A DNA stretch of 64,000 nucleotides, taken from positions 124,001 to 188,000 of the forward strand of contig CANPZC010000001.1 in NCBI GenBank assembly GCA_947589355.1. The letters run 5' to 3'. A program made the translations under genes and the position numbers. Numbering within the stretch: the first letter of the stretch is position 1; the number at the start of each line of letters is the position of its first letter. The DNA comes from an uncultured Clostridia bacterium. Lineage in GTDB: Bacteria > Bacillota > Clostridia > Oscillospirales > Ruminococcaceae. Below are positions 1 to 64,000 of the stretch, piece by piece. The notes beneath the pieces were generated by a model. That model worked only from the letters and a program-made list of their open reading frames with translations, was not told the origin of the DNA and did no database searches.

Positions 1-245
1 AAGTCGTGCAGATCGAAGTCGGCGCGCTGTGCGTAGGCAAAATAAGCAACCACCATCAGCGCGGCGTAATACACAAAGGCGACGAAAAAGGAATGTTCGA
101 GTTTGGCGGCTCAACTATAATACAGCTTTTCAGAAAAGACGTCATCTCGCCAGACTATGATATACTGATAAACACCGAAAGAGACTGCGAAACACCCGTG
201 CTCATGGGCGAAGCGGTGGGTTATAAACTGCCCGAAAATCAGTAA
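1..245 (+). CDS. psd: Phosphatidylserine decarboxylase, C-terminal part (truncated by window start)
   Basis: VVQIEVGALCVGKI...KGDEKGMFEFGGSTIIQLF; GGST processing-site motif of PSD proenzymes. Confidence 0.85.
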   Translation, partial: VVQIEVGALCVGKISNHHQRGVIHKGDEKGMFEFGGSTIIQLFRKDVISPDYDILINTERDCETPVLMGEAVGYKLPENQ

Positions 246-340
246 TTTGCAAAAAACAAAGCCACATCGTAAAAAAGCGGTGTGGCTTGTGAATTAAATA
301 CCAAAATTTGCCATAGACTATATAGAAAGGGGGACAAGCC

Positions 341-1618
341 ATGAAAATTGTAATATCAATAGCTTTGGCAGCTGTAATATTCGTAAGTCTGATGTTTCAG
401 TCGCAAAGCGTTCTGCCAAGCAGTGGGGGAAAGGCTGTAAAACAGCAGAGAAGCTCGTTTGGCAGCATATCAATGTTCAAAAACTTAGTGAATGACCACA
501 ACTTCCCGAAAAGCGACTATCAAGCGCTCAACTATGATGAGCAAATAGGCGTGTGGATATCATATATCGACCTCGGAGAGATGATGAGCGATGCGACCGC
601 CGAGCAGTTTCGAGAAAAGATATCGCAGGCTTATAAAAATATCGTCTCCGTCGGCGCAAATACAGTCTATGTCCATGTCCGCGCCTTTGCAGATGCCTAT
701 TATCCCTCTGTCATGTACCCTTACACTACCTCTTTCGGCAGCACCGAACCTTACGATGCCCTTGAAATAATGGTCGAAGAAGCCCATAAACTGGGGCTTT
801 CATTCCATGCGTGGATAAACCCCTTGAGATGTCAGACCAAAGAAAGTTTTGAAAGCATGAGCGATGAATACCCCCTGAAAAATTTTTATACCGAGCATTT
901 CGGCGAGTATATAAACTCAGCTGACGGCAGCCCGTTTTTGTGGCTAGACCCCGGAGCCGAAGAGGTGAGGGAATACGTCGCTGATGCGGCGGCAGAAATA
1001 GTCTCACGCTACGATGTTGACGGTATACACATCGACGACTATTTTTACCCCACCACCGATGAAGCTTTCGATAAGATAAATTTTGAAAAAAGCGGCGCTC
1101 AGGATCTTTCCAAGTGGCGTATGAACAATACCACAAAGCTTGTCCTGCAAATGAATATGTCTATAAAAAATATCGATCCTACAGTAATTTTTGAAATATC
1201 ACCGCAGGGCAATATAAACAACAACTATCAGCAGCTTTATGCAGATGTCGGCAGCTGGTGCGCAAGCCCACTTATCTGCGACTGTATAATTCCGCAGGTC
1301 TATTTCAGCTACGGCAGCACATCTCCATACCTAGAAACGATAGGGAAGTGGAGCGAAATGACCTCCGACAGCGGCGTTAAACTGGTGATAGGTCTGGGCG
1401 TATACAAAATTGCCGAAGAAACAGAATTTTTAGAGACCGAAAATATCATAGCCAAGCAAATGACCGATGCCTTCTCGCTTGAAAACGTCAGCGGCGTGGC
1501 GCTTTATAACTATTCAACGCTCTTTGAAAGCGACGAAACACTTGCAGATAAAATGTCCTCAGAGCGCGAAGCTATAACCGCCTGCGCCAATTCGCATACC
1601 GAAAAACTCAGCAGCTGA
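341..1618 (+). CDS. GHL10/YngK-like family 10 glycosyl hydrolase-like protein with N-terminal signal/anchor
   Basis: GVWISYIDLGEM..., VNTVYVHVRAFADAYYPS, HAWINPLR, DGIHIDDYFYPT typical of DUF187/GHL10. Confidence 0.8.
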   Translation: MKIVISIALAAVIFVSLMFQSQSVLPSSGGKAVKQQRSSFGSISMFKNLVNDHNFPKSDYQALNYDEQIGVWISYIDLGEMMSDATAEQFREKISQAYKNIVSVGANTVYVHVRAFADAYYPSVMYPYTTSFGSTEPYDALEIMVEEAHKLGLSFHAWINPLRCQTKESFESMSDEYPLKNFYTEHFGEYINSADGSPFLWLDPGAEEVREYVADAAAEIVSRYDVDGIHIDDYFYPTTDEAFDKINFEKSGAQDLSKWRMNNTTKLVLQMNMSIKNIDPTVIFEISPQGNINNNYQQLYADVGSWCASPLICDCIIPQVYFSYGSTSPYLETIGKWSEMTSDSGVKLVIGLGVYKIAEETEFLETENIIAKQMTDAFSLENVSGVALYNYSTLFESDETLADKMSSEREAITACANSHTEKLSS

Positions 1619-1660
1619 AGCGCCACAGCAAGGAAATTTTATTAAATTTTAATGAAACAC

Positions 1661-1689
1661 TTGCCAATCGGCAGATTTTGTGGTACAAT
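1661..1689 (+). promoter_or_regulatory. Sigma-A-like promoter upstream of yajC (TTGCCA-N17-TACAAT)
   Basis: Boxes read directly, 17 bp spacer. Confidence 0.6.
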
Positions 1690-1724
1690 ACTATTTAGTG
1701 AAAAATTGAAAGGAAGTCGTTTTA

Positions 1725-2045
1725 ATGAATATGTTTATCACAATGCTCGCCGATGAAGCAGCAAATACCAATACAATGGGCTATTTTTCAATAATATGGC
1801 TTGTAATAATCTTAGTTGTATTTTATTTTCTGCTCATAAGACCTCAGAGAAAAAAGGAAAAAGCCGATGCTGCAATGCGTGAAAAGCTCGAGGTAGGGGA
1901 CGAGATAGTCACCGCGGGCGGAATAGTAGGTCTTATTGTTTCTATCAAAGACGATACCGTAGTTGTAGAAACAGGCGGCGACAGAAGCAAGATAAGAATA
2001 ATGAAATGGGCAATAGCCAAAAACAATACCGAGCATGACGAGTAA
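1725..2045 (+). CDS. yajC: Preprotein translocase subunit YajC
   Basis: Single TM then LIRPQRKKEKADAAMREKLEVGDEIVTAGGIVGLI. Confidence 0.92.
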   Translation: MNMFITMLADEAANTNTMGYFSIIWLVIILVVFYFLLIRPQRKKEKADAAMREKLEVGDEIVTAGGIVGLIVSIKDDTVVVETGGDRSKIRIMKWAIAKNNTEHDE

Positions 2046-2116
2046 GGCACATTTCGCATAAACTTTAAGTTTCCCGAATAAAATGGTGTATAGCATCATT
2101 TTAGGAGGGATCTTTT

Positions 2117-2527
2117 TTGCCCAGGTTTGTTCGCCGCCGCAAGCGCAGGATGTCTGATTCAGGGCTGTATACCATTCTGGTCTCGGCTGTCATGGGAATA
2201 GGAATGATAATAATTTGTCTTATGGGGTTCGCCTTTATCCTCAGCAGAATAAACGCCCCTGCCGTAATGGTGTCAGTCCTCGCAACCGTTGCCCTCGGCA
2301 TAGGCGGATATTTCGGCGGCTACTTCTGCGCAAGAAAACGCCGCAGAAACGGAATGTTCATGGGCGTAATGTGCGGCGTGCTGATATTCATGACCGTTCT
2401 GATATTCGGAGCAGTGTTCGCTAAAGCCGCCCTCGGCATATCTTCCGCCGGCAAGCTTATGATAACCATGCTTTGCGGAGCTGTCGGCGGCATAGTCGGC
2501 GTGAATACCAAAAAGCACAGATATTGA
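2117..2527 (+). CDS. TIGR04086-like small membrane protein (TTG start, AGGAGG SD)
   Basis: Four predicted TM segments, position next to yajC. Confidence 0.6.
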   Translation: MPRFVRRRKRRMSDSGLYTILVSAVMGIGMIIICLMGFAFILSRINAPAVMVSVLATVALGIGGYFGGYFCARKRRRNGMFMGVMCGVLIFMTVLIFGAVFAKAALGISSAGKLMITMLCGAVGGIVGVNTKKHRY

Positions 2528-2530
2528 TAA

Positions 2531-2566
2531 AAAGAGAGCTCTCACTCTTTCGTGAAAGCTCTCTTT
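2531..2566. terminator. Bidirectional intrinsic terminator between convergent genes
   Basis: AAAGAGAGCTCTCAC-tctttc-GTGAAAGCTCTCTTT. Confidence 0.75.
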
Positions 2567-2571
2567 GTGTT

Positions 2572-5559
2572 TTAGTATAGACCTTTAATGTACTTCGCCG
2601 TGAACCTCTGCATTCTGCTCATCTTTTCATAGCATATCTCGCGCACCTTTTTCAAAAGCGCGATCATCTGTTCGTTTTCTTCATGCGTAATTTCTCCGCC
2701 GCTCATGCCTGCTTCTACAGCCAGCCCACACGCAGCCCTCAGTTCATCGCCAAGCCCCGTGATACCTGCCTTTTCCAGCATACCGCACAGCTTTTCGCAC
2801 CTGTCCTTGTCCGAGATATTCTCACCGCACCTTATGCCAATGCACGCCAGATATATTAGCACAATGTCGTAAATGTTCACAGCGCGCCTGTTTTGGTTTT
2901 CCTCGTTTATGCTGTCTTTCAAGCCACGTTTTATAGCGCTTATGCACGCCAGATACGCCAGCACGAACATCGCAATTATCAGCGCTGCCGCGCCCACCGT
3001 CAGAAGTATGTCTTTAACTTTCGAGCTGCCGCTGCTTCCCGAATTTTCGTTTCCGCTGCCGTTTTCGGTAGTCGTAATCGTCTCGCTTTCGCTGACCTGC
3101 GGAGCGGTAGTTACCTCGGTCGTTGTCGTGGTGCTTTCAGTAGTCGTCGTTACCTCCGTCGGCGCGGTGGTAGTGGTGGTCGTCTCACTGCCGGACGCAG
3201 TTTCCGTGCTGTTGCTGCCGTAGAAGCTGCTTACCGAAAGCGTCAGGTCAACAGGCAGCCAGCCCACCCCGGGGAGAAATACTTCTGCCCATGCGTGAGC
3301 GTAGTTGTCTTTTACGTCTATGGAATACTTGTTGTCGCCGTTTATCTTCAGACCGCTTCTCAGATCCGAAGATGGTATCATAAACCCCTCGGCGTATCTT
3401 GCAGGTATGCCGTAGTGCCGCAGTATCTCAACAGCCGCGCTGGAAAAATACGTGCATGAACCCGTGTTCATGTCAGTCAGAAAATATTCAATAAAATCTC
3501 TGCCCGACGGCGTTTTCGGGTTTTGCAAAGAGTATGTGTAGTGCTGATCAAAGTATGTTCCTATCGCGCTTATAACCGTATTAACGTGTGATATGTAGCT
3601 TATTATAAACGGCATACCGCCAATTGTCATGTATCCGCTCAAAAGGTCATACTGATCGTCCGCGACCCTCTGCTGCTCATAAAGACTGTCCAGTTCTTCA
3701 AGCACAGCCTCGTCAATGTTTATGTCGGGCGTGGTGTAGTGTTCAAATGCGTAATTTGTGTAAATACACTCACTCTCACGTTCGCTGACCGACGAAACCT
3801 GATTTAAATAATTTTCGTAAGCCAGCCTTGTAAGCGTATCAAGATCAGAATCCACAGGCCTGATCGTGTAGTCGTTATTGTTCAGAACGTCCAGCCGTAT
3901 CGGGTATCTTTCAGCTATAGTGCCGCCTTCGCGGTACTCTTTTATGTGCGCGTAATACTGCGGCTGATCCAGCCCCGCATTAAGATATATGTTCAAGCCG
4001 CTGACAAGCTCTTCCATGTATTCTTCTTCAATACCCAGCTTCTGCGACAGCTTTGTCAACGGTATCTGCTCCAGCACCGCCAGAGGTGTCACGCTCTCAT
4101 CTTCCTGCGCTTTCTGTGCGTATGTAGCAGCAAAATATGAAAACGTATCAAAATCAAAAGCGCTGTAGCTGTAATTATATGCGTTATCCATGCTGGGAAA
4201 ACTTGCACCGCCCTCTATGAACGTCAACTCATAGCTGCTCTTGTCGGCTGTTATGTTGTCGTATGTTACGTCCTTTATTTCATCGATCCCCAAATACGAC
4301 GAATAATATGGCGCAAACAGTGTTCCGCTTTTCATAAGGTCGGTTATTGCAGCCCTGTTTTGTTTGAGACCTACATCTGAGAAGAAAAAGTAAGGCATAC
4401 TTAAATTATTAACGGGATATTTTCCTGCCGCTTCATTTATCGGTGTTTTTTCACTGCGCCAACGGCTGTCTGAATATTTTCCTGCCGCGTACCCTCTCAG
4501 ATATATGCTGCCCCCCGGGTAGCTGTCAAATGCTATCTCCATAAGTGTTTTGTTCTGGAATCTTATGTCGTTTACCTTTCTGAGATCCCCCTTAGCCATT
4601 CCGCCCGATACAGAAGCCGCACCCAGGTCGGATACAGAGGGCGTAAACGGCAGTTCTATGCCGCTAAGCTCACGCAGCGTGTTTACTATAGTCTTTACAG
4701 AAAAATCATAGGTAAGGTTTCTGCGCATAATGTTTATCTTGTCGCTGCGTTCATACCCCGAGAGCGCCGAGCCTGCAATACCCAGAAGCAAAGCCGCCGC
4801 CATAATTATGCACAACTGCATTGAAAGCTGCCCGAACGCAGAGTTTTTCATACCGCGCTGGGTCATATAGAAAATGTTCTTTTTCTTTTGCCGTGTAAAA
4901 ATGTTATTTTTGCCTGCGCGGTTAGCGTGGTAGTCGTTCAGCTGCATAGCAAAAACGCATACCCACGCCGCCACCAGCAAAAACGCCGTAAAATAGTTGG
5001 GCGCATTGCCGTTGTAAAGACCCACCTCGGGCAGTATAAAGCTTACCGCAAACGTGAATATGAAATTCTTTGTGATAAAAACGCTGTAGTATAATACCAG
5101 TATCATCAGCAGCATATACGCGTGCAGTAAAAGAGTCATCGCCGCGCTGCTTGTAAGATCGGTTGCTAAAGAACTTGATATATTGACCGAAGTACCCAGC
5201 AGCTGCGCGTATTTTTCTATCAGTACAGCCGCCCCGTATACAACATCATCTCTCCGCCATAAAAGCAAAAGTATGCATATCAGCACTGTGCCGATCTTGT
5301 ATGACTTTTTCGGCGCAAAGCAAAGTATCGCGCTAAGCAGTATACTTTCAAAGAAAGGCCAGAAAAGCGGCAAAGATACATTTATATAGCTAAGCCCCGT
5401 CAGCAGGCTGCACAGCGCGATAACGTTCAGAAGTATGTACTGTATGAGACCGTCGGAGAACTTATACTCGCGTTTGGTTATCATGCCAACATCGGGCTGT
5501 ATGCTTATCTTTGACGGGCTGTCAAAATTCAGCTTTTTGCTTATTTTCATTTTACGCAA
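2572..5559 (-). CDS. Membrane transglutaminase-like domain protein with Thr/Ser-rich linker
   Basis: N-terminal TM segments; GSCTYFSSAAVEILRHYGIPARYAEGF and YAHAWAEVFLPGVGWLPVDLT (Cys-His-Asp transglutaminase core). Confidence 0.88.
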   Translation of the reverse strand: MRKMKISKKLNFDSPSKISIQPDVGMITKREYKFSDGLIQYILLNVIALCSLLTGLSYINVSLPLFWPFFESILLSAILCFAPKKSYKIGTVLICILLLLWRRDDVVYGAAVLIEKYAQLLGTSVNISSSLATDLTSSAAMTLLLHAYMLLMILVLYYSVFITKNFIFTFAVSFILPEVGLYNGNAPNYFTAFLLVAAWVCVFAMQLNDYHANRAGKNNIFTRQKKKNIFYMTQRGMKNSAFGQLSMQLCIIMAAALLLGIAGSALSGYERSDKINIMRRNLTYDFSVKTIVNTLRELSGIELPFTPSVSDLGAASVSGGMAKGDLRKVNDIRFQNKTLMEIAFDSYPGGSIYLRGYAAGKYSDSRWRSEKTPINEAAGKYPVNNLSMPYFFFSDVGLKQNRAAITDLMKSGTLFAPYYSSYLGIDEIKDVTYDNITADKSSYELTFIEGGASFPSMDNAYNYSYSAFDFDTFSYFAATYAQKAQEDESVTPLAVLEQIPLTKLSQKLGIEEEYMEELVSGLNIYLNAGLDQPQYYAHIKEYREGGTIAERYPIRLDVLNNNDYTIRPVDSDLDTLTRLAYENYLNQVSSVSERESECIYTNYAFEHYTTPDINIDEAVLEELDSLYEQQRVADDQYDLLSGYMTIGGMPFIISYISHVNTVISAIGTYFDQHYTYSLQNPKTPSGRDFIEYFLTDMNTGSCTYFSSAAVEILRHYGIPARYAEGFMIPSSDLRSGLKINGDNKYSIDVKDNYAHAWAEVFLPGVGWLPVDLTLSVSSFYGSNSTETASGSETTTTTTAPTEVTTTTESTTTTTEVTTAPQVSESETITTTENGSGNENSGSSGSSKVKDILLTVGAAALIIAMFVLAYLACISAIKRGLKDSINEENQNRRAVNIYDIVLIYLACIGIRCGENISDKDRCEKLCGMLEKAGITGLGDELRAACGLAVEAGMSGGEITHEENEQMIALLKKVREICYEKMSRMQRFTAKYIKGLY

Positions 5560-5582
5560 ACCTCTTGGTATATATCATGTTA

Positions 5583-6791
5583 TCAGATTATCATGTCCGA
5601 AAGAGCCGACATTCCGCTTTCTCCTCCGACAAAAATAAACTGCGTCAAATCGTCAGTTTCCTGCGGCAGAGGAGCTTTTTTAGAATTTGGCAAACAGCAT
5701 ATAACAGTCTTTTTAAGTCCGCGCTCATCGCTGCCAAGACTATCATATAACTGCTCGTCCGCGCCGTCGGTAATTATAATAACGTGCGAAAACTTCGGCG
5801 CTTCACCGCTGCCCAGCTGCGAAAAATACTCCTCTATCGCATCATACGGCTTTGAAACATCTATCTTGTATGAAAATATCGCAGACAAAAAATTAAGATA
5901 GCTCTCTGTATCAGCCACCGCCGCAGATATGTTCTTTCCGTTCGCGCTCCATATAAACGTGTGCAAAGCATCGTTTTCAAGCATTGCAAAACTCAGCGAT
6001 GCCGCGGCGCACATTATCCTGCTGTAGCTTTCTGCAATACCGCAGTCATTCTCTCTCATGTGCGACGGCGGACAAATTACGAACGCAATGTCATTGGATA
6101 CAGGCTTTGAAAATTCTTTTACAATAAGCTCGTCTTGCCGCACCGATGCTTTCCAGTGTATGCGGTTCATCTTGTCGCCGGGGCGGTATTCGTGCAGCTG
6201 AAATATCTCCGATGGGTCGTCGCCTGCCTGCCGCTTTGAGAATCTGTCGCTTTCGCTGTCAAAATTCTGATAAAGCGCCAGCTGCGGCTCAATGGGTATC
6301 ATCTTCGGGCATACCATAACGCTCGCAGTGATGTTTTTGCAGCGCACCCTTTTTGAAAACAGCCTTATCATGTCGTATATTCGCGCCTTTATCAGCTTTA
6401 CCTCTATAATACCGCAGTACTGCGCCGAAATTTTCAAACATATCTGCTGTTCGTTTTTTGCAAACACGGGGGTGTGTATCTCCAGCCGCTTTTCAACTCC
6501 GTCAAGCAGATTTCTATACCCCACGGTTATTTTTATGCAGGATACCGCGAATATCGAATCGTTCTTAATGCTTAGCACCACAGGGGCGATCTCACCCTCG
6601 CTGCAGCTGTTTGAAAGGCTTAGCATCGACATTTTTATCTTCCTTGCACATATCAGCATGACTATAAGCAAAAGCACGGGCGTAATTATCGCCGCAAGGA
6701 GCAGATAGAACGAAAAAATATCAACATAAAGCACATAAAACAGCGCGCAGCCTATAAGTATTATCAGATAAAAAATACCTATTATAAGCAT
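5583..6791 (-). CDS. DUF58 domain protein
   Basis: EYRPGDKMNRIHWKASVRQDELIVKEF motif; next to transglutaminase and MoxR. Confidence 0.88.
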   Translation of the reverse strand: MLIIGIFYLIILIGCALFYVLYVDIFSFYLLLAAIITPVLLLIVMLICARKIKMSMLSLSNSCSEGEIAPVVLSIKNDSIFAVSCIKITVGYRNLLDGVEKRLEIHTPVFAKNEQQICLKISAQYCGIIEVKLIKARIYDMIRLFSKRVRCKNITASVMVCPKMIPIEPQLALYQNFDSESDRFSKRQAGDDPSEIFQLHEYRPGDKMNRIHWKASVRQDELIVKEFSKPVSNDIAFVICPPSHMRENDCGIAESYSRIMCAAASLSFAMLENDALHTFIWSANGKNISAAVADTESYLNFLSAIFSYKIDVSKPYDAIEEYFSQLGSGEAPKFSHVIIITDGADEQLYDSLGSDERGLKKTVICCLPNSKKAPLPQETDDLTQFIFVGGESGMSALSDMII

Positions 6792-6792
6792 A

Positions 6793-7764
6793 TCATCTGT
6801 CCTTTGAAACGCGCGGCACCGGTATCTGTCCTATCACCTGCGAGAGTACGTCAGAGGCAGTCGCACCGCTTGCCTTTGCGCTCGTGCTTAAAAGTATCCT
6901 GTGCGCCGAAACGTTGTTGAATACGTATTTTACATCATCGGGCGTTACATAACTTCTGCCCGTAAGCAAAGCGGTCGCCTTTGCAGCCCTGCACAGCGCC
7001 AGAGAACCTCTCGGGCTGAGTCCCAGCTTTATCATCGGGTGATTTCTCGTCGCATCTGCAAGCTTTGTAATGTACTGAAGTATAGCATCGTCAACGTAAA
7101 TGTTCTCTGTCACCCTCTGCGCGTCTATCAGCTGTTCTTTCGTAATAACGGGTACTACCTTGTCAAGAGGGTTCTCATTCTGGCGCGCTTTAAGCATATC
7201 AACTTCGCTCTCAATGCTCGGGTAACCCATGCTCAGCCTTTCCAGAAATCTGTCCAGCTGAGACTCCGGCAGCATCTGCGTTCCCACTGAACCAATAGGG
7301 TTTTGCGTTGCAATAACGAAAAAAGGCTTTGGTATCTCACGCGTAACGCCCTCAACGGTTATCTTTCCTTCCTCCATTATCTCAAGCAGCGCCGCCTGCG
7401 TTTTGCTCGAGGTACGGTTTATCTCGTCGGCAAGAAGAAGATTGCACAGCGCCGCGCCCTCCGAATACTCAAAAGTGCCTTTTTCTTTGTTGTATATTGA
7501 AAATCCCGTAATGTCGCTCGGCAGAACGTCCGGCGTGAACTGTACGCGCTTGTAGTCCAGAGAAAGCGCCTTTGAAAACGCCAGTGCCAAAGTCGTCTTG
7601 CCAACGCCGGGGTTGTCCTCCAGAAGAATATGTCCCTTTGAAAGTATGGCAATAAGAACAGATATTATAATATCGTCCTTGCCCACTATAACTTTTTTTA
7701 CCTCGTCAACCACCGCACGAGACCGCTCCAGTACCGCGGCGTGCTCCTGCGAAACCTTGTTCAT
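6793..7764 (-). CDS. MoxR family AAA+ ATPase
   Basis: GHILLEDNPGVGKTTLA, LLLADEINRTSSKTQAALLEIMEE, FFVIATQNPIG; start chosen from the AAAGGA SD. Confidence 0.92.
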   Translation of the reverse strand: MNKVSQEHAAVLERSRAVVDEVKKVIVGKDDIIISVLIAILSKGHILLEDNPGVGKTTLALAFSKALSLDYKRVQFTPDVLPSDITGFSIYNKEKGTFEYSEGAALCNLLLADEINRTSSKTQAALLEIMEEGKITVEGVTREIPKPFFVIATQNPIGSVGTQMLPESQLDRFLERLSMGYPSIESEVDMLKARQNENPLDKVVPVITKEQLIDAQRVTENIYVDDAILQYITKLADATRNHPMIKLGLSPRGSLALCRAAKATALLTGRSYVTPDDVKYVFNNVSAHRILLSTSAKASGATASDVLSQVIGQIPVPRVSKDR

Positions 7765-7975
7765 CGGTATCATTCCTTTCAATTTTTCTTTTAGTATTTC
7801 TATATAGAAAAGAAGTGCATAATTTCCAAACAAACAGAAAAATTATCATACATATATAATTATACAATTTTTTCGACAGAAATGCAAGAGTAAAATATTC
7901 AAGTCATAACGCAGTATCTTGCAACATATTATTATTTAGGACGACCCCTTATGTTAAACGGAAAGGATCGAGAAT

Positions 7976-8914
7976 ATGGAAAAGCAGATAAGTAAAATAG
8001 ACGGTGTTTTAGGGCTTTTGCCGGACGAGCTGTCGCAAAGCGTGCGAATGATACCCGAGCTTGAAAGATACCGCATACAGGAAATAAGGCTTCGGCGTGA
8101 TAAATTTTTATCCTGCACAGTGTTTGATAAAGAATATTTTATCCGCGCCGACGGTAAGCTTGTAAATACTCCCGAGCAGGCAGTAAAGGTCAGCGGCGAT
8201 AACGTAGATACAACCATGAAACGCGCCCTGCAATGCTCCGTACATAGCTATGCAAAAGAGATCTCCGACGGCTATATGACCGTAGCAGGCGGTTGCAGAA
8301 TAGGCTTCAGCGGTACAGCGGTGCTAAGCAGACCCGTAAATTATACCGTAGAAACGGTCAAAAATATATCTTCGGTCAATATCCGTATCGCGCGCGAGGT
8401 AATAGGCTGCGCCGATGAGATAATGCGCAGCGTGTTTTCCACAGACCTTAAAAGCCTGCTGATAATCGGCGTGCCCTCCAGCGGCAAAACTACGGTACTT
8501 CGTGACATCTGCCGTTCTCTGGGTAAAAAATACCGCCTTTCTTTAATAGATGAGCGCAACGAGATAGCCGCAGTCTCAGACGGCAGAGCATATAACGATG
8601 TCGGCATACTTACCGATATTTTCACATCTTACGATAAATTCGACGCCATAATGACCGCCGTCAGAGTAATGTCGCCAAACGCTCTGGTCTGCGATGAAAT
8701 AGGCTCAAAAGAGGATATGAAAGCCTTGGAATATGCCGTAAATTCGGGCGTAAAGCTAATTGCCACCACCCATGCCCCCGACTACGACAGCGCCAAACGC
8801 CGCAGCGGTGTTGCAAAGCTCATCAAGGACAAGGTGTTCGACTATGCCTGCGTTCTGGGTACCGGCAGTTTGTGCGGCAAGGTCACGCGCCTTGTGAAGA
8901 TAACAAATGATTAA
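7976..8914 (+). CDS. spoIIIAA: Stage III sporulation protein AA (ATPase)
   Basis: LLIIGVPSSGKTTVLRDICR; first gene of an AA-AH operon. Confidence 0.93.
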   Translation: MEKQISKIDGVLGLLPDELSQSVRMIPELERYRIQEIRLRRDKFLSCTVFDKEYFIRADGKLVNTPEQAVKVSGDNVDTTMKRALQCSVHSYAKEISDGYMTVAGGCRIGFSGTAVLSRPVNYTVETVKNISSVNIRIAREVIGCADEIMRSVFSTDLKSLLIIGVPSSGKTTVLRDICRSLGKKYRLSLIDERNEIAAVSDGRAYNDVGILTDIFTSYDKFDAIMTAVRVMSPNALVCDEIGSKEDMKALEYAVNSGVKLIATTHAPDYDSAKRRSGVAKLIKDKVFDYACVLGTGSLCGKVTRLVKITND

Positions 8915-9389
8915 GATACTCGGCGCGGCGGCAGTGGTAATGTGCGGCGGCATACTGGGTGTGCGAAAATCAAACTCCCTGCGTGAAAGGCTGCGGCAGC
9001 TGAAATGCCTGCAAAAGGCTTTTTGTGATATCTCAATAGCCTTGCAGTATGGCAGCGCAACCACAAGCGAGATAATCTCCATGCTCTCACGCGGCGGCAA
9101 ACTCTCATTTTTTTCAGAGCTTGACCCGCTTGACCTGCCAAACTCGCTTAAAAACAGCGAAAGTTTTGAAGCCCTTAGTATAAACGCCGAAGAGCGCGCC
9201 ATAGTGTGCGATGTTTTCTCGCAGCTTGGCTGTACCGACCTTGCCACCCAGCTTTCTATGATAGAGTTTGCCAAAGCAAGGCTTTCCTCTGCCATAGCCG
9301 CCTGCGAGGAAGAATGCTCTAAAAAGTGCCGTCTTTATGATACTTTAGGCTTTCTCGGCGGCATATTTGTCTCGCTGCTAATAATCTAG
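8907..9389 (+). CDS. spoIIIAB: Stage III sporulation protein AB
   Basis: Size and position; C-terminal LYDTLGFLGGIFVSLLII. Confidence 0.88.
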   Translation: MIKILGAAAVVMCGGILGVRKSNSLRERLRQLKCLQKAFCDISIALQYGSATTSEIISMLSRGGKLSFFSELDPLDLPNSLKNSESFEALSINAEERAIVCDVFSQLGCTDLATQLSMIEFAKARLSSAIAACEEECSKKCRLYDTLGFLGGIFVSLLII

Positions 9390-9405
9390 AAAGGTCATCA
9401 GTGTA

Positions 9406-9603
9406 ATGGACATAGATCTTATTTTCAGAATAGCCGCAATAGGCATAATAGTCGCGGTGCTGAATCAGCTTTTAAAACGTGCCGAGCGCGACGAACAAGC
9501 GCTTATGACAACGCTGGCAGGTCTGATAGTGGTGCTTTTTATGATAATCACCGAGATAGGCGGCTTGTTCGAGAGCATAAAGAGCATTTTCGGTATATAC
9601 TGA
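9406..9603 (+). CDS. spoIIIAC: Stage III sporulation protein AC
   Basis: 65 aa, two TM: AAIGIIVAVLNQLLKRAERDEQALMTTLAGLIVVLFMI. Confidence 0.93.
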   Translation: MDIDLIFRIAAIGIIVAVLNQLLKRAERDEQALMTTLAGLIVVLFMIITEIGGLFESIKSIFGIY

Positions 9604-9992
9604 TGAGCATATTCAGCATCTGCGGTCTTATACTCTGCGCCTGCGTTATCGCAAAACTCATCGGCAGGCAAGACCCCGATATGAGAGTGCTCCTTTCTCT
9701 TTCGGTGATAATTATTTCAGCCGCAGGATATATGGACTATTTCAGCAGCGTTGCAGACAGGCTGAGAGCTTTATTTGAAACCGCGGATATAAACAGCGAG
9801 TATGTATCCATTCTCCTGCGCGCTGTCGGCATATGCATAGTAGCGCAGCTTTCCGCCGATTGCTGCCGCGACTGCGGTGAAAGCGCCCTCGCCTCGCAGA
9901 TAGAGATAGTCGCAAGGGTGTCATTGCTCATTATATCACTGCCGCTTTATACCGCAGTAATGGAGCTTGTAACAGCTCTTATAAACAGTTAG
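9603..9992 (+). CDS. spoIIIAD: Stage III sporulation protein AD
   Basis: Position and hydrophobic sequence, VGICIVAQLSADCCRDCGESALASQIE. Confidence 0.93.
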   Translation: MSIFSICGLILCACVIAKLIGRQDPDMRVLLSLSVIIISAAGYMDYFSSVADRLRALFETADINSEYVSILLRAVGICIVAQLSADCCRDCGESALASQIEIVARVSLLIISLPLYTAVMELVTALINS

Positions 9993-10010
9993 ATTTGGAA
10001 GATAAAATAA

Positions 10011-11144
10011 ATGAAATTATCAGTGTATTTGCGATTTTTTGTATTGCTTCTCACCGCGTTTGTATTCGTTATTGCTGCACCGCCGCTGACCGCCTTTGCA
10101 GACTATGCCGAAGATATTTCCGAACAACTCGGTACTGCCGAAAACACCCTGAATGATGAAGCCAAAGATGCCCTCGAGCAGAGCGGCTTTGACGATATAG
10201 GATCTTCCACAGCGGACAAGCTCACATTTGGCGGCATGGTAAAATACATAGCAAAAAGCATCTCGGGGCAGGTGTCGCTGCCATTAGCTCTTTTGGGCAG
10301 ACTGCTTGGCATAATACTAATATGTACCATGTTTTCGTCACTTTCCGATGCCTCGGGCGAACTTAGCGGCGTTCTGGGCATAGTGGGAACTCTGGCGGCG
10401 GCAGGCGTGCTTTATGAGCAGATAAACACCGCCTTGTCGGTCGTGTGTATCATGCTGGGCGAACTCAACGCCTTTATGATCGCCTATATCCCCGTGTTTG
10501 TCAGCCTGCTGACGGGCGGCGGCTATGCCACAGCGGCATCGGGTTACTATATCTCGCTTATGGCGCTGTGCGAAGTCATAAACATAGTCTCCGAAAGGCT
10601 CATAGTGCCCCTTTGCAGCGTAATACTCGCCGTTTCTGTCGCCGAAAGCATATGCCCTTTGTATTCGTCAAGCATATCTTCAATGATGAAAAAAGCCGTA
10701 CAGTGGTCGCTCGGCGTGGCTGCAACAGCTTTCGTGGGTGTGCTTTCAATAAAGAGCATAATAGCCTGCGCCGCCGACAGCGTTGCAGTAAGAGCCGCAA
10801 AATTCACAGCCTCCAGCTTTGTGCCCGTAATAGGCAGCGCAGTAGCAGATGCATATACCACAGTAAGCGGCAGTGTTGCGCTCATACGTTCCGCGGCAGG
10901 CAGCTTTGGCGTTATGGCAGTCTTTTTTACCGTTATAAGACCAATAGCCGCAGTGCTGCTTCTGAGCGCATCGGTAAAAATATCAGCCGCAATTGCCGAT
11001 ATTCTCGGTCAGAAAAATGTCGCCAGGCTGCTATCGGGCGCAGCAGATGTCTTTTCAATTATCCTCACCATTGCAATACTTATGAGCCTTGTCTTCATAA
11101 TCGCCACCGCCATAATGATGCTCATGTGCATAAACGCAGGTTAA
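10011..11144 (+). CDS. spoIIIAE: Stage III sporulation protein AE
   Basis: Polytopic, signal peptide, operon order. Confidence 0.93.
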   Translation: MKLSVYLRFFVLLLTAFVFVIAAPPLTAFADYAEDISEQLGTAENTLNDEAKDALEQSGFDDIGSSTADKLTFGGMVKYIAKSISGQVSLPLALLGRLLGIILICTMFSSLSDASGELSGVLGIVGTLAAAGVLYEQINTALSVVCIMLGELNAFMIAYIPVFVSLLTGGGYATAASGYYISLMALCEVINIVSERLIVPLCSVILAVSVAESICPLYSSSISSMMKKAVQWSLGVAATAFVGVLSIKSIIACAADSVAVRAAKFTASSFVPVIGSAVADAYTTVSGSVALIRSAAGSFGVMAVFFTVIRPIAAVLLLSASVKISAAIADILGQKNVARLLSGAADVFSIILTIAILMSLVFIIATAIMMLMCINAG

Positions 11145-11159
11145 AAGGAGCGTGAAAAA

Positions 11160-11657
11160 ATGCTTAAAGCTGCAATACTGGCAGGGTGCGCCGTCGGCAT
11201 AGCGGCTTCTCTTGCCGATATTACCGTCAGCCAAAAATACCGCACGCAGATACGCACAATTATCGCGCTTATTCTGATAGTCGTCATCTCGGGCCCTTTC
11301 ATGCAGACCGACTTTGACTCGTTCATCTCGCAGTATATCGAGGAAATGGATACCATAAAAGAGCAAAACCTCTCCCAGCAGGCTATGGCGCAAAACGTTA
11401 TACAAACCGCCGAGGATAACCTTTCAGAATATATCTCTGCAAAACTTGTTTCAGCCGGAATAAAACCACAGTCTGTCAGCATAGAATTAACTGTAACGCA
11501 AGACGGGCAGGTGCAGCTTAGCCGCACAAACGTAGTTATAGATAAAGAAGATATTGAGTTTTATGACGACATAAAGCGCATTGTTACAGATGAGCTTTTG
11601 CAGGGAGAGGTAAATGTAAGTTGGGAGGATAAAAGTGCTGAAGAAACTCAAAAATAA
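11160..11657 (+). CDS. spoIIIAF: Stage III sporulation protein AF
   Basis: Operon order; two N-terminal TM then soluble domain. Confidence 0.8.
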   Translation: MLKAAILAGCAVGIAASLADITVSQKYRTQIRTIIALILIVVISGPFMQTDFDSFISQYIEEMDTIKEQNLSQQAMAQNVIQTAEDNLSEYISAKLVSAGIKPQSVSIELTVTQDGQVQLSRTNVVIDKEDIEFYDDIKRIVTDELLQGEVNVSWEDKSAEETQK

Positions 11658-12171
11658 GCTCTGTGACCCTAAAACGGGCAAGCTGAAAACAAACGTTTTT
11701 GTCGCCATAGGCTTAATAGGTATAGCTCTCATCTTTTTGTCATCTCTCGATTTTGGGAAGACCCGCGCTCCAAACGATAGCGATAAACCTGAAACTACAG
11801 CAAGCGCGGAGGCTTTTCGCGAGCAGCAGGAATCGCGCCTTACAAATATCCTCACAAAAATATCGGGGGCAGGCAAGGTAGATGTCATGATATCGGTCGA
11901 GGGCTCGACCGAATATGTCTATCTCCAAAAGTATGAGAATAAGTCTGATACCGCCGATGGCGAACAAAGCGTAGACTACCGCAGCGAACCGGTCGTCATA
12001 AAAGACGGCAGCCCCGTAATTTCAAAGGTCGTCAGTCCCAAAGTCACGGGCGTGCTTATAGTCGCAGACGGCGCAGGCAGCGCAGCAATAGATGAAAAGC
12101 TCATAAACGCCGCAGCCGCAGCCTTGGGCATATCAACAGCTAATATATGCGTCGCGCGCCGCTCAGGCTGA
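11635..12171 (+). CDS. spoIIIAG: Stage III sporulation protein AG (GTG start)
   Basis: TM then ISGAGKVDVMISVEGSTEYVYLQ; KVTGVLIVADGAG. Confidence 0.92.
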   Translation: MLKKLKNKLCDPKTGKLKTNVFVAIGLIGIALIFLSSLDFGKTRAPNDSDKPETTASAEAFREQQESRLTNILTKISGAGKVDVMISVEGSTEYVYLQKYENKSDTADGEQSVDYRSEPVVIKDGSPVISKVVSPKVTGVLIVADGAGSAAIDEKLINAAAAALGISTANICVARRSG

Positions 12172-12210
12172 TATAATATTTGAAAGAAATATATAAATAT
12201 TTTACATAAT

Positions 12211-12774
12211 TTGAAAGGAATGTTTCTTATGAAAAAACCACACGTTGTTATCGGAAAGCAGCAGATAATCCTCGCAGGAATGACGCTTATACTCGGTCTT
12301 GCCGTGTATGTCAACTATGTCGCATCGCAAACCGCCCCCGAGCTTAAAGCTACCGAGGTGATAGCAGGCGGCACAAGCATAGCATACGGCGATACCCAGT
12401 CGGTAAACGGCGCAGCGCCCGACAACGCCGAGTATTTCGCGCAGGCAAGAATTGACAGAACACAGTCTCGCGACGAGGCTATCGAAACTCTCTCGCTTAT
12501 AATGAACGGCGGCGACTCCACCGCGGAGGAGCAGACAGTCGCGACTGAAAACGCAGTCGCCATGAGCAAGCTCATCGAAGCCGAGAGCAAGGTAGAAAAC
12601 CTCATAATTGCCGCAGGATTTGAAGACTGCGTGGTCTATCTTGACGGAGAAACAGCGAATATAGTAGTAAAATCCGAGGGTCTAACAGCCCAGCAGGCAG
12701 CGCAGATAAAAGCCATACTCCTCGGCGTTGTTGACGTTAAAAATGAAAATATCAGAATTTTTGACGTAAACTAG
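12211..12774 (+). CDS. spoIIIAH: Stage III sporulation protein AH
   Basis: Single TM; ARIDRTQSRDEAIETL and the C-terminal ring-forming domain. Confidence 0.92.
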   Translation: MKGMFLMKKPHVVIGKQQIILAGMTLILGLAVYVNYVASQTAPELKATEVIAGGTSIAYGDTQSVNGAAPDNAEYFAQARIDRTQSRDEAIETLSLIMNGGDSTAEEQTVATENAVAMSKLIEAESKVENLIIAAGFEDCVVYLDGETANIVVKSEGLTAQQAAQIKAILLGVVDVKNENIRIFDVN

Positions 12775-12803
12775 TTGTACTTATTGAAAATATGTGCTAT
12801 AAT
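12775..12803 (+). promoter_or_regulatory. Sigma-A-like promoter (TTGTAC-N17-TATAAT) upstream of the Asp23-like gene
   Basis: Direct reading, 17 bp spacer. Confidence 0.6.
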
Positions 12804-12865
12804 AGAAGTAGCAGTGCGGCATAGCGCCCACAAGGCACAACTTCTATACAGCAGGAGGTATTTTC

Positions 12866-13213
12866 ATGGAGAAAACAGAAAAGGACGTTAAGGGCAGACT
12901 GATGATAAGCGAGGACGTTATTTCCACAATTGCGGTAAACGCCGTCAAGGATATAGACGCAGTAAAGGAAATAAAGCCGCAGCCTAAGTCGGTCATAGAT
13001 ATAATTACCCAGAAGCCTGAGAGCCGCCGTGTAAAAGTAGGCTATGTCGATGACGTGGTAGAGCTTTCAATAAGCATTACGGTAAAGAATACCGCAAAGG
13101 CAACAGCAGTGGCAGAGCAGGTGCAGGAAAAGGTAAAGTCCGCCGTGCAGTCAATGACGGGGCTTACCGTGGCAAGAGTTAATGTAACGGTCGCTGATAT
13201 AGCTTTTGACTGA
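12866..13213 (+). CDS. Asp23/Gls24 family envelope stress protein
   Basis: ISEDVISTIAVNAVKDIDAV...VAEQVQEKVKSAVQSMTGLTVARVNVTVADI. Confidence 0.9.
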   Translation: MEKTEKDVKGRLMISEDVISTIAVNAVKDIDAVKEIKPQPKSVIDIITQKPESRRVKVGYVDDVVELSISITVKNTAKATAVAEQVQEKVKSAVQSMTGLTVARVNVTVADIAFD

Positions 13214-13303
13214 ATAATAAACGTGGTCGAGCCTGCCCCCTTACGGGGGTGGGTCAGACTGCTTTTGTGTTAATGCGCTAAAATACATAAGGACGGTAAA
13301 ATT

Positions 13304-13717
13304 ATGCCTACAAGACATGAAATAAGAGAAACAGCCTTTATAATCTGCTTTGAGGAATTTTTTGTCGGCGGAGACATCGAGGAGATATTCGAGATCGCCG
13401 AAAGTTTCGCAGGTCTGCCTGTGAATAAAGATGTAAAAAAGCTTGTAAAGGGCGTTTTGGAAAAGAAAGACGAGCTGGACAGCATGATAGCTAAGTACAG
13501 CGATAAAAGAACGGTTGAAAGAATACCGAGGCTTGACCTTGCTATATTGCGAATAGCTATATATGAATCACTCTATAACGATAGAGTGCCCGTGAACGTT
13601 GCTATAAGCGAGGCGGTGCTTTTGGCGCGCGCCTATGCATATAACAGCGATGTTTCGTTTATAAACGGCGTTCTCGGCTCGTTTTCAAGAGATCTGGAAA
13701 AGAAAGAAAATGGCTGA
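13304..13717 (+). CDS. nusB: Transcription antitermination factor NusB
   Basis: RHEIRETAFIICFEE...RIPRLDLAILRIAIYESLY...VPVNVAISEAVLLARAY. Confidence 0.92.
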   Translation: MPTRHEIRETAFIICFEEFFVGGDIEEIFEIAESFAGLPVNKDVKKLVKGVLEKKDELDSMIAKYSDKRTVERIPRLDLAILRIAIYESLYNDRVPVNVAISEAVLLARAYAYNSDVSFINGVLGSFSRDLEKKENG

Positions 13718-14675
13718 ATATATTCTCGGTATCGATACCAGCAACTATACGACCTCGTGTGCGCTTCTCAATATAGAAACGGGCGATGTTTGGCAGGAAA
13801 AGCTGCTCCTCCCCGTCAAAAAAGGCGAGGCGGGCTTGAGGCAGTCAGATGCGGTATTTCACCATACAAAGCAGCTGCCAATGCTCTTAGAAAAGCTCTT
13901 TGAAGAGCAGGGGAGACCAAGAATTTGCGCGGTGTGCGCTTCTTCACGTCCGCGAGAGGTCACAGGCTCGTATATGCCGTGTTTTCTCGTCAGCGAGGGC
14001 GCGGCAAGGTCTATAGCAGCTGCCACGGGCTGTGAGCTTTACCTCACCACCCACCAAACAGGTCATGTGCTCGCAGCTCTCTATTCCGCGGACAAGCTCG
14101 GCTGGCTTTATGAGAAGCAGCCGTTCATAGCGTTCCATGTCAGCGGCGGAACTACAGATGTTCTTTTGTGTACGTCGCAGAAAGACAGTCTTCTCGATAT
14201 ACAAACCATTTGCTCCTCGCTTGACTTAAAAGCAGGACAAGCCATAGATAGGGTAGGGCTTATGCTAGGGCTTGATTTTCCTTGCGGCAAGCAGCTTGAA
14301 ATACTTGCAAACCAAGCCGACAAGCGTTATAAATGTAAAATAGTTTTGAAAGACGGCTGCTGCTGCCTTTCGGGTATAGAAAATCAGTGCGCCAAAATGA
14401 TAGACAGCGGCGAAACACGCGAAAATGTCGCTAAGTTTTGCCTAGACAGCATTGCAGACGCCCTTTTGGGAATGACCGAGTATGCGTACCAAACCTGCGG
14501 CAGGCTGAACACCGTCTATGCAGGCGGCGTAATGTCAGATAAACTTTTGCAAAAAGCAATTTCAGAAAAAACAGCGGCGGCGTTCTCAGCGGCTGAATTT
14601 TCGTGCGATAACGCGGCAGGCACAGCCCTTTATGCCGCAGCTGAAAGAGGATGTGTAAAATGGCATCTACATTAA
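13710..14675 (+). CDS. Peptidase M22 / TsaD-like paralog
   Basis: ILGIDTSNYTTSCALL, HQTGH, VSGGTTDVLL, YAGGVMSDKLL. Confidence 0.8.
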   Translation: MAEYILGIDTSNYTTSCALLNIETGDVWQEKLLLPVKKGEAGLRQSDAVFHHTKQLPMLLEKLFEEQGRPRICAVCASSRPREVTGSYMPCFLVSEGAARSIAAATGCELYLTTHQTGHVLAALYSADKLGWLYEKQPFIAFHVSGGTTDVLLCTSQKDSLLDIQTICSSLDLKAGQAIDRVGLMLGLDFPCGKQLEILANQADKRYKCKIVLKDGCCCLSGIENQCAKMIDSGETRENVAKFCLDSIADALLGMTEYAYQTCGRLNTVYAGGVMSDKLLQKAISEKTAAAFSAAEFSCDNAAGTALYAAAERGCVKWHLH

Positions 14676-15862
14676 CGGTATCACAACTCAACAGGTATCT
14701 TGCTATGAATATAAAGCAGGATATGAAACTTAATAACATAGCCGTAACGGGTGAACTTGCCGACCTTAAAGCAAATTTCCGCAGCGGTCATATGTACTTT
14801 TCCATAAAAGACAGCGATGCAAAAATAAGCGCGGTAATGTTTTCTTCCTGCGTGCAAAGGCTGCGTTTTATGCCAAAAGACGGTATGCAGATACTTGCGC
14901 TGGGCAGTATTGAGTATTACGAGCGCGACGGCAAAATGGAAATTAAATGTACAGATATGACACCGCTGGGCGAGGGTGCTCAGAAAGCCGCCCTTGAAAG
15001 AGTGAAGCAAAAGCTTTCACAAATGGGCGTTTTCAGCGATGAAAATAAAAAGAAACTGCCTGAAAGCCCCCGTAAAATAGGCGTTATAACATCGCTTGAC
15101 GGCGCGGCAGTGCATGACGTTTTAAGCGTTATAGAAAGGCGTTTTCCGTCAGCGCAGGTAGTTATTTCGCAAACTTCGGTGCAGGGCGTTTATGCCGAGC
15201 AGGATATCTGCAAAGCCATAAAGCGCGCCGATAACTGTGGCTGCGATGTGCTTATTTTAACTCGCGGCGGCGGCTCGGGCGAGGATCTTAAAACTTTCAA
15301 CGCCGAAAGCGTTACCATGGCGGTTTATAACTGTAAAACGCCTATAATCTCCGCTGTCGGGCATGAGGTAGATACCACCCTTTGCGATTATGCCGCAGAT
15401 ATGCGCGCACCAACACCCTCCGCAGCGGCTGAAATAGCAGTGCCGCAGTCAAAAGACCTATCAAAAACTTTGGCGATTTACGAAAATTCCATAAATACAG
15501 CCATGAAAACCATGCTCGATATGTACTACAGCCGCTTTGAAAGGCTTTGCGGCAGAATGTTGTCAGTTTCTCCTTTTGGTACTATAGAAAAATATGAAAC
15601 TAAGCTCTCGCAGCTTGATAAACGTATAAATACCGCGGTAAATTCGGCGGCTGCCTATCGCTGCCATACCCTTGAAAGAGAGTATTCACGCCTTTGCGCG
15701 CTAGACCCTCTTGCAGTGTTGAAACGCGGATATGCCCATGTTACAGATGAAAACGGCAAGACCATAACAGCAGATACAGCGAATGTCGGCAACACCATAA
15801 ATATAAAAACTTCAGAAATTGAAATGACGGCAAAAATACTTACAGTAAATAAAGATAATTAA
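14660..15862 (+). CDS. xseA: Exodeoxyribonuclease VII large subunit
   Basis: LTVSQLNRYL...GELADLKANFRSGHMYFSIKD; ILTRGGGSGEDLKTFN; AVGHEVDTTLCDYAADMRAPTPSAAAE. Confidence 0.95.
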   Translation: MASTLTVSQLNRYLAMNIKQDMKLNNIAVTGELADLKANFRSGHMYFSIKDSDAKISAVMFSSCVQRLRFMPKDGMQILALGSIEYYERDGKMEIKCTDMTPLGEGAQKAALERVKQKLSQMGVFSDENKKKLPESPRKIGVITSLDGAAVHDVLSVIERRFPSAQVVISQTSVQGVYAEQDICKAIKRADNCGCDVLILTRGGGSGEDLKTFNAESVTMAVYNCKTPIISAVGHEVDTTLCDYAADMRAPTPSAAAEIAVPQSKDLSKTLAIYENSINTAMKTMLDMYYSRFERLCGRMLSVSPFGTIEKYETKLSQLDKRINTAVNSAAAYRCHTLEREYSRLCALDPLAVLKRGYAHVTDENGKTITADTANVGNTINIKTSEIEMTAKILTVNKDN

Positions 15863-15877
15863 AGGGGCTGTAAAAAT

Positions 15878-16105
15878 ATGAACACTGATATGACCGTTGA
15901 AGAGGCTCTCAAACGCCTTGAGCAAATAAACGCCGCGCTTGAAAGCGGCAAACCCTCGCTAGATGAGGCAATAGAGCTTTATAAAGAGGGCGTGGAGCTT
16001 TCGGCAATGTGCAAGAAAAAGCTCGATAACGCCAAAATGCAGATAACCGTTCTCGGCGAGGACGGCACGGAACAAAACGTGAGCGGTGCGGAATATGAAG
16101 ACTGA
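15878..16105 (+). CDS. xseB: Exodeoxyribonuclease VII small subunit
   Basis: VEEALKRLEQINAALESGKPSLDEAIELYKEGVEL. Confidence 0.93.
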   Translation: MNTDMTVEEALKRLEQINAALESGKPSLDEAIELYKEGVELSAMCKKKLDNAKMQITVLGEDGTEQNVSGAEYED

Positions 16106-16979
16106 ACTTGAAAGCATCTGCCGCAAAATAAACGACAGACTGTGTGCCTTAGTGCCGTGCGATAACGCCCTTACGAGCGAGGTCTCACAGGCTGCTGTGT
16201 ATTCGCTTTCGGGCGGCGGCAAAAGGCTTCGCCCCGTGCTGATGATGAAATTCTACGAGCTTTGCGGCGGCAAAGGAAGCGACAACCTTTTAGATATTTT
16301 CTGTACTATAGAACTTGTCCATACATTTTCGCTGATACATGATGACCTGCCGTGCATGGATAACGACGACTACCGCCGCGGCAGACTCTCCTGCCATAAA
16401 GCATACCCCGAAGCCATTGCGCTCCTTGCTGGCGATGCCCTCAGCGTGCTGCCGTTTGAAATAATATCACAAAACGCAAAAAATGGCATAATTTCGTATG
16501 AAACAGCGGCAAAGCTGACCTATGCTCTCAGCCACGCAATAGGGATAGAAGGCATGATAGGCGGTCAGGTAATAGATATGCTTTCCGAAAATACGCAAAT
16601 ATCCGAAGAAACGCTCTATGAGCTTCAGAAAAATAAAACGGGCGCGCTTATCTCGGCGGCTTGCGAAATGGGCTGTATTCTGGCAAACGCAGACGACAAA
16701 ACTATTTCGCTTGCGAAAGAATATGCCGATAAACTCGGTCTTGCATTTCAGATACGCGACGATATTTTAGATGTCACTGGTACTTTTGAAGAACTCGGCA
16801 AGCCGATAGGCAGCGATAAAGAGCAGAATAAATCTACCTTTGTAACGCTTTTGGGAATAGAGAAAGCCGAAAAGCTTTGCAGAGAACTTTCCGAGCAGGC
16901 GGTTAAGATTTTGTCACACTTTGAAAACAACGAATTTCTTACCTCTCTTACCGAAATGCTCATAGACAGGCGCAATTAA
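16095..16979 (+). CDS. ispA: Farnesyl/geranyl diphosphate synthase family
   Basis: GGGKRLRPVL, LIHDDLPCMDNDDYRRG, FQIRDDILD. Confidence 0.93.
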   Translation: MKTELESICRKINDRLCALVPCDNALTSEVSQAAVYSLSGGGKRLRPVLMMKFYELCGGKGSDNLLDIFCTIELVHTFSLIHDDLPCMDNDDYRRGRLSCHKAYPEAIALLAGDALSVLPFEIISQNAKNGIISYETAAKLTYALSHAIGIEGMIGGQVIDMLSENTQISEETLYELQKNKTGALISAACEMGCILANADDKTISLAKEYADKLGLAFQIRDDILDVTGTFEELGKPIGSDKEQNKSTFVTLLGIEKAEKLCRELSEQAVKILSHFENNEFLTSLTEMLIDRRN

Positions 16980-17000
16980 CTTTGAAACGAGGACGTAAAA

Positions 17001-18857
17001 ATGGGCAATACAAATTCTGTAGACTTGTATAAGCTTGATCTCCCGCGCGAGCTGAAAAAACTCACGCCCGAGCAGTGCGACAGCCTTTGCGAGCAGATCC
17101 GCAGGCTGCTTGTCGATACGGTATCAACAAACGGCGGTCATCTCGCGTCAAATCTCGGCGTGGTGGAGCTTACCGTTGCCATTCACCGTGTGTTCGATTC
17201 GCCGAAAGATAAAATTATCTGGGACGTCAGCCACCAAGCTTATACTCATAAAATTCTGACGGGCAGACTAAAAGATTTTTCTACACTTCGGCAAAAGGGT
17301 GGTATTTCGGGCTTTTCAAGACCCGGAGAATCTCCCCATGACTGCTTTGTATGCGGTCACGGCTCAACGGCTGTTTCAGCGGCGCTCGGCTTTTCTACCG
17401 CTATGCGGCTTGCAGGCGATAAACGTCACTGCGCGGTGGCAGTTGTGGGCGATGGCGCGGCAACAGGCGGTATGTTTTATGAGGGTCTCAACAATGCAGG
17501 GAAAAGTGACACAAACACAATAGTCATACTCAATCATAACGAGATGTCCATTTCTAAGAATGTCGGCGGCTTTGCAAAATATCTGTCCACTTTGCGTACA
17601 AAAGATAGCTATATAAAAACCAAAGGCGCGGTCGAAAGCGTTCTCAACAAAACGCCTATCGTCGGCAAACCGCTGGCGAATACTATACGTGTTTCAAAAA
17701 ACGCCATTAAAGAAGCGCTTATTCACAGTACCATTTTTGAAGATATGGGCTTTGAATATATCGGCCCCGTTGACGGTCATAACATCGCAGAGCTTGAATT
17801 TGCGCTGAAACAGGCAAAGGCGATGAAAAAGCCTGTCATCGTCCATGTAAATACCGTCAAAGGCAAGGGCTATGCGCCTGCCGAAGCAAATTCGGGCGAG
17901 TACCACGCAATAGGCTCTTTTGAGGTCGAAACGGGTCACCCCGATATCGAGACCAGCGACAGCTATTCTTTGCGCTTCGGTCAGAAAGTATGTCAACTTG
18001 CCGCTGATAATAAGAAAATTTGCTGCGTTACAGCCGCCATGAAGTACGGCACGGGTCTGCAATATTTCGCGGCAAAATACCCCTCACGCTTTTTCGATGT
18101 CGGCATTGCCGAGGAGCACGCGGTAACATTCTGCGCAGGTCTTGCAAGTGCAGGGTTAGTGCCTGTTTTCGCAGTATATTCAACATTTTCGCAGCGCTGT
18201 TTCGATCAGCTCGTGCACGATGTTTCAATTGCAGGTCTGCACGTTGTTCTGGGTATTGACAGAGCAGGCATAGTTCCAGGCGATGGCGAAACGCATCAGG
18301 GCATTTTCGATGTACCCATGTTTTCATGCGTGCCGGGGGCAACCGTGTATTCGCCCTCGTGCAGCGAGGAACTGGAAATGTGTATTGAAAAATCCGTCAA
18401 TGAAGATACAGGTCTGTGCGCCGTAAGATACCCCAAGGGCGAGCCTTATGAAAGCGCAGGAAAGTACGATCTTTCTACAGAATTTACCTATACTAAAAGC
18501 GGCAGCAAAACGCTTGTGGTCACCTATGGCAGAGTGTATAACAACGTTTTGACAGCCCTTGAAACTCTTTCAGAAAAAGGCATAGCTTGCGATGTTTTAA
18601 AGCTAGTAAAGGTCTTTCCGCTCAGCGATGAAGTCGCAAAGATAGTTAAAAAGTACAAAAAAGTGTACGTTTTCGAGGAAAGTTATAAAGAAAATTCCGT
18701 TGCCGAAAGAATAGCGGCAGTAAACAAAAACACCGTTTCTACGTGCATAAACGGTTTTCTGCCCCATGCAGATGTTGACAGCCTTTTGTGCGACTGCTCA
18801 CTTTCTGCCGAAAAAATTGCCGCGCTTATAGAAAGCGGCGAACCCCATGCGAATTGA
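17001..18857 (+). CDS. dxs: 1-deoxy-D-xylulose-5-phosphate synthase
   Basis: TNGGHLASNLGVVELTVAIHRVFDSPKDKIIWDVSHQAYTHKILTGR; full length. Confidence 0.96.
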   Translation: MGNTNSVDLYKLDLPRELKKLTPEQCDSLCEQIRRLLVDTVSTNGGHLASNLGVVELTVAIHRVFDSPKDKIIWDVSHQAYTHKILTGRLKDFSTLRQKGGISGFSRPGESPHDCFVCGHGSTAVSAALGFSTAMRLAGDKRHCAVAVVGDGAATGGMFYEGLNNAGKSDTNTIVILNHNEMSISKNVGGFAKYLSTLRTKDSYIKTKGAVESVLNKTPIVGKPLANTIRVSKNAIKEALIHSTIFEDMGFEYIGPVDGHNIAELEFALKQAKAMKKPVIVHVNTVKGKGYAPAEANSGEYHAIGSFEVETGHPDIETSDSYSLRFGQKVCQLAADNKKICCVTAAMKYGTGLQYFAAKYPSRFFDVGIAEEHAVTFCAGLASAGLVPVFAVYSTFSQRCFDQLVHDVSIAGLHVVLGIDRAGIVPGDGETHQGIFDVPMFSCVPGATVYSPSCSEELEMCIEKSVNEDTGLCAVRYPKGEPYESAGKYDLSTEFTYTKSGSKTLVVTYGRVYNNVLTALETLSEKGIACDVLKLVKVFPLSDEVAKIVKKYKKVYVFEESYKENSVAERIAAVNKNTVSTCINGFLPHADVDSLLCDCSLSAEKIAALIESGEPHAN

Positions 18858-19644
18858 CATAGCCGTGGTGCAGCGCGGTCTGTGCCCCTCCCGTCAAAAA
18901 GCCAAGGGGCTTATATTAAGCGGCTGCGTTACCGTAAACGGCAAGACCATAATAAAGCCCTCTTTTGAGGTGTCAGACAGCGACAGTATCACCCTCACGG
19001 GCGGCGAGATGAAGTATGCCTCACGCGCAGGGTATAAGCTGGAGCACGCCGCCAAGGTCTTTGATATATCTTTTCAAAATATGGTTTGTGCCGATATAGG
19101 CGCATCTACAGGCGGTTTTACAGATTTCATGCTTCAAAGCGGCGCAAAAAAGGTCTATGCGGTAGATGTCGGTCACGACCAGCTTGCAGATAAACTCAAA
19201 AGAGATAAACGCGTAAAGAATATCGAGGGCGTAAACGTAAAACAACTGTGCCAAGGCTTTTTTGATGAAAGAATAGATGTTATGACCGCCGATCTTTCGT
19301 TTATATCGCTGAAAACTGCCTTGCCTTTTATGCTCTCATCACTTGAAAAAGGCGCGAAACTTCTGCTTCTTGTAAAGCCCCAGTTTGAGGCTGGCAGGCA
19401 AGCGGTAGGCAAGGGCGGCATAGTCAAAGATAAAAAAGCGCACATTCGTGTTATAAACGAGGTTTGTAACTCGGCAGTGCAGGGCGGCTGTGCTGTAAAA
19501 GGCGCTGCATTTTCGCCTATAAAGGGCGGCGACGGCAATATTGAGTATCTTCTGTATGCCGTGTATGATGAAACCGCCGAAACTTGCATAGTTGACAGCG
19601 AAAACATTGTCAGAAATGCGTTTGACACGCTCAAAGCTATATAA
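18847..19644 (+). CDS. tlyA: TlyA family rRNA 2'-O-methyltransferase (S4 domain)
   Basis: S4 N-terminus; ADIGASTGGFTDFMLQSGAKKVYAVDVGHDQL. Confidence 0.93.
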   Translation: MRIDIAVVQRGLCPSRQKAKGLILSGCVTVNGKTIIKPSFEVSDSDSITLTGGEMKYASRAGYKLEHAAKVFDISFQNMVCADIGASTGGFTDFMLQSGAKKVYAVDVGHDQLADKLKRDKRVKNIEGVNVKQLCQGFFDERIDVMTADLSFISLKTALPFMLSSLEKGAKLLLLVKPQFEAGRQAVGKGGIVKDKKAHIRVINEVCNSAVQGGCAVKGAAFSPIKGGDGNIEYLLYAVYDETAETCIVDSENIVRNAFDTLKAI

Positions 19645-19675
19645 CATATATGCAACAAAGTTAAGGTGAACGTTT

Positions 19676-20554
19676 ATGAACAAACAAAATGAAAAGATAA
19701 AAAAAGTCTACCTTTCGCCCAATCTTGAAAAAGAAAACTGCCTTGAATATACCAAAAAAGCCTGCGAAATTCTTGCCGCTAACGGCTGCAGAGTTTTTGC
19801 AGATGAAAGTTTGAAAGGCTTCTTTAATGGCATAATTTTCGGCAAGCCCGAGGAGCTGCTGCCACAGTGCGATATAATTCTGGTCTCGGGCGGCGACGGC
19901 ACGATACTAAAGCACGCAAAAAAATATTCTGCTTATGATAAAGCTATCCTCGGTCTTAACTGCGGCAGGCTCGGTTTTATGGCAACTTTAGAGCACGACG
20001 AACTTCACCTGCTTGAAAAGCTCTGCGAGGGCAGCTACAGAATTTCAGAAAGAATGCTCATTCAGGCAGATGTAACCTCGTCAGGCGAGAAAAGAACGTT
20101 CACCGCGCTTAACGATATAGTTTTCATGAAAAGTGAGGGCTGCAAGATTGCCGATTTTTGTGTAACTAAAGAAGATGCCGTAGTTTCATCTCTGCGCGCC
20201 GACGGACTTATATTTTCTACCCCCACGGGCGCAACGGCATATTCGCTTTCGGCAGGCGGGCCGCTGATAGAACCCGAAATGCAGTGTATAGAATTTACGC
20301 AGATATGTCCACACTCCCTTTTTGCAAGAACTATGATATTCACCTCCGACTCATCGCTTAACGTAACGTTTTCGTCAAAGGGCGGCGGCAAAGTTATACT
20401 TACCGTTGACGGCGTTGACGAAATGCACATTTCCGAGAGCGACAGCGTGCAGATAAGCAAGGCGCTCGGCAGCGTAAAACTTGTCGATATAACGGGCAAC
20501 AGCTTCCATAATTCAATAAGTAAAAAACTCATGACACCCATGAAAGGCGTTTGA
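19676..20554 (+). CDS. nadK: NAD kinase
   Basis: LVSGGDGTILKHAKKY; LGLNCGRLGFMATLE; GLIFSTPTGATAYSLSAGGP. Confidence 0.95.
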   Translation: MNKQNEKIKKVYLSPNLEKENCLEYTKKACEILAANGCRVFADESLKGFFNGIIFGKPEELLPQCDIILVSGGDGTILKHAKKYSAYDKAILGLNCGRLGFMATLEHDELHLLEKLCEGSYRISERMLIQADVTSSGEKRTFTALNDIVFMKSEGCKIADFCVTKEDAVVSSLRADGLIFSTPTGATAYSLSAGGPLIEPEMQCIEFTQICPHSLFARTMIFTSDSSLNVTFSSKGGGKVILTVDGVDEMHISESDSVQISKALGSVKLVDITGNSFHNSISKKLMTPMKGV

Positions 20555-20572
20555 GCCTGAAAGGAAAAAACT

Positions 20573-21040
20573 ATGAAAAAAGAGCGCCAGCAGGCAATAA
20601 AAGAACTTATAGAGCAGAAAAATATCGATACGCAGCAGGGACTTAAAGCAGAGCTTGAAAAACTCGGCTTTAAGGTAACTCAGGCAACCGTCTCGCGCGA
20701 TATAAACGATTTGGGGCTTGTAAAGGTGCTGCGCGGTCAGGGGCAGTATCGCTACAGCGTTATGCCGCAAAGCAAGCGCCGCCTCTCACCGCTCGAGGAG
20801 CTTTATTCGCTGATGAAAACACTTACGGTATCTCTCGACTACGCAGGCAATACCGTAGTTATCAAGTGCCAGACAGGTATGGCGCAGGCAGTTTGTGCTA
20901 AACTTGATGCCGCAGCCCTGCCTCAGGTAGTCGGTACTCTTGCAGGCGACGATACCATTTTTGTTCTTGTAAGAACCGGTGAAGATGCCGCGCGGCTTGC
21001 AGATGTTTTAAGCAGCGCAGCCGACGGTCTTACCGACTGA
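20573..21040 (+). CDS. argR: Arginine repressor
   Basis: KERQQAIKELIEQK...KVTQATVSRDINDLGLVKV; GTLAGDDTIFVLVR. Confidence 0.94.
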   Translation: MKKERQQAIKELIEQKNIDTQQGLKAELEKLGFKVTQATVSRDINDLGLVKVLRGQGQYRYSVMPQSKRRLSPLEELYSLMKTLTVSLDYAGNTVVIKCQTGMAQAVCAKLDAAALPQVVGTLAGDDTIFVLVRTGEDAARLADVLSSAADGLTD

Positions 21041-21076
21041 CGGACTGTTTTAATTAAAAAGAAAGGAGATGTACCC

Positions 21077-22771
21077 ATGCTCAGGGAACTTTATATCGAA
21101 GATCTCGCGGTAATAGAAAAGGCTGAAATTCAGCTTGCAGACGGTCTGAACGTCTTTTCGGGCGAAACAGGCGCAGGCAAATCTATACTTATAAACGGCA
21201 TAAACGCGGTTTTGGGTCAGCGTATGACAAAAGATATAGTACGCGGCGGCGAGAAAAAAGCCGTTATCACCGCGGTTTTTGACGATATAACCGAGCAGCT
21301 TTCCGCGGCTCTGAAAGAAAACGGCATAGATTGCGATGACGACCAGATAGTCATAAGCCGAGAGATAAACTGTGACGGCGGCAGCGTTGCAAGGCTAAAT
21401 TCGCGCCCCGTAAGCGTTGCGCTTTTGAAGAACATCGCACCCATGCTTGTGAATATCCACGGTCAGCACGACAGCCGATCCCTCCTTTCAGCCGAGCGGC
21501 ACTTAGAGCTTATAGATATTTTCGCCGCAGATGCAGACGTTTTAGAAGACTATAAAAAGTCGTTCAGGCAGCTGCAAAATGTATCGCGTGAGCTTAAAAA
21601 AGCAAGCGCAGATTCTCAGCAGAAAGAACTCCGCACCTCGCAGCTTGCCGCTATTGTGAACGATATAAAACCTCTTGAGCTTTTGCCAGACGAGGATACC
21701 GATATTGAAAAACGCTTTGAACTTGCCGACAGCTCGCGCGAACTTTCGCAGGTGCTGTCAGCGGTCGTAACGGCAATATACGGCAGCGATGAGCAGTCTT
21801 TCGGCGCAAGCAGCAGCGTTGCAGATGCATCTCAAAAACTTGCGGCTTTTCAGGAAGAATTTTCAGACCTCGAGCCGATAGTGCAGCGGCTTGACAGCGT
21901 AAGAATAGAGCTTGACGATATTTCTACACTTCTTATGAGATTTATAGGCAGCGTTGAGATTGACCCTACCGAGTTTGCGCGCCTCAGCCGCCGCCGTGAC
22001 GAGATACTACAGCTAAAACGAAAGTACAATACCGATGTAAACGGGCTTATTAAGCTTTGCGAAACTTCGGGCGACGAGCTTTTAAAACTCACCGGAAGCG
22101 AAAGCAATATAGCGCAGCTGCAAAAAGAGCGTGCCGAGCTTCTGAAAGAGGTCTCTCAAAAAGCCGCCAAGCTTTCAGATATAAGAGAGAAAGCAGCCAA
22201 GCGTTTTTGTGAAAGTGTAGCCAAGCAGCTTGAATTTCTGAATATGCCCAACGTCACACTGAGTTTTGAGCATACCAAAGGCAAACTTACCGTCAGCGGC
22301 ATGGACAGCATTGAACTTCTTATCAGCGCAAACCTCGGCGAACCGCCAAAGCCTATAGCTAAAATAGCCTCGGGCGGCGAACTTTCAAGAATAATGCTCG
22401 CCCTCAAATGCGTTATTGCCGACCGCGACGACATACCCACTATGATATTTGACGAGATAGATACGGGCGTAAGCGGCAGAGCGGCTCAGAAAATAGGTAT
22501 AAAACTAAGCGAACTTGCCGCGCACAGACAGGTGATATGCGTAACGCATCTTTCGCAGATAGCCGTTCAGGCTGACGAGCATATACTTATAGATAAGCGC
22601 ACCGCAGACGGCAGAACAACAACAGCCGTTACAGTGCTTGACGAAAAGGGCAGGGTAGACGAGATAGCCCGTATTTTAGGCGGTGAAAGCGTTACAGAAA
22701 CCACCATCAAAAATGCCGAGGAGCTTATAGCCGAAGCGGCAAGTCTTAAGTTAAAAAGTAAAAAATCTTAA
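21077..22771 (+). CDS. recN: DNA repair protein RecN
   Basis: FSGETGAGKSILINGINAVLGQR; SGGELSRIMLALKC; MIFDEIDTGVSGRAAQ. Confidence 0.95.
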   Translation: MLRELYIEDLAVIEKAEIQLADGLNVFSGETGAGKSILINGINAVLGQRMTKDIVRGGEKKAVITAVFDDITEQLSAALKENGIDCDDDQIVISREINCDGGSVARLNSRPVSVALLKNIAPMLVNIHGQHDSRSLLSAERHLELIDIFAADADVLEDYKKSFRQLQNVSRELKKASADSQQKELRTSQLAAIVNDIKPLELLPDEDTDIEKRFELADSSRELSQVLSAVVTAIYGSDEQSFGASSSVADASQKLAAFQEEFSDLEPIVQRLDSVRIELDDISTLLMRFIGSVEIDPTEFARLSRRRDEILQLKRKYNTDVNGLIKLCETSGDELLKLTGSESNIAQLQKERAELLKEVSQKAAKLSDIREKAAKRFCESVAKQLEFLNMPNVTLSFEHTKGKLTVSGMDSIELLISANLGEPPKPIAKIASGGELSRIMLALKCVIADRDDIPTMIFDEIDTGVSGRAAQKIGIKLSELAAHRQVICVTHLSQIAVQADEHILIDKRTADGRTTTAVTVLDEKGRVDEIARILGGESVTETTIKNAEELIAEAASLKLKSKKS

Positions 22772-22787
22772 AAAATTATTAAATCTG

Positions 22788-22817
22788 TTGATTTTTCTTG
22801 TATGGATATGATACAAT
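22788..22817 (+). promoter_or_regulatory. Sigma-A-like promoter (TTGATT-N18-TACAAT) for the DUF5685-like operon
   Basis: Direct reading; GAAAGGGG SD and TTG start follow. Confidence 0.5.
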
Positions 22818-22835
22818 ACAGAAAGGGGCAGCCGC

Positions 22836-23720
22836 TTGTTTGGATATGTAAAAACGTATAAACCGCAAATGCGCATCTGCGAGTATGAAACGTATAAAGC
22901 GGTGTATTGCGGTCTTTGTAAATATATAGGCAAGCAGTATGGGCTTGTTCCGAGAATGGTGCTGAGTTACGACTTTGCGTTTTTGGCGCTTTTGGATCTT
23001 TCTCTGAAAGGCTGCCGACCCGATGTAAAACCGTGCAGATGTATCGCGCACCCGATAAAGAAAAGACCATGCGCTTTTTGCGGTGAGGGGTATGAGTATT
23101 CAGCCGCATCAGCGCAGATACTTATATACCATAAACTGCGCGATGATGTCTACGATAAAGGCGGCATAATGAAAAAACTCGCGGCAAGGCTGCTTTTGCT
23201 GTTTATGAAGAAAGGCTATAAAAAAGCCAAGGGTATGTACCCCCAGCTTGCCAAAAGTATAGAGCAGCAAATGATATTCCAGCAGCAGACCGAGCGCAAA
23301 CAGAACATTAGCATCGATGAAGCGATACAGCCCTCCGCCGCCATGATGGAAAGTATAGCCTCGGGTCTTTCAAAAGATTGCGATAAGCAGCAAATTTTGC
23401 GTAAGTTCGGCTATTTTATCGGCAGATTTGTGTACCTGTGCGACGCCGCCGATGATCTTCACGACGACATAAAACGCGGCGGTTATGACCCTCTGATAAA
23501 AGAGCTCGATCTGCACGACAGCATCAGCGAGAGCGACTGCGGCAGAATTAAAGAGTATATGATAAACAGCGTGAATATGACGCTTTCTGCGCTGGCAGAC
23601 TATTACGTACAGCTGGAGATAAAAAATTTCAAACCCATACTAGATAATATCGTGTATATGGGGCTCAAAGCCTCCTGCGAGGCAGTGCTTGAAAAGAGAT
23701 TTTCTATAGAAGAAAAGTAA
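22836..23720 (+). CDS. DUF5685-like protein with Cys clusters and two Asp-rich motifs
   Basis: YCGLCKYIGKQYGLVPRMVLSYDFAFLALL; CRCIAHPIKKRPCAFC; HKLRDDVYDKGG; DAADDLHDDIKRGGYDPL. Confidence 0.75.
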   Translation: MFGYVKTYKPQMRICEYETYKAVYCGLCKYIGKQYGLVPRMVLSYDFAFLALLDLSLKGCRPDVKPCRCIAHPIKKRPCAFCGEGYEYSAASAQILIYHKLRDDVYDKGGIMKKLAARLLLLFMKKGYKKAKGMYPQLAKSIEQQMIFQQQTERKQNISIDEAIQPSAAMMESIASGLSKDCDKQQILRKFGYFIGRFVYLCDAADDLHDDIKRGGYDPLIKELDLHDSISESDCGRIKEYMINSVNMTLSALADYYVQLEIKNFKPILDNIVYMGLKASCEAVLEKRFSIEEK

Positions 23721-23749
23721 AATATACATAAAACAGAAAGGAAAATAAA

Positions 23750-24364
23750 ATGACAGATCCTTACAAAATTTTGGGAGTTTCGCCCTCAGCAAGCGACGAC
23801 GAGGTAAGATCGGCTTACAGAGAGCTTGCAAAAAAATATCACCCCGATAACTATGCAGACAATCCACTCAGCGATCTAGCCAACGAGAAGATGTCCGAGA
23901 TAAACGAGGCGTATGACCAAATAATGAATATGCGCCGAGGCGGCAGCAGCACAGCAGGAGAGAGTACCGCATACGGAAACGCAAGCTATAACCACGTCCG
24001 CGAACTTATCCGCAGCGGCAATGTTTCAGAAGCCGATAATATCTTAAACGGCATACCCGAATACAGCAGAAACGCCGAATGGTATTTCCTCAAAGGCAGC
24101 GTAGCCTATTCAAGGGGCTGGCTGAATGATGCCTATTCAAACTTTTCGCGTGCCTGCTCGATGGACCCTTCCAACAAAGAGTACAGTGCAGCCATGAACC
24201 AGATGAACCAGCGCCGCAGCGGCTATATGAACGGCGAGGGCTCTCAGCACTATAATATGGGCAGCGACAGACCCGGCTGCGGCCCGTGTGATATGTGCCA
24301 AGCGCTTATCTGTACCGACTGCTGCTGCGAATGTATGGGCGGCGACTTCATTTCCTGCTGCTGA
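23750..24364 (+). CDS. J-domain protein with Cys-rich C-terminus
   Basis: DPYKILGVSPSASDDEVRSAYRELAKKYHPDNY (HPD); C-terminal CGPCDMCQALICTDCCCECMGGDFISCC. Confidence 0.88.
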   Translation: MTDPYKILGVSPSASDDEVRSAYRELAKKYHPDNYADNPLSDLANEKMSEINEAYDQIMNMRRGGSSTAGESTAYGNASYNHVRELIRSGNVSEADNILNGIPEYSRNAEWYFLKGSVAYSRGWLNDAYSNFSRACSMDPSNKEYSAAMNQMNQRRSGYMNGEGSQHYNMGSDRPGCGPCDMCQALICTDCCCECMGGDFISCC

Positions 24365-24380
24365 GAAAAGCGTGTGAAAT

Positions 24381-24929
24381 ATGAAAAAGAAAAGTTATAA
24401 AATTGCCCTCGGCGGCGTGGTGTCGTCACTGAGCTTGGTCGTCATGCTGCTTGCCTCCGTGATACCGGGGCTTGAATATACTATCCCTGCGCTGGCAGGC
24501 ATTCTGCTTATAGTAATAGTTATCGAGATAAACCTGCGGTGGGCGCTGCTTTCGTATGCCGCCGTCGCACTGCTTACGTTTTTTATCGTGCCTAATAAAG
24601 AATCAGGTCTTTTGTATATCACATTCATGGGCTATTACCCTATAATAAAATCTGTATTTGAAACAAAGATAAAGCCGCGCGCAGGGCAGTGGGCGGCAAA
24701 ATTTGCGCTGTTCAACGCCGCGCTTGTGGTGTATTATCAGCTTGTAAAACTGCTGGTAGTAAGTCAGGAGCTCACCGAATCGCTCGGCAAATACGGCAAA
24801 TATTCGCTGATAATTATGCTGGGTCTGGCAAACGTAGTGTTCCTTGTGTACGATGTAGCCCTTACCAATATAATAACCGCCTATATGAAGTGGTTTCGCA
24901 AAAAGTTCATTAAACATATAGATAAGTAG
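24381..24929 (+). CDS. Hypothetical polytopic membrane protein
   Basis: About five hydrophobic segments; co-directional with short gaps. Confidence 0.7.
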   Translation: MKKKSYKIALGGVVSSLSLVVMLLASVIPGLEYTIPALAGILLIVIVIEINLRWALLSYAAVALLTFFIVPNKESGLLYITFMGYYPIIKSVFETKIKPRAGQWAAKFALFNAALVVYYQLVKLLVVSQELTESLGKYGKYSLIIMLGLANVVFLVYDVALTNIITAYMKWFRKKFIKHIDK

Positions 24930-24947
24930 AGAAAGAAAAGGATAACA

Positions 24948-25682
24948 ATGGGAGAATACGATAAGTACCTGCTTGACAAAAATTCGTCAACATATAAACG
25001 GCGGATCATAGTAAGAGTGATAACCTTGGTGCTTGTCCTCGGCATTTCAACATACCTCGTGTTCAAGCTCTATCCATATGTAGAGTTTATAAAAACACAG
25101 GAGGGCAGGAAATACCTCAAAAGCATCGTCGATGACAATATGCTAAAAGGTGTGCTGCTGTTCACTGCGTGTCAAGCGCTGCAAGTTATAATACCCGTCC
25201 TGCCGCCGCTGCAAATCGTCAGCGGTATGCTCTTCGGCTCAGTGCTCGGCACATTGCTTTCAATACTCGGTATAGTGCTTGGCTCAACGGTGGTGTTTTT
25301 TCTCGTCAAGTGGCTGGGCTATTCGTTTGTGCAAACCATGCTTGACGAAAAAAAGCTGCACCGCTTCAAATTTCTGTATGACGAAAACAAAGTCGTCACC
25401 ATAATGGCAATAATGTTTCTCGTCCCGGGCTTCCCGAAAGATATGCTAACATTCGTGCTGCCGCTCACAAAAATGTCAAAGAAAGACTTCTTTTTCGTAA
25501 TAATGCCTGCCCGAGTGCCTGCCTTGGTGCTGTCATCGGTCGTCGGCGGCTGTATACGCAGCGAGAATTATATCGCAGCAGGCGTGTTCTCGGTCTGCGT
25601 GCTTGCGCTCTCTGTCATCGGCATACTCTACCGCGATAAAATAGTCGAAAAATTCCATAGAGAGCATTCTAAAAATAAGTGA
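24948..25682 (+). CDS. TVP38/TMEM64 (VTT/DedA-like) membrane protein
   Basis: QIVSGMLFGSVLGTLLSILGIVLGSTVVFFLVKWLGY; FLVPGFPKDMLTFVLPLTKMS. Confidence 0.85.
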   Translation: MGEYDKYLLDKNSSTYKRRIIVRVITLVLVLGISTYLVFKLYPYVEFIKTQEGRKYLKSIVDDNMLKGVLLFTACQALQVIIPVLPPLQIVSGMLFGSVLGTLLSILGIVLGSTVVFFLVKWLGYSFVQTMLDEKKLHRFKFLYDENKVVTIMAIMFLVPGFPKDMLTFVLPLTKMSKKDFFFVIMPARVPALVLSSVVGGCIRSENYIAAGVFSVCVLALSVIGILYRDKIVEKFHREHSKNK

Positions 25683-25695
25683 ATATTATTATATT

Positions 25696-25727
25696 TTGCG
25701 CTTACGCGCAACCTGCGGAGCTGTTCA
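25696..25727 (+). repeat. Interspersed hairpin repeat copy A (TTGCGC-TTAC-GCGCAA + CCTGCGGAGC)
   Basis: Near-identical to 55664-55696, related to 33701-33730. Confidence 0.7.
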
Positions 25728-25821
25728 ACGCCCCACCTTTGCACCACACATTATCTGTCCCTAGCTCCCACATACTAAAAACAATGCGCCACGGCAAACC
25801 GAGCTCTGAAAGGAAGATATT

Positions 25822-26143
25822 ATGACTGATTTTAGCATCAATGAAATGTTGGATATGCAAAAGTCTTCAGGATAAATACAAGGATAAATGGGAAAATTAT
25901 CGTGCGAAACGGGCAAACAAGCTGCTTTGGATGATAGGCGAAATTGGCGAAGTGATCGATGTTATCAAAAAGAATGGAGACCTTGCGGCGTGTGAGGATG
26001 TTGAAACAAGAAAACATCTCGTTGAAGAAATGGCAGATGTTCTAATGTATTACAACAATGTTATGCTTTGTTATGATATTTCTGCCGACGAATTAAAACA
26101 GGCATATACTGAAAAGTTTGAAAAGAATATGACACGTTGGTAA
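25822..26143 (+). pseudogene. MazG-like nucleotide pyrophosphohydrolase with apparent frameshifts
   Basis: SD AGGAAG + ATG at 25822 gives MTDFSINEMLDMQKS then stop; the +1 frame continues LQDKYKDKWE...NKLLWMIGEIGEVIDVIKKNGD...EEMADVLMYYNNVMLCYDI. Confidence 0.7.
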
Positions 26144-26251
26144 ATGCATGATTTTCTGCCTATATCAAAATCACCGAAAACATAGATATCACCTTGCACA
26201 ATTTGCTGCAACACCGAGTAATTCATTAAAAATAGCACCTGAGGAACCCAT

Positions 26252-26574
26252 ATGTCAACAACTAAAGATATCTCAGCTTCCTGTCCGAGCAGCTTAGCTC
26301 TCTTGACGGAATATCATTCCGTTCAATGATGGGCGAATATCTGATATATTACCGCGGCAAGACTGCCTCCTATGTCTGTGACGGCCGCCTTTTGGTAAGA
26401 CCCACACCGTCAGCAGTAAAAATGCTGCCCGATGCCGAATATGACTCCATGACCGCCGGCGGCAGAAAGAAACTGCTCCGAGTCGATAACATCGATAACA
26501 AAGAGCTTTTAACAGAGCTGTTTACTGCTATGTATGACGAACTGCCCGAACCAAAGCCCAAGAAGCATAAGTGA
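26252..26574 (+). pseudogene. TfoX N-terminal-domain protein with a 5' frameshift
   Basis: ATG 26252 MSTTKD, then in the adjacent frame from 26269 YLSFLSEQLSSLDGISFRS-MMGEYLIYYRGK...LLVDN-like...ELPEPKPKKHK. Confidence 0.75.
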
Positions 26575-26582
26575 ACAAAACA

Positions 26583-26610
26583 CCCCCGAGAACACCCAAG
26601 TTCCCGGGGG
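26583..26610. terminator. Hairpin between convergent genes
   Basis: CCCCCGAGAAC-acccaa-GTTCCCGGGGG. Confidence 0.55.
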
Positions 26611-26632
26611 TAAATTTATGCATTTATTCGTG

Positions 26633-27163
26633 TTATTCGCCTATAAACGTGACCACTTCATCAAGCGGTCTGCGCTCTCTCGCACCCTTGTCGTATTTTG
26701 GCACGCCTATCGTTATTATAGCCGCAGGTGTGTGGTGTGCAGGTATGGAAAAATGCTCCCTGCACTTTTCAACGTCAATAGGGCCAATCCAGCAGCCGCC
26801 AAGCCCCATGTCAGCAGCTTTGAGCAGCATATGGTTCGCAGCTCCTGCAGCGTCCTGATACGCAAACAGCTTTCCGCGCTCCTCGCCAAACTGCTTCTGC
26901 AATCTCTCAACTACCTCATTGTCAAGGCATATCACCACAAGAAACGGTATGTCGCTTGCCCAAGGTATGTTTGCCGCCTTTTGGTGATAATCCGCAATAA
27001 GCTTCCTGTCAAGTGTCGCGTAAAATCTCCATGCCTGATAGTTGCACGAGTTAGGCGCTCTTATCCCTGCATCGAGAATTTTCACCGCCTGCTCTTTCGT
27101 AATGCCCTCACCCGTGTAAGAGCGTATGCACCTGCGTTTTTTCAAAAGTTCCGTAAACTGCAT
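26633..27163 (-). CDS. Nitroreductase family protein
   Basis: MQFTELLKKRRCIRSYTGEGITKEQAVKILDAGIRAPNSCNYQAWRFY; AADMGLGGCWIG. Confidence 0.9.
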   Translation of the reverse strand: MQFTELLKKRRCIRSYTGEGITKEQAVKILDAGIRAPNSCNYQAWRFYATLDRKLIADYHQKAANIPWASDIPFLVVICLDNEVVERLQKQFGEERGKLFAYQDAAGAANHMLLKAADMGLGGCWIGPIDVEKCREHFSIPAHHTPAAIITIGVPKYDKGARERRPLDEVVTFIGE

Positions 27164-27164
27164 A

Positions 27165-28247
27165 TCAATCACCAAACGAAATGCCAATGCGCCGCGCCGC
27201 AAGCACCATCTGATCGTCTTTGTCAACAAACTTTGTCTTGCCTGCAATGTCCTCCAGCTTGTTTTCGGTTATCTCACCATCAACCATAGCCACAGTGTAG
27301 CCGAACTTTTCTTTGAATAACAGCTCTGCCGCGCGTGTGCCGAACTGCGTAGCCAGCACCCTGTCATAAGCCGACGGACTTCCGCCTCTCAGCATGTGTC
27401 CGGGTACGCAAACTCTCGTCTCAATACCGGTGTTTGCCTCTATAGTAGCCGCAATTCTCGCCGAAGCCGTCTTTTCTCCTGCCTCAACGCGCTTTTTGGC
27501 TCTCTCTTTCTTCTTCATCTTCGCTTCTTCAGTGTCAAACGCACCTTCTGCTACCGCCATTATTGAGAACGCCTTGCCTGCCTTTTCGCGCTTTTCGCAA
27601 GCCTCGCACAGCTTGTCAATGTCAAACGGTATCTCGGGTATAACTATCATGTCAGCGCCGCCTGCAACACCAGCGTACAAAGTCAGCCAGCCTGCCTTGT
27701 TGCCCATTATCTCAACTACCATTATCCTGCCGTGTGAGTTAGCCGTAGTGTGCAGCCTGTCAATAACGTCAGTCGCAATATCCACCGCCGTGTGAAAACC
27801 AAACGTAACGCTCGTTCCGAAAATATCGTTGTCAATCGTCTTCGGCAGCCCGATAACATTCAGCCCCTCGCTTGCCAAAAGGTTCGAGGTCTTGTGCGTG
27901 CCGTTGCCGCCCAGCGTGAAAAGACAATCCAGCTTCTGCTTTTTGTAGGTATCTTTCATTGCCTTTACCTTGTCAACGTTGTCTTCTTCAACCACCGTCA
28001 TCATCTTGAAAGGAGTCCTCTTAGTGCCGAAGATAGTGCCTCCCATAGTCAATATTCCCGAAAAATCCGACGGCTCCATTTCCTTGCATTCGTTGTTGAT
28101 AAGTCCCGAATAACCATCGTTTATACCAACAATTTCAATGCCGTCAGTGCCGAATTTTTCATAGCACGCCTTTGCAACGCCGCGAATAGTAGCGTTAAGT
28201 CCCGGGCAGTCGCCACCGCTGGTGAGTATGCCTATTCTTCTTTTCAT
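27165..28247 (-). CDS. 6-phosphofructokinase family (GGNGT / PKTIDND type)
   Basis: GILTSGGDCPGLNATIRG; GGNGTHKT; GLPKTIDNDIFGT; VEIMGNKAGWL. Confidence 0.92.
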   Translation of the reverse strand: MKRRIGILTSGGDCPGLNATIRGVAKACYEKFGTDGIEIVGINDGYSGLINNECKEMEPSDFSGILTMGGTIFGTKRTPFKMMTVVEEDNVDKVKAMKDTYKKQKLDCLFTLGGNGTHKTSNLLASEGLNVIGLPKTIDNDIFGTSVTFGFHTAVDIATDVIDRLHTTANSHGRIMVVEIMGNKAGWLTLYAGVAGGADMIVIPEIPFDIDKLCEACEKREKAGKAFSIMAVAEGAFDTEEAKMKKKERAKKRVEAGEKTASARIAATIEANTGIETRVCVPGHMLRGGSPSAYDRVLATQFGTRAAELLFKEKFGYTVAMVDGEITENKLEDIAGKTKFVDKDDQMVLAARRIGISFGD

Positions 28248-28293
28248 AATTGTTACAACTCCTTTGTGTATATTTTAGTATGTGTAAAATTTA

Positions 28294-30087
28294 TCAGTAT
28301 TTGTCGTCCTCGTCGTCAAGAACTATCTTTATCGCTCCGTCATCGGGGTCGTCGCTCGGGTATGCGTACTTAGACATAAACGTTGCAGGCGCATCGCCGC
28401 CGTCCTCAGCCGTATCCGCATCATCGTAGTAATCATACTGCGAACCGCCCGAAGAATGTTTGTCCGACAGCTTGAAACGCGCTATCATGTTTTTCAGTAT
28501 CAGCGACTGGCTCGAAAGCTCTTCGCTTGCAGATGCCGAGCCTACCGCCGAAGATGTATTTGCAGCAACTACAGCAGATATCTGGTCTACCCCTGCGTTT
28601 ATCTGTACTACCGCTTCCGACTGATGTTCCGAAGCCTCCGAAATATCCTTGACAAGCTTCTTTATCTGCGCCGAATTTTCAACTATATTGTGCAGCGAAT
28701 CCGCAGTAACAGTCGCAATTCCCGAGCCGCGTTTAACAGCCGCCGTAGATTCTTCAATAAGCGATGCCGTCTGTTTTGCAGCCTCCGCGCTCTTAGCCGC
28801 CAGACGTCTTACCTCGTCCGCAACAACGCTGAATCCCTTAGAACCCTCTCTCGCCGCCTCAACAGCCGCGTTAAGAGCCAGAATGTTTGTCTGGAACGCT
28901 ATCTCATCTATGACCTTTATTATCTTAGATATCTGCTCCGACGACTCGTTTATCTCGTTCATAGCCGTCAGCATCTTCGTCATGTCATTGTTGCAGTCGT
29001 TTATAGAGTTGGTGTTGTCGTGTACTATCTTGTAAGCATCTTTAGCAGCGTTAGCGTTGTAGGTTATCTGGTTCGCAACATCGGAAAGAGTAGCCGAAAG
29101 CTGCTCTATAGAGCTTGCCTGTTCTGTAGAACCCTGCGAAAGCGCCTGTGCCGCGTTAGATACCTGCATAGCGCCGCTGTTTACCTGTTCCGCAGCCGTG
29201 TTTATCGAAGCGAACGTGTCAGACAGCGACTCTAAAATAGTATTGAACGTGCTCTTTATCTTGCTGAAATCGCCCTTGAAAGTGCCCTCCATTCTGTGGC
29301 ACAGATTGCCCTCGGAAATGTTGGTCAGCGCAACGGTTATAAGGTTTATGTACTGTCTCAGCGAAACTATCGTCTCTTCCAGAGATTTAGAAAGTACGCC
29401 CAGTTCATCTCGTGAATAGTGAACGTCCACAGGGTCGGTAAGGTTGCCCTGCGCCAAAGCCCTTAGACGGTTCGTAGTGCTGGTAATAGGCTTAGTGAAA
29501 GTCTTTGCAAACAGGATAGTGAAAACTATAACGGCAACAACAAGTATAGCGCAGGCAATTATTATCGTGTTCATCGAATTTGCCGTGTATCTTGAAAAAT
29601 CATCGGTAGGCACTGCAATTATTATCGTCTGATTGCGACCGTTGAGTTCCGCATAGCCTGCCACATATTCTTCTTTTTCATATTCAAAAACGCCGTAACC
29701 GCTCGTGCGGCTTACAGCCAGCGCGGCAAAGTCGGATATAGATCCATACTTTTCACCGCTTGCCGTTAAGATGTTCTCCTCATTGAAAAAGTCAGCAGTG
29801 TTCTTGCCTTTGTATGCAAACGTGCCGCCCTTGTTTATAACGAACGCAAGATTGCCGTCGCTCACATCGATACTGTTCAGTATCTTGTCAACGTCGGTAT
29901 CTCTGTTCTCCTGTTTTATCATGGTTATCTTGTCAGCAGTCTGAGTTGCCAGCGGCAGCAGGCTGTTTTGCAGCACCGCCTCTGTTGAGCTGTTTATCGC
30001 GCTGAGGAAGATAATTGATACTGTAATAATGATAACAAACGCCACGCACAGCATCGAAGTCATGATCTTTGCACGAATAGTTTTCAT
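28294..30087 (-). CDS. Methyl-accepting chemotaxis protein
   Basis: Two [44 protein letters not shown]. Confidence 0.95.
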
Positions 30088-30150
30088 TTATCTCACCGTT
30101 CCTAATCCCCGAAATCGTTCGGAAGTTTTTATTGAATTTCATACATTTAT

Positions 30151-30179
30151 ATTCTATCATATTTGCACAACTTTTTCAA
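30151..30179 (-). promoter_or_regulatory. Sigma-A-like promoter for the MCP gene (minus strand TTGAAA-N17-TAGAAT)
   Basis: Direct reading. Confidence 0.5.
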
Positions 30180-30263
30180 TAGTCTTTTTTGATTTTTGAA
30201 GTATTTTTACAAAACGAGCGCAATATATTGTTATATATCAACAAAAACAGGCGGTGCTTTAAT

Positions 30264-31163
30264 GTGTTAAAACAAAGTTTTACGACCCCAAAATTAAGTA
30301 AAGCGAGCAAAGTGTGCGTTCTCTTATCGCTTCTCACAGCCCTCGTGCTGATTTCTATACCTTTAGCCTCTCACTTTGGCAGAAATGAAGAACTTCCCAC
30401 CGAGGTCAAGGTCGAGCAGGTTTTCGTACCTGTCATAATGTACCATAGTATATTGCGCGATGAAACCCAGTGGGGCGATTATGTTCTCTCTCCGGAAGTC
30501 CTCGCAGAAGATATACAGTATCTTAAAGAAAACGGCTATGAATTTATCCTCACAGCCGATCTTATTGAATATGTACAGGGCGGTAAGCCCCTGCCAAAAA
30601 AGCCCGTTATTCTGACCTTTGACGACGGCTGCTATAACTTTCTTTCCTATGTCGAACCAATTTTGCGCGACTCGGGCGCAAAGGCGGTGCTGTCGGTAGT
30701 CGGCAGCTATGCAGAAAACGAAAACGGCAAGCAGCAGCATTCAAGCTATTCTTACTTAAATTATGAACAGATACGCCTGCTTTCAAAATGCGGCTATGTA
30801 GAAATTGCCAGCCACAGCTATGATATGCATAAACTCGGTCTGCGCCGCGGCGCTATGAAAAAAGACGGCGAAAGCGAAGAGGATTACCGCAGTGCATTCA
30901 TCTCCGACCTGCTTCTCAGCATTGACGGCTTAGAGAAAAACTGCGGCATTACTCCGCAGGTGTATACATACCCCTATGGTCTTGTCAGCGAGGAGAGCAA
31001 AGAATATGTAAAGGCTTGCCACTTTACAGCCAGCTACGGCGTAGAAGAAAAGCCAAACTTCATCACGCGCAACTCCGAATGCCTCTACTGCATGAACAGA
31101 TATAACCGCCCCAGCGGCATCTCCACCGAAGATTTCATGAAACGCGCGCTCTCTACAGAATAG
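30264..31163 (+). CDS. Polysaccharide deacetylase (NodB domain), probable GTG start
   Basis: VIMYHSI; KPVILTFDDGCYN; EIASHSYDMH; TYPYG. Confidence 0.9.
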   Translation: MLKQSFTTPKLSKASKVCVLLSLLTALVLISIPLASHFGRNEELPTEVKVEQVFVPVIMYHSILRDETQWGDYVLSPEVLAEDIQYLKENGYEFILTADLIEYVQGGKPLPKKPVILTFDDGCYNFLSYVEPILRDSGAKAVLSVVGSYAENENGKQQHSSYSYLNYEQIRLLSKCGYVEIASHSYDMHKLGLRRGAMKKDGESEEDYRSAFISDLLLSIDGLEKNCGITPQVYTYPYGLVSEESKEYVKACHFTASYGVEEKPNFITRNSECLYCMNRYNRPSGISTEDFMKRALSTE

Positions 31164-32322
31164 CTCCCGTAAACTTTCTGCAAAACTCACTTTTGTATGG
31201 ATTTCCTGCGCACATCGCCAGCGCACGGTTCGAAATATCGTCCAAAAATGCCAGCCTTTTGTCACCCAGCTGCGAAAGAGAAGTGTACACCTCTATCCCT
31301 CGCGATCTCTCTTTTATCTCTTTCAGAAGCCCTTGTCCCTTTTCGTTGAACGCCAGCACTCTCGCTTGCGGCGTAAGCTTCAAATCTTCGTAAGTAACAC
31401 CTAAATATGCATTTACGAACGCCCTCGCCGTCTTTGCATATGTAAAGTTTTTGCACTTTACAGCCTTTATAAACCCGTCAAATGTGGTGTATTCTTCTGC
31501 AGAGGCAAACTTTGCCACTCTCTGCGCCAGTTCGTAGTCAAGATCGGGTACGTTTTTGTACTCTCCGCTTTGTACCACCTGCAACAGCCGCAGAATTATC
31601 GCACCGCCTATTCTTTCAATGTCGCAAACATCGCTTTCTTCGCCCGTGTAAGGCAAAAGACCCGTAGTGTCCTGCCCTGCGCGCGCCATTTTGCGTATCT
31701 GCGTGCCGCTCGCTATCCCTGCGCAGAAAGTCTCCCCACCGTGCGGCGCGCCAAAGCGTGTAACAGCCAGCGGCATGATTTTGCTTTCACGCTTTTTCAA
31801 TGCCTTTATATACTCTATCGCCAATACATTGTTCGGCAGCCCGAAAATCTCCGCAGCATCTTTTCCGTGCTTTTGCAAAACTATCTCCGATACCGCCGCA
31901 GGGTAGCTGTACCCCGAAGATACTAAAGCGGCAACGTCTTTGTCATCTGCCAGAGAGAGCGATATTTCAGCGCATTTTTTCAAAATACCCACATCGCCGC
32001 ACTCGCATCCGAACGAAAGCTCGTCCACAACGCCCAGCCTGTCAGCAATGCCCACCGCGCTGTCTGCAAAAACTTCTGCGCACGAGCAGCAAAACGGGTA
32101 GGGGAGTTCTATCACAAGGTCAGCACCGCCAAGCACCGCTTGCCTTGCCCTGAAATGCTTGTCGTGAAGTGCCACATCGCCGCGCTGCGTGAAAGCTCCG
32201 CTCATTATCGCAATTATGTGTGTCGCGCCGTTTTCGCGCGTTTTGTCTATGTGGTATCTGTGTCCGTTGTGAAAAGGGTCATATTCCGCGATTATTGCCG
32301 CAACTTTCCTGCCGTTGGTCAT
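31153..32322 (-). CDS. tmcAL: tRNA(Met) cytidine acetate ligase TmcAL/YlbM-like
   Basis: AIIAEYDPFHNGHRYHI; MSGAFTQRGDVAL; VIELPYPF. Confidence 0.9.
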   Translation of the reverse strand: MTNGRKVAAIIAEYDPFHNGHRYHIDKTRENGATHIIAIMSGAFTQRGDVALHDKHFRARQAVLGGADLVIELPYPFCCSCAEVFADSAVGIADRLGVVDELSFGCECGDVGILKKCAEISLSLADDKDVAALVSSGYSYPAAVSEIVLQKHGKDAAEIFGLPNNVLAIEYIKALKKRESKIMPLAVTRFGAPHGGETFCAGIASGTQIRKMARAGQDTTGLLPYTGEESDVCDIERIGGAIILRLLQVVQSGEYKNVPDLDYELAQRVAKFASAEEYTTFDGFIKAVKCKNFTYAKTARAFVNAYLGVTYEDLKLTPQARVLAFNEKGQGLLKEIKERSRGIEVYTSLSQLGDKRLAFLDDISNRALAMCAGNPYKSEFCRKFTGAIL

Positions 32323-32484
32323 GCCTTACGCCGCCTTTCCTGAAATAATTAAATATGTTAAATAAGAAAATTCTCGCAAAACACTTGAAATTTTCGTCAT
32401 AATGTTATAATATAATAAAGACAGGGCATTGTCAAGTATAACTTTGCCAAAGGACAAAATCAAATAAACGTAAGGAGAAGTACA

Positions 32485-33687
32485 ATGAAAATACTTGTAG
32501 TAAACGCAGGCAGCTCATCACTCAAATATCAGCTTCTTGATATGACCAACGAAGAAGTTATAGCCAAAGGAAACTGCGACAGGATAGGCATCGGCGGTCA
32601 TATTTCCGCAAAAACGGGCGACGGCAGAAAATTTGAGGCAGACTGTGATTTCCCCACCCATACCGAGGCTTTTGAAAAGCTCGTTGAAGTGCTCACAAGC
32701 GGCGAGACCAAAGTCATAGACTCCATGTCGGAAATTTCCGCGGTAGGTCACAGAATAGTACAGGGCGCAGATATTTTCGATCATTCCTGCCTTGTTACAG
32801 ATGAAATAATCGATCAGATAGACGACCTCGCAGAGCTTGCACCCGTGCATAACCACCCCCATGCACTCGCTTTAAGAGCCTGCAAAAAGGTCATTCCCGA
32901 GGGTACGCCGCAGGTAGTTGTTTTCGATACCGCGTTCCACCAGACCATGCCCCCCAAGGCTTTTATGTTCGGTATGCCGTATGAATGTTATGAAAAGTTC
33001 CATGTAAGAAAATACGGCTTCCACGGCACATCTCACAGATTTGTAGCTTCAGAGCTGGCGCGCGCCATGGGCAAAGACGTGAAAGACCTAAAAATAGTTT
33101 CCTGCCACCTCGGCAACGGCTCTTCCATAACCGCTATAGACGGCGGCAAGTCGGTAGATACATCTATGGGCTTTACACCGCTCGACGGCGTTATCATGGG
33201 TACCCGTTCGGGCGCAGTTGACCCCTCCGCAGTTACCTATGTGGCTAAAAAGCTCGGTCTTTCACCGTCCGAGATGAGCGATTACCTCAATAAAAAGTCG
33301 GGCTTCCTCGGTCTTACAGGCAGCAGCGATAACCGCGATGTCCAAAGCGCAGCCAACGAGGGCGATGAAAAAGCCCTGCTCGCCGATGATATGCTTAATT
33401 ACGAGATACAGAAGTATATCGGCTCATATGCAGCGGTAATGAATGGTTTAGATGCAGTTTTGTTCACAGGCGGCATAGGCGAGAACTCTTGGGAAGTAAG
33501 AGAGGGCGTCTGCACCGGTATGGACTATTTCGGCATCAAGATAGACAAGGAACTCAACCGCAGCACAAGAGGCAAACTCGTTAAAATTTCCACACCCGAT
33601 TCAAAGACAGAAGTTTGGGTAGTGCCCACCAACGAAGAACTTCTCATAGCAAGAGATACCCTTGCTATAGTGAACGAGAGTAAATAA
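32485..33687 (+). CDS. ackA: Acetate kinase
   Basis: LVVNAGSSSLKYQL; FDTAFHQTMP; GFHGTSHR; LFTGGIGENS. Confidence 0.97.
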   Translation: MKILVVNAGSSSLKYQLLDMTNEEVIAKGNCDRIGIGGHISAKTGDGRKFEADCDFPTHTEAFEKLVEVLTSGETKVIDSMSEISAVGHRIVQGADIFDHSCLVTDEIIDQIDDLAELAPVHNHPHALALRACKKVIPEGTPQVVVFDTAFHQTMPPKAFMFGMPYECYEKFHVRKYGFHGTSHRFVASELARAMGKDVKDLKIVSCHLGNGSSITAIDGGKSVDTSMGFTPLDGVIMGTRSGAVDPSAVTYVAKKLGLSPSEMSDYLNKKSGFLGLTGSSDNRDVQSAANEGDEKALLADDMLNYEIQKYIGSYAAVMNGLDAVLFTGGIGENSWEVREGVCTGMDYFGIKIDKELNRSTRGKLVKISTPDSKTEVWVVPTNEELLIARDTLAIVNESK

Positions 33688-33700
33688 TTTATTGATTTTA

Positions 33701-33730
33701 TTCGCGCTTACGCGCAGCGCAGGAGCGCAG
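33701..33730 (+). repeat. Interspersed hairpin repeat copy B (GCGC-TTAC-GCGC)
   Basis: TTCGCGCTTACGCGCAGCGCAGGAGCGCAG, related to copies A and C. Confidence 0.5.
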
Positions 33731-33778
33731 TGTCTTGCTGTCTGCTGAAGCAGACGCAAGCCACAATGAAAGAATTAC

Positions 33779-33815
33779 TTCGGCGACTTTTATTGGGTCG
33801 CCGATTTTGTTTTCT
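33779..33815 (+). terminator. Terminator-like repeat downstream of ackA
   Basis: TTCGGCGACttttattggGTCGCCGATTTTGTTTTCT; near-identical to the minus-strand copy at 55784-55819. Confidence 0.65.
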
Positions 33816-33916
33816 GAAAGTCTGAAGCCTTTCAGAAAGCAAAACCGTAATTCTTTTGCACAGTGCGTCTAATATCTAAAGCTATAATTCCTGTCAAAAA
33901 ACTAAAAGTTTTCGAT

Positions 33917-34056
33917 CGACCCTTTTTCAAAAGGGTCGCAGGGGTATGGGGGCAGCGCCCCCGAAAACACGTCAGGCGCTCCGAAAAAGGTGAATTTCAA
34001 AATAGTCCGGTGGACTATTTTGAAAGAGGAAAATCCCTGCAAGAGAGGGATTTTCC
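33917..34056 (+). repeat. Cluster of four consecutive hairpins in the ackA-miaB intergenic
   Basis: Stems 33917-33938, 33948-33962, 33995-34025 (14 bp perfect) and 34028-34056 (11 bp perfect). Confidence 0.7.
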
Positions 34057-34240
34057 TTTGAAAAAACCTTAGCTCTTATGCCGCGTTCTCTCAGGGAACG
34101 CCGTGCTGTATAAACGTTTTTGCTGCTCTGAAAGCAATTAAATTCTGATTTATCTTAGGAATAATTTTGTATAAAGGAAGTATATTTTTGCCGTGGCTTT
34201 TGCTGCGGCGTTTTTTGTCAAAAAATATGTCTTTCAGGTC

Positions 34241-34269
34241 TTGCAATGCGTGCGCATTTGTGATATAAT
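34241..34269 (+). promoter_or_regulatory. Sigma-A-like promoter for miaB (TTGCAA-N17-TATAAT)
   Basis: Direct reading. Confidence 0.6.
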
Positions 34270-34301
34270 AATACTATATGTGATAAAAAAGGGGAACTCT
34301 T

Positions 34302-35681
34302 TTGAAAAATCTTTCTATATCTTGTGTACCGAGCCTTTCGGAAGAAAAACTTCGCCGGCTTCTGGCAGATACATACCCAAAACCGCCTGCCTGCTATATC
34401 CATACCTACGGCTGCGCCCAGAACGTCAGCGACAGCGAAAAGATAATGGGCATACTCAGCGGTTGCGGCTATGTGTTTACAGATAACCCCGAAAACGCCG
34501 ACCTTATAGTCTTAAATACCTGCGCCGTCAGAGAAAACGCGCACGACAGAGTTTTCGGCAACCTCGGTATCTTCAAAAAGCTCAAAGAGCAAAACAGCGA
34601 TCTTATCATATGCGTCTGCGGCTGTATGACTCAGCAGCAGCAGGTGGTAGATACCATAAAAGAAAGCTATAAGTTTGTAGATATAGTTTTCGGCACATAC
34701 GGCGCTAAAATGCTGCCCGATATGCTGTATAAAGTCATTACCGAAAAAAGCCGCGTGCTCCACCTCTACAGCGAGGGCGACCTTATTTCCGAGGAAATGA
34801 AACAGTACCGAAGCGACAAGGTAAGGGCAAGCGTGCCTATAATGTACGGCTGCAATAACTTCTGCTCTTATTGTATCGTGCCGTATGTCAGAGGCAGAGA
34901 GCGCAGCAGAGAGGTAACGGCTGTCTGCGACGAAGTAAAACAGCTCGTAGGTAACGGCTGCAAAGAAATAACGCTTCTCGGTCAGAACGTCAATTCATAC
35001 GGCTACGGCTTTACATCGCTGCTCGAAAAAATAAACGCCATAGACGGCGATTTCCGCATAAGGTTTTTAAGCTCCCACCCCAAAGATGCAGGTAAAGATC
35101 TTATAGATGCCATTTTGTCGCTCGATAAGGTGTGTAAGCATCTGCATCTTCCCGTGCAGTCGGGAAATGACGAGATACTTAAAAAAATGAATAGGCATTA
35201 TACCGCGCAGGATTATTTAGATATAGTAGATTACGCGCGCTCGAAAGACCCCGATTTTTCGTTCACTACCGATATTATTGTCGGTTTTCCGGGCGAAACT
35301 TACGAGCAGTTTTGCGATACAAAAAAGCTTCTGCACCGCGTTAAATTTGATAATATTTTTTCGTATGTGTATTCAAAACGCTCCGGCACAAAAGCTGCCG
35401 AGCTTGAAGATAACGTTTCCGATAAGCAAAAAGGTCTGTTGCTGCGTGAGCTTTTAGACGAGCAAAGGGTAATTACAGAAGACTGGCTCAAAAGGTTTGT
35501 AGGCAAAACGCTCACAGTGCTTCCCACCGAAAAGGGCAGAACAGGCGAAAACCGCCTTTCGGGCAAGTCTGACGAGAATATAATAGTTGAGTTTGACGGC
35601 GGAGAGCGGCTTATAAATACGTTTGTAAAGGTAAAAATAATAAAGTCTATGAACTGGGCGCTTCTCGGCGAAGTGCTTTAG
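34302..35681 (+). CDS. miaB: tRNA-2-methylthio-N6-dimethylallyladenosine synthase MiaB
   Basis: YIHTYGCAQNVSDSEKI; CNNFCSYCIVPYVRGRERSR; LGQNVNSYG. Confidence 0.96.
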   Translation: MKNLSISCVPSLSEEKLRRLLADTYPKPPACYIHTYGCAQNVSDSEKIMGILSGCGYVFTDNPENADLIVLNTCAVRENAHDRVFGNLGIFKKLKEQNSDLIICVCGCMTQQQQVVDTIKESYKFVDIVFGTYGAKMLPDMLYKVITEKSRVLHLYSEGDLISEEMKQYRSDKVRASVPIMYGCNNFCSYCIVPYVRGRERSREVTAVCDEVKQLVGNGCKEITLLGQNVNSYGYGFTSLLEKINAIDGDFRIRFLSSHPKDAGKDLIDAILSLDKVCKHLHLPVQSGNDEILKKMNRHYTAQDYLDIVDYARSKDPDFSFTTDIIVGFPGETYEQFCDTKKLLHRVKFDNIFSYVYSKRSGTKAAELEDNVSDKQKGLLLRELLDEQRVITEDWLKRFVGKTLTVLPTEKGRTGENRLSGKSDENIIVEFDGGERLINTFVKVKIIKSMNWALLGEVL

Positions 35682-35720
35682 CGCATGGCTTAACTAAATA
35701 TTTTTAAGAGGAGAATTTTT

Positions 35721-36137
35721 ATGACAGTTATCGAACTTACAAGAGAATTAGGCAGAGCTTTGCAGTGCGACGACAGATATATCGCATATAACTTAGCAAA
35801 GCAGACAAACGATCAGGACGTAGAGCTTCAGAACCTCATCGGCGAATTTAACATCGTCAGAATGAAGTACAGCCGGCAAATGCAGAAAAACGAAGCCGAG
35901 CAGGATAAAGAGCTTATGAAAAAGCTTGATGAAGATATGAGGGAAATATACGGAAAAATAATGAAAAATGAGAACATGGTGCGCTTTAACGATGCTAAAG
36001 ATGCCATGGATAAACTTCTCAATTCCATCAACTTCATTATAACCATGTCGGCAAACGGCGAAGACCCGATGACCTGCCCCGAGGAGCAGCCGTCATCTTG
36101 CGGCGGAAGCTGCGCGACCTGCGGCGGCTGCCACTAA
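35721..36137 (+). CDS. YlbF/YmcA (RicA-like) family protein with Cys-rich tail
   Basis: Helical YlbF/YmcA fold sequence; miaB-X-mutS synteny; tail CPEEQPSSCGGSCATCGGCH. Confidence 0.8.
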   Translation: MTVIELTRELGRALQCDDRYIAYNLAKQTNDQDVELQNLIGEFNIVRMKYSRQMQKNEAEQDKELMKKLDEDMREIYGKIMKNENMVRFNDAKDAMDKLLNSINFIITMSANGEDPMTCPEEQPSSCGGSCATCGGCH

Positions 36138-36171
36138 AGAAAAGCATTAAACAGCGTTTGGAGGTGTTTTC

Positions 36172-38805
36172 TTGTTAAGACTTGCAGATGTAGATATAGA
36201 AAAGCTGTCGCCTATGATGCAGCAGTACGCTATAATGAAGCAAAAGTATGATAAGCATATACTTTTCTATAGATTAGGCGACTTTTATGAGATGTTCTTT
36301 GAAGATGCAATAACTGTCTCTCAGGCGCTTGATCTTACCCTTACAGGGCGTGACTGCGGTCTTGACGAGCGCGCCCCCATGTGCGGCGTGCCTTACCATG
36401 CCTGCGATATGTACCTTAAAAAGCTTATTGAAAAAGGTTTCATGGTCGCCATATGTGAGCAAATGGAAGACCCCACGCTTGCAAAAGGTCTGGTAAAGCG
36501 CGAGATAGTGCGCGTTGTCACCCCCGGTACGCTTATAGAAAGCAGCCTGCTTGACGAAACAAGCAATAACTATCTCTGCTCTTTCTATGCAAAAGCCAAA
36601 GAGTGTGCGCTCTGCTTTGCAGATATCTCAACAGGCGAAGTGCACCTTTTCAGCTTTTCGGGGAACGATATGTCAAACGAGATAATCAACGAGTTTTCGC
36701 GCTTTTCACCGTCCGAGATACTTATAAACGACTACTATCTTGCAATGAAGTCCGTCAGTGACTTTGTTAAAGATAAGCTGAAAGCCGCAGTTTCTCTTTT
36801 AAGTGAAGATGATTTTTCCGTCGAGCGCGGAGGGGAGAGTACCGCAAAGCAGTTTTCTGTAGATAGTATAGAGCAGCTCGGTCTTAAAGCAGATACAATA
36901 GCCGCAAAGTGCATCTGCGGTCTTTTTTCCTATATAGGAGAAACACAAAGAGCCGCAGTCGGCAGGTTTTCATCTATCACCACGCACGACAGCGACCCCA
37001 TAATGACAATAGGCTTTACCGCCAGACGAAACCTTGAAATAACCGAAACTCTGCGCAATAAGGAGAAAAAAGGCAGCCTCCTCTGGGTGCTTGACAGTAC
37101 CAAAACTTCTATGGGCAAGCGCCTTTTGAAAAGCTACCTAGAGCAGCCGCTTGTGAACCCTGCAAAAATTATCGCAAGACTGGATGCAGTCGAAGAACTT
37201 ACCCGTTCGGCAGTAGAACTCGGAGAGCTTACAAGCCAGCTCAGCGGCGTTTATGACCTCGAGCGCCTTATGACAAGAGTAATGTATAAAACAGCCTCAC
37301 CGCGCGACCTTAAAGCATTGTCTCTTACCGCGCTGCGGCTGCCAAGTATAAAAGAGATGCTCTCCGGCTTTAAGTCAAAGCTTCTTTGCGAGATAAACGG
37401 CGGCATTTCAACGCTGGAAGCCGTATCCAATCTTGTAGAGAACGCCATAGTCGATGAACCCTCGGCTAATATCAAAGACGGCGGCGTTATCAAAGACGGC
37501 TTCAATCAGGAGCTTGACAGCCTGCGCAGTATTATAGACGGCGGCAAGGACATCATAAAAAATATCGAAAACAAAGAAAAAGAGGCCACAGGCATTAAGA
37601 ACCTTAAAATAGGCTATAACAGAGTTTTCGGCTACTATATAGAAGTCACCAAGTCTTACTATGACTTAGTGCCCGAGCATTACATAAGAAAACAGACCCT
37701 CGCCAACTGTGAGAGATTTATAACAGATGAGCTGAAAACAGCAGAAAACACTATTCTCGGCGCAAGCGATAAGGTGCTCACCATGGAGGGCGAAATATTC
37801 GCCGAGGTGCGTGACTTTATCGCAACACAGCTGCGGCTGGTGCAGGAAACGGCATCTTCAGTTGCCGCGCTTGATGTGCTTTGCTCTTTTGCGAATGTCG
37901 CAGTCAAGAACAACTATTCAAAGCCCGAGATAGCCATAGACGGCATAATAAATATCAAAAACGGTCGCCACCCCGTCGTAGAGCTCATGCAGCAAGATGA
38001 AGTTTTCGTGCCTAATGACTGCTACCTTGACCGCTCCGACAATAGAATGCTCATAATCACAGGCCCCAATATGTCGGGTAAATCAACATATATGCGGCAG
38101 GTCGCAATAATAACGCTTATGGCGCAGATAGGCTCGTTCGTGCCTGCCGACTATGCCAAAATATCGGTGGTCGACAGAATATTCACAAGGGTAGGCGCAA
38201 GCGATGACCTCACAGCAGGTCAGTCAACATTTATGGTAGAAATGACCGAAGTCGCCGAGATAGTCCGCCACGCCACCAAAAACAGCCTCGTTATTTTAGA
38301 TGAGGTCGGCAGAGGCACTTCAACTTTTGACGGCATAAGCATCGCCAGAGCAGTATGTGAGTATATATGTACTTCTAAATCGCTCGGCTGCAAAACGCTT
38401 TTCGCTACCCATTACCATGAACTTATAGGTCTTGAAAAAGACCTTGTAGGCGTGAAGAATTTTTCTGTAGCAGTCAAGAGAAGCGGCGATACCATAAAGT
38501 TTTTAAGAAAGATAGTCGAGGGCGGCGTTGACGAAAGTTATGGTATAGAAGTCGCAAAACTTGCAGGTCTGCCGCCGAAGATAATAAACCGTTCTCGTGA
38601 ACTTCTTGCAGAGCTTGAAGAAGAAAACCGCCGCAAGAACGAGCTTGCCGAAAAAGCGCGCCGAAGCGAGGAAGAAAACGGTCAGATGGAACTTAGCAGG
38701 ATAGGCGAGGGCATAGTTATAGATAGGATAAGAAAGACCAGTATCGACGAGCTTTCCGACAGCGAACTGAGAGAATTTTTCAAGGATATAAGCAGGTATC
38801 TGTAA
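36172..38805 (+). CDS. mutS: DNA mismatch repair protein MutS (TTG start)
   Basis: SPMMQQYAIMKQKYDKHILFYRLGDFYEMFFEDA; TGPNMSGKSTYMRQVA. Confidence 0.97.
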   Translation: MLRLADVDIEKLSPMMQQYAIMKQKYDKHILFYRLGDFYEMFFEDAITVSQALDLTLTGRDCGLDERAPMCGVPYHACDMYLKKLIEKGFMVAICEQMEDPTLAKGLVKREIVRVVTPGTLIESSLLDETSNNYLCSFYAKAKECALCFADISTGEVHLFSFSGNDMSNEIINEFSRFSPSEILINDYYLAMKSVSDFVKDKLKAAVSLLSEDDFSVERGGESTAKQFSVDSIEQLGLKADTIAAKCICGLFSYIGETQRAAVGRFSSITTHDSDPIMTIGFTARRNLEITETLRNKEKKGSLLWVLDSTKTSMGKRLLKSYLEQPLVNPAKIIARLDAVEELTRSAVELGELTSQLSGVYDLERLMTRVMYKTASPRDLKALSLTALRLPSIKEMLSGFKSKLLCEINGGISTLEAVSNLVENAIVDEPSANIKDGGVIKDGFNQELDSLRSIIDGGKDIIKNIENKEKEATGIKNLKIGYNRVFGYYIEVTKSYYDLVPEHYIRKQTLANCERFITDELKTAENTILGASDKVLTMEGEIFAEVRDFIATQLRLVQETASSVAALDVLCSFANVAVKNNYSKPEIAIDGIINIKNGRHPVVELMQQDEVFVPNDCYLDRSDNRMLIITGPNMSGKSTYMRQVAIITLMAQIGSFVPADYAKISVVDRIFTRVGASDDLTAGQSTFMVEMTEVAEIVRHATKNSLVILDEVGRGTSTFDGISIARAVCEYICTSKSLGCKTLFATHYHELIGLEKDLVGVKNFSVAVKRSGDTIKFLRKIVEGGVDESYGIEVAKLAGLPPKIINRSRELLAELEEENRRKNELAEKARRSEEENGQMELSRIGEGIVIDRIRKTSIDELSDSELREFFKDISRYL

Positions 38806-38821
38806 AGCAGGTGTAAGGCAA

Positions 38822-40720
38822 ATGGGCAGTATAAACGTACTCGGCAAAGAAATTTCGGAGCTTATCGCCGCAGGAGAGGTAATAGACAGACCCTCTGCAA
38901 TAGTTAAAGAGCTTACCGAAAACGCCATAGATTCGGGCGCGAGCCTCGTTACAATAGAGATAAAAAACGGCGGCAGAACGTTTATCCGCGTTACCGATAA
39001 CGGCTGCGGCATAGCCTATGAAGACGTGCCGACAGCGTTTCTTCGCCATGCCACCAGTAAAATTTCAAAGCAGTCAGACCTTGACAGCATAATGACACTT
39101 GGTTTTCGCGGCGAGGCGCTGGCATCTATATGCGCAGTCGCAAAGGTAGATGTACTGACAAAACGCCCCGAAGACAGCCTCGGCTGTAAGTACCGCATAT
39201 GCGCCAACGTGCAGGAAGAATATGAGCAAACAGGCTGCCCCGACGGCACTACTGTTATAGTGCGCGATATTTTTTATAACGTGCCCGCGCGCCTGAAGTT
39301 TTTGAAGAAAGACGTCACCGAGGGCAACGCTATAGCTGCAATAGTCAGCAAACTTGCGCTTTCTCACCCCGATGTTTCGTTCCGTTTTATCCGCGATAAC
39401 AAAAACGATCTTCTCACCGCAGGCGATGGCAAACTGCGCTCGGCGGTGTATTGTGTTTTCGGCAAAGAATTTGCAGCATCGCTGCTGCCCGTAGATTATA
39501 GCTACAACGGAATAAAAGTAACGGGCTTTACCTGTAAGCCGCTAATGGCAAAGGCAAACCACTCTTTTCAGAACTTTTTTATAAACAACAGGTATGTCAA
39601 GTCAATGACCTGTATGCACGCCGTCGATGAAGCCTATTCCAACAGTATAATGACCGGCAAAGTGCCTTCCTGCGTGCTTTATCTGGCTATACCGCCCGAA
39701 ATTATAGATGTGAATGTACACCCTACAAAGATAGAAGTCCGCTTTTCAAATGAGAAACTTATATACGACAGCGTGTATTTTGCAGTAAAAAATGCCCTTA
39801 TGACCGAGGATAAAGAGCATGAAATGAATATCACGCAGCCTCAGCGCAAGTTTACAGATGCCCAGCTTCACCCTATGTTCAAAGATGAAAAAGCCGAGCA
39901 GCTGAAAATGACCGCGCCGAAAGTAGAGCAGGTAGCATTTCAGCAGACCGGAAAACCTGCATATACACCAACTGCACCGCTCAACAGCCGCGTTATTCAG
40001 CGCCCCGAGCCTGCCGTTGATGTTCAAAATGATAAAGATGATAAAGAGCCTTTGGAAGAAAACGAAAAATTTCAGTATATCAGTCAGTCTTCTTTTGAAC
40101 GCCCACAGCAGCCCGTAAGCGAGCCTGTTGCAGAAAGCGAAATAGAAGAAATAGTCCCCACCGTTATCGGCGAGGTCTTCAAAACATATATAATAGTGCA
40201 GGCAGGCGAGGACATCTATATGATAGATAAGCACGCCGCCCACGAAAGATTTATCTTTGAAAAGCTCAAAAGCGATGTAAAAAGTTTAGACACCCAGATG
40301 CTGCTCGAGCCCGTAATGGTGCAGCTCTCGTTCGAGGAGTACGATGCAATAGCGCAAAATCCCGAAAAGGTTCAGAAAACAGGCTTTATCATAGAGCCCG
40401 ACCTTGCCCCCACCGTCGCGGTAAAGGGCGTGCCGGTAATGATAGCCGATATAAACCCTGCCGACCTCGTTCCGCAGATAGCCCAGAACCTTATAAACTC
40501 TAAGGTAGACCCGCAGCTTGATATTTTCGATGAGCTTTTTCATTCAATAGCCTGCCGCTCCGCAATAAAGGCAAATGACGACAGCTCGATAAGCGAGCTT
40601 GAAGTGATAGTCAAAGCCGTTTTCAACAGCGATAATTTGAAATATTGCCCTCACGGCAGACCGATAATGATAAAGCTTTCCAAAAAAGATATAGAAAAGC
40701 AATTCAAACGCATAGTCTGA
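38822..40720 (+). CDS. mutL: DNA mismatch repair protein MutL
   Basis: IAAGEVIDRPSAIVKELTENAIDSGA; GFRGEAL; CHGRP-region CPHGRPIMI. Confidence 0.96.
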   Translation: MGSINVLGKEISELIAAGEVIDRPSAIVKELTENAIDSGASLVTIEIKNGGRTFIRVTDNGCGIAYEDVPTAFLRHATSKISKQSDLDSIMTLGFRGEALASICAVAKVDVLTKRPEDSLGCKYRICANVQEEYEQTGCPDGTTVIVRDIFYNVPARLKFLKKDVTEGNAIAAIVSKLALSHPDVSFRFIRDNKNDLLTAGDGKLRSAVYCVFGKEFAASLLPVDYSYNGIKVTGFTCKPLMAKANHSFQNFFINNRYVKSMTCMHAVDEAYSNSIMTGKVPSCVLYLAIPPEIIDVNVHPTKIEVRFSNEKLIYDSVYFAVKNALMTEDKEHEMNITQPQRKFTDAQLHPMFKDEKAEQLKMTAPKVEQVAFQQTGKPAYTPTAPLNSRVIQRPEPAVDVQNDKDDKEPLEENEKFQYISQSSFERPQQPVSEPVAESEIEEIVPTVIGEVFKTYIIVQAGEDIYMIDKHAAHERFIFEKLKSDVKSLDTQMLLEPVMVQLSFEEYDAIAQNPEKVQKTGFIIEPDLAPTVAVKGVPVMIADINPADLVPQIAQNLINSKVDPQLDIFDELFHSIACRSAIKANDDSSISELEVIVKAVFNSDNLKYCPHGRPIMIKLSKKDIEKQFKRIV

Positions 40721-40731
40721 GGTTTTGTTTT

Positions 40732-41706
40732 ATGAAGAATGATAAAATACCTCTCGTGGCAGTCGTAGGGCCTACAGCTTCAGGAAAAACAGCAGCAGGC
40801 GTTATACTTGCAAAGCAGTGTGGCGGCGAAGTCGTTTCTGCCGATTCAATGCAGATATATAAGGGTATGAGCATTGCCACCGCAAAGCCCACCGCGCAGG
40901 AAATGCAGGGCGTAAAGCACCACCTTGTTGACGTTTTAGAGCCTACCGCAGATTTTTCTGTTGCAGATTACGTCACCCTCGCACAGGGCGTTATCGCAGA
41001 TATCACAGCGCGCGGCAAATTGCCCATACTTGTCGGCGGTACGGGGCTTTATGTCAATTCTCTTGTGGATAATATAACCTTTGACGATACCGAAAAATGC
41101 CCCGAGCTGCGAAGTGAGCTTTTTGACTTTGCCGAAAAAAACGGCACTCATGCCTTGTGGCAGCAGCTTTTGCAGCTTGACCCCGACAGCGCCGCCGCTA
41201 TACATGAAAATAACGTCAACAGAGTTGTGCGTGCAATAGAAGTTTGTAAGATAAGCGGCGAAAAAATGTCGGTAAGGCAGATAAAGAGCAGAGAAAATGC
41301 TTCGCCTTATAACAGCTGTATAATAGGTCTTAACTTCCGCAGCCGAGAGGCTCTGTATGAAAGAATAAACAAGCGCGTTGATGTAATGATAGAAAACGGT
41401 CTTTTGCAGGAGGCTGAGGAGTTTTTCAAAAGAGAGAACGTCTCTACCGCCGCGCAGGCAATAGGCATTAAGGAACTTAAACCCTATTTTGACGGCGAAG
41501 ACACCCTTGAAAACTGCGTGGAGAAAATAAAACGGGAAACACGCCGCTATGCAAAAAGACAGCTTACTTGGTTCCGTAAGCGTAAAGATGTCAACTGGAT
41601 ATACCTTGACGATATAAATTTGTTAAATTTTAATGACGAGTTCACAAAAATTTTAAAAATTACTGTAGCCAAATCGAATATTTTATGTTATAATTATAAT
41701 ATGTAA
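40732..41706 (+). CDS. miaA: tRNA dimethylallyltransferase
   Basis: VAVVGPTASGKTAAGV; SADSMQIYKGM; VGGTGLYV. Confidence 0.95.
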   Translation: MKNDKIPLVAVVGPTASGKTAAGVILAKQCGGEVVSADSMQIYKGMSIATAKPTAQEMQGVKHHLVDVLEPTADFSVADYVTLAQGVIADITARGKLPILVGGTGLYVNSLVDNITFDDTEKCPELRSELFDFAEKNGTHALWQQLLQLDPDSAAAIHENNVNRVVRAIEVCKISGEKMSVRQIKSRENASPYNSCIIGLNFRSREALYERINKRVDVMIENGLLQEAEEFFKRENVSTAAQAIGIKELKPYFDGEDTLENCVEKIKRETRRYAKRQLTWFRKRKDVNWIYLDDINLLNFNDEFTKILKITVAKSNILCYNYNM

Positions 41707-41758
41707 GTATGAACAGACAGAAACATAATGCAGAAACTAAATTAAGGGGACATAAAAA

Positions 41759-41998
41759 ATGAATAAGAATCTCAATCTTCAGGACGTGTTTTTGAATCAG
41801 GCAAGAAAGGATAGGATACCCGTGACATTCTTTCTTGTCAACGGCTTTCAGTTCAAGGGTGTCGTAAGAGGCTTTGACAGCTATATCGTCATCGCCGACT
41901 GCGACGGAAAGCAGTATGTGATCTATAAGCACGCCATTTCTACTATAGTACCTGCCAAGGCTATCAATATCCTTGATTCCGGTTCGCAGACCGAGTAA
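41759..41998 (+). CDS. hfq: RNA chaperone Hfq
   Basis: [38 protein letters not shown]...YKHAISTI; downstream of miaA. Confidence 0.95.
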
Positions 41999-42003
41999 AT
42001 GCT

Positions 42004-43191
42004 ATGTCAAGGACGTTAAAGGTAGTCGGCGTTTTGCTGTCTTTATTTCTGATAGCGACAGTGTGCAGCCAGATATACTTTGTCACTAACGATAAGTGTA
42101 CATATAACGTCGCGCTGGAATATTCAGTCTCGCAAAGTCTGTCATTCAAAGGCGTTATCGTCAGGAATGAAACGGTCATAACATCTCCGTCTGGAGGGGT
42201 AGTGGACTATTGCTACAGCGACGGCAGCAAAATTTCCGCAGGCGCAGTAATAGCCAACTGCTATGCATCTAAAGCCGAGATACTTTCAAAGCAGAAAAAA
42301 GAAAGCTATGAAAGCGAGATAGCAGGCTTAAAGCAGGCTCAGAGCTTTGTAAATACCGAGTATTCCGATGCCGACAGCGTGAAAAGACTTATAGACGAAA
42401 AGTACGGCGAAACGGCTGACTATATCCGCCTTAAAGAGTATGAAAAGGCTAAAGACAGCGAAGCCGAGCTGAGAGTTCTGATGAATAAGTATAACGTCAT
42501 CACAGGGCTTGAGAGCGACTATCAGCAGCTTATTTCCTCTCTTGAAGATAAAATATCGCTGGTAGATCAGGTGTATAACGAGCCGACGAGTTCCGTTGTC
42601 TCACAAAGCGGCGGCTATTTCGTATCTGCTACCGACGGCTATGAGCAAAGCCTCAACTATGATACCATTTATGACCTCGATAAAGAGGGCATAGAAGAAA
42701 TAGTCAACGGCAAACCGCAGCCCGTGCCCAACGCCATAGGCAAAACGTTCGATTCCTATAGCTGTAAGATAATAGGCGTTATAAATACCGATAACCCGTT
42801 TTTTGCAGATACCTATGTAAATTTCAAGCTGTCTTCCAGCAGCAATGTCTACAGCGCCTATGTAGAGAAGATAGATAAGATAAACGATAAAGGCGACTGT
42901 ATCATTATCCTTGACTGCGAAATGATAGACGAGTTTATAATTAAGAACAGAGTAGAGCAGATACAGCTCATATTTGACGACTATGACGGCATAAGAGTAC
43001 CGCGTAAAGCGATAAGGTTCAAAGATAACCAAAAGGGCGTCTATATCATCTACGGCGAGGAATATGTGTTCAAGAAAATAAACGTCGTTTATGAGGGCGA
43101 CGATTTCGTGCTATCTGAAATAACCGACGATGAAGACAGCCTTATGATATACGACCAGATAGTTATAGACGGCCGTGGAGTCGGGGTGTAG
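42004..43191 (+). CDS. HlyD-like membrane-fusion/adaptor protein in division cluster
   Basis: N-terminal TM, GVIVRNETVITSPSGGVVDYCYSDGSKISAGAVIA biotinyl-lipoyl-like region, coiled coil, C-terminal VPRKAIRFKDNQKGVYI. Confidence 0.75.
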   Translation: MSRTLKVVGVLLSLFLIATVCSQIYFVTNDKCTYNVALEYSVSQSLSFKGVIVRNETVITSPSGGVVDYCYSDGSKISAGAVIANCYASKAEILSKQKKESYESEIAGLKQAQSFVNTEYSDADSVKRLIDEKYGETADYIRLKEYEKAKDSEAELRVLMNKYNVITGLESDYQQLISSLEDKISLVDQVYNEPTSSVVSQSGGYFVSATDGYEQSLNYDTIYDLDKEGIEEIVNGKPQPVPNAIGKTFDSYSCKIIGVINTDNPFFADTYVNFKLSSSSNVYSAYVEKIDKINDKGDCIIILDCEMIDEFIIKNRVEQIQLIFDDYDGIRVPRKAIRFKDNQKGVYIIYGEEYVFKKINVVYEGDDFVLSEITDDEDSLMIYDQIVIDGRGVGV

Positions 43192-43194
43192 AAA

Positions 43195-43887
43195 ATGACC
43201 GAAAATGAAAAATATCTTGTTGAAAATTATAAAACAATATGCTATAATGTAAACGAAGCCTCGGCAAAGTATGCAGGCGGCAGAAAAGTGCGTATAATGG
43301 GCGTTACCAAAACTGTCGATCCGCAGCTTGTCAACCGATCGATAGACCTCGGCATTGACCTGCTAGGCGAGAACAGAGTGCAGGAGTATCTTTCAAAAAA
43401 AGATATTTATAAACCATGCGAGGTGCAGTTTATAGGCAATCTGCAAACCAATAAAATAAAGTATATTATAGACAGCGTTTCTATGATACAGTCGGTAGGT
43501 ACTCTGCCGCTCGCGCAGGCAATAGATAAACAGGCAGAGAAGCACGGCAGGGTGATGGATATCTTAGTGCAGATAAATATCGGCAGCGAGCTTACCAAAG
43601 GCGGCTTTGAAAAAGAGCAGACAGACGAAGCCATATACGCCATAGAGCAGCTTAAAAACGTAAGGGTGCGCGGTCTTATGACTATTCCGCCCCCGGGCTG
43701 CGGTGAAGATGTGTTTGACAGTATGCATCGGCTGTATCTTGATATGAAAGAAAAACATGACCGTAGCGGCTGTTTTGATACGCTTTCTATGGGAATGTCG
43801 GGAGATTATGAGACCGCGGTAAAGCACGGTTCAACTCTCGTAAGACTGGGAACAGCTCTGTACGGAGCAAGAATATATAAAAAATAG
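43195..43887 (+). CDS. YggS/YlmE family PLP-binding protein
   Basis: IMGVTKTVDPQLVNRSIDLGIDLLGENRVQE; HFIGNLQ-like QFIGNLQTNK; LSMGMSGDYETAVKHGSTLVRLGTALYG. Confidence 0.94.
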   Translation: MTENEKYLVENYKTICYNVNEASAKYAGGRKVRIMGVTKTVDPQLVNRSIDLGIDLLGENRVQEYLSKKDIYKPCEVQFIGNLQTNKIKYIIDSVSMIQSVGTLPLAQAIDKQAEKHGRVMDILVQINIGSELTKGGFEKEQTDEAIYAIEQLKNVRVRGLMTIPPPGCGEDVFDSMHRLYLDMKEKHDRSGCFDTLSMGMSGDYETAVKHGSTLVRLGTALYGARIYKK

Positions 43888-43891
43888 ATCT

Positions 43892-44362
43892 TTGGAGGAA
43901 AACAAAATGAGTGTATTGAACGGATTGAAAAGTATGTTCGTCGGCGCCGATGACGATTACGAAAATGAAGATGCGGGCTATACAAGAGAGACACAGCCCG
44001 AACGTTCTTCAGCAAGAGAAACAAGAGAACCAAGAGAAACAAGAGATGGAAGGAGCAGGGAAGTTAAAATGATCGAGACAACAACAACATTGCAGATAGT
44101 TCTGGCAAGACCTAACGATTTTTCTGAGGTAAAGTCAATAGGCGATGACCTCAACGACCAGAAAACAGTTCTTCTTAACCTTGAAAGCGTTAAGGGCGAG
44201 GACGCAAGAAGAATACTTGACTTTCTTTCGGGCGTGGCGTATGCAAACGGAGCCGATATAAAGATGATGGCTCAGAAAACATTCGCAATAATGCCGAAGA
44301 ATGTAGGTTTTCAGGGCGTTGACCTCATGAGCGAGCTGGAGAATAACGGTTACAGCTTCTGA
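43892..44362 (+). CDS. sepF: Cell division protein SepF
   Basis: KTVLLNLESVKGEDARRILDFLSGVAYANGADIKMMAQKTFAIMP. Confidence 0.94.
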   Translation: MEENKMSVLNGLKSMFVGADDDYENEDAGYTRETQPERSSARETREPRETRDGRSREVKMIETTTTLQIVLARPNDFSEVKSIGDDLNDQKTVLLNLESVKGEDARRILDFLSGVAYANGADIKMMAQKTFAIMPKNVGFQGVDLMSELENNGYSF

Positions 44363-45156
44363 TGAGCGAAGAATTTTCGTTTTTGCACGGGCTCACCCGT
44401 GAAGAAGAGGTCTTTGCACGAAATATTTTGGATAGAGTTTCGGCAGCCGATAAAGCAGGCTATTGCAGATATACCATGTTCCTCGGCGAGTGGCAGACCG
44501 ATATAGCGCTTGCGGTAATGAAAAGTAAGCGCTTTGAAAGGTATTGCTTTTTCGGCGGCTACAGCGGCGAGGAGTTTGAATGCAGCAGAAAAATGCTTGC
44601 CGTATTCGGTGAGTATGCAAAGCCGACGTTTGAGGATTTCCCCATAAGAGCCGTGTCTTTTCGCTTCAAACCGTGCTATAAGCTCACGCACCGCGACTTT
44701 CTCGGCGCTTTGATGTCGCTTGAAATAAAGCGTGAGTGTATAGGCGATATTTTGGTAGGCGAGGGCGCTTGTGTAGCATTTTTGGCAGAGCATATAGCGA
44801 AAGATGTGCTGCATATAGATAAAGTCGGCAATGTCGGCGTCGAGGCGCTTAAGGGCGTTTCTGCCATTTCTGAAATAGACCTCTCGCCAAAGCTTAAAAT
44901 TATCGAGAGTACAGTTTCATCACTTCGCGCAGACTGTATCGCGGCTGCGGCGGCAGGCGTTTCGCGTGAAAAAGCGCAGAAAATACTCGCGGCAAAAAAT
45001 TTTGTCGTGGCAGGAAAAACGGTAGAAAACAGCGACGCTCACATCGAAGAAGGCACTGTGTTCTATATAAAAGGTCACGGTAAATTCAGGCTTTCACAGG
45101 CAGGTAATGTTACGCGCAAAAACAAAGTGCGTATCGTGATAGAAAAATTTGTGTAA
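44362..45156 (+). CDS. YlmH-like S4-domain RNA-binding protein
   Basis: Position between sepF and divIVA; GYSGEEFECSRKML; LGALMSLEIKRECIGDILV; C-terminal S4 domain. Confidence 0.9.
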   Translation: MSEEFSFLHGLTREEEVFARNILDRVSAADKAGYCRYTMFLGEWQTDIALAVMKSKRFERYCFFGGYSGEEFECSRKMLAVFGEYAKPTFEDFPIRAVSFRFKPCYKLTHRDFLGALMSLEIKRECIGDILVGEGACVAFLAEHIAKDVLHIDKVGNVGVEALKGVSAISEIDLSPKLKIIESTVSSLRADCIAAAAAGVSREKAQKILAAKNFVVAGKTVENSDAHIEEGTVFYIKGHGKFRLSQAGNVTRKNKVRIVIEKFV

Positions 45157-45184
45157 AAAATAAAATTAAGGAGGCATTTGTACT

Positions 45185-45952
45185 ATGCTTAGTCCAAGTG
45201 AGATCAGAGGAAAGGTTTTTGAAAAGTATACATCAGGCTACAGACCCGAGGACGTAGATCAGTTCCTCGCGCAGGTGGCTAACGACTATGAAACACTTTA
45301 TAACAATAACGCTGACAGCGAAGAAAAAATTATGAAGCTCGTTGATAAAATAAACGAGTATCGAGAGGACGAGGACGCCATAAAAGACGCGCTTCTCTCC
45401 GCACAGAAAGAAAGCAAGCGTATCCTTGCCGATGCAAAAGCGCAGTCAGAGCAGATGATAAACGAAGCCTTGGCAGAGCGTGAGCGTGTTGAAAAAGAAA
45501 GCGAAGTTGAGTGCGAGAGAATAATCTCCGAGCATAAGGAGTATTGCGCAAAGGTCATCTCCGAGAATACCGCCGAGACCGAGAAGAAGATACAGCAGGT
45601 CAAAGACGAGTATGCGCAGCGGTCTAAAGATCTTAAAGAGCTCAAACTCAACGCCGCTCAGTTCAGAGAGCAGCTTACCGAAATATACAGTCAGCAGATA
45701 CAGCTCGTTATGCAGATGCCCGACATGGAAGAGATCGAAAATGAAGATGCAGCAGCCGATGACAGCGATGAAGCTCCTGCCGAAGCTGTCATAACCGAAG
45801 AAGCCGCACCTGCACAAGAAGAAGCTCCCAAAGCTGAGGAAGCTGCCCCTGCCGCGCAGGATATACCGGCTCTTAAAGATGAATCGGTGTTCACTCACCA
45901 TAAACCAAGAGAGGTCAAATTCTCCGATCTCAGATTTGGCAACAGAAAGTAA
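45185..45952 (+). CDS. divIVA: DivIVA family protein
   Basis: LSPSEIRGKVFEKYTSGYRPEDVDQFLAQVANDYE, coiled coil. Confidence 0.94.
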   Translation: MLSPSEIRGKVFEKYTSGYRPEDVDQFLAQVANDYETLYNNNADSEEKIMKLVDKINEYREDEDAIKDALLSAQKESKRILADAKAQSEQMINEALAERERVEKESEVECERIISEHKEYCAKVISENTAETEKKIQQVKDEYAQRSKDLKELKLNAAQFREQLTEIYSQQIQLVMQMPDMEEIENEDAAADDSDEAPAEAVITEEAAPAQEEAPKAEEAAPAAQDIPALKDESVFTHHKPREVKFSDLRFGNRK

Positions 45953-45984
45953 CGCACCTTGCAATATATCATATTTAAAATAAA

Positions 45985-46017
45985 GTAAACTGAGAGAATT
46001 CATTTCTCTCAGTTTAC
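45985..46017 (+). terminator. Intrinsic terminator-like hairpin after divIVA
   Basis: GTAAACTGAGAGAA-ttcat-TTCTCTCAGTTTAC, 14 bp perfect stem. Confidence 0.65.
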
Positions 46018-46021
46018 ACAT

Positions 46022-46190
46022 TTATCGGCGCAGCTTTAAAACGAGCTTATATAGCGAGTTTTAAAGCGTGAGGGTAACGAAGCCGATGCAGGAAGGGGTA
46101 CACGGGGAAACCAGTTCGGGGTGTCCCCGTGAAGTGACGACATCGTCGTCGCGCGTTAGTTGTCATTCATCGTAATGGCAACTTGTTTTT
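46022..46190 (+). ncRNA. Candidate structured leader/ncRNA upstream of lspA ending in a terminator hairpin
   Basis: ATCGGC(46024)/GCCGAT(46082) closing stem around GCTTTAAAAC/GTTTTAAAGC; CACGGGGA/TCCCCGTG; GACGA/TCGTC; AGTTGTCATT/AATGGCAACT + TGTTTTTT. Confidence 0.5.
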
Positions 46191-46209
46191 TGAGAGGATA
46201 TTTTTCATA

Positions 46210-46743
46210 ATGATGTTGTTTGTATCTCTGGCAGCCGCCGCACTTTTAGTCGTAATAGACCAGCTCAGCAAACTTTATATCACAAACCACTATGCCATAG
46301 GGCAGATAAAAGAGCTGATCACGATCGCCGGGCATAAGATAATTTCAATTACCCATGTGCGCAATTCGGGCGCAGCGTGGAGCATATTGCAGGGCAGCAC
46401 TGTGTTTTTGGTGGTACTGCCTATACTGCTCATAGTAGCTTTGATAGTGCTTATGGCAATGGGCAAGGTGCGCTCAAAGCTTGAGTATGTATCGCTTGCG
46501 CTGATAATAGCAGGCGGCGTTGGCAACCTTATCGACAGAATACGCCTGCACGAAGTCGTTGACTTTATCAAGTGGGAAGTGTTTCAGTTCCCCGTGTTCA
46601 ATTTTGCAGATATCTGCGTGGTCTGCGGCGCGATAATGCTGTGTGTCTACTTTGTTTTCTTCGATAAAAGTGACAAAAAAACGGACAGTAAAACCGACGA
46701 AGTGAAAGCCCCCGAGGAAGATAACAATGTGCAAGAGCAGTGA
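46210..46743 (+). CDS. lspA: Lipoprotein signal peptidase (signal peptidase II)
   Basis: VVIDQLSKLYI; ITHVRNSGAAWSIL; GGVGNLIDRI; VFNFADICVVCG; ATG 46210 with GAGAGGA SD preferred over TTG 46183. Confidence 0.94.
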   Translation: MMLFVSLAAAALLVVIDQLSKLYITNHYAIGQIKELITIAGHKIISITHVRNSGAAWSILQGSTVFLVVLPILLIVALIVLMAMGKVRSKLEYVSLALIIAGGVGNLIDRIRLHEVVDFIKWEVFQFPVFNFADICVVCGAIMLCVYFVFFDKSDKKTDSKTDEVKAPEEDNNVQEQ

Positions 46744-47653
46744 GTTTGATTTCTCCGTTTGTGAGCAGCACGAGGGTGTGCGACTTGACGTATTTATCGC
46801 CGAAAACTGCGATGTCACACGCTCTGCCGCGCAAAAACTAATTGCAGACGGCAATGCTTTTGTCAATGGTTTCCCTGTAAATAAAAGCTGTAAACTAAAG
46901 AGCGGCGACAGCGTAAAAGTCACCGTGCCGCCTGCCCACGAGCTTGAAGCAGTACCCGAGAATATCCCCGTGAATATAGTCTATGAAGATGACGATCTGC
47001 TTGTGGTAGATAAACCCAAAGGCATGGTAGTCCACCCTGCCGCAGGCAACGAAAGCGGCACTCTGGTCAATGCTCTTTTGTATCATTGCAAAGGCAGACT
47101 TTCAAGCATCAACGGTGTTATAAGACCCGGCATCGTCCATAGAATAGATAAAAATACCAGCGGTCTGCTCATGGTCGCCAAAAACGACCGTTCGCATAAT
47201 TTCCTCGCCGATCAGATAAAGGGGCATTCATTTGTCCGCGAGTATAAAGCAATAGTCTGCGGCAGTTTCAAAGACGACGAGGGCACAATAGATGCCCCGA
47301 TAGGCAGACACCCTATAGATCGAAAAAAGATGTGCGTAACGCAGAAAAATTCCAAAAATGCCGTAACGCATTATAAAACGCTGGAGCGCTTTGGCGGTTA
47401 TAGTTTTGTAAGTTTCAGGCTCGAAACGGGCAGAACTCATCAAATAAGAGTACACTGCGCCTATATGCACCACCCCGTGCTTGGCGATGACGTATACGGC
47501 AAAGCGGTAAGATATTTTGAGGGGCAGTGCCTCCATGCGTGCAAACTCGGCTTTATCCACCCTGCAACAGGGGAGTATATGGAGTTTGAAAGCGAGTTGC
47601 CGCAGTATTTCAGCGAAATTCTCACAAAACTTCGGGACGGCGAAAATATATGA
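46727..47653 (+). CDS. RluD-type 23S rRNA pseudouridine synthase
   Basis: S4 N-terminus; GIVHRIDKNTSGLLMVAK; LETGRTHQIRVH. Confidence 0.95.
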   Translation: MCKSSEFDFSVCEQHEGVRLDVFIAENCDVTRSAAQKLIADGNAFVNGFPVNKSCKLKSGDSVKVTVPPAHELEAVPENIPVNIVYEDDDLLVVDKPKGMVVHPAAGNESGTLVNALLYHCKGRLSSINGVIRPGIVHRIDKNTSGLLMVAKNDRSHNFLADQIKGHSFVREYKAIVCGSFKDDEGTIDAPIGRHPIDRKKMCVTQKNSKNAVTHYKTLERFGGYSFVSFRLETGRTHQIRVHCAYMHHPVLGDDVYGKAVRYFEGQCLHACKLGFIHPATGEYMEFESELPQYFSEILTKLRDGENI

Positions 47654-48471
47654 AATCAATATCTGATGTAGTTCTTTTAATGGATATGGACGGCACAATT
47701 CTGCCGCCCTCTAAAATACCATCGCCGCAAGACCTTGCATCTATAAAAAGATTTACAGCGGCAGGCGGAAGATTTTCCGTAGCCACAGGCAGAGCCTTGC
47801 AGTCTGTAGCGCAGTATTTTGATGAGATAGAGGTAAATTTCCCTGCTATAATGTGCAACGGCGCGCTGGTCTATGATATCAACGAAAAATGCGGCAAAAT
47901 GAATGTATACCTGCCCACATCTACAAAAGATATCATCGCTAAAATTCTTAAAGATAACCCGAATATCGGCTGCGAGATACTTACTATTGACCACGTTTAT
48001 GTTCCGCAGCTCAACGAAACTGAAAGCACGCATATTTCTATAGCAAAGGTAACACCCGACTACATACCTATAGAAGATACCCCACCCGATAAGTGGTATA
48101 AAGCGCTTTTTGCAGATAAACAAGAAAGAACCGATAAACTTGTTGAGTATGTCGCACAGCAGAATTTTGAGGGAGTCGATTTTGTCCGCTCCAGCAAGCA
48201 TTATTACGAGATACTCCCCAAGAATATCTCAAAGGGCAGCTGCGTTGATTTTATACGCGAGCATTACTGCACTGAGAGCGATGTTATCATCTGCGCAGGC
48301 GATTATCATAACGATATTGAAATGCTAAAAGCCGCCGATATAGCGGTGTGCCCTGCGAATGCGGTAGATGCCGTCAAGGAAATATGCGATATAGTCCTTG
48401 AAAGCTCCTGCGAGCAAAATGCCGTCACCGAGCTTGTAGATATGATACTCGGCGGCAAGATCAATTTGTAA
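47650..48471 (+). CDS. Cof-type HAD-family hydrolase
   Basis: VLLMDMDGTILPP; ICAGDYHNDIEMLKAADIAVCPANA. Confidence 0.92.
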   Translation: MKSISDVVLLMDMDGTILPPSKIPSPQDLASIKRFTAAGGRFSVATGRALQSVAQYFDEIEVNFPAIMCNGALVYDINEKCGKMNVYLPTSTKDIIAKILKDNPNIGCEILTIDHVYVPQLNETESTHISIAKVTPDYIPIEDTPPDKWYKALFADKQERTDKLVEYVAQQNFEGVDFVRSSKHYYEILPKNISKGSCVDFIREHYCTESDVIICAGDYHNDIEMLKAADIAVCPANAVDAVKEICDIVLESSCEQNAVTELVDMILGGKINL

Positions 48472-48508
48472 ATTCATCAATATTTCTATATATCTGGAGG
48501 TAAAATTT

Positions 48509-49348
48509 ATGGACGAAGCTTTGAAAAAACAACTGCAAATCACAGCCTGTAAAGTGCGTATGGGCATTATCGAGGGCGTGTATAACGCAAAGTCGGGTCA
48601 CCCCGGCGGTTCGCTCTCTATAGCTGATACGCTGACCTATCTGTACTTTGCGAAAATGAACATCTACCCCGATAAGCCCGATCTTCCTGACAGGGACAGA
48701 CTGGTGCTTTCAAAAGGTCATACCGCCCCTGCGCTCTATTCAACTTTGGCGCAAAGAGGTTATTTTGACGTCGAGGAGCTGAAATCCCTGCGCCATGTAG
48801 GTGCGCTTTTGCAGGGTCACCCCTGTATCCATATCCCCGGCGTAGATATGTCTTCGGGCTCTTTGGGTCAGGGCATCTCGGCAGCCGCAGGCATGGCTCT
48901 TTCGGGCAAAATATCTTCCCAGCCGTATAAGGTGTATGCAATACTCGGCGACGGCGAAATAGAAGAAGGTCAGGTGTGGGAAGCAGCAATGTTCGCAGCC
49001 CACTATCAACTCGATAACCTCGTCGCTATCGTAGATAACAACGGCTTGCAGATAGACGGCAAAATTAGCGATGTCTGCTCACCTTACCCCATAACCGATA
49101 AGTTCAAGGCTTTCGGCTGGCACGTTATTGAAATGGACGCCCACGACTTTGATTCTATAGAAAAAGCCTTTAACGAAGCCGAAACAGTCTCGCAGATGCC
49201 CGTAGCTATTATTCAGAAGAGCGTTAAGGGCAAGGGCGTTTCGTTTATGGAAGATCAAGTCTCTTGGCACGGCACAGCCCCCAACGCGGAGCAGTACGCC
49301 GCCGCTATGGAGGAACTTCAGAATACTTTGAAAGGCTTGGAGGGTTAA
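48509..49348 (+). CDS. Transketolase, N-terminal subunit
   Basis: SGHPGGSLSIADTLTYLYF; LSKGHTAPALYSTLA; LGDGEIEEGQVWEAA. Confidence 0.95.
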   Translation: MDEALKKQLQITACKVRMGIIEGVYNAKSGHPGGSLSIADTLTYLYFAKMNIYPDKPDLPDRDRLVLSKGHTAPALYSTLAQRGYFDVEELKSLRHVGALLQGHPCIHIPGVDMSSGSLGQGISAAAGMALSGKISSQPYKVYAILGDGEIEEGQVWEAAMFAAHYQLDNLVAIVDNNGLQIDGKISDVCSPYPITDKFKAFGWHVIEMDAHDFDSIEKAFNEAETVSQMPVAIIQKSVKGKGVSFMEDQVSWHGTAPNAEQYAAAMEELQNTLKGLEG

Positions 49349-49351
49349 TAT

Positions 49352-50296
49352 ATGTCAGATGTTGTAAAAATAGCCACAAGAGAAAGCTACGGCAATGCCC
49401 TTGCTGAACTTGGCGATAAATATGAAAACTTGTATGTCCTCGATGCGGATCTCGCAGCCGCCACAAAAACAGGCATATTCAAAAAGAAATTCCCTGATAG
49501 ATTTTTTGACTGCGGCATAGCCGAGGCGAATATGATGGGCGTAGCGGCAGGCTTAGCTGCCACAGGCAAAATACCTTTCGCTTCGTCGTTTGCAATGTTC
49601 GCAGCAGGCAGAGCCTTTGAAATTGTCAGAAATTCCATAGGCTATCCGCACCTTAACGTAAAAATCGGCGCTACCCATGCAGGCATTTCTGTAGGCGAGG
49701 ACGGCGCAACACACCAGTGCAACGAGGATATCGCCCTTATGCGCACCATTCCGGGCATGACCATAATAAACCCTGCCGACGACGTTGAAGCAAGAGCGGC
49801 AGTCGCAGCAGCGGTCGAGTATGTTGGCCCCGTATATATGCGCTTCGGCAGACTTGCAGTGCCTGTTTTCAATGATAAAGACACCTATAAATTCGAGCTC
49901 GGCAAGGGCATTCAGCTTCGTCAGGGCAGCGATATAACTATCATTGCTACGGGTCTTATGGTGAACGAAGCTCTCATAGCCGCCGATACACTCAAAGAGC
50001 AGGGCATAAGCGCGCGAGTTATCAATATCCACACCATTAAGCCTATAGACCGCGAAATTATCGCAAAAGCCGCCGCCGAAACAAAGCTTATCGTCACCGT
50101 TGAGGAGCATAGCATAATAGGCGGTCTCGGCAGTGCGGTTACAGAAGTCGTCTGCGAAGAATGCCCCTGCAAGGTAGTGCGCATCGGCGTAAATGATGAG
50201 TTCGGCTGTTCGGGCCCCGCGGCAGAGCTTCTCAAAAAATTCGGTCTTTCTAGCGAGAACATCATCAAGACCGTAAAGCAGCTTCTCGGCAAGTAA
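49352..50296 (+). CDS. Transketolase, C-terminal subunit
   Basis: ATRESYGNALAELGDKYENLYVLDADL; FDCGIAEANMMGVAAGLA. Confidence 0.95.
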   Translation: MSDVVKIATRESYGNALAELGDKYENLYVLDADLAAATKTGIFKKKFPDRFFDCGIAEANMMGVAAGLAATGKIPFASSFAMFAAGRAFEIVRNSIGYPHLNVKIGATHAGISVGEDGATHQCNEDIALMRTIPGMTIINPADDVEARAAVAAAVEYVGPVYMRFGRLAVPVFNDKDTYKFELGKGIQLRQGSDITIIATGLMVNEALIAADTLKEQGISARVINIHTIKPIDREIIAKAAAETKLIVTVEEHSIIGGLGSAVTEVVCEECPCKVVRIGVNDEFGCSGPAAELLKKFGLSSENIIKTVKQLLGK

Positions 50297-50314
50297 TATA
50301 CTATATTAAATACT

Positions 50315-50347
50315 AAAGTCATCGCCATAGCGCGGTGACTTTTTTTT
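50315..50347 (+). terminator. Intrinsic terminator after transketolase
   Basis: AAAGTCATCGC-catagc-GCGGTGACTTTTTTTT. Confidence 0.8.
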
Positions 50348-50404
50348 GCTTTTCTTCGTTCACAAAAATATCATATTTAGTTTACAAAACGTTTACAAAA
50401 AACT

Positions 50405-50432
50405 TGTAACATTTCCTGTGTAACTTGTGTAC
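50405..50432 (+). promoter_or_regulatory. Candidate ECF-sigma promoter 1 (TGTAAC-N16-GTGTAC)
   Basis: TTGTAACATTTCC-N10-GTGTACTTATTATTGAAAACAT; same arrangement at 51648. Confidence 0.5.
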
Positions 50433-50498
50433 TTATTATTGAAAACATAAATATTGCCGATTTGGGGCGAAATATGCATTCAGAAAGGAAATGATGTT

Positions 50499-50984
50499 AT
50501 GAAAAAACAGGTAAGAATTTTCACTCTGGCAGTCGCGGTAGCGCTTGCGGCAAGTATGCTGACCGCCTGCCAAAGCAGTGAAAGAGAAACCTACTTTGAA
50601 GAAAACTCCAAAGGTGAGATAGTTGACAGCGAACTACTGGAGAAGATCGAGCAGGAGGCAGAGCAGCTGAATACCCACATCTTGGGAGACTACAAGCAGC
50701 CTACAGTAAGCGGCGGACAAAGAAGTGATATTACGCTGAGCGACAAGTATGCGTATGTATTTTGGTTCATGGGGGATATGGGGTATATAAAGGTAGACCT
50801 GCAAACAGGCGAGGCTATTCCGCTTTGTGATGTAGCAGGCTGTACGCATGATTACAATCAATTTCCCGAATGCATAAACAACAGCTTTTGGCTAAATCCA
50901 ACTCCCGTCGGCGATTCGATTTGGCGCACCGACGAGAATAAACTGGTGGAGGAAACCCAAGACGGCGAAACGTGGAAGAATTAG
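50499..50984 (+). CDS. Small lipoprotein, possibly truncated DUF5050/beta-propeller-type lipoprotein
   Basis: Lipobox LTAC; ALCDVAGCTHD-like PLCDVAGCTHDYNQFPEC followed soon by stop. Confidence 0.65.
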   Translation: MKKQVRIFTLAVAVALAASMLTACQSSERETYFEENSKGEIVDSELLEKIEQEAEQLNTHILGDYKQPTVSGGQRSDITLSDKYAYVFWFMGDMGYIKVDLQTGEAIPLCDVAGCTHDYNQFPECINNSFWLNPTPVGDSIWRTDENKLVEETQDGETWKN

Positions 50985-51050
50985 ACCATGGTAATTGTAT
51001 CGCACACCGCGATATGATATACAAAAATCTTTTTCAAGGAGGAGAATAAA

Positions 51051-51542
51051 ATGAAAAAAGTATTGACAGCTTTAACTGCACTGGTGCTGACATTCGGCAT
51101 GACAGCGTGTGCAGCAAAAGCGCCCCCGGCACAAACAGATGCTGCGGTCGCTGTTTCTGTGGAATACGTGCCCGAAAGCGTCGAAACCGCAGAAGAAACT
51201 TCTGTGACCAAGTCAGAGAAGTTTGGCGAGAGCGGCGATATCACAGGTTTTTCCTGTGGTTATAACGTTCTGTTCCAAGCAGAAAACGGCGGAGTTATAT
51301 CCGCTATCTCTGAATCTATGAAAAAGCCCCTGAACATAAACGAGGGGCTGGATCTCACGCTCTTTATCAATGTCGGCTTTGCCGAAGATTGTCTGGGCAG
51401 TGAGTATGAGAGCCTCGCAGAAAATGACGGTATAAAAGCCGATGTCCGTCTTTTCTGTAACGGCAAGGTGGTCAAACATTCGCTTGACAAAAACGAGCAA
51501 AAGGTATCTCGTAAATATCGCCAAATAGCACTCCTGACTTAA
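51051..51542 (+). CDS. Small putative lipoprotein
   Basis: MKKVLTALTALVLTFGMTACAA lipobox; good SD (GGAGGAG). Confidence 0.65.
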   Translation: MKKVLTALTALVLTFGMTACAAKAPPAQTDAAVAVSVEYVPESVETAEETSVTKSEKFGESGDITGFSCGYNVLFQAENGGVISAISESMKKPLNINEGLDLTLFINVGFAEDCLGSEYESLAENDGIKADVRLFCNGKVVKHSLDKNEQKVSRKYRQIALLT

Positions 51543-51557
51543 ATGCAGCACAAAAAA

Positions 51558-51577
51558 GAGAGGCAATATTGCCTCTC
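51558..51577 (-). terminator. Terminator hairpin on minus strand downstream of trkA
   Basis: Perfect palindrome GAGAGGCAATATTGCCTCTC followed by TTTTTT on the minus strand. Confidence 0.65.
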
Positions 51578-51647
51578 TCAACTGCATTGTTCAGTATGTA
51601 CAAAAATCCGACAAAATTTTGTACATTCATACAAACTTCAAATTCTT

Positions 51648-51675
51648 TGTAACATTTCCGCCCCTCAGCGTGTAC
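51648..51675 (+). promoter_or_regulatory. Candidate orphan ECF-sigma promoter 2 (TGTAAC-N16-GTGTAC), pointing antisense into trkA
   Basis: TTGTAACATTTCC-N10-GTGTACTTATTTATGAAAGCAT matches the 50405 copy. Confidence 0.4.
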
Positions 51676-51707
51676 TTATTTATGAAAGCATTTTATACGT
51701 CAATAAG

Positions 51708-52361
51708 TCAGAATTTGAAGCACTTCTGAATATCCTTTATCCCACCGATGACAAAAACATTGTCACCCTCCTGCATCTGCGTGTCGGGTGAGGGTATAAA
51801 CACTTCACCGTTTCTTTTCAGCGTAAGAATGTTTATGTTGAATTTCTTGCGTATGTCTATCTGCGAGAGCGTCTTTCCGTACCAGTCTTTCGGTATTATA
51901 AGCTCGTATATAGAGTAGTTGCTGTCCAGCTGTATGAAGTCAAGTATGCTGTCAGAAGCGTACCTTGTCGCAATGCGCAGAGCCATCTGTTTTTCGGGGT
52001 ATACAACTTCGTCAGCGCCGTTTCTCAATAGAAACTTCATCTGTATGTCGTTCGTCGCGCGCGAGATAACTTTCTTCGCACCAAGCTCTTTCAGAAGCGA
52101 TGTAGCCTCCAGCGAAGACTGAAACAAGCTGCCCAGCGCCACAAAGCACAGGTCAAAATTGTCTATCCCCAAAGAGCGCAAAAACTCTTCGTTTGTGCCG
52201 TCGCCGATGTTCGCAACGGTAACATACGGCAGCACCTCGTTGATGCTCTCTTCGTTGGTGTCAACCGCCATTACCTCGCACCGCAGCTCCGCCATTCTCT
52301 TAGCAATAGTGCTTCCGAACTGTCCCACACCGATTATAAGTACACTTTTCATTTTTAACAC
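51708..52361 (-). CDS. TrkA/KtrA family K+ channel regulatory subunit
   Basis: VLIIGVGQFGSTIAKRMAELRCEVMAVDTNEE; RCK-N and RCK-C. Confidence 0.93.
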   Translation of the reverse strand: MLKMKSVLIIGVGQFGSTIAKRMAELRCEVMAVDTNEESINEVLPYVTVANIGDGTNEEFLRSLGIDNFDLCFVALGSLFQSSLEATSLLKELGAKKVISRATNDIQMKFLLRNGADEVVYPEKQMALRIATRYASDSILDFIQLDSNYSIYELIIPKDWYGKTLSQIDIRKKFNINILTLKRNGEVFIPSPDTQMQEGDNVFVIGGIKDIQKCFKF

Positions 52362-53705
52362 CTATCCTACAGTAATATTTTCAAGGGGCAAGCGCGAATT
52401 GTTGCTTCCCGACGACGAGAACGCCGCGTAAATAAGCGTAAGTCCGCCCACCCTGCCAAAGAACATAAGAACCATGAGTATTATACGTGATGAAAGCGAA
52501 AGGGAAGTGGTAATGCCAAGCGTGAGCCCAACCGTTCCTATCGCCGAACCCGTTTCAAATAAGCAGTCAATAAGCGGCAAGCCCTCAACGGTGCTGATCA
52601 TCACGCCGCCCACAAAAAACAGCGATAAATACATAAACAGTATCGCGCCGGCATTTCTCACCGCCGTGTCAGAAATTCGCCGCTTGAAGCACTCAACATC
52701 GTTTCGCCTGCTGAATACCGTTATCGCAGATAAAAACAGCACCGCGAATGTAGCAGTCTTCATACCGCCTGCCGTAGACCCCGGCGAGCCGCCTATCAGC
52801 ATAAGCACCGTCATTACAGCCTTGCCAGATTCGCTCATCTGCGTAAGATCCTGCGTGTTGAAGCCTGCCGTCCTCGTCGTCACCGACTGAAACAGCGAGC
52901 TCAGCACCCTGTCACCCACAGACATATCACTATATTCAAAAACAAAGAAATATACCGCAGGCAGCACCACCAGTATAAGCGATGTCAGCAGCACCACCTT
53001 GCTCTGTAAAGAGTACCTGCTCAGCCTGTGCTTGTGAGTTTTAATGTCGCGTATCGTTATAAAGCCTATGCCGCCTACCGTTATAAGCAGCATTATCACT
53101 ATATTTATAAGTATGTTTCCGCCGTATGTGCAAAGCGACGAGTATTGCTCCCTTATCCCCATAAGGTCAAAGCCTGCGTTGCAAAACGCCGATATAGAGT
53201 GAAATACCGAGTACCATATGCCTTTAAGTATGCCGAGATCGCTGCAAAATACAGGCATTAAAAGCACTGCCCCCACAAGCTCCGCAACGGCAGTCGCTAT
53301 CAGTATAAACCCCGTCAGGCGTACAATTCCGCCCACCTGCGGCGCAGAAATAGACTCCTGCATAGTGCTCCTCTGCCAAAGACCTATCTTCTTGCCGGCA
53401 GCGCGCATAACAGCAAGGCTCACCGTTATAACACCCATTCCGCCGACCTGTATCATCATGAGTATAACGAATTGCCCGAACATCGACCAGTAAGTCGCCG
53501 TGTCGTGAACTATAAGCCCCGTAACGCAGGTAGCCGAAACCGCCGTGAACAGCGTGTCGCTGAAAGGCGTTACCACCCTGTCTTTCGTCGCTATCGGCAG
53601 CATCAGCCAAAGCGAGCCCGTTAGTATTATAATAAGAAAGCTGAAAATTATAATCTGAAATGAAGACCTGCTTTTGTTGCTTTTCAATTTGTTTTTGTGA
53701 AACAT
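52362..53705 (-). CDS. TrkH/KtrB family K+ uptake membrane subunit
   Basis: FTAVSATCVTGLIVHDTATYWS; AFCNAGFDL; TTRTAGFNT; LIGGSPGSTAGGMKT. Confidence 0.94.
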   Translation of the reverse strand: MFHKNKLKSNKSRSSFQIIIFSFLIIILTGSLWLMLPIATKDRVVTPFSDTLFTAVSATCVTGLIVHDTATYWSMFGQFVILMMIQVGGMGVITVSLAVMRAAGKKIGLWQRSTMQESISAPQVGGIVRLTGFILIATAVAELVGAVLLMPVFCSDLGILKGIWYSVFHSISAFCNAGFDLMGIREQYSSLCTYGGNILINIVIMLLITVGGIGFITIRDIKTHKHRLSRYSLQSKVVLLTSLILVVLPAVYFFVFEYSDMSVGDRVLSSLFQSVTTRTAGFNTQDLTQMSESGKAVMTVLMLIGGSPGSTAGGMKTATFAVLFLSAITVFSRRNDVECFKRRISDTAVRNAGAILFMYLSLFFVGGVMISTVEGLPLIDCLFETGSAIGTVGLTLGITTSLSLSSRIILMVLMFFGRVGGLTLIYAAFSSSGSNNSRLPLENITVG

Positions 53706-53870
53706 ACCGCACTCCTATATTATAGTGTATACATACAATTTTAATTATAACATATTGCCCCTGAAGTTGTTGTTGAGATTTTTAATGATTTGTTAACATT
53801 GTGTTAATACTTTACGATTTATAAATTCTTAAACTTTTATTAAACTTGCTTTCCGATTTTTCCAAAAGCA

Positions 53871-53899
53871 TTGACATTTGTCATAATGTGTATTATAAT
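53871..53899 (+). promoter_or_regulatory. Perfect consensus sigma-A promoter TTGACA-N17-TATAAT with overlapping palindrome TGACA-TT-TGTCA
   Basis: Direct reading. Confidence 0.85.
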
Positions 53900-53982
53900 G
53901 TACTTAACAAGTATTACGTTTGGTGCGTATAACGCGCTTTATGTGATAAACAAAATTTTTACAGAAAGGTAAGGTAAATAGT

Positions 53983-54654
53983 ATGGTAAAACTAACCAAC
54001 ATCAAAAAGGTCTATAACCCCGGCAAATCAAACGAGTTTGAGGCTCTCAAAGGTGTTTCCTGCGAGATAAAGGACGGCGAACTTGTTGCAGTTATCGGAA
54101 AGAGCGGCGCAGGTAAGTCAACAATGCTGCATATCCTCGCTTGTATCGACAGCTATCAGGGCGGCGAGTACAGCATCGACGGTGAACTGGTAAAGAAGCT
54201 CTCCGAAAGAGAGTATGCCCGTATCCGCAACGAGAAGATAGGCATGGTAATGCAGGATTTCGCCCTTGTTGAGGACTTCACCGCGCTTGAAAACGTCATG
54301 ATACCGCTTTCGTTCTCAAAGAAGAAAATAGAGAACAAAAAAGAGAAAGCCATGGCAGCTCTCAAAGCTGTAGGCGTTGAAGACCTCGCAAAAAAGCCCT
54401 GTAATAAGCTCTCGGGCGGTCAGAAGCAAAGGGTAGCTATCGCAAGAGCAATAGTCAACGAGCCGAGCATGATACTTGCCGATGAACCCACCGGCGCGCT
54501 CGACAGTAAAACAGGCGCAGAGATAATGGAGCTTTTCAAGCAGCTGCACCAGCAGGGAAGAACGGTGATAATCGTAACGCACGACCCCAAGATCGCCGAG
54601 CAGTGCGAAAAAGTCATCGAGATATCCGACGGCGAGATAATCAAGACAGCGTAA
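53983..54654 (+). CDS. ABC transporter ATPase (LolD/MacB-type), no adjacent permease
   Basis: IGKSGAGKSTMLHILACID; LSGGQKQRVAIARAIVNEPSMILADEPTGALD. Confidence 0.94.
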   Translation: MVKLTNIKKVYNPGKSNEFEALKGVSCEIKDGELVAVIGKSGAGKSTMLHILACIDSYQGGEYSIDGELVKKLSEREYARIRNEKIGMVMQDFALVEDFTALENVMIPLSFSKKKIENKKEKAMAALKAVGVEDLAKKPCNKLSGGQKQRVAIARAIVNEPSMILADEPTGALDSKTGAEIMELFKQLHQQGRTVIIVTHDPKIAEQCEKVIEISDGEIIKTA

Positions 54655-54660
54655 ACGCAA

Positions 54661-54691
54661 AAAAACCGTCCCAACACAGGGACGGTTTTTT
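54661..54691. terminator. Bidirectional intrinsic terminator
   Basis: AAAAACCGTCCC-aacaca-GGGACGGTTTTTT. Confidence 0.9.
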
Positions 54692-54696
54692 GTATT

Positions 54697-55527
54697 TCAG
54701 TTCATCGCAAATCCCTCAGGGGTATCAGAGGGTGCGCCTACAAGCTCATTGAAAAGGATAGAATATTTTGTGCAGCTGTCGTGCGTAAGCTTTACAGCCC
54801 CTGCGCGCAGGCTTATCGGGAGCTCGGTGCCGTCGCAGTTTACCACTTCGCCGTTGTGCGCCATGACCGACAGCGCAAGGCTTTTTACTTCTTCCGGCTC
54901 AGAGCAGTCGGTCACAAGTACATATTCATCGCCGCCTATGCGGAACATGAACATATCATCACCGCACGCCTGTTCAATGCGGCTCAGCGATTCCCTTATC
55001 GCGGCATCGCCCGCTTTTCTGCCGTAGGTCTTGTTAATGTTGTCTAAACAGCAGGTGTCAAAGCATAAAACATACTTGCCCTCTTTTGAACGTATACGGT
55101 CGTACAGTTCTGTAATATCAAACCTGTTTTTCATTATTGGTTCACCTCCTTTGTGCTCCGCTGTCTGCGGAAAATCCAGCTTTGGGAAAAGCTCGGTAAA
55201 GCTGCGATCTTTTGCGTACCTCTGCGGAGTTATGCCCCACACTCTCATAAAGGCGCGTGCGAAAGCCTCGGGCGATCGGTAGCCGTAATCGAGCGCAGTA
55301 TCCAGTACCGAACGACCGCTTTTCAAAGCTCGGGCGGCAAGGGTCATTCTCCGCCTTGTTACATAATCGCCTATGCTTATGTGAAAAACGTATCTGAATA
55401 GTTTTTGCAGCCCCGAAAGCGAACACATTGCCGCCGCTGCACAATCTTGCTGCGAAAAGTCACCGCTGAGATGTTCTTCCGTGTACTCCAATGCCCTGCG
55501 CAGAGTATCAAGCTTAAAATTATCCAT
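54697..55527 (-). CDS. AraC-type HTH fused to GGDEF-like domain
   Basis: DYVTRRRMTLAARALKSG...LDYGYRSPEAFARAFMRVWGITPQRY; then DTCCLDNINKTYGRKAGDAAI...FMFRIGGDEYVLV. Confidence 0.85.
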   Translation of the reverse strand: MDNFKLDTLRRALEYTEEHLSGDFSQQDCAAAAMCSLSGLQKLFRYVFHISIGDYVTRRRMTLAARALKSGRSVLDTALDYGYRSPEAFARAFMRVWGITPQRYAKDRSFTELFPKLDFPQTAEHKGGEPIMKNRFDITELYDRIRSKEGKYVLCFDTCCLDNINKTYGRKAGDAAIRESLSRIEQACGDDMFMFRIGGDEYVLVTDCSEPEEVKSLALSVMAHNGEVVNCDGTELPISLRAGAVKLTHDSCTKYSILFNELVGAPSDTPEGFAMN

Positions 55528-55663
55528 TCAGGCATTCTCCTTTCAAGTGTGGGATATTTATCAGGCTTTTCTATCTAACGTTCCGGAACAATTAAAGTAT
55601 AACACAATAAATCATAAAAATCCTGATAATTTGAGTAAAAATGCAAAGCCGTCTGAATATATA

Positions 55664-55696
55664 TTGCGCTTACGCGCAAGCCTGCGGAGCCGTTCA
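55664..55696 (+). repeat. Interspersed hairpin repeat copy C
   Basis: TTGCGCTTACGCGCAAGCCTGCGGAGCCGTTCA. Confidence 0.7.
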
Positions 55697-55783
55697 CCGC
55701 CAGTAAGCAGTTGATCAATGTGTGCTGTCATAATTATGCACATAAATTTCTGTAACTTTTCAGCGAGTGCGTTTAACCGTCCT

Positions 55784-55819
55784 AGAAAACAAAATCGGCG
55801 ACTCAATAAAGTCGCCGAA
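55784..55819 (-). terminator. Terminator-like repeat downstream of cysK-like gene (second copy of the ackA terminator)
   Basis: Minus strand TTCGGCGACtttattgaGTCGCCGATTTTGTTTTCT. Confidence 0.7.
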
Positions 55820-55857
55820 ATAAACCGTTCCAACCTCTGATAGCTTAAAATATTCTC

Positions 55858-56787
55858 CTATTCATCAAACAGCGGCGTTGAAAAATACCTCTCCGCAGTG
55901 TCGGGCAGTATCGTCACCACCGTCTTGCCTGCGCCCAGCTTTTCAGCCATTTTCAAAGCCGCCGCAACATTCGTGCCGCTCGATATTCCGCACATTATGC
56001 CCTCTTTTCGCGCCAGATCGCGCGCCGTCTGGATCGCTTCTTCGTCCGAAACTATGTAAATGTCGTCGTATATCTCCCTGTTAAGAATGTCGGGAATTAT
56101 CCCATCGCCAATGCCCATTTGCAGGTGCGTGCCAATGTTGCCGCCTGCTAAGATCGCCGCATTTTCGGGCTCTACCGCCCATATCATCAGGTCAGGGTAC
56201 TGCGAGCGCAAAGTCTCGCCAATGCCGGTTATCGTGCCGCCCGTGCCTATCCCTGAGCAAAAACCGTCTATCTTTCCTGCCGTCTGTTCCAGTATTTCAA
56301 GCGCCGTGTGGTACTTGTGCGCGTAAATGTTGTTTATGTTGTTGAACTGCTGCGGCACAAATACGCGGCTGTCCTCCTGCGCCATTTTCATAGCCAGCTC
56401 AACGCAGCCCCTGATGCACTTGCCAATGTCGCCGTCGTCGTGCACCAGCATAACCTCAGCCCCATAGTGGCGCACCAGCTTGCGGCGCTCCTCGCTCACC
56501 GAGTCGGGCATAATAATTATCGTCTTGTAGCCCCTCACCGCGCCCACCAGCGCAAGCCCTATGCCCTGATTGCCGCTCGTCGGCTCAACAATTATCGTAT
56601 CTTTTGTAATTTTGCCCTCCTGCTCGGCTTTCAGTATCATATTAAGCGCCGTGCGCGTTTTTATCGAGCCGCCAACATTCAGCCCCTCAAACTTCACCAG
56701 AACTTCCGCGCTGTCCGGGCTAACAATTTTATTCAGGCGTATCATCGGCGTGTGACCGACCGCCTCTAAAACATTGTTAAAGATCAT
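55858..56787 (-). CDS. Cysteine synthase family protein, divergent (GGSIKTR / TSGNQG)
   Basis: NNVLEAVGHTPMIRLNKI; EPTSGNQGIGLALVGAVRGYKTIIIMP; GIGTGGTITG. Confidence 0.88.
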   Translation of the reverse strand: MIFNNVLEAVGHTPMIRLNKIVSPDSAEVLVKFEGLNVGGSIKTRTALNMILKAEQEGKITKDTIIVEPTSGNQGIGLALVGAVRGYKTIIIMPDSVSEERRKLVRHYGAEVMLVHDDGDIGKCIRGCVELAMKMAQEDSRVFVPQQFNNINNIYAHKYHTALEILEQTAGKIDGFCSGIGTGGTITGIGETLRSQYPDLMIWAVEPENAAILAGGNIGTHLQMGIGDGIIPDILNREIYDDIYIVSDEEAIQTARDLARKEGIMCGISSGTNVAAALKMAEKLGAGKTVVTILPDTAERYFSTPLFDE

Positions 56788-57136
56788 GCTATCTTTCCTC
56801 TCGGTGTATTGTATTGATTATAACATATTTTTTCCTCAATTGCAATACGCCCTTTGGTGTAATATTTTTATGTACTGTGTACCGCTGAAGACCGTTTTTT
56901 CACCCTGCCGCGATAAATTTTGCCGATTTTTGTGCAATCTCTACAAAATATTATATAAAAAATTATGATATTTACTGTTGTAATGCGGTCAAAATTGTGA
57001 TATAATGATTTAAATATCTATCATAAAAAGAGAGAAGTGCGCCTTTGGCGTGCGAAAAAGTACGTTTATTTTGTTTGTTTTGTGTATGTGTATCGGAACT
57101 TTGACCGACACAAGAATAATGAAAGGGACTGAAAAA

Positions 57137-59302
57137 ATGAAGAAAAAACTATGCACACGTCTGCTCAGCGGCGTATCTGCGCTTCTTCTCGCAACAGCAG
57201 TTTTGCTGCCTTCGTCGACTTCTGCTGACGAACCGTCTGTCAATGCACCGAGCGAAACGCTTACGACAATTAAAGACAATCACACTGCTAGCAAATCCAC
57301 TTTGCTTGCAGGCAATAATCCAACCTTGAATAAAGGTACTATTGCCAAAACCGTTCAAGCATATAACGATGCATATCTTCTTGGCGTTGCCGCAGATTTT
57401 AACGTATTTCTGCAAGATGATTTTACTGTTACAAACAGCGATACCGAGGGTCGTGCCGCAGTCGGCGGAGATATAGATGTACAAGTAAGCTGGGGTAAAT
57501 ATTCTATCGGTAAAGGCGATTATGATCGTGGAGTATTTAAGAGAGAATTTAATGGCGAAACTTCACTTGATAGGATTTATGGCGATGACAGTTTTGCAGT
57601 GCTTATTTTGGGCGGAAAAATATTAGATAATAAGTTAGATGATACTTATTATACAGAAGATACTGATTCTGAATACAGAAAGATCGTTGTTCAGTGGAAA
57701 GATGATCTTAATTCATATTTGAATGGTAATCTTCCTGAATCCGAAGGTGGCGCTGTAGGTCAGTCACAGGCATATCTTTCTGAAAAGAACGGCGTTATTG
57801 ACTTTGGTGCAGCCTTTGACAGGATAAAGAAAAACAGCGAATATCTTGCCAAAATGAAGTCAACAGGCACTAGTGCTCTTTCGGGAGATACCCTTACATT
57901 TACTTACACCGGAACAGAAAAAAATCCTTCTGTAGTTTATTTTGACGTATCTGCATCTGATTTTGAGAAGGCATCTACAATTAGATATAATGTGCCTACG
58001 CTCAGTGATCCTGTAGTTAAAACTATTAAGAACGAGGAATGGTCTTATCCTTATATAGTTGTAAACATAACAGGTACAAATGGAACAGATACAACTACAG
58101 ATTTTGTTTCCCTTGCTGCTCCTAGTAATTCCAACAAGAGTACATATATAAATAATAAGTGCATAAGTAAAATAGATGAAAACGATGATAATGAAAATAA
58201 TATGTTGGGTACAGAAAGTATCGTTTATAACTTACCTGATGCTGCCAAAGTAATACTGGGCGGTAATTTCCAAGGTAATATTTTAGCTCCTAACGCCTTT
58301 GTTACAGACTGGAAGACTGAAAACGGTTCATGTGATCACGGTCACCTTTCCGGTGCACTCATAGCACAAAGCTTTAAAGGCGCAACGCAGTTTGGCTATC
58401 GTCCTTGCCGTCTGCCGTTCTCGATACTTTCAAAAGATCTCTACTTCAACAAGCAGTGGGCAGGCTGCGAATCTACCGACATTCCCACGGAGACTGAATT
58501 TATGAAATGGCTCACTGTTCAAAAATCGGTCGGCGGCATAACCAAGTCTCTTGTCAAGGACGTAGACTATACTGTTACATTCGATACTACAAACAGCACC
58601 GAATGGAAAGCTACCGTACATATCAAGAGTTATGACCCAAGCGCAACATATACCGTAAAAGAAACAGTAGGCTCAAAGTTCAAAGCAAGCGCTTCCTCGG
58701 TTGCCCTTGTGACCGATGCAGGCAAACCCAACACTATTACGAATACATTGCAAAAAGATGATTCGAGCAGCAAACCCGAGTCAAGCAGTTCTTCAAGCCA
58801 GCCTGAGTCAAGCAGCAAACCCGAGTCAAGCAGTTCTTCAAGTCAGCCCGAGTCAAGCAGCCAGCCTGAGTCAAGCAGTCAGCCTGAGTCAAGCAGCCAG
58901 CCCGAGTTGAGCAGTCAGCCTGAGTCAAGCAGCCAGCCCGAGTCGAGCAGCCAGCCTGAGCCAAGCAGCCAGCCTGAGCCGAGCAGTCAGCCCGAGTCAA
59001 GCAGCCAGCCTGAGTCGAGCAGTTCTTCAAGCAAAATTGATCCTAGCAGTACCGTAACTTCTTCCGATGTTGACGATGACAGCGACAATAACGATGTATC
59101 TTCCGATGTTGACAACGACAGCGATAACAACGATACATCTTTAGACAGCGGCGTTGGCAATGGCGGCGATAACAACGACAAGGAAACAGGTATAGGCAGC
59201 GACGGCGACGATAACAACCCGATGACGGGCATAAAACTCAGCGCGCTTATGCTCTCGGTCGTTTCACTTGCAGCGGCAGTTGCTTCAAAAAAGAGCAAGT
59301 AA
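57137..59302 (+). CDS. Choice-of-anchor-A-like secreted surface protein with SQPESS repeats and NPMTG sorting-type C-terminus
   Basis: Signal peptide; DAYLLGVAADFNVFLQDDFTVTNSDTEGRAAVGGDI; low-complexity S/Q/P/E repeats; NPMTGIKLSALMLSVVSLAAAVASKKSK. Confidence 0.82.
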   Translation: MKKKLCTRLLSGVSALLLATAVLLPSSTSADEPSVNAPSETLTTIKDNHTASKSTLLAGNNPTLNKGTIAKTVQAYNDAYLLGVAADFNVFLQDDFTVTNSDTEGRAAVGGDIDVQVSWGKYSIGKGDYDRGVFKREFNGETSLDRIYGDDSFAVLILGGKILDNKLDDTYYTEDTDSEYRKIVVQWKDDLNSYLNGNLPESEGGAVGQSQAYLSEKNGVIDFGAAFDRIKKNSEYLAKMKSTGTSALSGDTLTFTYTGTEKNPSVVYFDVSASDFEKASTIRYNVPTLSDPVVKTIKNEEWSYPYIVVNITGTNGTDTTTDFVSLAAPSNSNKSTYINNKCISKIDENDDNENNMLGTESIVYNLPDAAKVILGGNFQGNILAPNAFVTDWKTENGSCDHGHLSGALIAQSFKGATQFGYRPCRLPFSILSKDLYFNKQWAGCESTDIPTETEFMKWLTVQKSVGGITKSLVKDVDYTVTFDTTNSTEWKATVHIKSYDPSATYTVKETVGSKFKASASSVALVTDAGKPNTITNTLQKDDSSSKPESSSSSSQPESSSKPESSSSSSQPESSSQPESSSQPESSSQPELSSQPESSSQPESSSQPEPSSQPEPSSQPESSSQPESSSSSSKIDPSSTVTSSDVDDDSDNNDVSSDVDNDSDNNDTSLDSGVGNGGDNNDKETGIGSDGDDNNPMTGIKLSALMLSVVSLAAAVASKKSK
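58761..59035 (+). repeat. In-frame tandem repeat (about 18-bp unit encoding SQPESS)
   Basis: AGTCAGCCTGAGTCAAGC and variants, many copies. Confidence 0.85.
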
Positions 59303-59321
59303 ACCGTAAAACCAAATAACT

Positions 59322-59353
59322 AAGATGTTCTCCTTTGTGGGGAACATCTTTTT
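59322..59353 (+). terminator. Intrinsic terminator after surface protein
   Basis: AAGATGTTC-tcctttgtggg-GAACATCTTTTT. Confidence 0.8.
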
Positions 59354-59419
59354 GCGTGGTTGCAAAAAATTTTGAATTGTGCTATACTAATTATATATTC
59401 GCAGAAATGAGGCAGCTAA

Positions 59420-60790
59420 ATGACACAGTATGAAAAAATGACGCAAACGCCTATCCCTAGGCTCATACTAACATTGTCAGTACCAACAATAATTTCAATG
59501 CTTGTTACAAATATATATAACCTCGTTGATACCGCGTTTGTCGGAAAGCTCGGTACAAGCGCAAGCGGCGCAGTCGGCGTAGTGTTCGGCTTTATGGCGA
59601 TAATCCAGGCTTTCGGCTTTATGTTCGGTCAGGGAAGCGGAAGTATAATTTCCCGCGCCCTCGGCAACCGCGATGTAGAAAAAGGCTCTGTGCATGCGTC
59701 TTTAGGCTTTGCATCTTCATTCGCCTGCGGTCTGCTTATCACAATTGTGGGCTTTGTCTTTCTTGAAGATATAGTCTACCTCCTCGGCAGTACCGAAACG
59801 ATCGCCCCATATGCCAAAACCTATATAACTTATATACTCATCGCCGCCCCGTTCATGTCCTCCAGCCTTACGCTTAATAATATCCTCCGCTACGAGGGCA
59901 GGGCAGCGCTCGGTATGGTCGGGCTCATGACGGGCGCAGTCCTCAATATGATAGGCGACCCCATTTTCATGTTCGTGCTCGATATGGGCATAGCAGGCGC
60001 AGGGCTTTCTACCGCCCTCAGCCAGCTCGTCAGCTGGGCTATTCTCGCCGCAATGTTCCTCACCGGCAAAACCGACACCAAGCTTTCTCTTTCAAATATC
60101 AGAAAAGGCAGTTTTCTGCTTATCGCAAATATCATGGCAACGGGCTTTCCAAGTCTTTTGCGCCAAGGTCTGAACAGTATCACAACGGTTATGCTCAATT
60201 CCCAGTGTAAAGTCTATGGCGATGCCGCCGTCGCAGCTATGAGTATCGTCACAAGAATAGTGTTCTTCGCGTTCTCTGTAGCCCTCGGTATAGGTCAGGG
60301 TTTCCAGCCTGTTTCGGGCTTTAACTACGGCGCCGCCAAGTACGACAGGCTTCGCAAGGCGTTTCGGTTTACCGTTTTAGTCTCAGAATGTATAATAGTA
60401 GTCGGCTGTGCTGTGCTGTTTGTATTTTCCGGCAGCCTTATCGGTATCTTCCGCGATGACAGCGAAGTTATCCGTATCGGCGTGAGAGCGCTTCGTCTGC
60501 AATCTCTGGCGCATATGGTTTTGCCGCCGTGTATGGCAGTTGAAATGCTCTACCAAAGCACAGGCAAACGCCTCGGCGCTTCAATACTTTCATCACTCCG
60601 CAGCGGTCTGTTTTTTATACCTGCCTTGCTTATTCTCGCCCATCTGCGCGGTCTTTCGGGTATTCAGGAAGCCCAGCCCGTTTCGCTGCTTTTGTCACTT
60701 CCCGTGACTATCCCGTTCGGCGTGGTGTTCTTCAAAAAGCTCCCCCACGGCGATGAAGAAGATAAAATCGCAGAAGATACAGATGCGTGA
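59420..60790 (+). CDS. MATE family efflux transporter
   Basis: PTIISMLVTNIYNLVDTAFVGKLG; SRALGNRD; GIGQGFQPVSGFNYGAAKYDR. Confidence 0.94.
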   Translation: MTQYEKMTQTPIPRLILTLSVPTIISMLVTNIYNLVDTAFVGKLGTSASGAVGVVFGFMAIIQAFGFMFGQGSGSIISRALGNRDVEKGSVHASLGFASSFACGLLITIVGFVFLEDIVYLLGSTETIAPYAKTYITYILIAAPFMSSSLTLNNILRYEGRAALGMVGLMTGAVLNMIGDPIFMFVLDMGIAGAGLSTALSQLVSWAILAAMFLTGKTDTKLSLSNIRKGSFLLIANIMATGFPSLLRQGLNSITTVMLNSQCKVYGDAAVAAMSIVTRIVFFAFSVALGIGQGFQPVSGFNYGAAKYDRLRKAFRFTVLVSECIIVVGCAVLFVFSGSLIGIFRDDSEVIRIGVRALRLQSLAHMVLPPCMAVEMLYQSTGKRLGASILSSLRSGLFFIPALLILAHLRGLSGIQEAQPVSLLLSLPVTIPFGVVFFKKLPHGDEEDKIAEDTDA

Positions 60791-60863
60791 AAAAATCATT
60801 GACAAATGAATTTTACGGTAGTATAATGTTTTTGTAAAGTATGACTGAGAGGAAGTTGATAAA

Positions 60864-62957
60864 ATGCGCAAGTCGTTAAAAGTGCTTACTATCCTTGCGG
60901 CTGTTGCAGTAATGCTGATTTGCGCCCCCGCCGCGCTCGTATCCGCGCAGGAGCAAACGCCCGACTTCACCGCGCAGGAGCAGGCGTATATAGATTCGCA
61001 CCAAACTGTAAAAGTCGGCTTTGTGCAGGATAGGATACCCGTCTCTTTTTCCGATAAAGACGGCGAGTTTCAGGGCATTTCGCGCTATGTGCTAGATAGG
61101 GTGAGCGAAATATGCGGCATAAATTTTGAGTATGCCCCTTTGCCCGGCGGCAGCGTTACATATGACATTCTTTTGGGCGGCGGCTTCGACCTCGTAACCA
61201 GTGTTGAGTATAACGAAGAAAACAAAAATGCCAACGGTATTCTTATAAGCAAACCGTATTTTTCCAGCCGTAAAGTCGTAGTGGCTAAAGAAAACCTCGA
61301 TTTTAGACCCGATGCCGACTGGACAGTCGCAGTTTCAACAGGCTCTCAGACTCTGAAAAAAGTCCTTGAAAAGGCATTTCCTAATTTTGTACTTAAAGAC
61401 TATGAAACAATTTCCGACTGCTTCGATGCCGTAAAGTCGGGCGATGCAGACCTTATGATACAAAATCAGTTCGTCGTTGAATACTGGCTCTCAAAACCTA
61501 AATATGAGCAGCTCAAAGTCATACCCGTCCGTGGTCTTGAAGATGAGATGTGTTTTTCAGCGGTAGTTACATTTAAAGAGGGTCAGGTAGGGCCTACTCA
61601 GGAAGACGGCAAAACTTTAGTCAGCATACTCGATAAATCCATCGACCTCCTCAGCGAAGACGAAATAGGCAACTTTACCATTCAGGGCGTTATGGAAAAC
61701 CAGTATCACTATACTTTTCTTGATTTTATAGAAAGATACCGCTATGCAGTCGCTATCTCTATAATCGCATTCATTATAATAATAACCCTCGTGATCATCT
61801 TAGCTAACCAGAGAATACACATCGCCGCAAGTAAGGCAGATGCCAAAGCCAAGGGCAGATTTTTATCCACTATGAGCCACGAGATACGCACGCCGCTCAA
61901 CGGTCTTATAGGTCTCAACTACCTTATGTCGCAGAAGATAGACGACAAAGAGAAGATGCAAGGCTATCTGCGCCAGTCGTCTGTAACAGCAAAGTATCTT
62001 CTGTCGCTCGTCAACGATATCCTCGATTCTTCCAAGCTCGAAGCCAATAAAATGGAGCTTGTCCTGCGCCCCGTTGACCTCGGTTTTGTCGCGCAGACTA
62101 TCCGCTCTATCGAGTCGGGCGCGTTTGAGGATAAAAAAATAAACTTCACGCTCAATTGCGACCTCGCACACCCGTGGGTCTCGGCAGATGATGTCCGCAT
62201 ACAGCAGGTGCTTCTCAATCTACTTGATAACGCCCGTAAATTCACTGCCGAGGGCGGCAAAGTAAGCGTTTCTTTCACCCAGTCAGATGCAAACGAGGGC
62301 AATGTGCTCACCACCGTTACCGTTGCAGATACCGGCAAGGGCATGAGCGAAGAATTTCAAAAGCATATTTTCAGCGTGTTCTCGCAGGAGCTTGAAACAG
62401 TTTCTAAGGGCAATCAGGGAACGGGTCTGGGTCTGTCTATCAGCCGCAGACTTGCGCGCCTTATGGGCGGCGACCTCACCTGCGTAAGCAAAAAAGGCGA
62501 GGGAAGTACCTTTACTTTCACTTTCTTAGCAAAACCCACTCAGCCGCAGGAAAAGACAGACAGCGCAGCTTTTATTGTCGGCGGCGAAAGACCGGGTATC
62601 CTCATAGCCGAGGATAACGAACTCAACGGCGAAATACTGGTAGAACTTTTAGAGGGCGAGGGTTTCAAAGCTACCCTTGCAGAAAACGGCAAAAAAGCCC
62701 TGCAAATTTTCAGCGAGTCAGACCCCGATACATACGGCATAATACTTATGGATCTTTTGATGCCCGAAATGGACGGCTTTGAAACAGCAAAAGCAGTAAG
62801 AGCGCTAGACCGCCCCGATGCAAAAACGGTAAAAATATTCGCCTGCACCGCAAATTCGTTTGCCGAAGAGCGCGATAGAGCGTTTGCCAGCGGTATGGAC
62901 GACTTTATTACAAAGCCCGTAGATGTTAACCAACTGCTTGAAAAGCTTCACGGCTAA
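60864..62957 (+). CDS. Hybrid sensor histidine kinase: periplasmic SBP_bac_3-like domain, TM, HisKA-HATPase, receiver
   Basis: VKVGFVQDRIPVSFSDKDGEFQGISRYVLDRVSEICGINFEY; SHEIRTPLNGLIGLNYLM; GTGLGLSISRRL; ILMDLLMPEMDGFE. Confidence 0.93.
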   Translation: MRKSLKVLTILAAVAVMLICAPAALVSAQEQTPDFTAQEQAYIDSHQTVKVGFVQDRIPVSFSDKDGEFQGISRYVLDRVSEICGINFEYAPLPGGSVTYDILLGGGFDLVTSVEYNEENKNANGILISKPYFSSRKVVVAKENLDFRPDADWTVAVSTGSQTLKKVLEKAFPNFVLKDYETISDCFDAVKSGDADLMIQNQFVVEYWLSKPKYEQLKVIPVRGLEDEMCFSAVVTFKEGQVGPTQEDGKTLVSILDKSIDLLSEDEIGNFTIQGVMENQYHYTFLDFIERYRYAVAISIIAFIIIITLVIILANQRIHIAASKADAKAKGRFLSTMSHEIRTPLNGLIGLNYLMSQKIDDKEKMQGYLRQSSVTAKYLLSLVNDILDSSKLEANKMELVLRPVDLGFVAQTIRSIESGAFEDKKINFTLNCDLAHPWVSADDVRIQQVLLNLLDNARKFTAEGGKVSVSFTQSDANEGNVLTTVTVADTGKGMSEEFQKHIFSVFSQELETVSKGNQGTGLGLSISRRLARLMGGDLTCVSKKGEGSTFTFTFLAKPTQPQEKTDSAAFIVGGERPGILIAEDNELNGEILVELLEGEGFKATLAENGKKALQIFSESDPDTYGIILMDLLMPEMDGFETAKAVRALDRPDAKTVKIFACTANSFAEERDRAFASGMDDFITKPVDVNQLLEKLHG

Positions 62958-63034
62958 AAGTATCGCAAAATCGTATTTTTTTCAGTATAAATAAGCTGTT
63001 TGCCAAATTTTTTGAAAAATTTTTCTGAAAACTC

Positions 63035-63063
63035 TTGACAAACAGCTTTTGACGTGTTATAAT
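63035..63063 (+). promoter_or_regulatory. Perfect consensus sigma-A promoter TTGACA-N17-TATAAT upstream of cysK
   Basis: Direct reading. Confidence 0.85.
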
Positions 63064-63106
63064 ACCTATAATGCATATAGGTTTTATGTATTAGAGGAGG
63101 GGCGCA

Positions 63107-63145
63107 ATGATGAATATAATAATGCGTAGAAATATACGATGTTGA
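63107..63145 (+). CDS. Candidate 12-codon leader peptide MMNIIMRRNIRC upstream of cysK
   Basis: Strong SD GAGGAGGGG; Cys is the last codon before TGA. Confidence 0.5.
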   Translation: MMNIIMRRNIRC

Positions 63146-63205
63146 TACTGTGTGAGCAATCAATAAATTAACATTAAATTTTTATATTTTTAAGGAGAGA
63201 TAACC

Positions 63206-64000
63206 ATGAACATCAATAAGTCACTTACCGATCTTATCGGCGGCACTCCGCTTCTGGAGCTTGTAAATTTTAATAAGGCAAACGGTCTTGAAGCAACCGT
63301 TATAGCAAAGCTTGAGTACTTCAACCCCGCAGGCAGCGTTAAAGACAGAATAGCCAAAGCTATGATAGAAGATGCCGAGGCAAAGGGCGCGCTGAAAGAG
63401 GGCTCTGTAATAATCGAGCCTACCAGCGGCAATACCGGCATAGGTCTCGCAGCAGTTGCAGCCGCAAGAGGGTATAAAATAATCCTCACCATGCCTGAAA
63501 CGATGAGCGTTGAAAGAAGAAATCTCCTCAAAGCATACGGCGCGCAGCTGGTGCTTACCGAGGGCGCAAAGGGCATGAAAGGCGCAATTGAAAAGGCAAA
63601 CGAGCTTGCCGCAAACACCCCCGGCAGCTTTATTCCGGGTCAGTTTACAAACCCTGCAAACCCTGCCGCGCACCTTGCTACCACAGGCCCCGAGATATGG
63701 AACGATACCGACGGCAAGGTAGATATATTCGTAGCAGGCGTCGGCACAGGCGGCACACTTTCGGGCGTTGGCGAGTACCTTAAATCTAAAAAGCCCGATG
63801 TAAAAATTGTCGCAGTTGAGCCTGCAAGTTCGCCCGTGCTTTCAAAGGGAACAGCAGGCCCGCACAAAATTCAGGGCATAGGCGCAGGCTTTGTGCCCGA
63901 TACGCTGAATACTTCGATCTATGATGAAATAATCCCCGTTGAGAATGAAGATGCCTTTGCAACAGGTAAAGCTATCGCGCGCAGCGAGGGCATACTTGTC
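63206..64000 (+). CDS. cysK: Cysteine synthase (O-acetylserine sulfhydrylase), truncated by window end
   Basis: [73 protein letters not shown]. Confidence 0.95.

Follow-up and report, generated by a model that had tools for sequence, protein, structure and literature searches.

DUF5685 proteins with a predicted class I isoprenoid-synthase fold are paired with proteins and peptides ending in cysteines, suggesting a bacterial cysteine prenyltransferase

Introduction

The closest described systems to the one analysed here are ComQ, the prenyltransferase of the ComQXPA pheromone system, and PalQ, two enzymes of the isoprenoid-synthase fold, each of which prenylates its own co-encoded peptide near the C-terminus (PMC5331326, PMC10853753). 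The residue that they prenylate is a tryptophan, and their second Asp motif is degenerate (PMC5331326, PMC10853753); the first Asp motif of ComQ is essential (PMC5331326). According to a 2026 review, the characterised prenyltransferases that resemble trans-isoprenyl diphosphate synthases (trans-IDS) all target tryptophan (PMC13290415). A cysteine acceptor would therefore be new for enzymes of this kind.

Prenylation of protein cysteines is, to our knowledge, regarded as eukaryotic. The substrates of the protein farnesyl- and geranylgeranyltransferases include Rab proteins ending in -CC or -CXC and the J-protein Ydj1, which is farnesylated, and another J-protein, the cysteine-string protein CSP, is palmitoylated. 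In the farnesyltransferase, Zn2+ activates the thiol.

DUF5685 (PF18937) has no assigned function; in the open-access literature a single paper names it, and there it is no more than listed (PMC9403866). Here, we analyse a member encoded in a 64,000-nucleotide stretch of the genome of an uncultured Clostridia bacterium (the window). Like ComQ and PalQ, it is placed by prediction in the class I isoprenoid-synthase superfamily, has an Asp-rich first motif, shows no close sequence relation to the classical families, and is co-encoded with the protein or peptide that it would modify near the C-terminus. Unlike them, it has a complete second motif (D-xxx-D-xxx-D) and a conserved trio of cysteines, and its partners end in cysteines. 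This pairing suggests that DUF5685 transfers an isoprenoid lipid to the cysteines of the partner. With its placement among the isoprenoid synthases and a candidate acceptor named, a domain that had no known function becomes an enzyme–substrate pair open to direct test.

Results and discussion

The DUF5685 gene and its distribution

The gene occupies an exact open reading frame on the forward strand of the window (22836..23720; 294 aa plus stop). The sequence-only reading of this DNA had called the product DUF5685-like, and the Pfam search agrees: PF18937 matches residues 1-281 with E 4.6e-78 and 262.8 bits, against a curated cut-off of 26.7. This is the sole Pfam match at E up to 1, a range in which neither PF00494 (squalene/phytoene synthase) nor PF00348 (polyprenyl synthetase) was matched, and the NCBIfam families gave no match. 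Nor does the family share the two DDxxD motifs of the polyprenyl synthetases, residue 104 being variable and the second motif a DxxxDxxxD. The frame opens with TTG behind a GGGG Shine-Dalgarno-like run, recN lies directly 5' of it, and the next gene starts after a gap of 29 bp. The family is carried by 74 of 100 genomes closely related to that of the window, by 310 of the 396 sampled genomes of the order, many gut bacteria among them, and by 20 of the 200 phylum genomes sampled; Thermotoga maritima is the only carrier among 14 control genomes.

Predicted fold and relation to isoprenoid synthases

We built an AlphaFold2 model of the DUF5685 protein on an alignment of 77 sequences. The model (pLDDT 95.6, pTM 0.92) consists entirely of helices apart from one beta hairpin at residues 63-81. 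When it was compared with the PDB using Foldseek, the 50 best matches were all class I trans-isoprenyl diphosphate synthases (probability 1.00, best E 3.4e-4, TM 0.38-0.63); viral structures gave merely weak prenyltransferase matches. HMMER searches against the PDB sequences, with a single sequence and with a profile, returned no meaningful relative. The designed helical repeats that came up in the profile search were rejected as relatives, what had matched being one low-complexity helix region.

An unguided hhalign comparison with the squalene/phytoene synthase (SQS/PSY) profile set both Asp motifs in register over 118 columns. In motif 1, LRDDVYDKG lies opposite RRADDAVDEK; in motif 2, D203xxxD207xxxD211 lies opposite NxxxDxxxD, and the alignment ends with K-R-G-x-Y opposite G-R-x-Y. 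This alignment is weak when taken alone (E 0.0026, probability 11%), and it is the best among 20 non-self profiles, of which the isoprenyl-diphosphate-synthase profile ranks third and is aligned at motif 2 only. The alignment agrees with the likeness to the squalene/phytoene synthase motifs that had been noticed from the sequence, and the structural comparison, of the kind that had been named as a check, supports the fold proposed from it. Together, the model, the Foldseek matches and the profile alignment show fold membership by prediction, and we hold it very probable that the DUF5685 protein has the class I isoprenoid-synthase fold. We do not claim membership of PF00494 or PF00348, because neither profile matches.

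The comparison with these two families is informative in its details. The DUF5685 protein resembles the squalene/phytoene synthases in having a DxxxD and then an (N/D)xxxDxxxD followed by K/R-G-x-Y, but it has D203 in place of the N of NxxxDxxxD and, in addition, the cysteine trio, the beta hairpin and the partner gene. With the trans-isoprenyl diphosphate synthases (FPPS, GGPPS, OPPS) it shares the predicted fold, whereas its first motif is DxxxD and the second DDxxD, that of IPP binding, is absent. In the model, D103 and D107 are located at the C-terminal end of helix 87-106, and D203 and D207 at that of helix 182-206. Given the fold and these helix-end positions, the two Asp clusters would lie opposite one another in a single cavity.

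Conservation of the Asp motifs and of three cysteines

Conservation was analysed in alignments of 28, 77 and 38 homologues, with a final set of 130 sequences. The first Asp region (residues 99-110) reads HKLRDDVYDKGG and the second (residues 200-220) YLCDAADDLHDDIKRGGYDPL; the sequence-only reading had singled out both and had named their conservation in homologues as a check. The motifs proper are D103xxxD107 (DDVYD; 23142..23156, forward strand), which hhalign aligns with DDxVD of PSY/SQS, and D203xxxD207xxxD211 (DAADDLHDD; 23442..23468, forward strand), an Asp triad with the spacing i, i+4, i+8 that aligns with NxxxDxxxD. Both are nearly invariant, beyond chance: the five Asp are each kept in 125-130 of the 130 homologues (D103 in 129, D107 in 125, D203 in 129, D207 in 126 and D211 in all 130), and the two motifs are retained in homologues down to 19% identity. 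Residue 104 is variable (D in 62 homologues, N in 41, T in 9), and motif 1 is therefore a DxxxD, as in the squalene/phytoene synthases, and not a DDxxD. The fold had been said to be either active or repurposed; the near-invariance of the motifs across these sequences favours an active over a dead protein.

The N-terminal cluster of cysteines that had been proposed (CGLCK...CRC...CAFC) holds in part. The pair C25-x-x-C28 in the first long helix (residues 14-35; 22908..22919, forward strand) and C69, which adjoins the beta hairpin according to DSSP (23040..23042, forward strand), are each conserved in 125 of the 130 homologues. C67, C79 and C82, from the CRC and CAFC elements, show no family-wide conservation in the same set.

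A conserved cassette with a cysteine-tailed partner

We counted neighbouring genes in 80 homologous loci from other species and in 20 more distant loci. The next gene in the window (23750..24364, forward strand) encodes a protein of 204 aa with a J domain (PF00226, E 3.8e-17), weak TPR-like similarity and a C-terminus that ends, just before the stop, in the cysteine string ...CCCECMGGDFISCC. A gene for such a protein is the next one after DUF5685 in 78 of the 80 homologous loci, and a relative of it is adjacent in 17 of the 20 more distant ones. Among the carriers of the cassette is a culturable host, Ruminococcus bicirculans 80/3 (L059). This strict pairing lies outside the coordinates that the sequence-only reading had covered. 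That reading had also pointed to ispA and dxs upstream on the same strand. They are there, dxs ending 4.0 kb and ispA 5.9 kb upstream, but the linkage is not conserved: ispA, dxs and recN are found beside DUF5685 in 1 of the 80 loci, and that one is from the same genus. We thus rejected ispA/dxs as the functional context of DUF5685.

The Cys-rich tail of the partner, CGPCDMCQALICTDCCCECMGGDFISCC (24278..24361, forward strand), is the feature by which it is recognised. Among 95 partners, 94 have at least 4 Cys within the last 40 aa (median ten, against about one Cys in the remainder of the protein), and the lone exception runs into a contig end. A Cys is present within the last three residues of 87 of the 95, and 57 end in -CC, an ending found in none of 1156 background ORFs of the same loci. 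The tail is recognisable in DNA by its core motif CCECMGGD (24323..24346, forward strand), of which there are 33 distinct sites in the samples of 100 relatives (27 sites) and 200 phylum genomes (7 sites); the reversed control pattern has no match in either sample. All these sites but one follow a DUF5685 gene on the same strand at a distance of 398-816 bp, the 33rd (G035:C40:294) being at a contig start.

The tail is not tied to the J domain. In three loci (L180, L181, L174) a partner that lacks this domain retains the tail ...CCECMGGDFISCC or a close variant, for which reason we rejected the J domain as an essential part. In L177, there is no separate partner, and a Cys-string extension is fused to DUF5685 itself. 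The constant of the partner is the tail, not the chaperone domain. Two arrangements around these loci may be noted. In L180/L181 (about 4100-7174), a DUF3786 protein (PF12654) and a putative spermidine synthase are encoded upstream of DUF5685 and the J-less tail protein. In L177 (5995-8933), the DUF5685 gene with its own tail is followed by genes for a membrane-anchored protein, a polyprenyl synthetase and a prepilin-peptidase-like protein.

The polyprenyl synthetase gene of L177, one gene beyond the tail-fused DUF5685, bears on the possibility that DUF5685 is a small-molecule terpene synthase or a head-to-head prenyl synthase of the squalene/phytoene type, making an isoprenoid lipid that the Cys-tail protein anchors or chaperones. 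The fold and the register of the motifs, closest to that of SQS/PSY, point the same way. We consider this decidedly unlikely: PF00494 gives no match, the 80 cassette loci have no conserved terpenoid-pathway neighbour, and the three CCC peptides found in tandem next to a single DUF5685 (see below) resemble substrates rather than scaffolds. An isoprenyl-diphosphate-synthase neighbour was also rejected as a general feature, since outside L177, L178 and the same-genus L052 there is none in about 100 loci, which is near chance.

The cysteines within DUF5685 tend to be lost together with the partner. C25, C28 and C69 are absent solely from the same five of the 130 sequences (L207 and L214-L217), all of them second copies with no Cys-tail neighbour, and the trio is complete in every copy that has a partner. 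Four of the five also lack some of the Asp residues, and L207 retains all five. For these assignments we curated the partner flags, discounting that of L179 (an antisense ORF) and treating those of L074, L225 and L227 as false negatives. The link between partner loss and motif loss is strong, not perfect, because the apparently partnerless copies L088, L178, L179 and L230 keep every motif. The existence of degenerate second copies (L214-L217) could be taken to favour a catalytically dead adaptor, whose isoprenoid-synthase fold would merely bind a lipidated or unmodified tail; we judge this very unlikely, as the motifs are intact in nearly all other copies and the decay is confined to partnerless duplicates. 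The duplicates L214-L217 all belong to a single genus. Some are located next to glmS, and their open frames are conserved.

Cysteine-tailed peptides in RiPP-like clusters

In four RiPP-like loci, DUF5685 is paired with one or more peptides of ~50 aa that have Cys-rich ends, e.g. GCCC at the stop (peptide genes at L218:2972-3479, L264:5903-6052, L269:1481-1645 and L270:6230-6421). In L218, the DUF5685 gene is a divergent second copy (3486-4424). Upstream of it come three short ORFs in tandem (47, 52 and 57 aa), which end in GSGCCC, GSGCCC and SGGCCC and carry a DWTY motif. It is followed by a radical SAM (rSAM)/SPASM gene that has RiPP and sulfatase maturases as its best NCBIfam relatives. Also upstream are uppS (PF01255, 3.7e-65) and genes for a SprT/WLM-like protease and a DUF92 protein. 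L264, from another species, has a DUF5685 copy 43% identical to that of L218, a single peptide of 49 aa ending in DGCCC four bases upstream of it, an orthologous rSAM/SPASM gene (49% identity), an M48/SprT-like protease, and a DUF92 protein that has an additional domain at its N-terminus. L269 and L270 are from other families of the class and encode peptides ending in ...CSEFCGCLRVCCISLT and ...DCCMYECGCYKCCCCRMLY, each behind a good ribosome-binding site, together with M50 proteases, a degenerate rSAM-like protein and a relative of the L264 DUF92 protein. The latter shows 33% identity over its length in L269 and, in L270, 30% identity over the N-terminal domain; the L270 protein is also 30% identical to the N-terminal half of the L269 protein. 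The maturase relatives of L269 (4574-5608) and L270 (3903-4868) have lost the radical-SAM motif CxxxCxxC and retain a C-terminal SPASM-like Cys pattern.

PF01940 (DUF92) was matched in three of the four loci, the fourth having a relative by identity. The presence of DUF92 at these loci is not due to chance, because just one of the 100 relatives sampled around the window genome has it. We take the DUF92 family to contain VTE6, and the N-terminal domain of the DUF92-like protein has a GDxxA motif that is presumably like that of phytol/dolichol kinases. VTE5 and VTE6 phosphorylate phytol twice, yielding the diphosphate (PMC5694494). The peptides of the four loci apparently form an undescribed class.

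These peptides also bear on which residue would be modified. If DUF5685 prenylated a tryptophan or another aromatic residue of its partner, as ComQ does, and the cysteines served otherwise, this would agree with the known enzymes of the kind, which all act on Trp (PMC13290415), and with the DWTY motif of the L218 peptides. However, the L264, L269 and L270 peptides have no Trp, and the RiPP-like peptides share no Trp or Tyr position: the Cys-rich C-terminus is common to all, and Cys is the only shared residue. In the 95 partner tails, Trp is present in just 13, against at least four Cys within the last 40 aa in 94. Modification of an aromatic residue is thus highly improbable.

A proposed mechanism and its strongest rival

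Isoprenyl transfer from a diphosphate to a C-terminal cysteine of the neighbour is the reading that we prefer because it is the simplest one to cover all observations. By analogy with ComQ and PalQ, DUF5685 would be a class I isoprenoid-synthase-fold prenyltransferase that acts on C-terminal cysteines. D103xxxD107 and D203xxxD207xxxD211 would coordinate Mg2+ and, within the helical cavity, bind a prenyl diphosphate and ionise it. The trio C25/C28/C69 might be a metal or docking site that presents or activates the partner thiol, for which the metal-activated thiol of eukaryotic protein farnesyltransferase is an analogy. The acceptor would be the C-terminal Cys cluster encoded next door, which in the window is that of 23750-24364. 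At other loci a partner without a J domain, a tail carried by DUF5685 itself, or short RiPP-like peptides (with the ending GCCC, for instance) would take this part. The thioether lipid could then tether the J-protein to the membrane, at which it would recruit Hsp70, perhaps together with the S-component-like protein of 24381-24929, and in the RiPP-like clusters the same transfer would lipidate a secreted peptide. Chemistry on prenyl diphosphates is the likelier part of this scheme and, in our view, probable. The Cys tail has about an even chance of being the acceptor, and the full mechanism could equally well prove right or wrong. That DUF5685, equipped with an added metal site for thiol activation, founds a widespread bacterial protein S-prenylation, acting on the Cys string of a housekeeping J-protein in most genomes of the order and reused for short peptides in RiPP-like clusters that bring prenol-kinase-like genes of their own, is a more tentative proposal, to which we give somewhat less than an even chance.

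A cysteine acceptor is supported by the Cys-tail neighbours of the 78 and 17 loci described above and by tails that persist with the J domain gone or in cis; the link to isoprenoids is supported by DUF92/prenol-kinase-like genes in L218, L264, L269 and L270 and by uppS in L218. Against cysteine prenylation, the characterised trans-IDS-like enzymes all act on Trp (PMC13290415), most cassette loci have no nearby isoprenoid gene, the partnerless L088, L178, L179 and L230 keep all motifs, the hhalign probability alone is low, and a string of up to ten cysteines also resembles a metal-binding tail.

This resemblance makes metal or Fe-S handling the strongest rival. The tail would bind Zn2+, Cu+ or Fe-S, and DUF5685, its fold repurposed and its Asp motifs binding metal instead of a prenyl diphosphate, would receive or insert the metal through C25/C28/C69. 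The Cys trio and the Cys tail are lost or kept together, and the RiPP-like loci have rSAM/SPASM genes, both of which speak for such a pair. HscB is an example of a J-domain co-chaperone that serves in Fe-S assembly, and the partner has a J domain, with weak general J-domain similarity only. Metal handling would account for the cysteines, but it leaves unexplained the near-invariance of both prenyl-diphosphate motifs, the isoprenoid fold, and the DUF92/prenol-kinase-like and uppS genes of the RiPP-like clusters, and we regard it as unlikely.

If prenylation is the correct reading, Cys-directed transfer would be a reaction so far undescribed for the isoprenoid-synthase fold, and prenylated peptides would become available from a new source, the four RiPP-like clusters. 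Cysteine prenylation of a bacterial J-protein would have counterparts in two eukaryotic J-proteins, Ydj1 with its farnesyl group and the lipidated cysteine-string protein, in which a C-terminal Cys is likewise the lipid acceptor. The parallel would concern the substrates: the eukaryotic farnesyl- and geranylgeranyltransferases are heterodimeric alpha-alpha toroids of a fold unrelated to that of DUF5685, whose partners have no CaaX box.

Other genes of the cassette and matches in phage and plasmid collections

The third gene of the cassette (24381..24929, forward strand), present in that position in 75 of the 80 homologous loci, encodes a 182-aa membrane protein with a predicted ECF S-component-like fold (AlphaFold2 pLDDT 89.6; best Foldseek matches TmRibU, probability 0.99, E 0.07). 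It is a distant relative of DUF2232, PF09991 being weakly matched by 10 of 29 members of its family, and no ECF energising module was seen beside the gene in the window. Membrane docking and lipid handling are options for a protein with such a model. The same apparent operon continues with a VTT-domain (DedA-like) membrane protein (24948..25682, forward strand; PF09335, E 3.6e-19), which is loosely linked to DUF5685 (5 of 80 loci).

A search for a mobile origin gave two DUF5685 matches in the phage collection and two in the plasmid collection. Two records of uncultured gut 'Bacteriophage sp.', MT835652.1 (15937-16752) and MT835850.1 (822-1625), encode DUF5685 proteins of 28-29% identity, which could be phage cargo or bacterial contamination.
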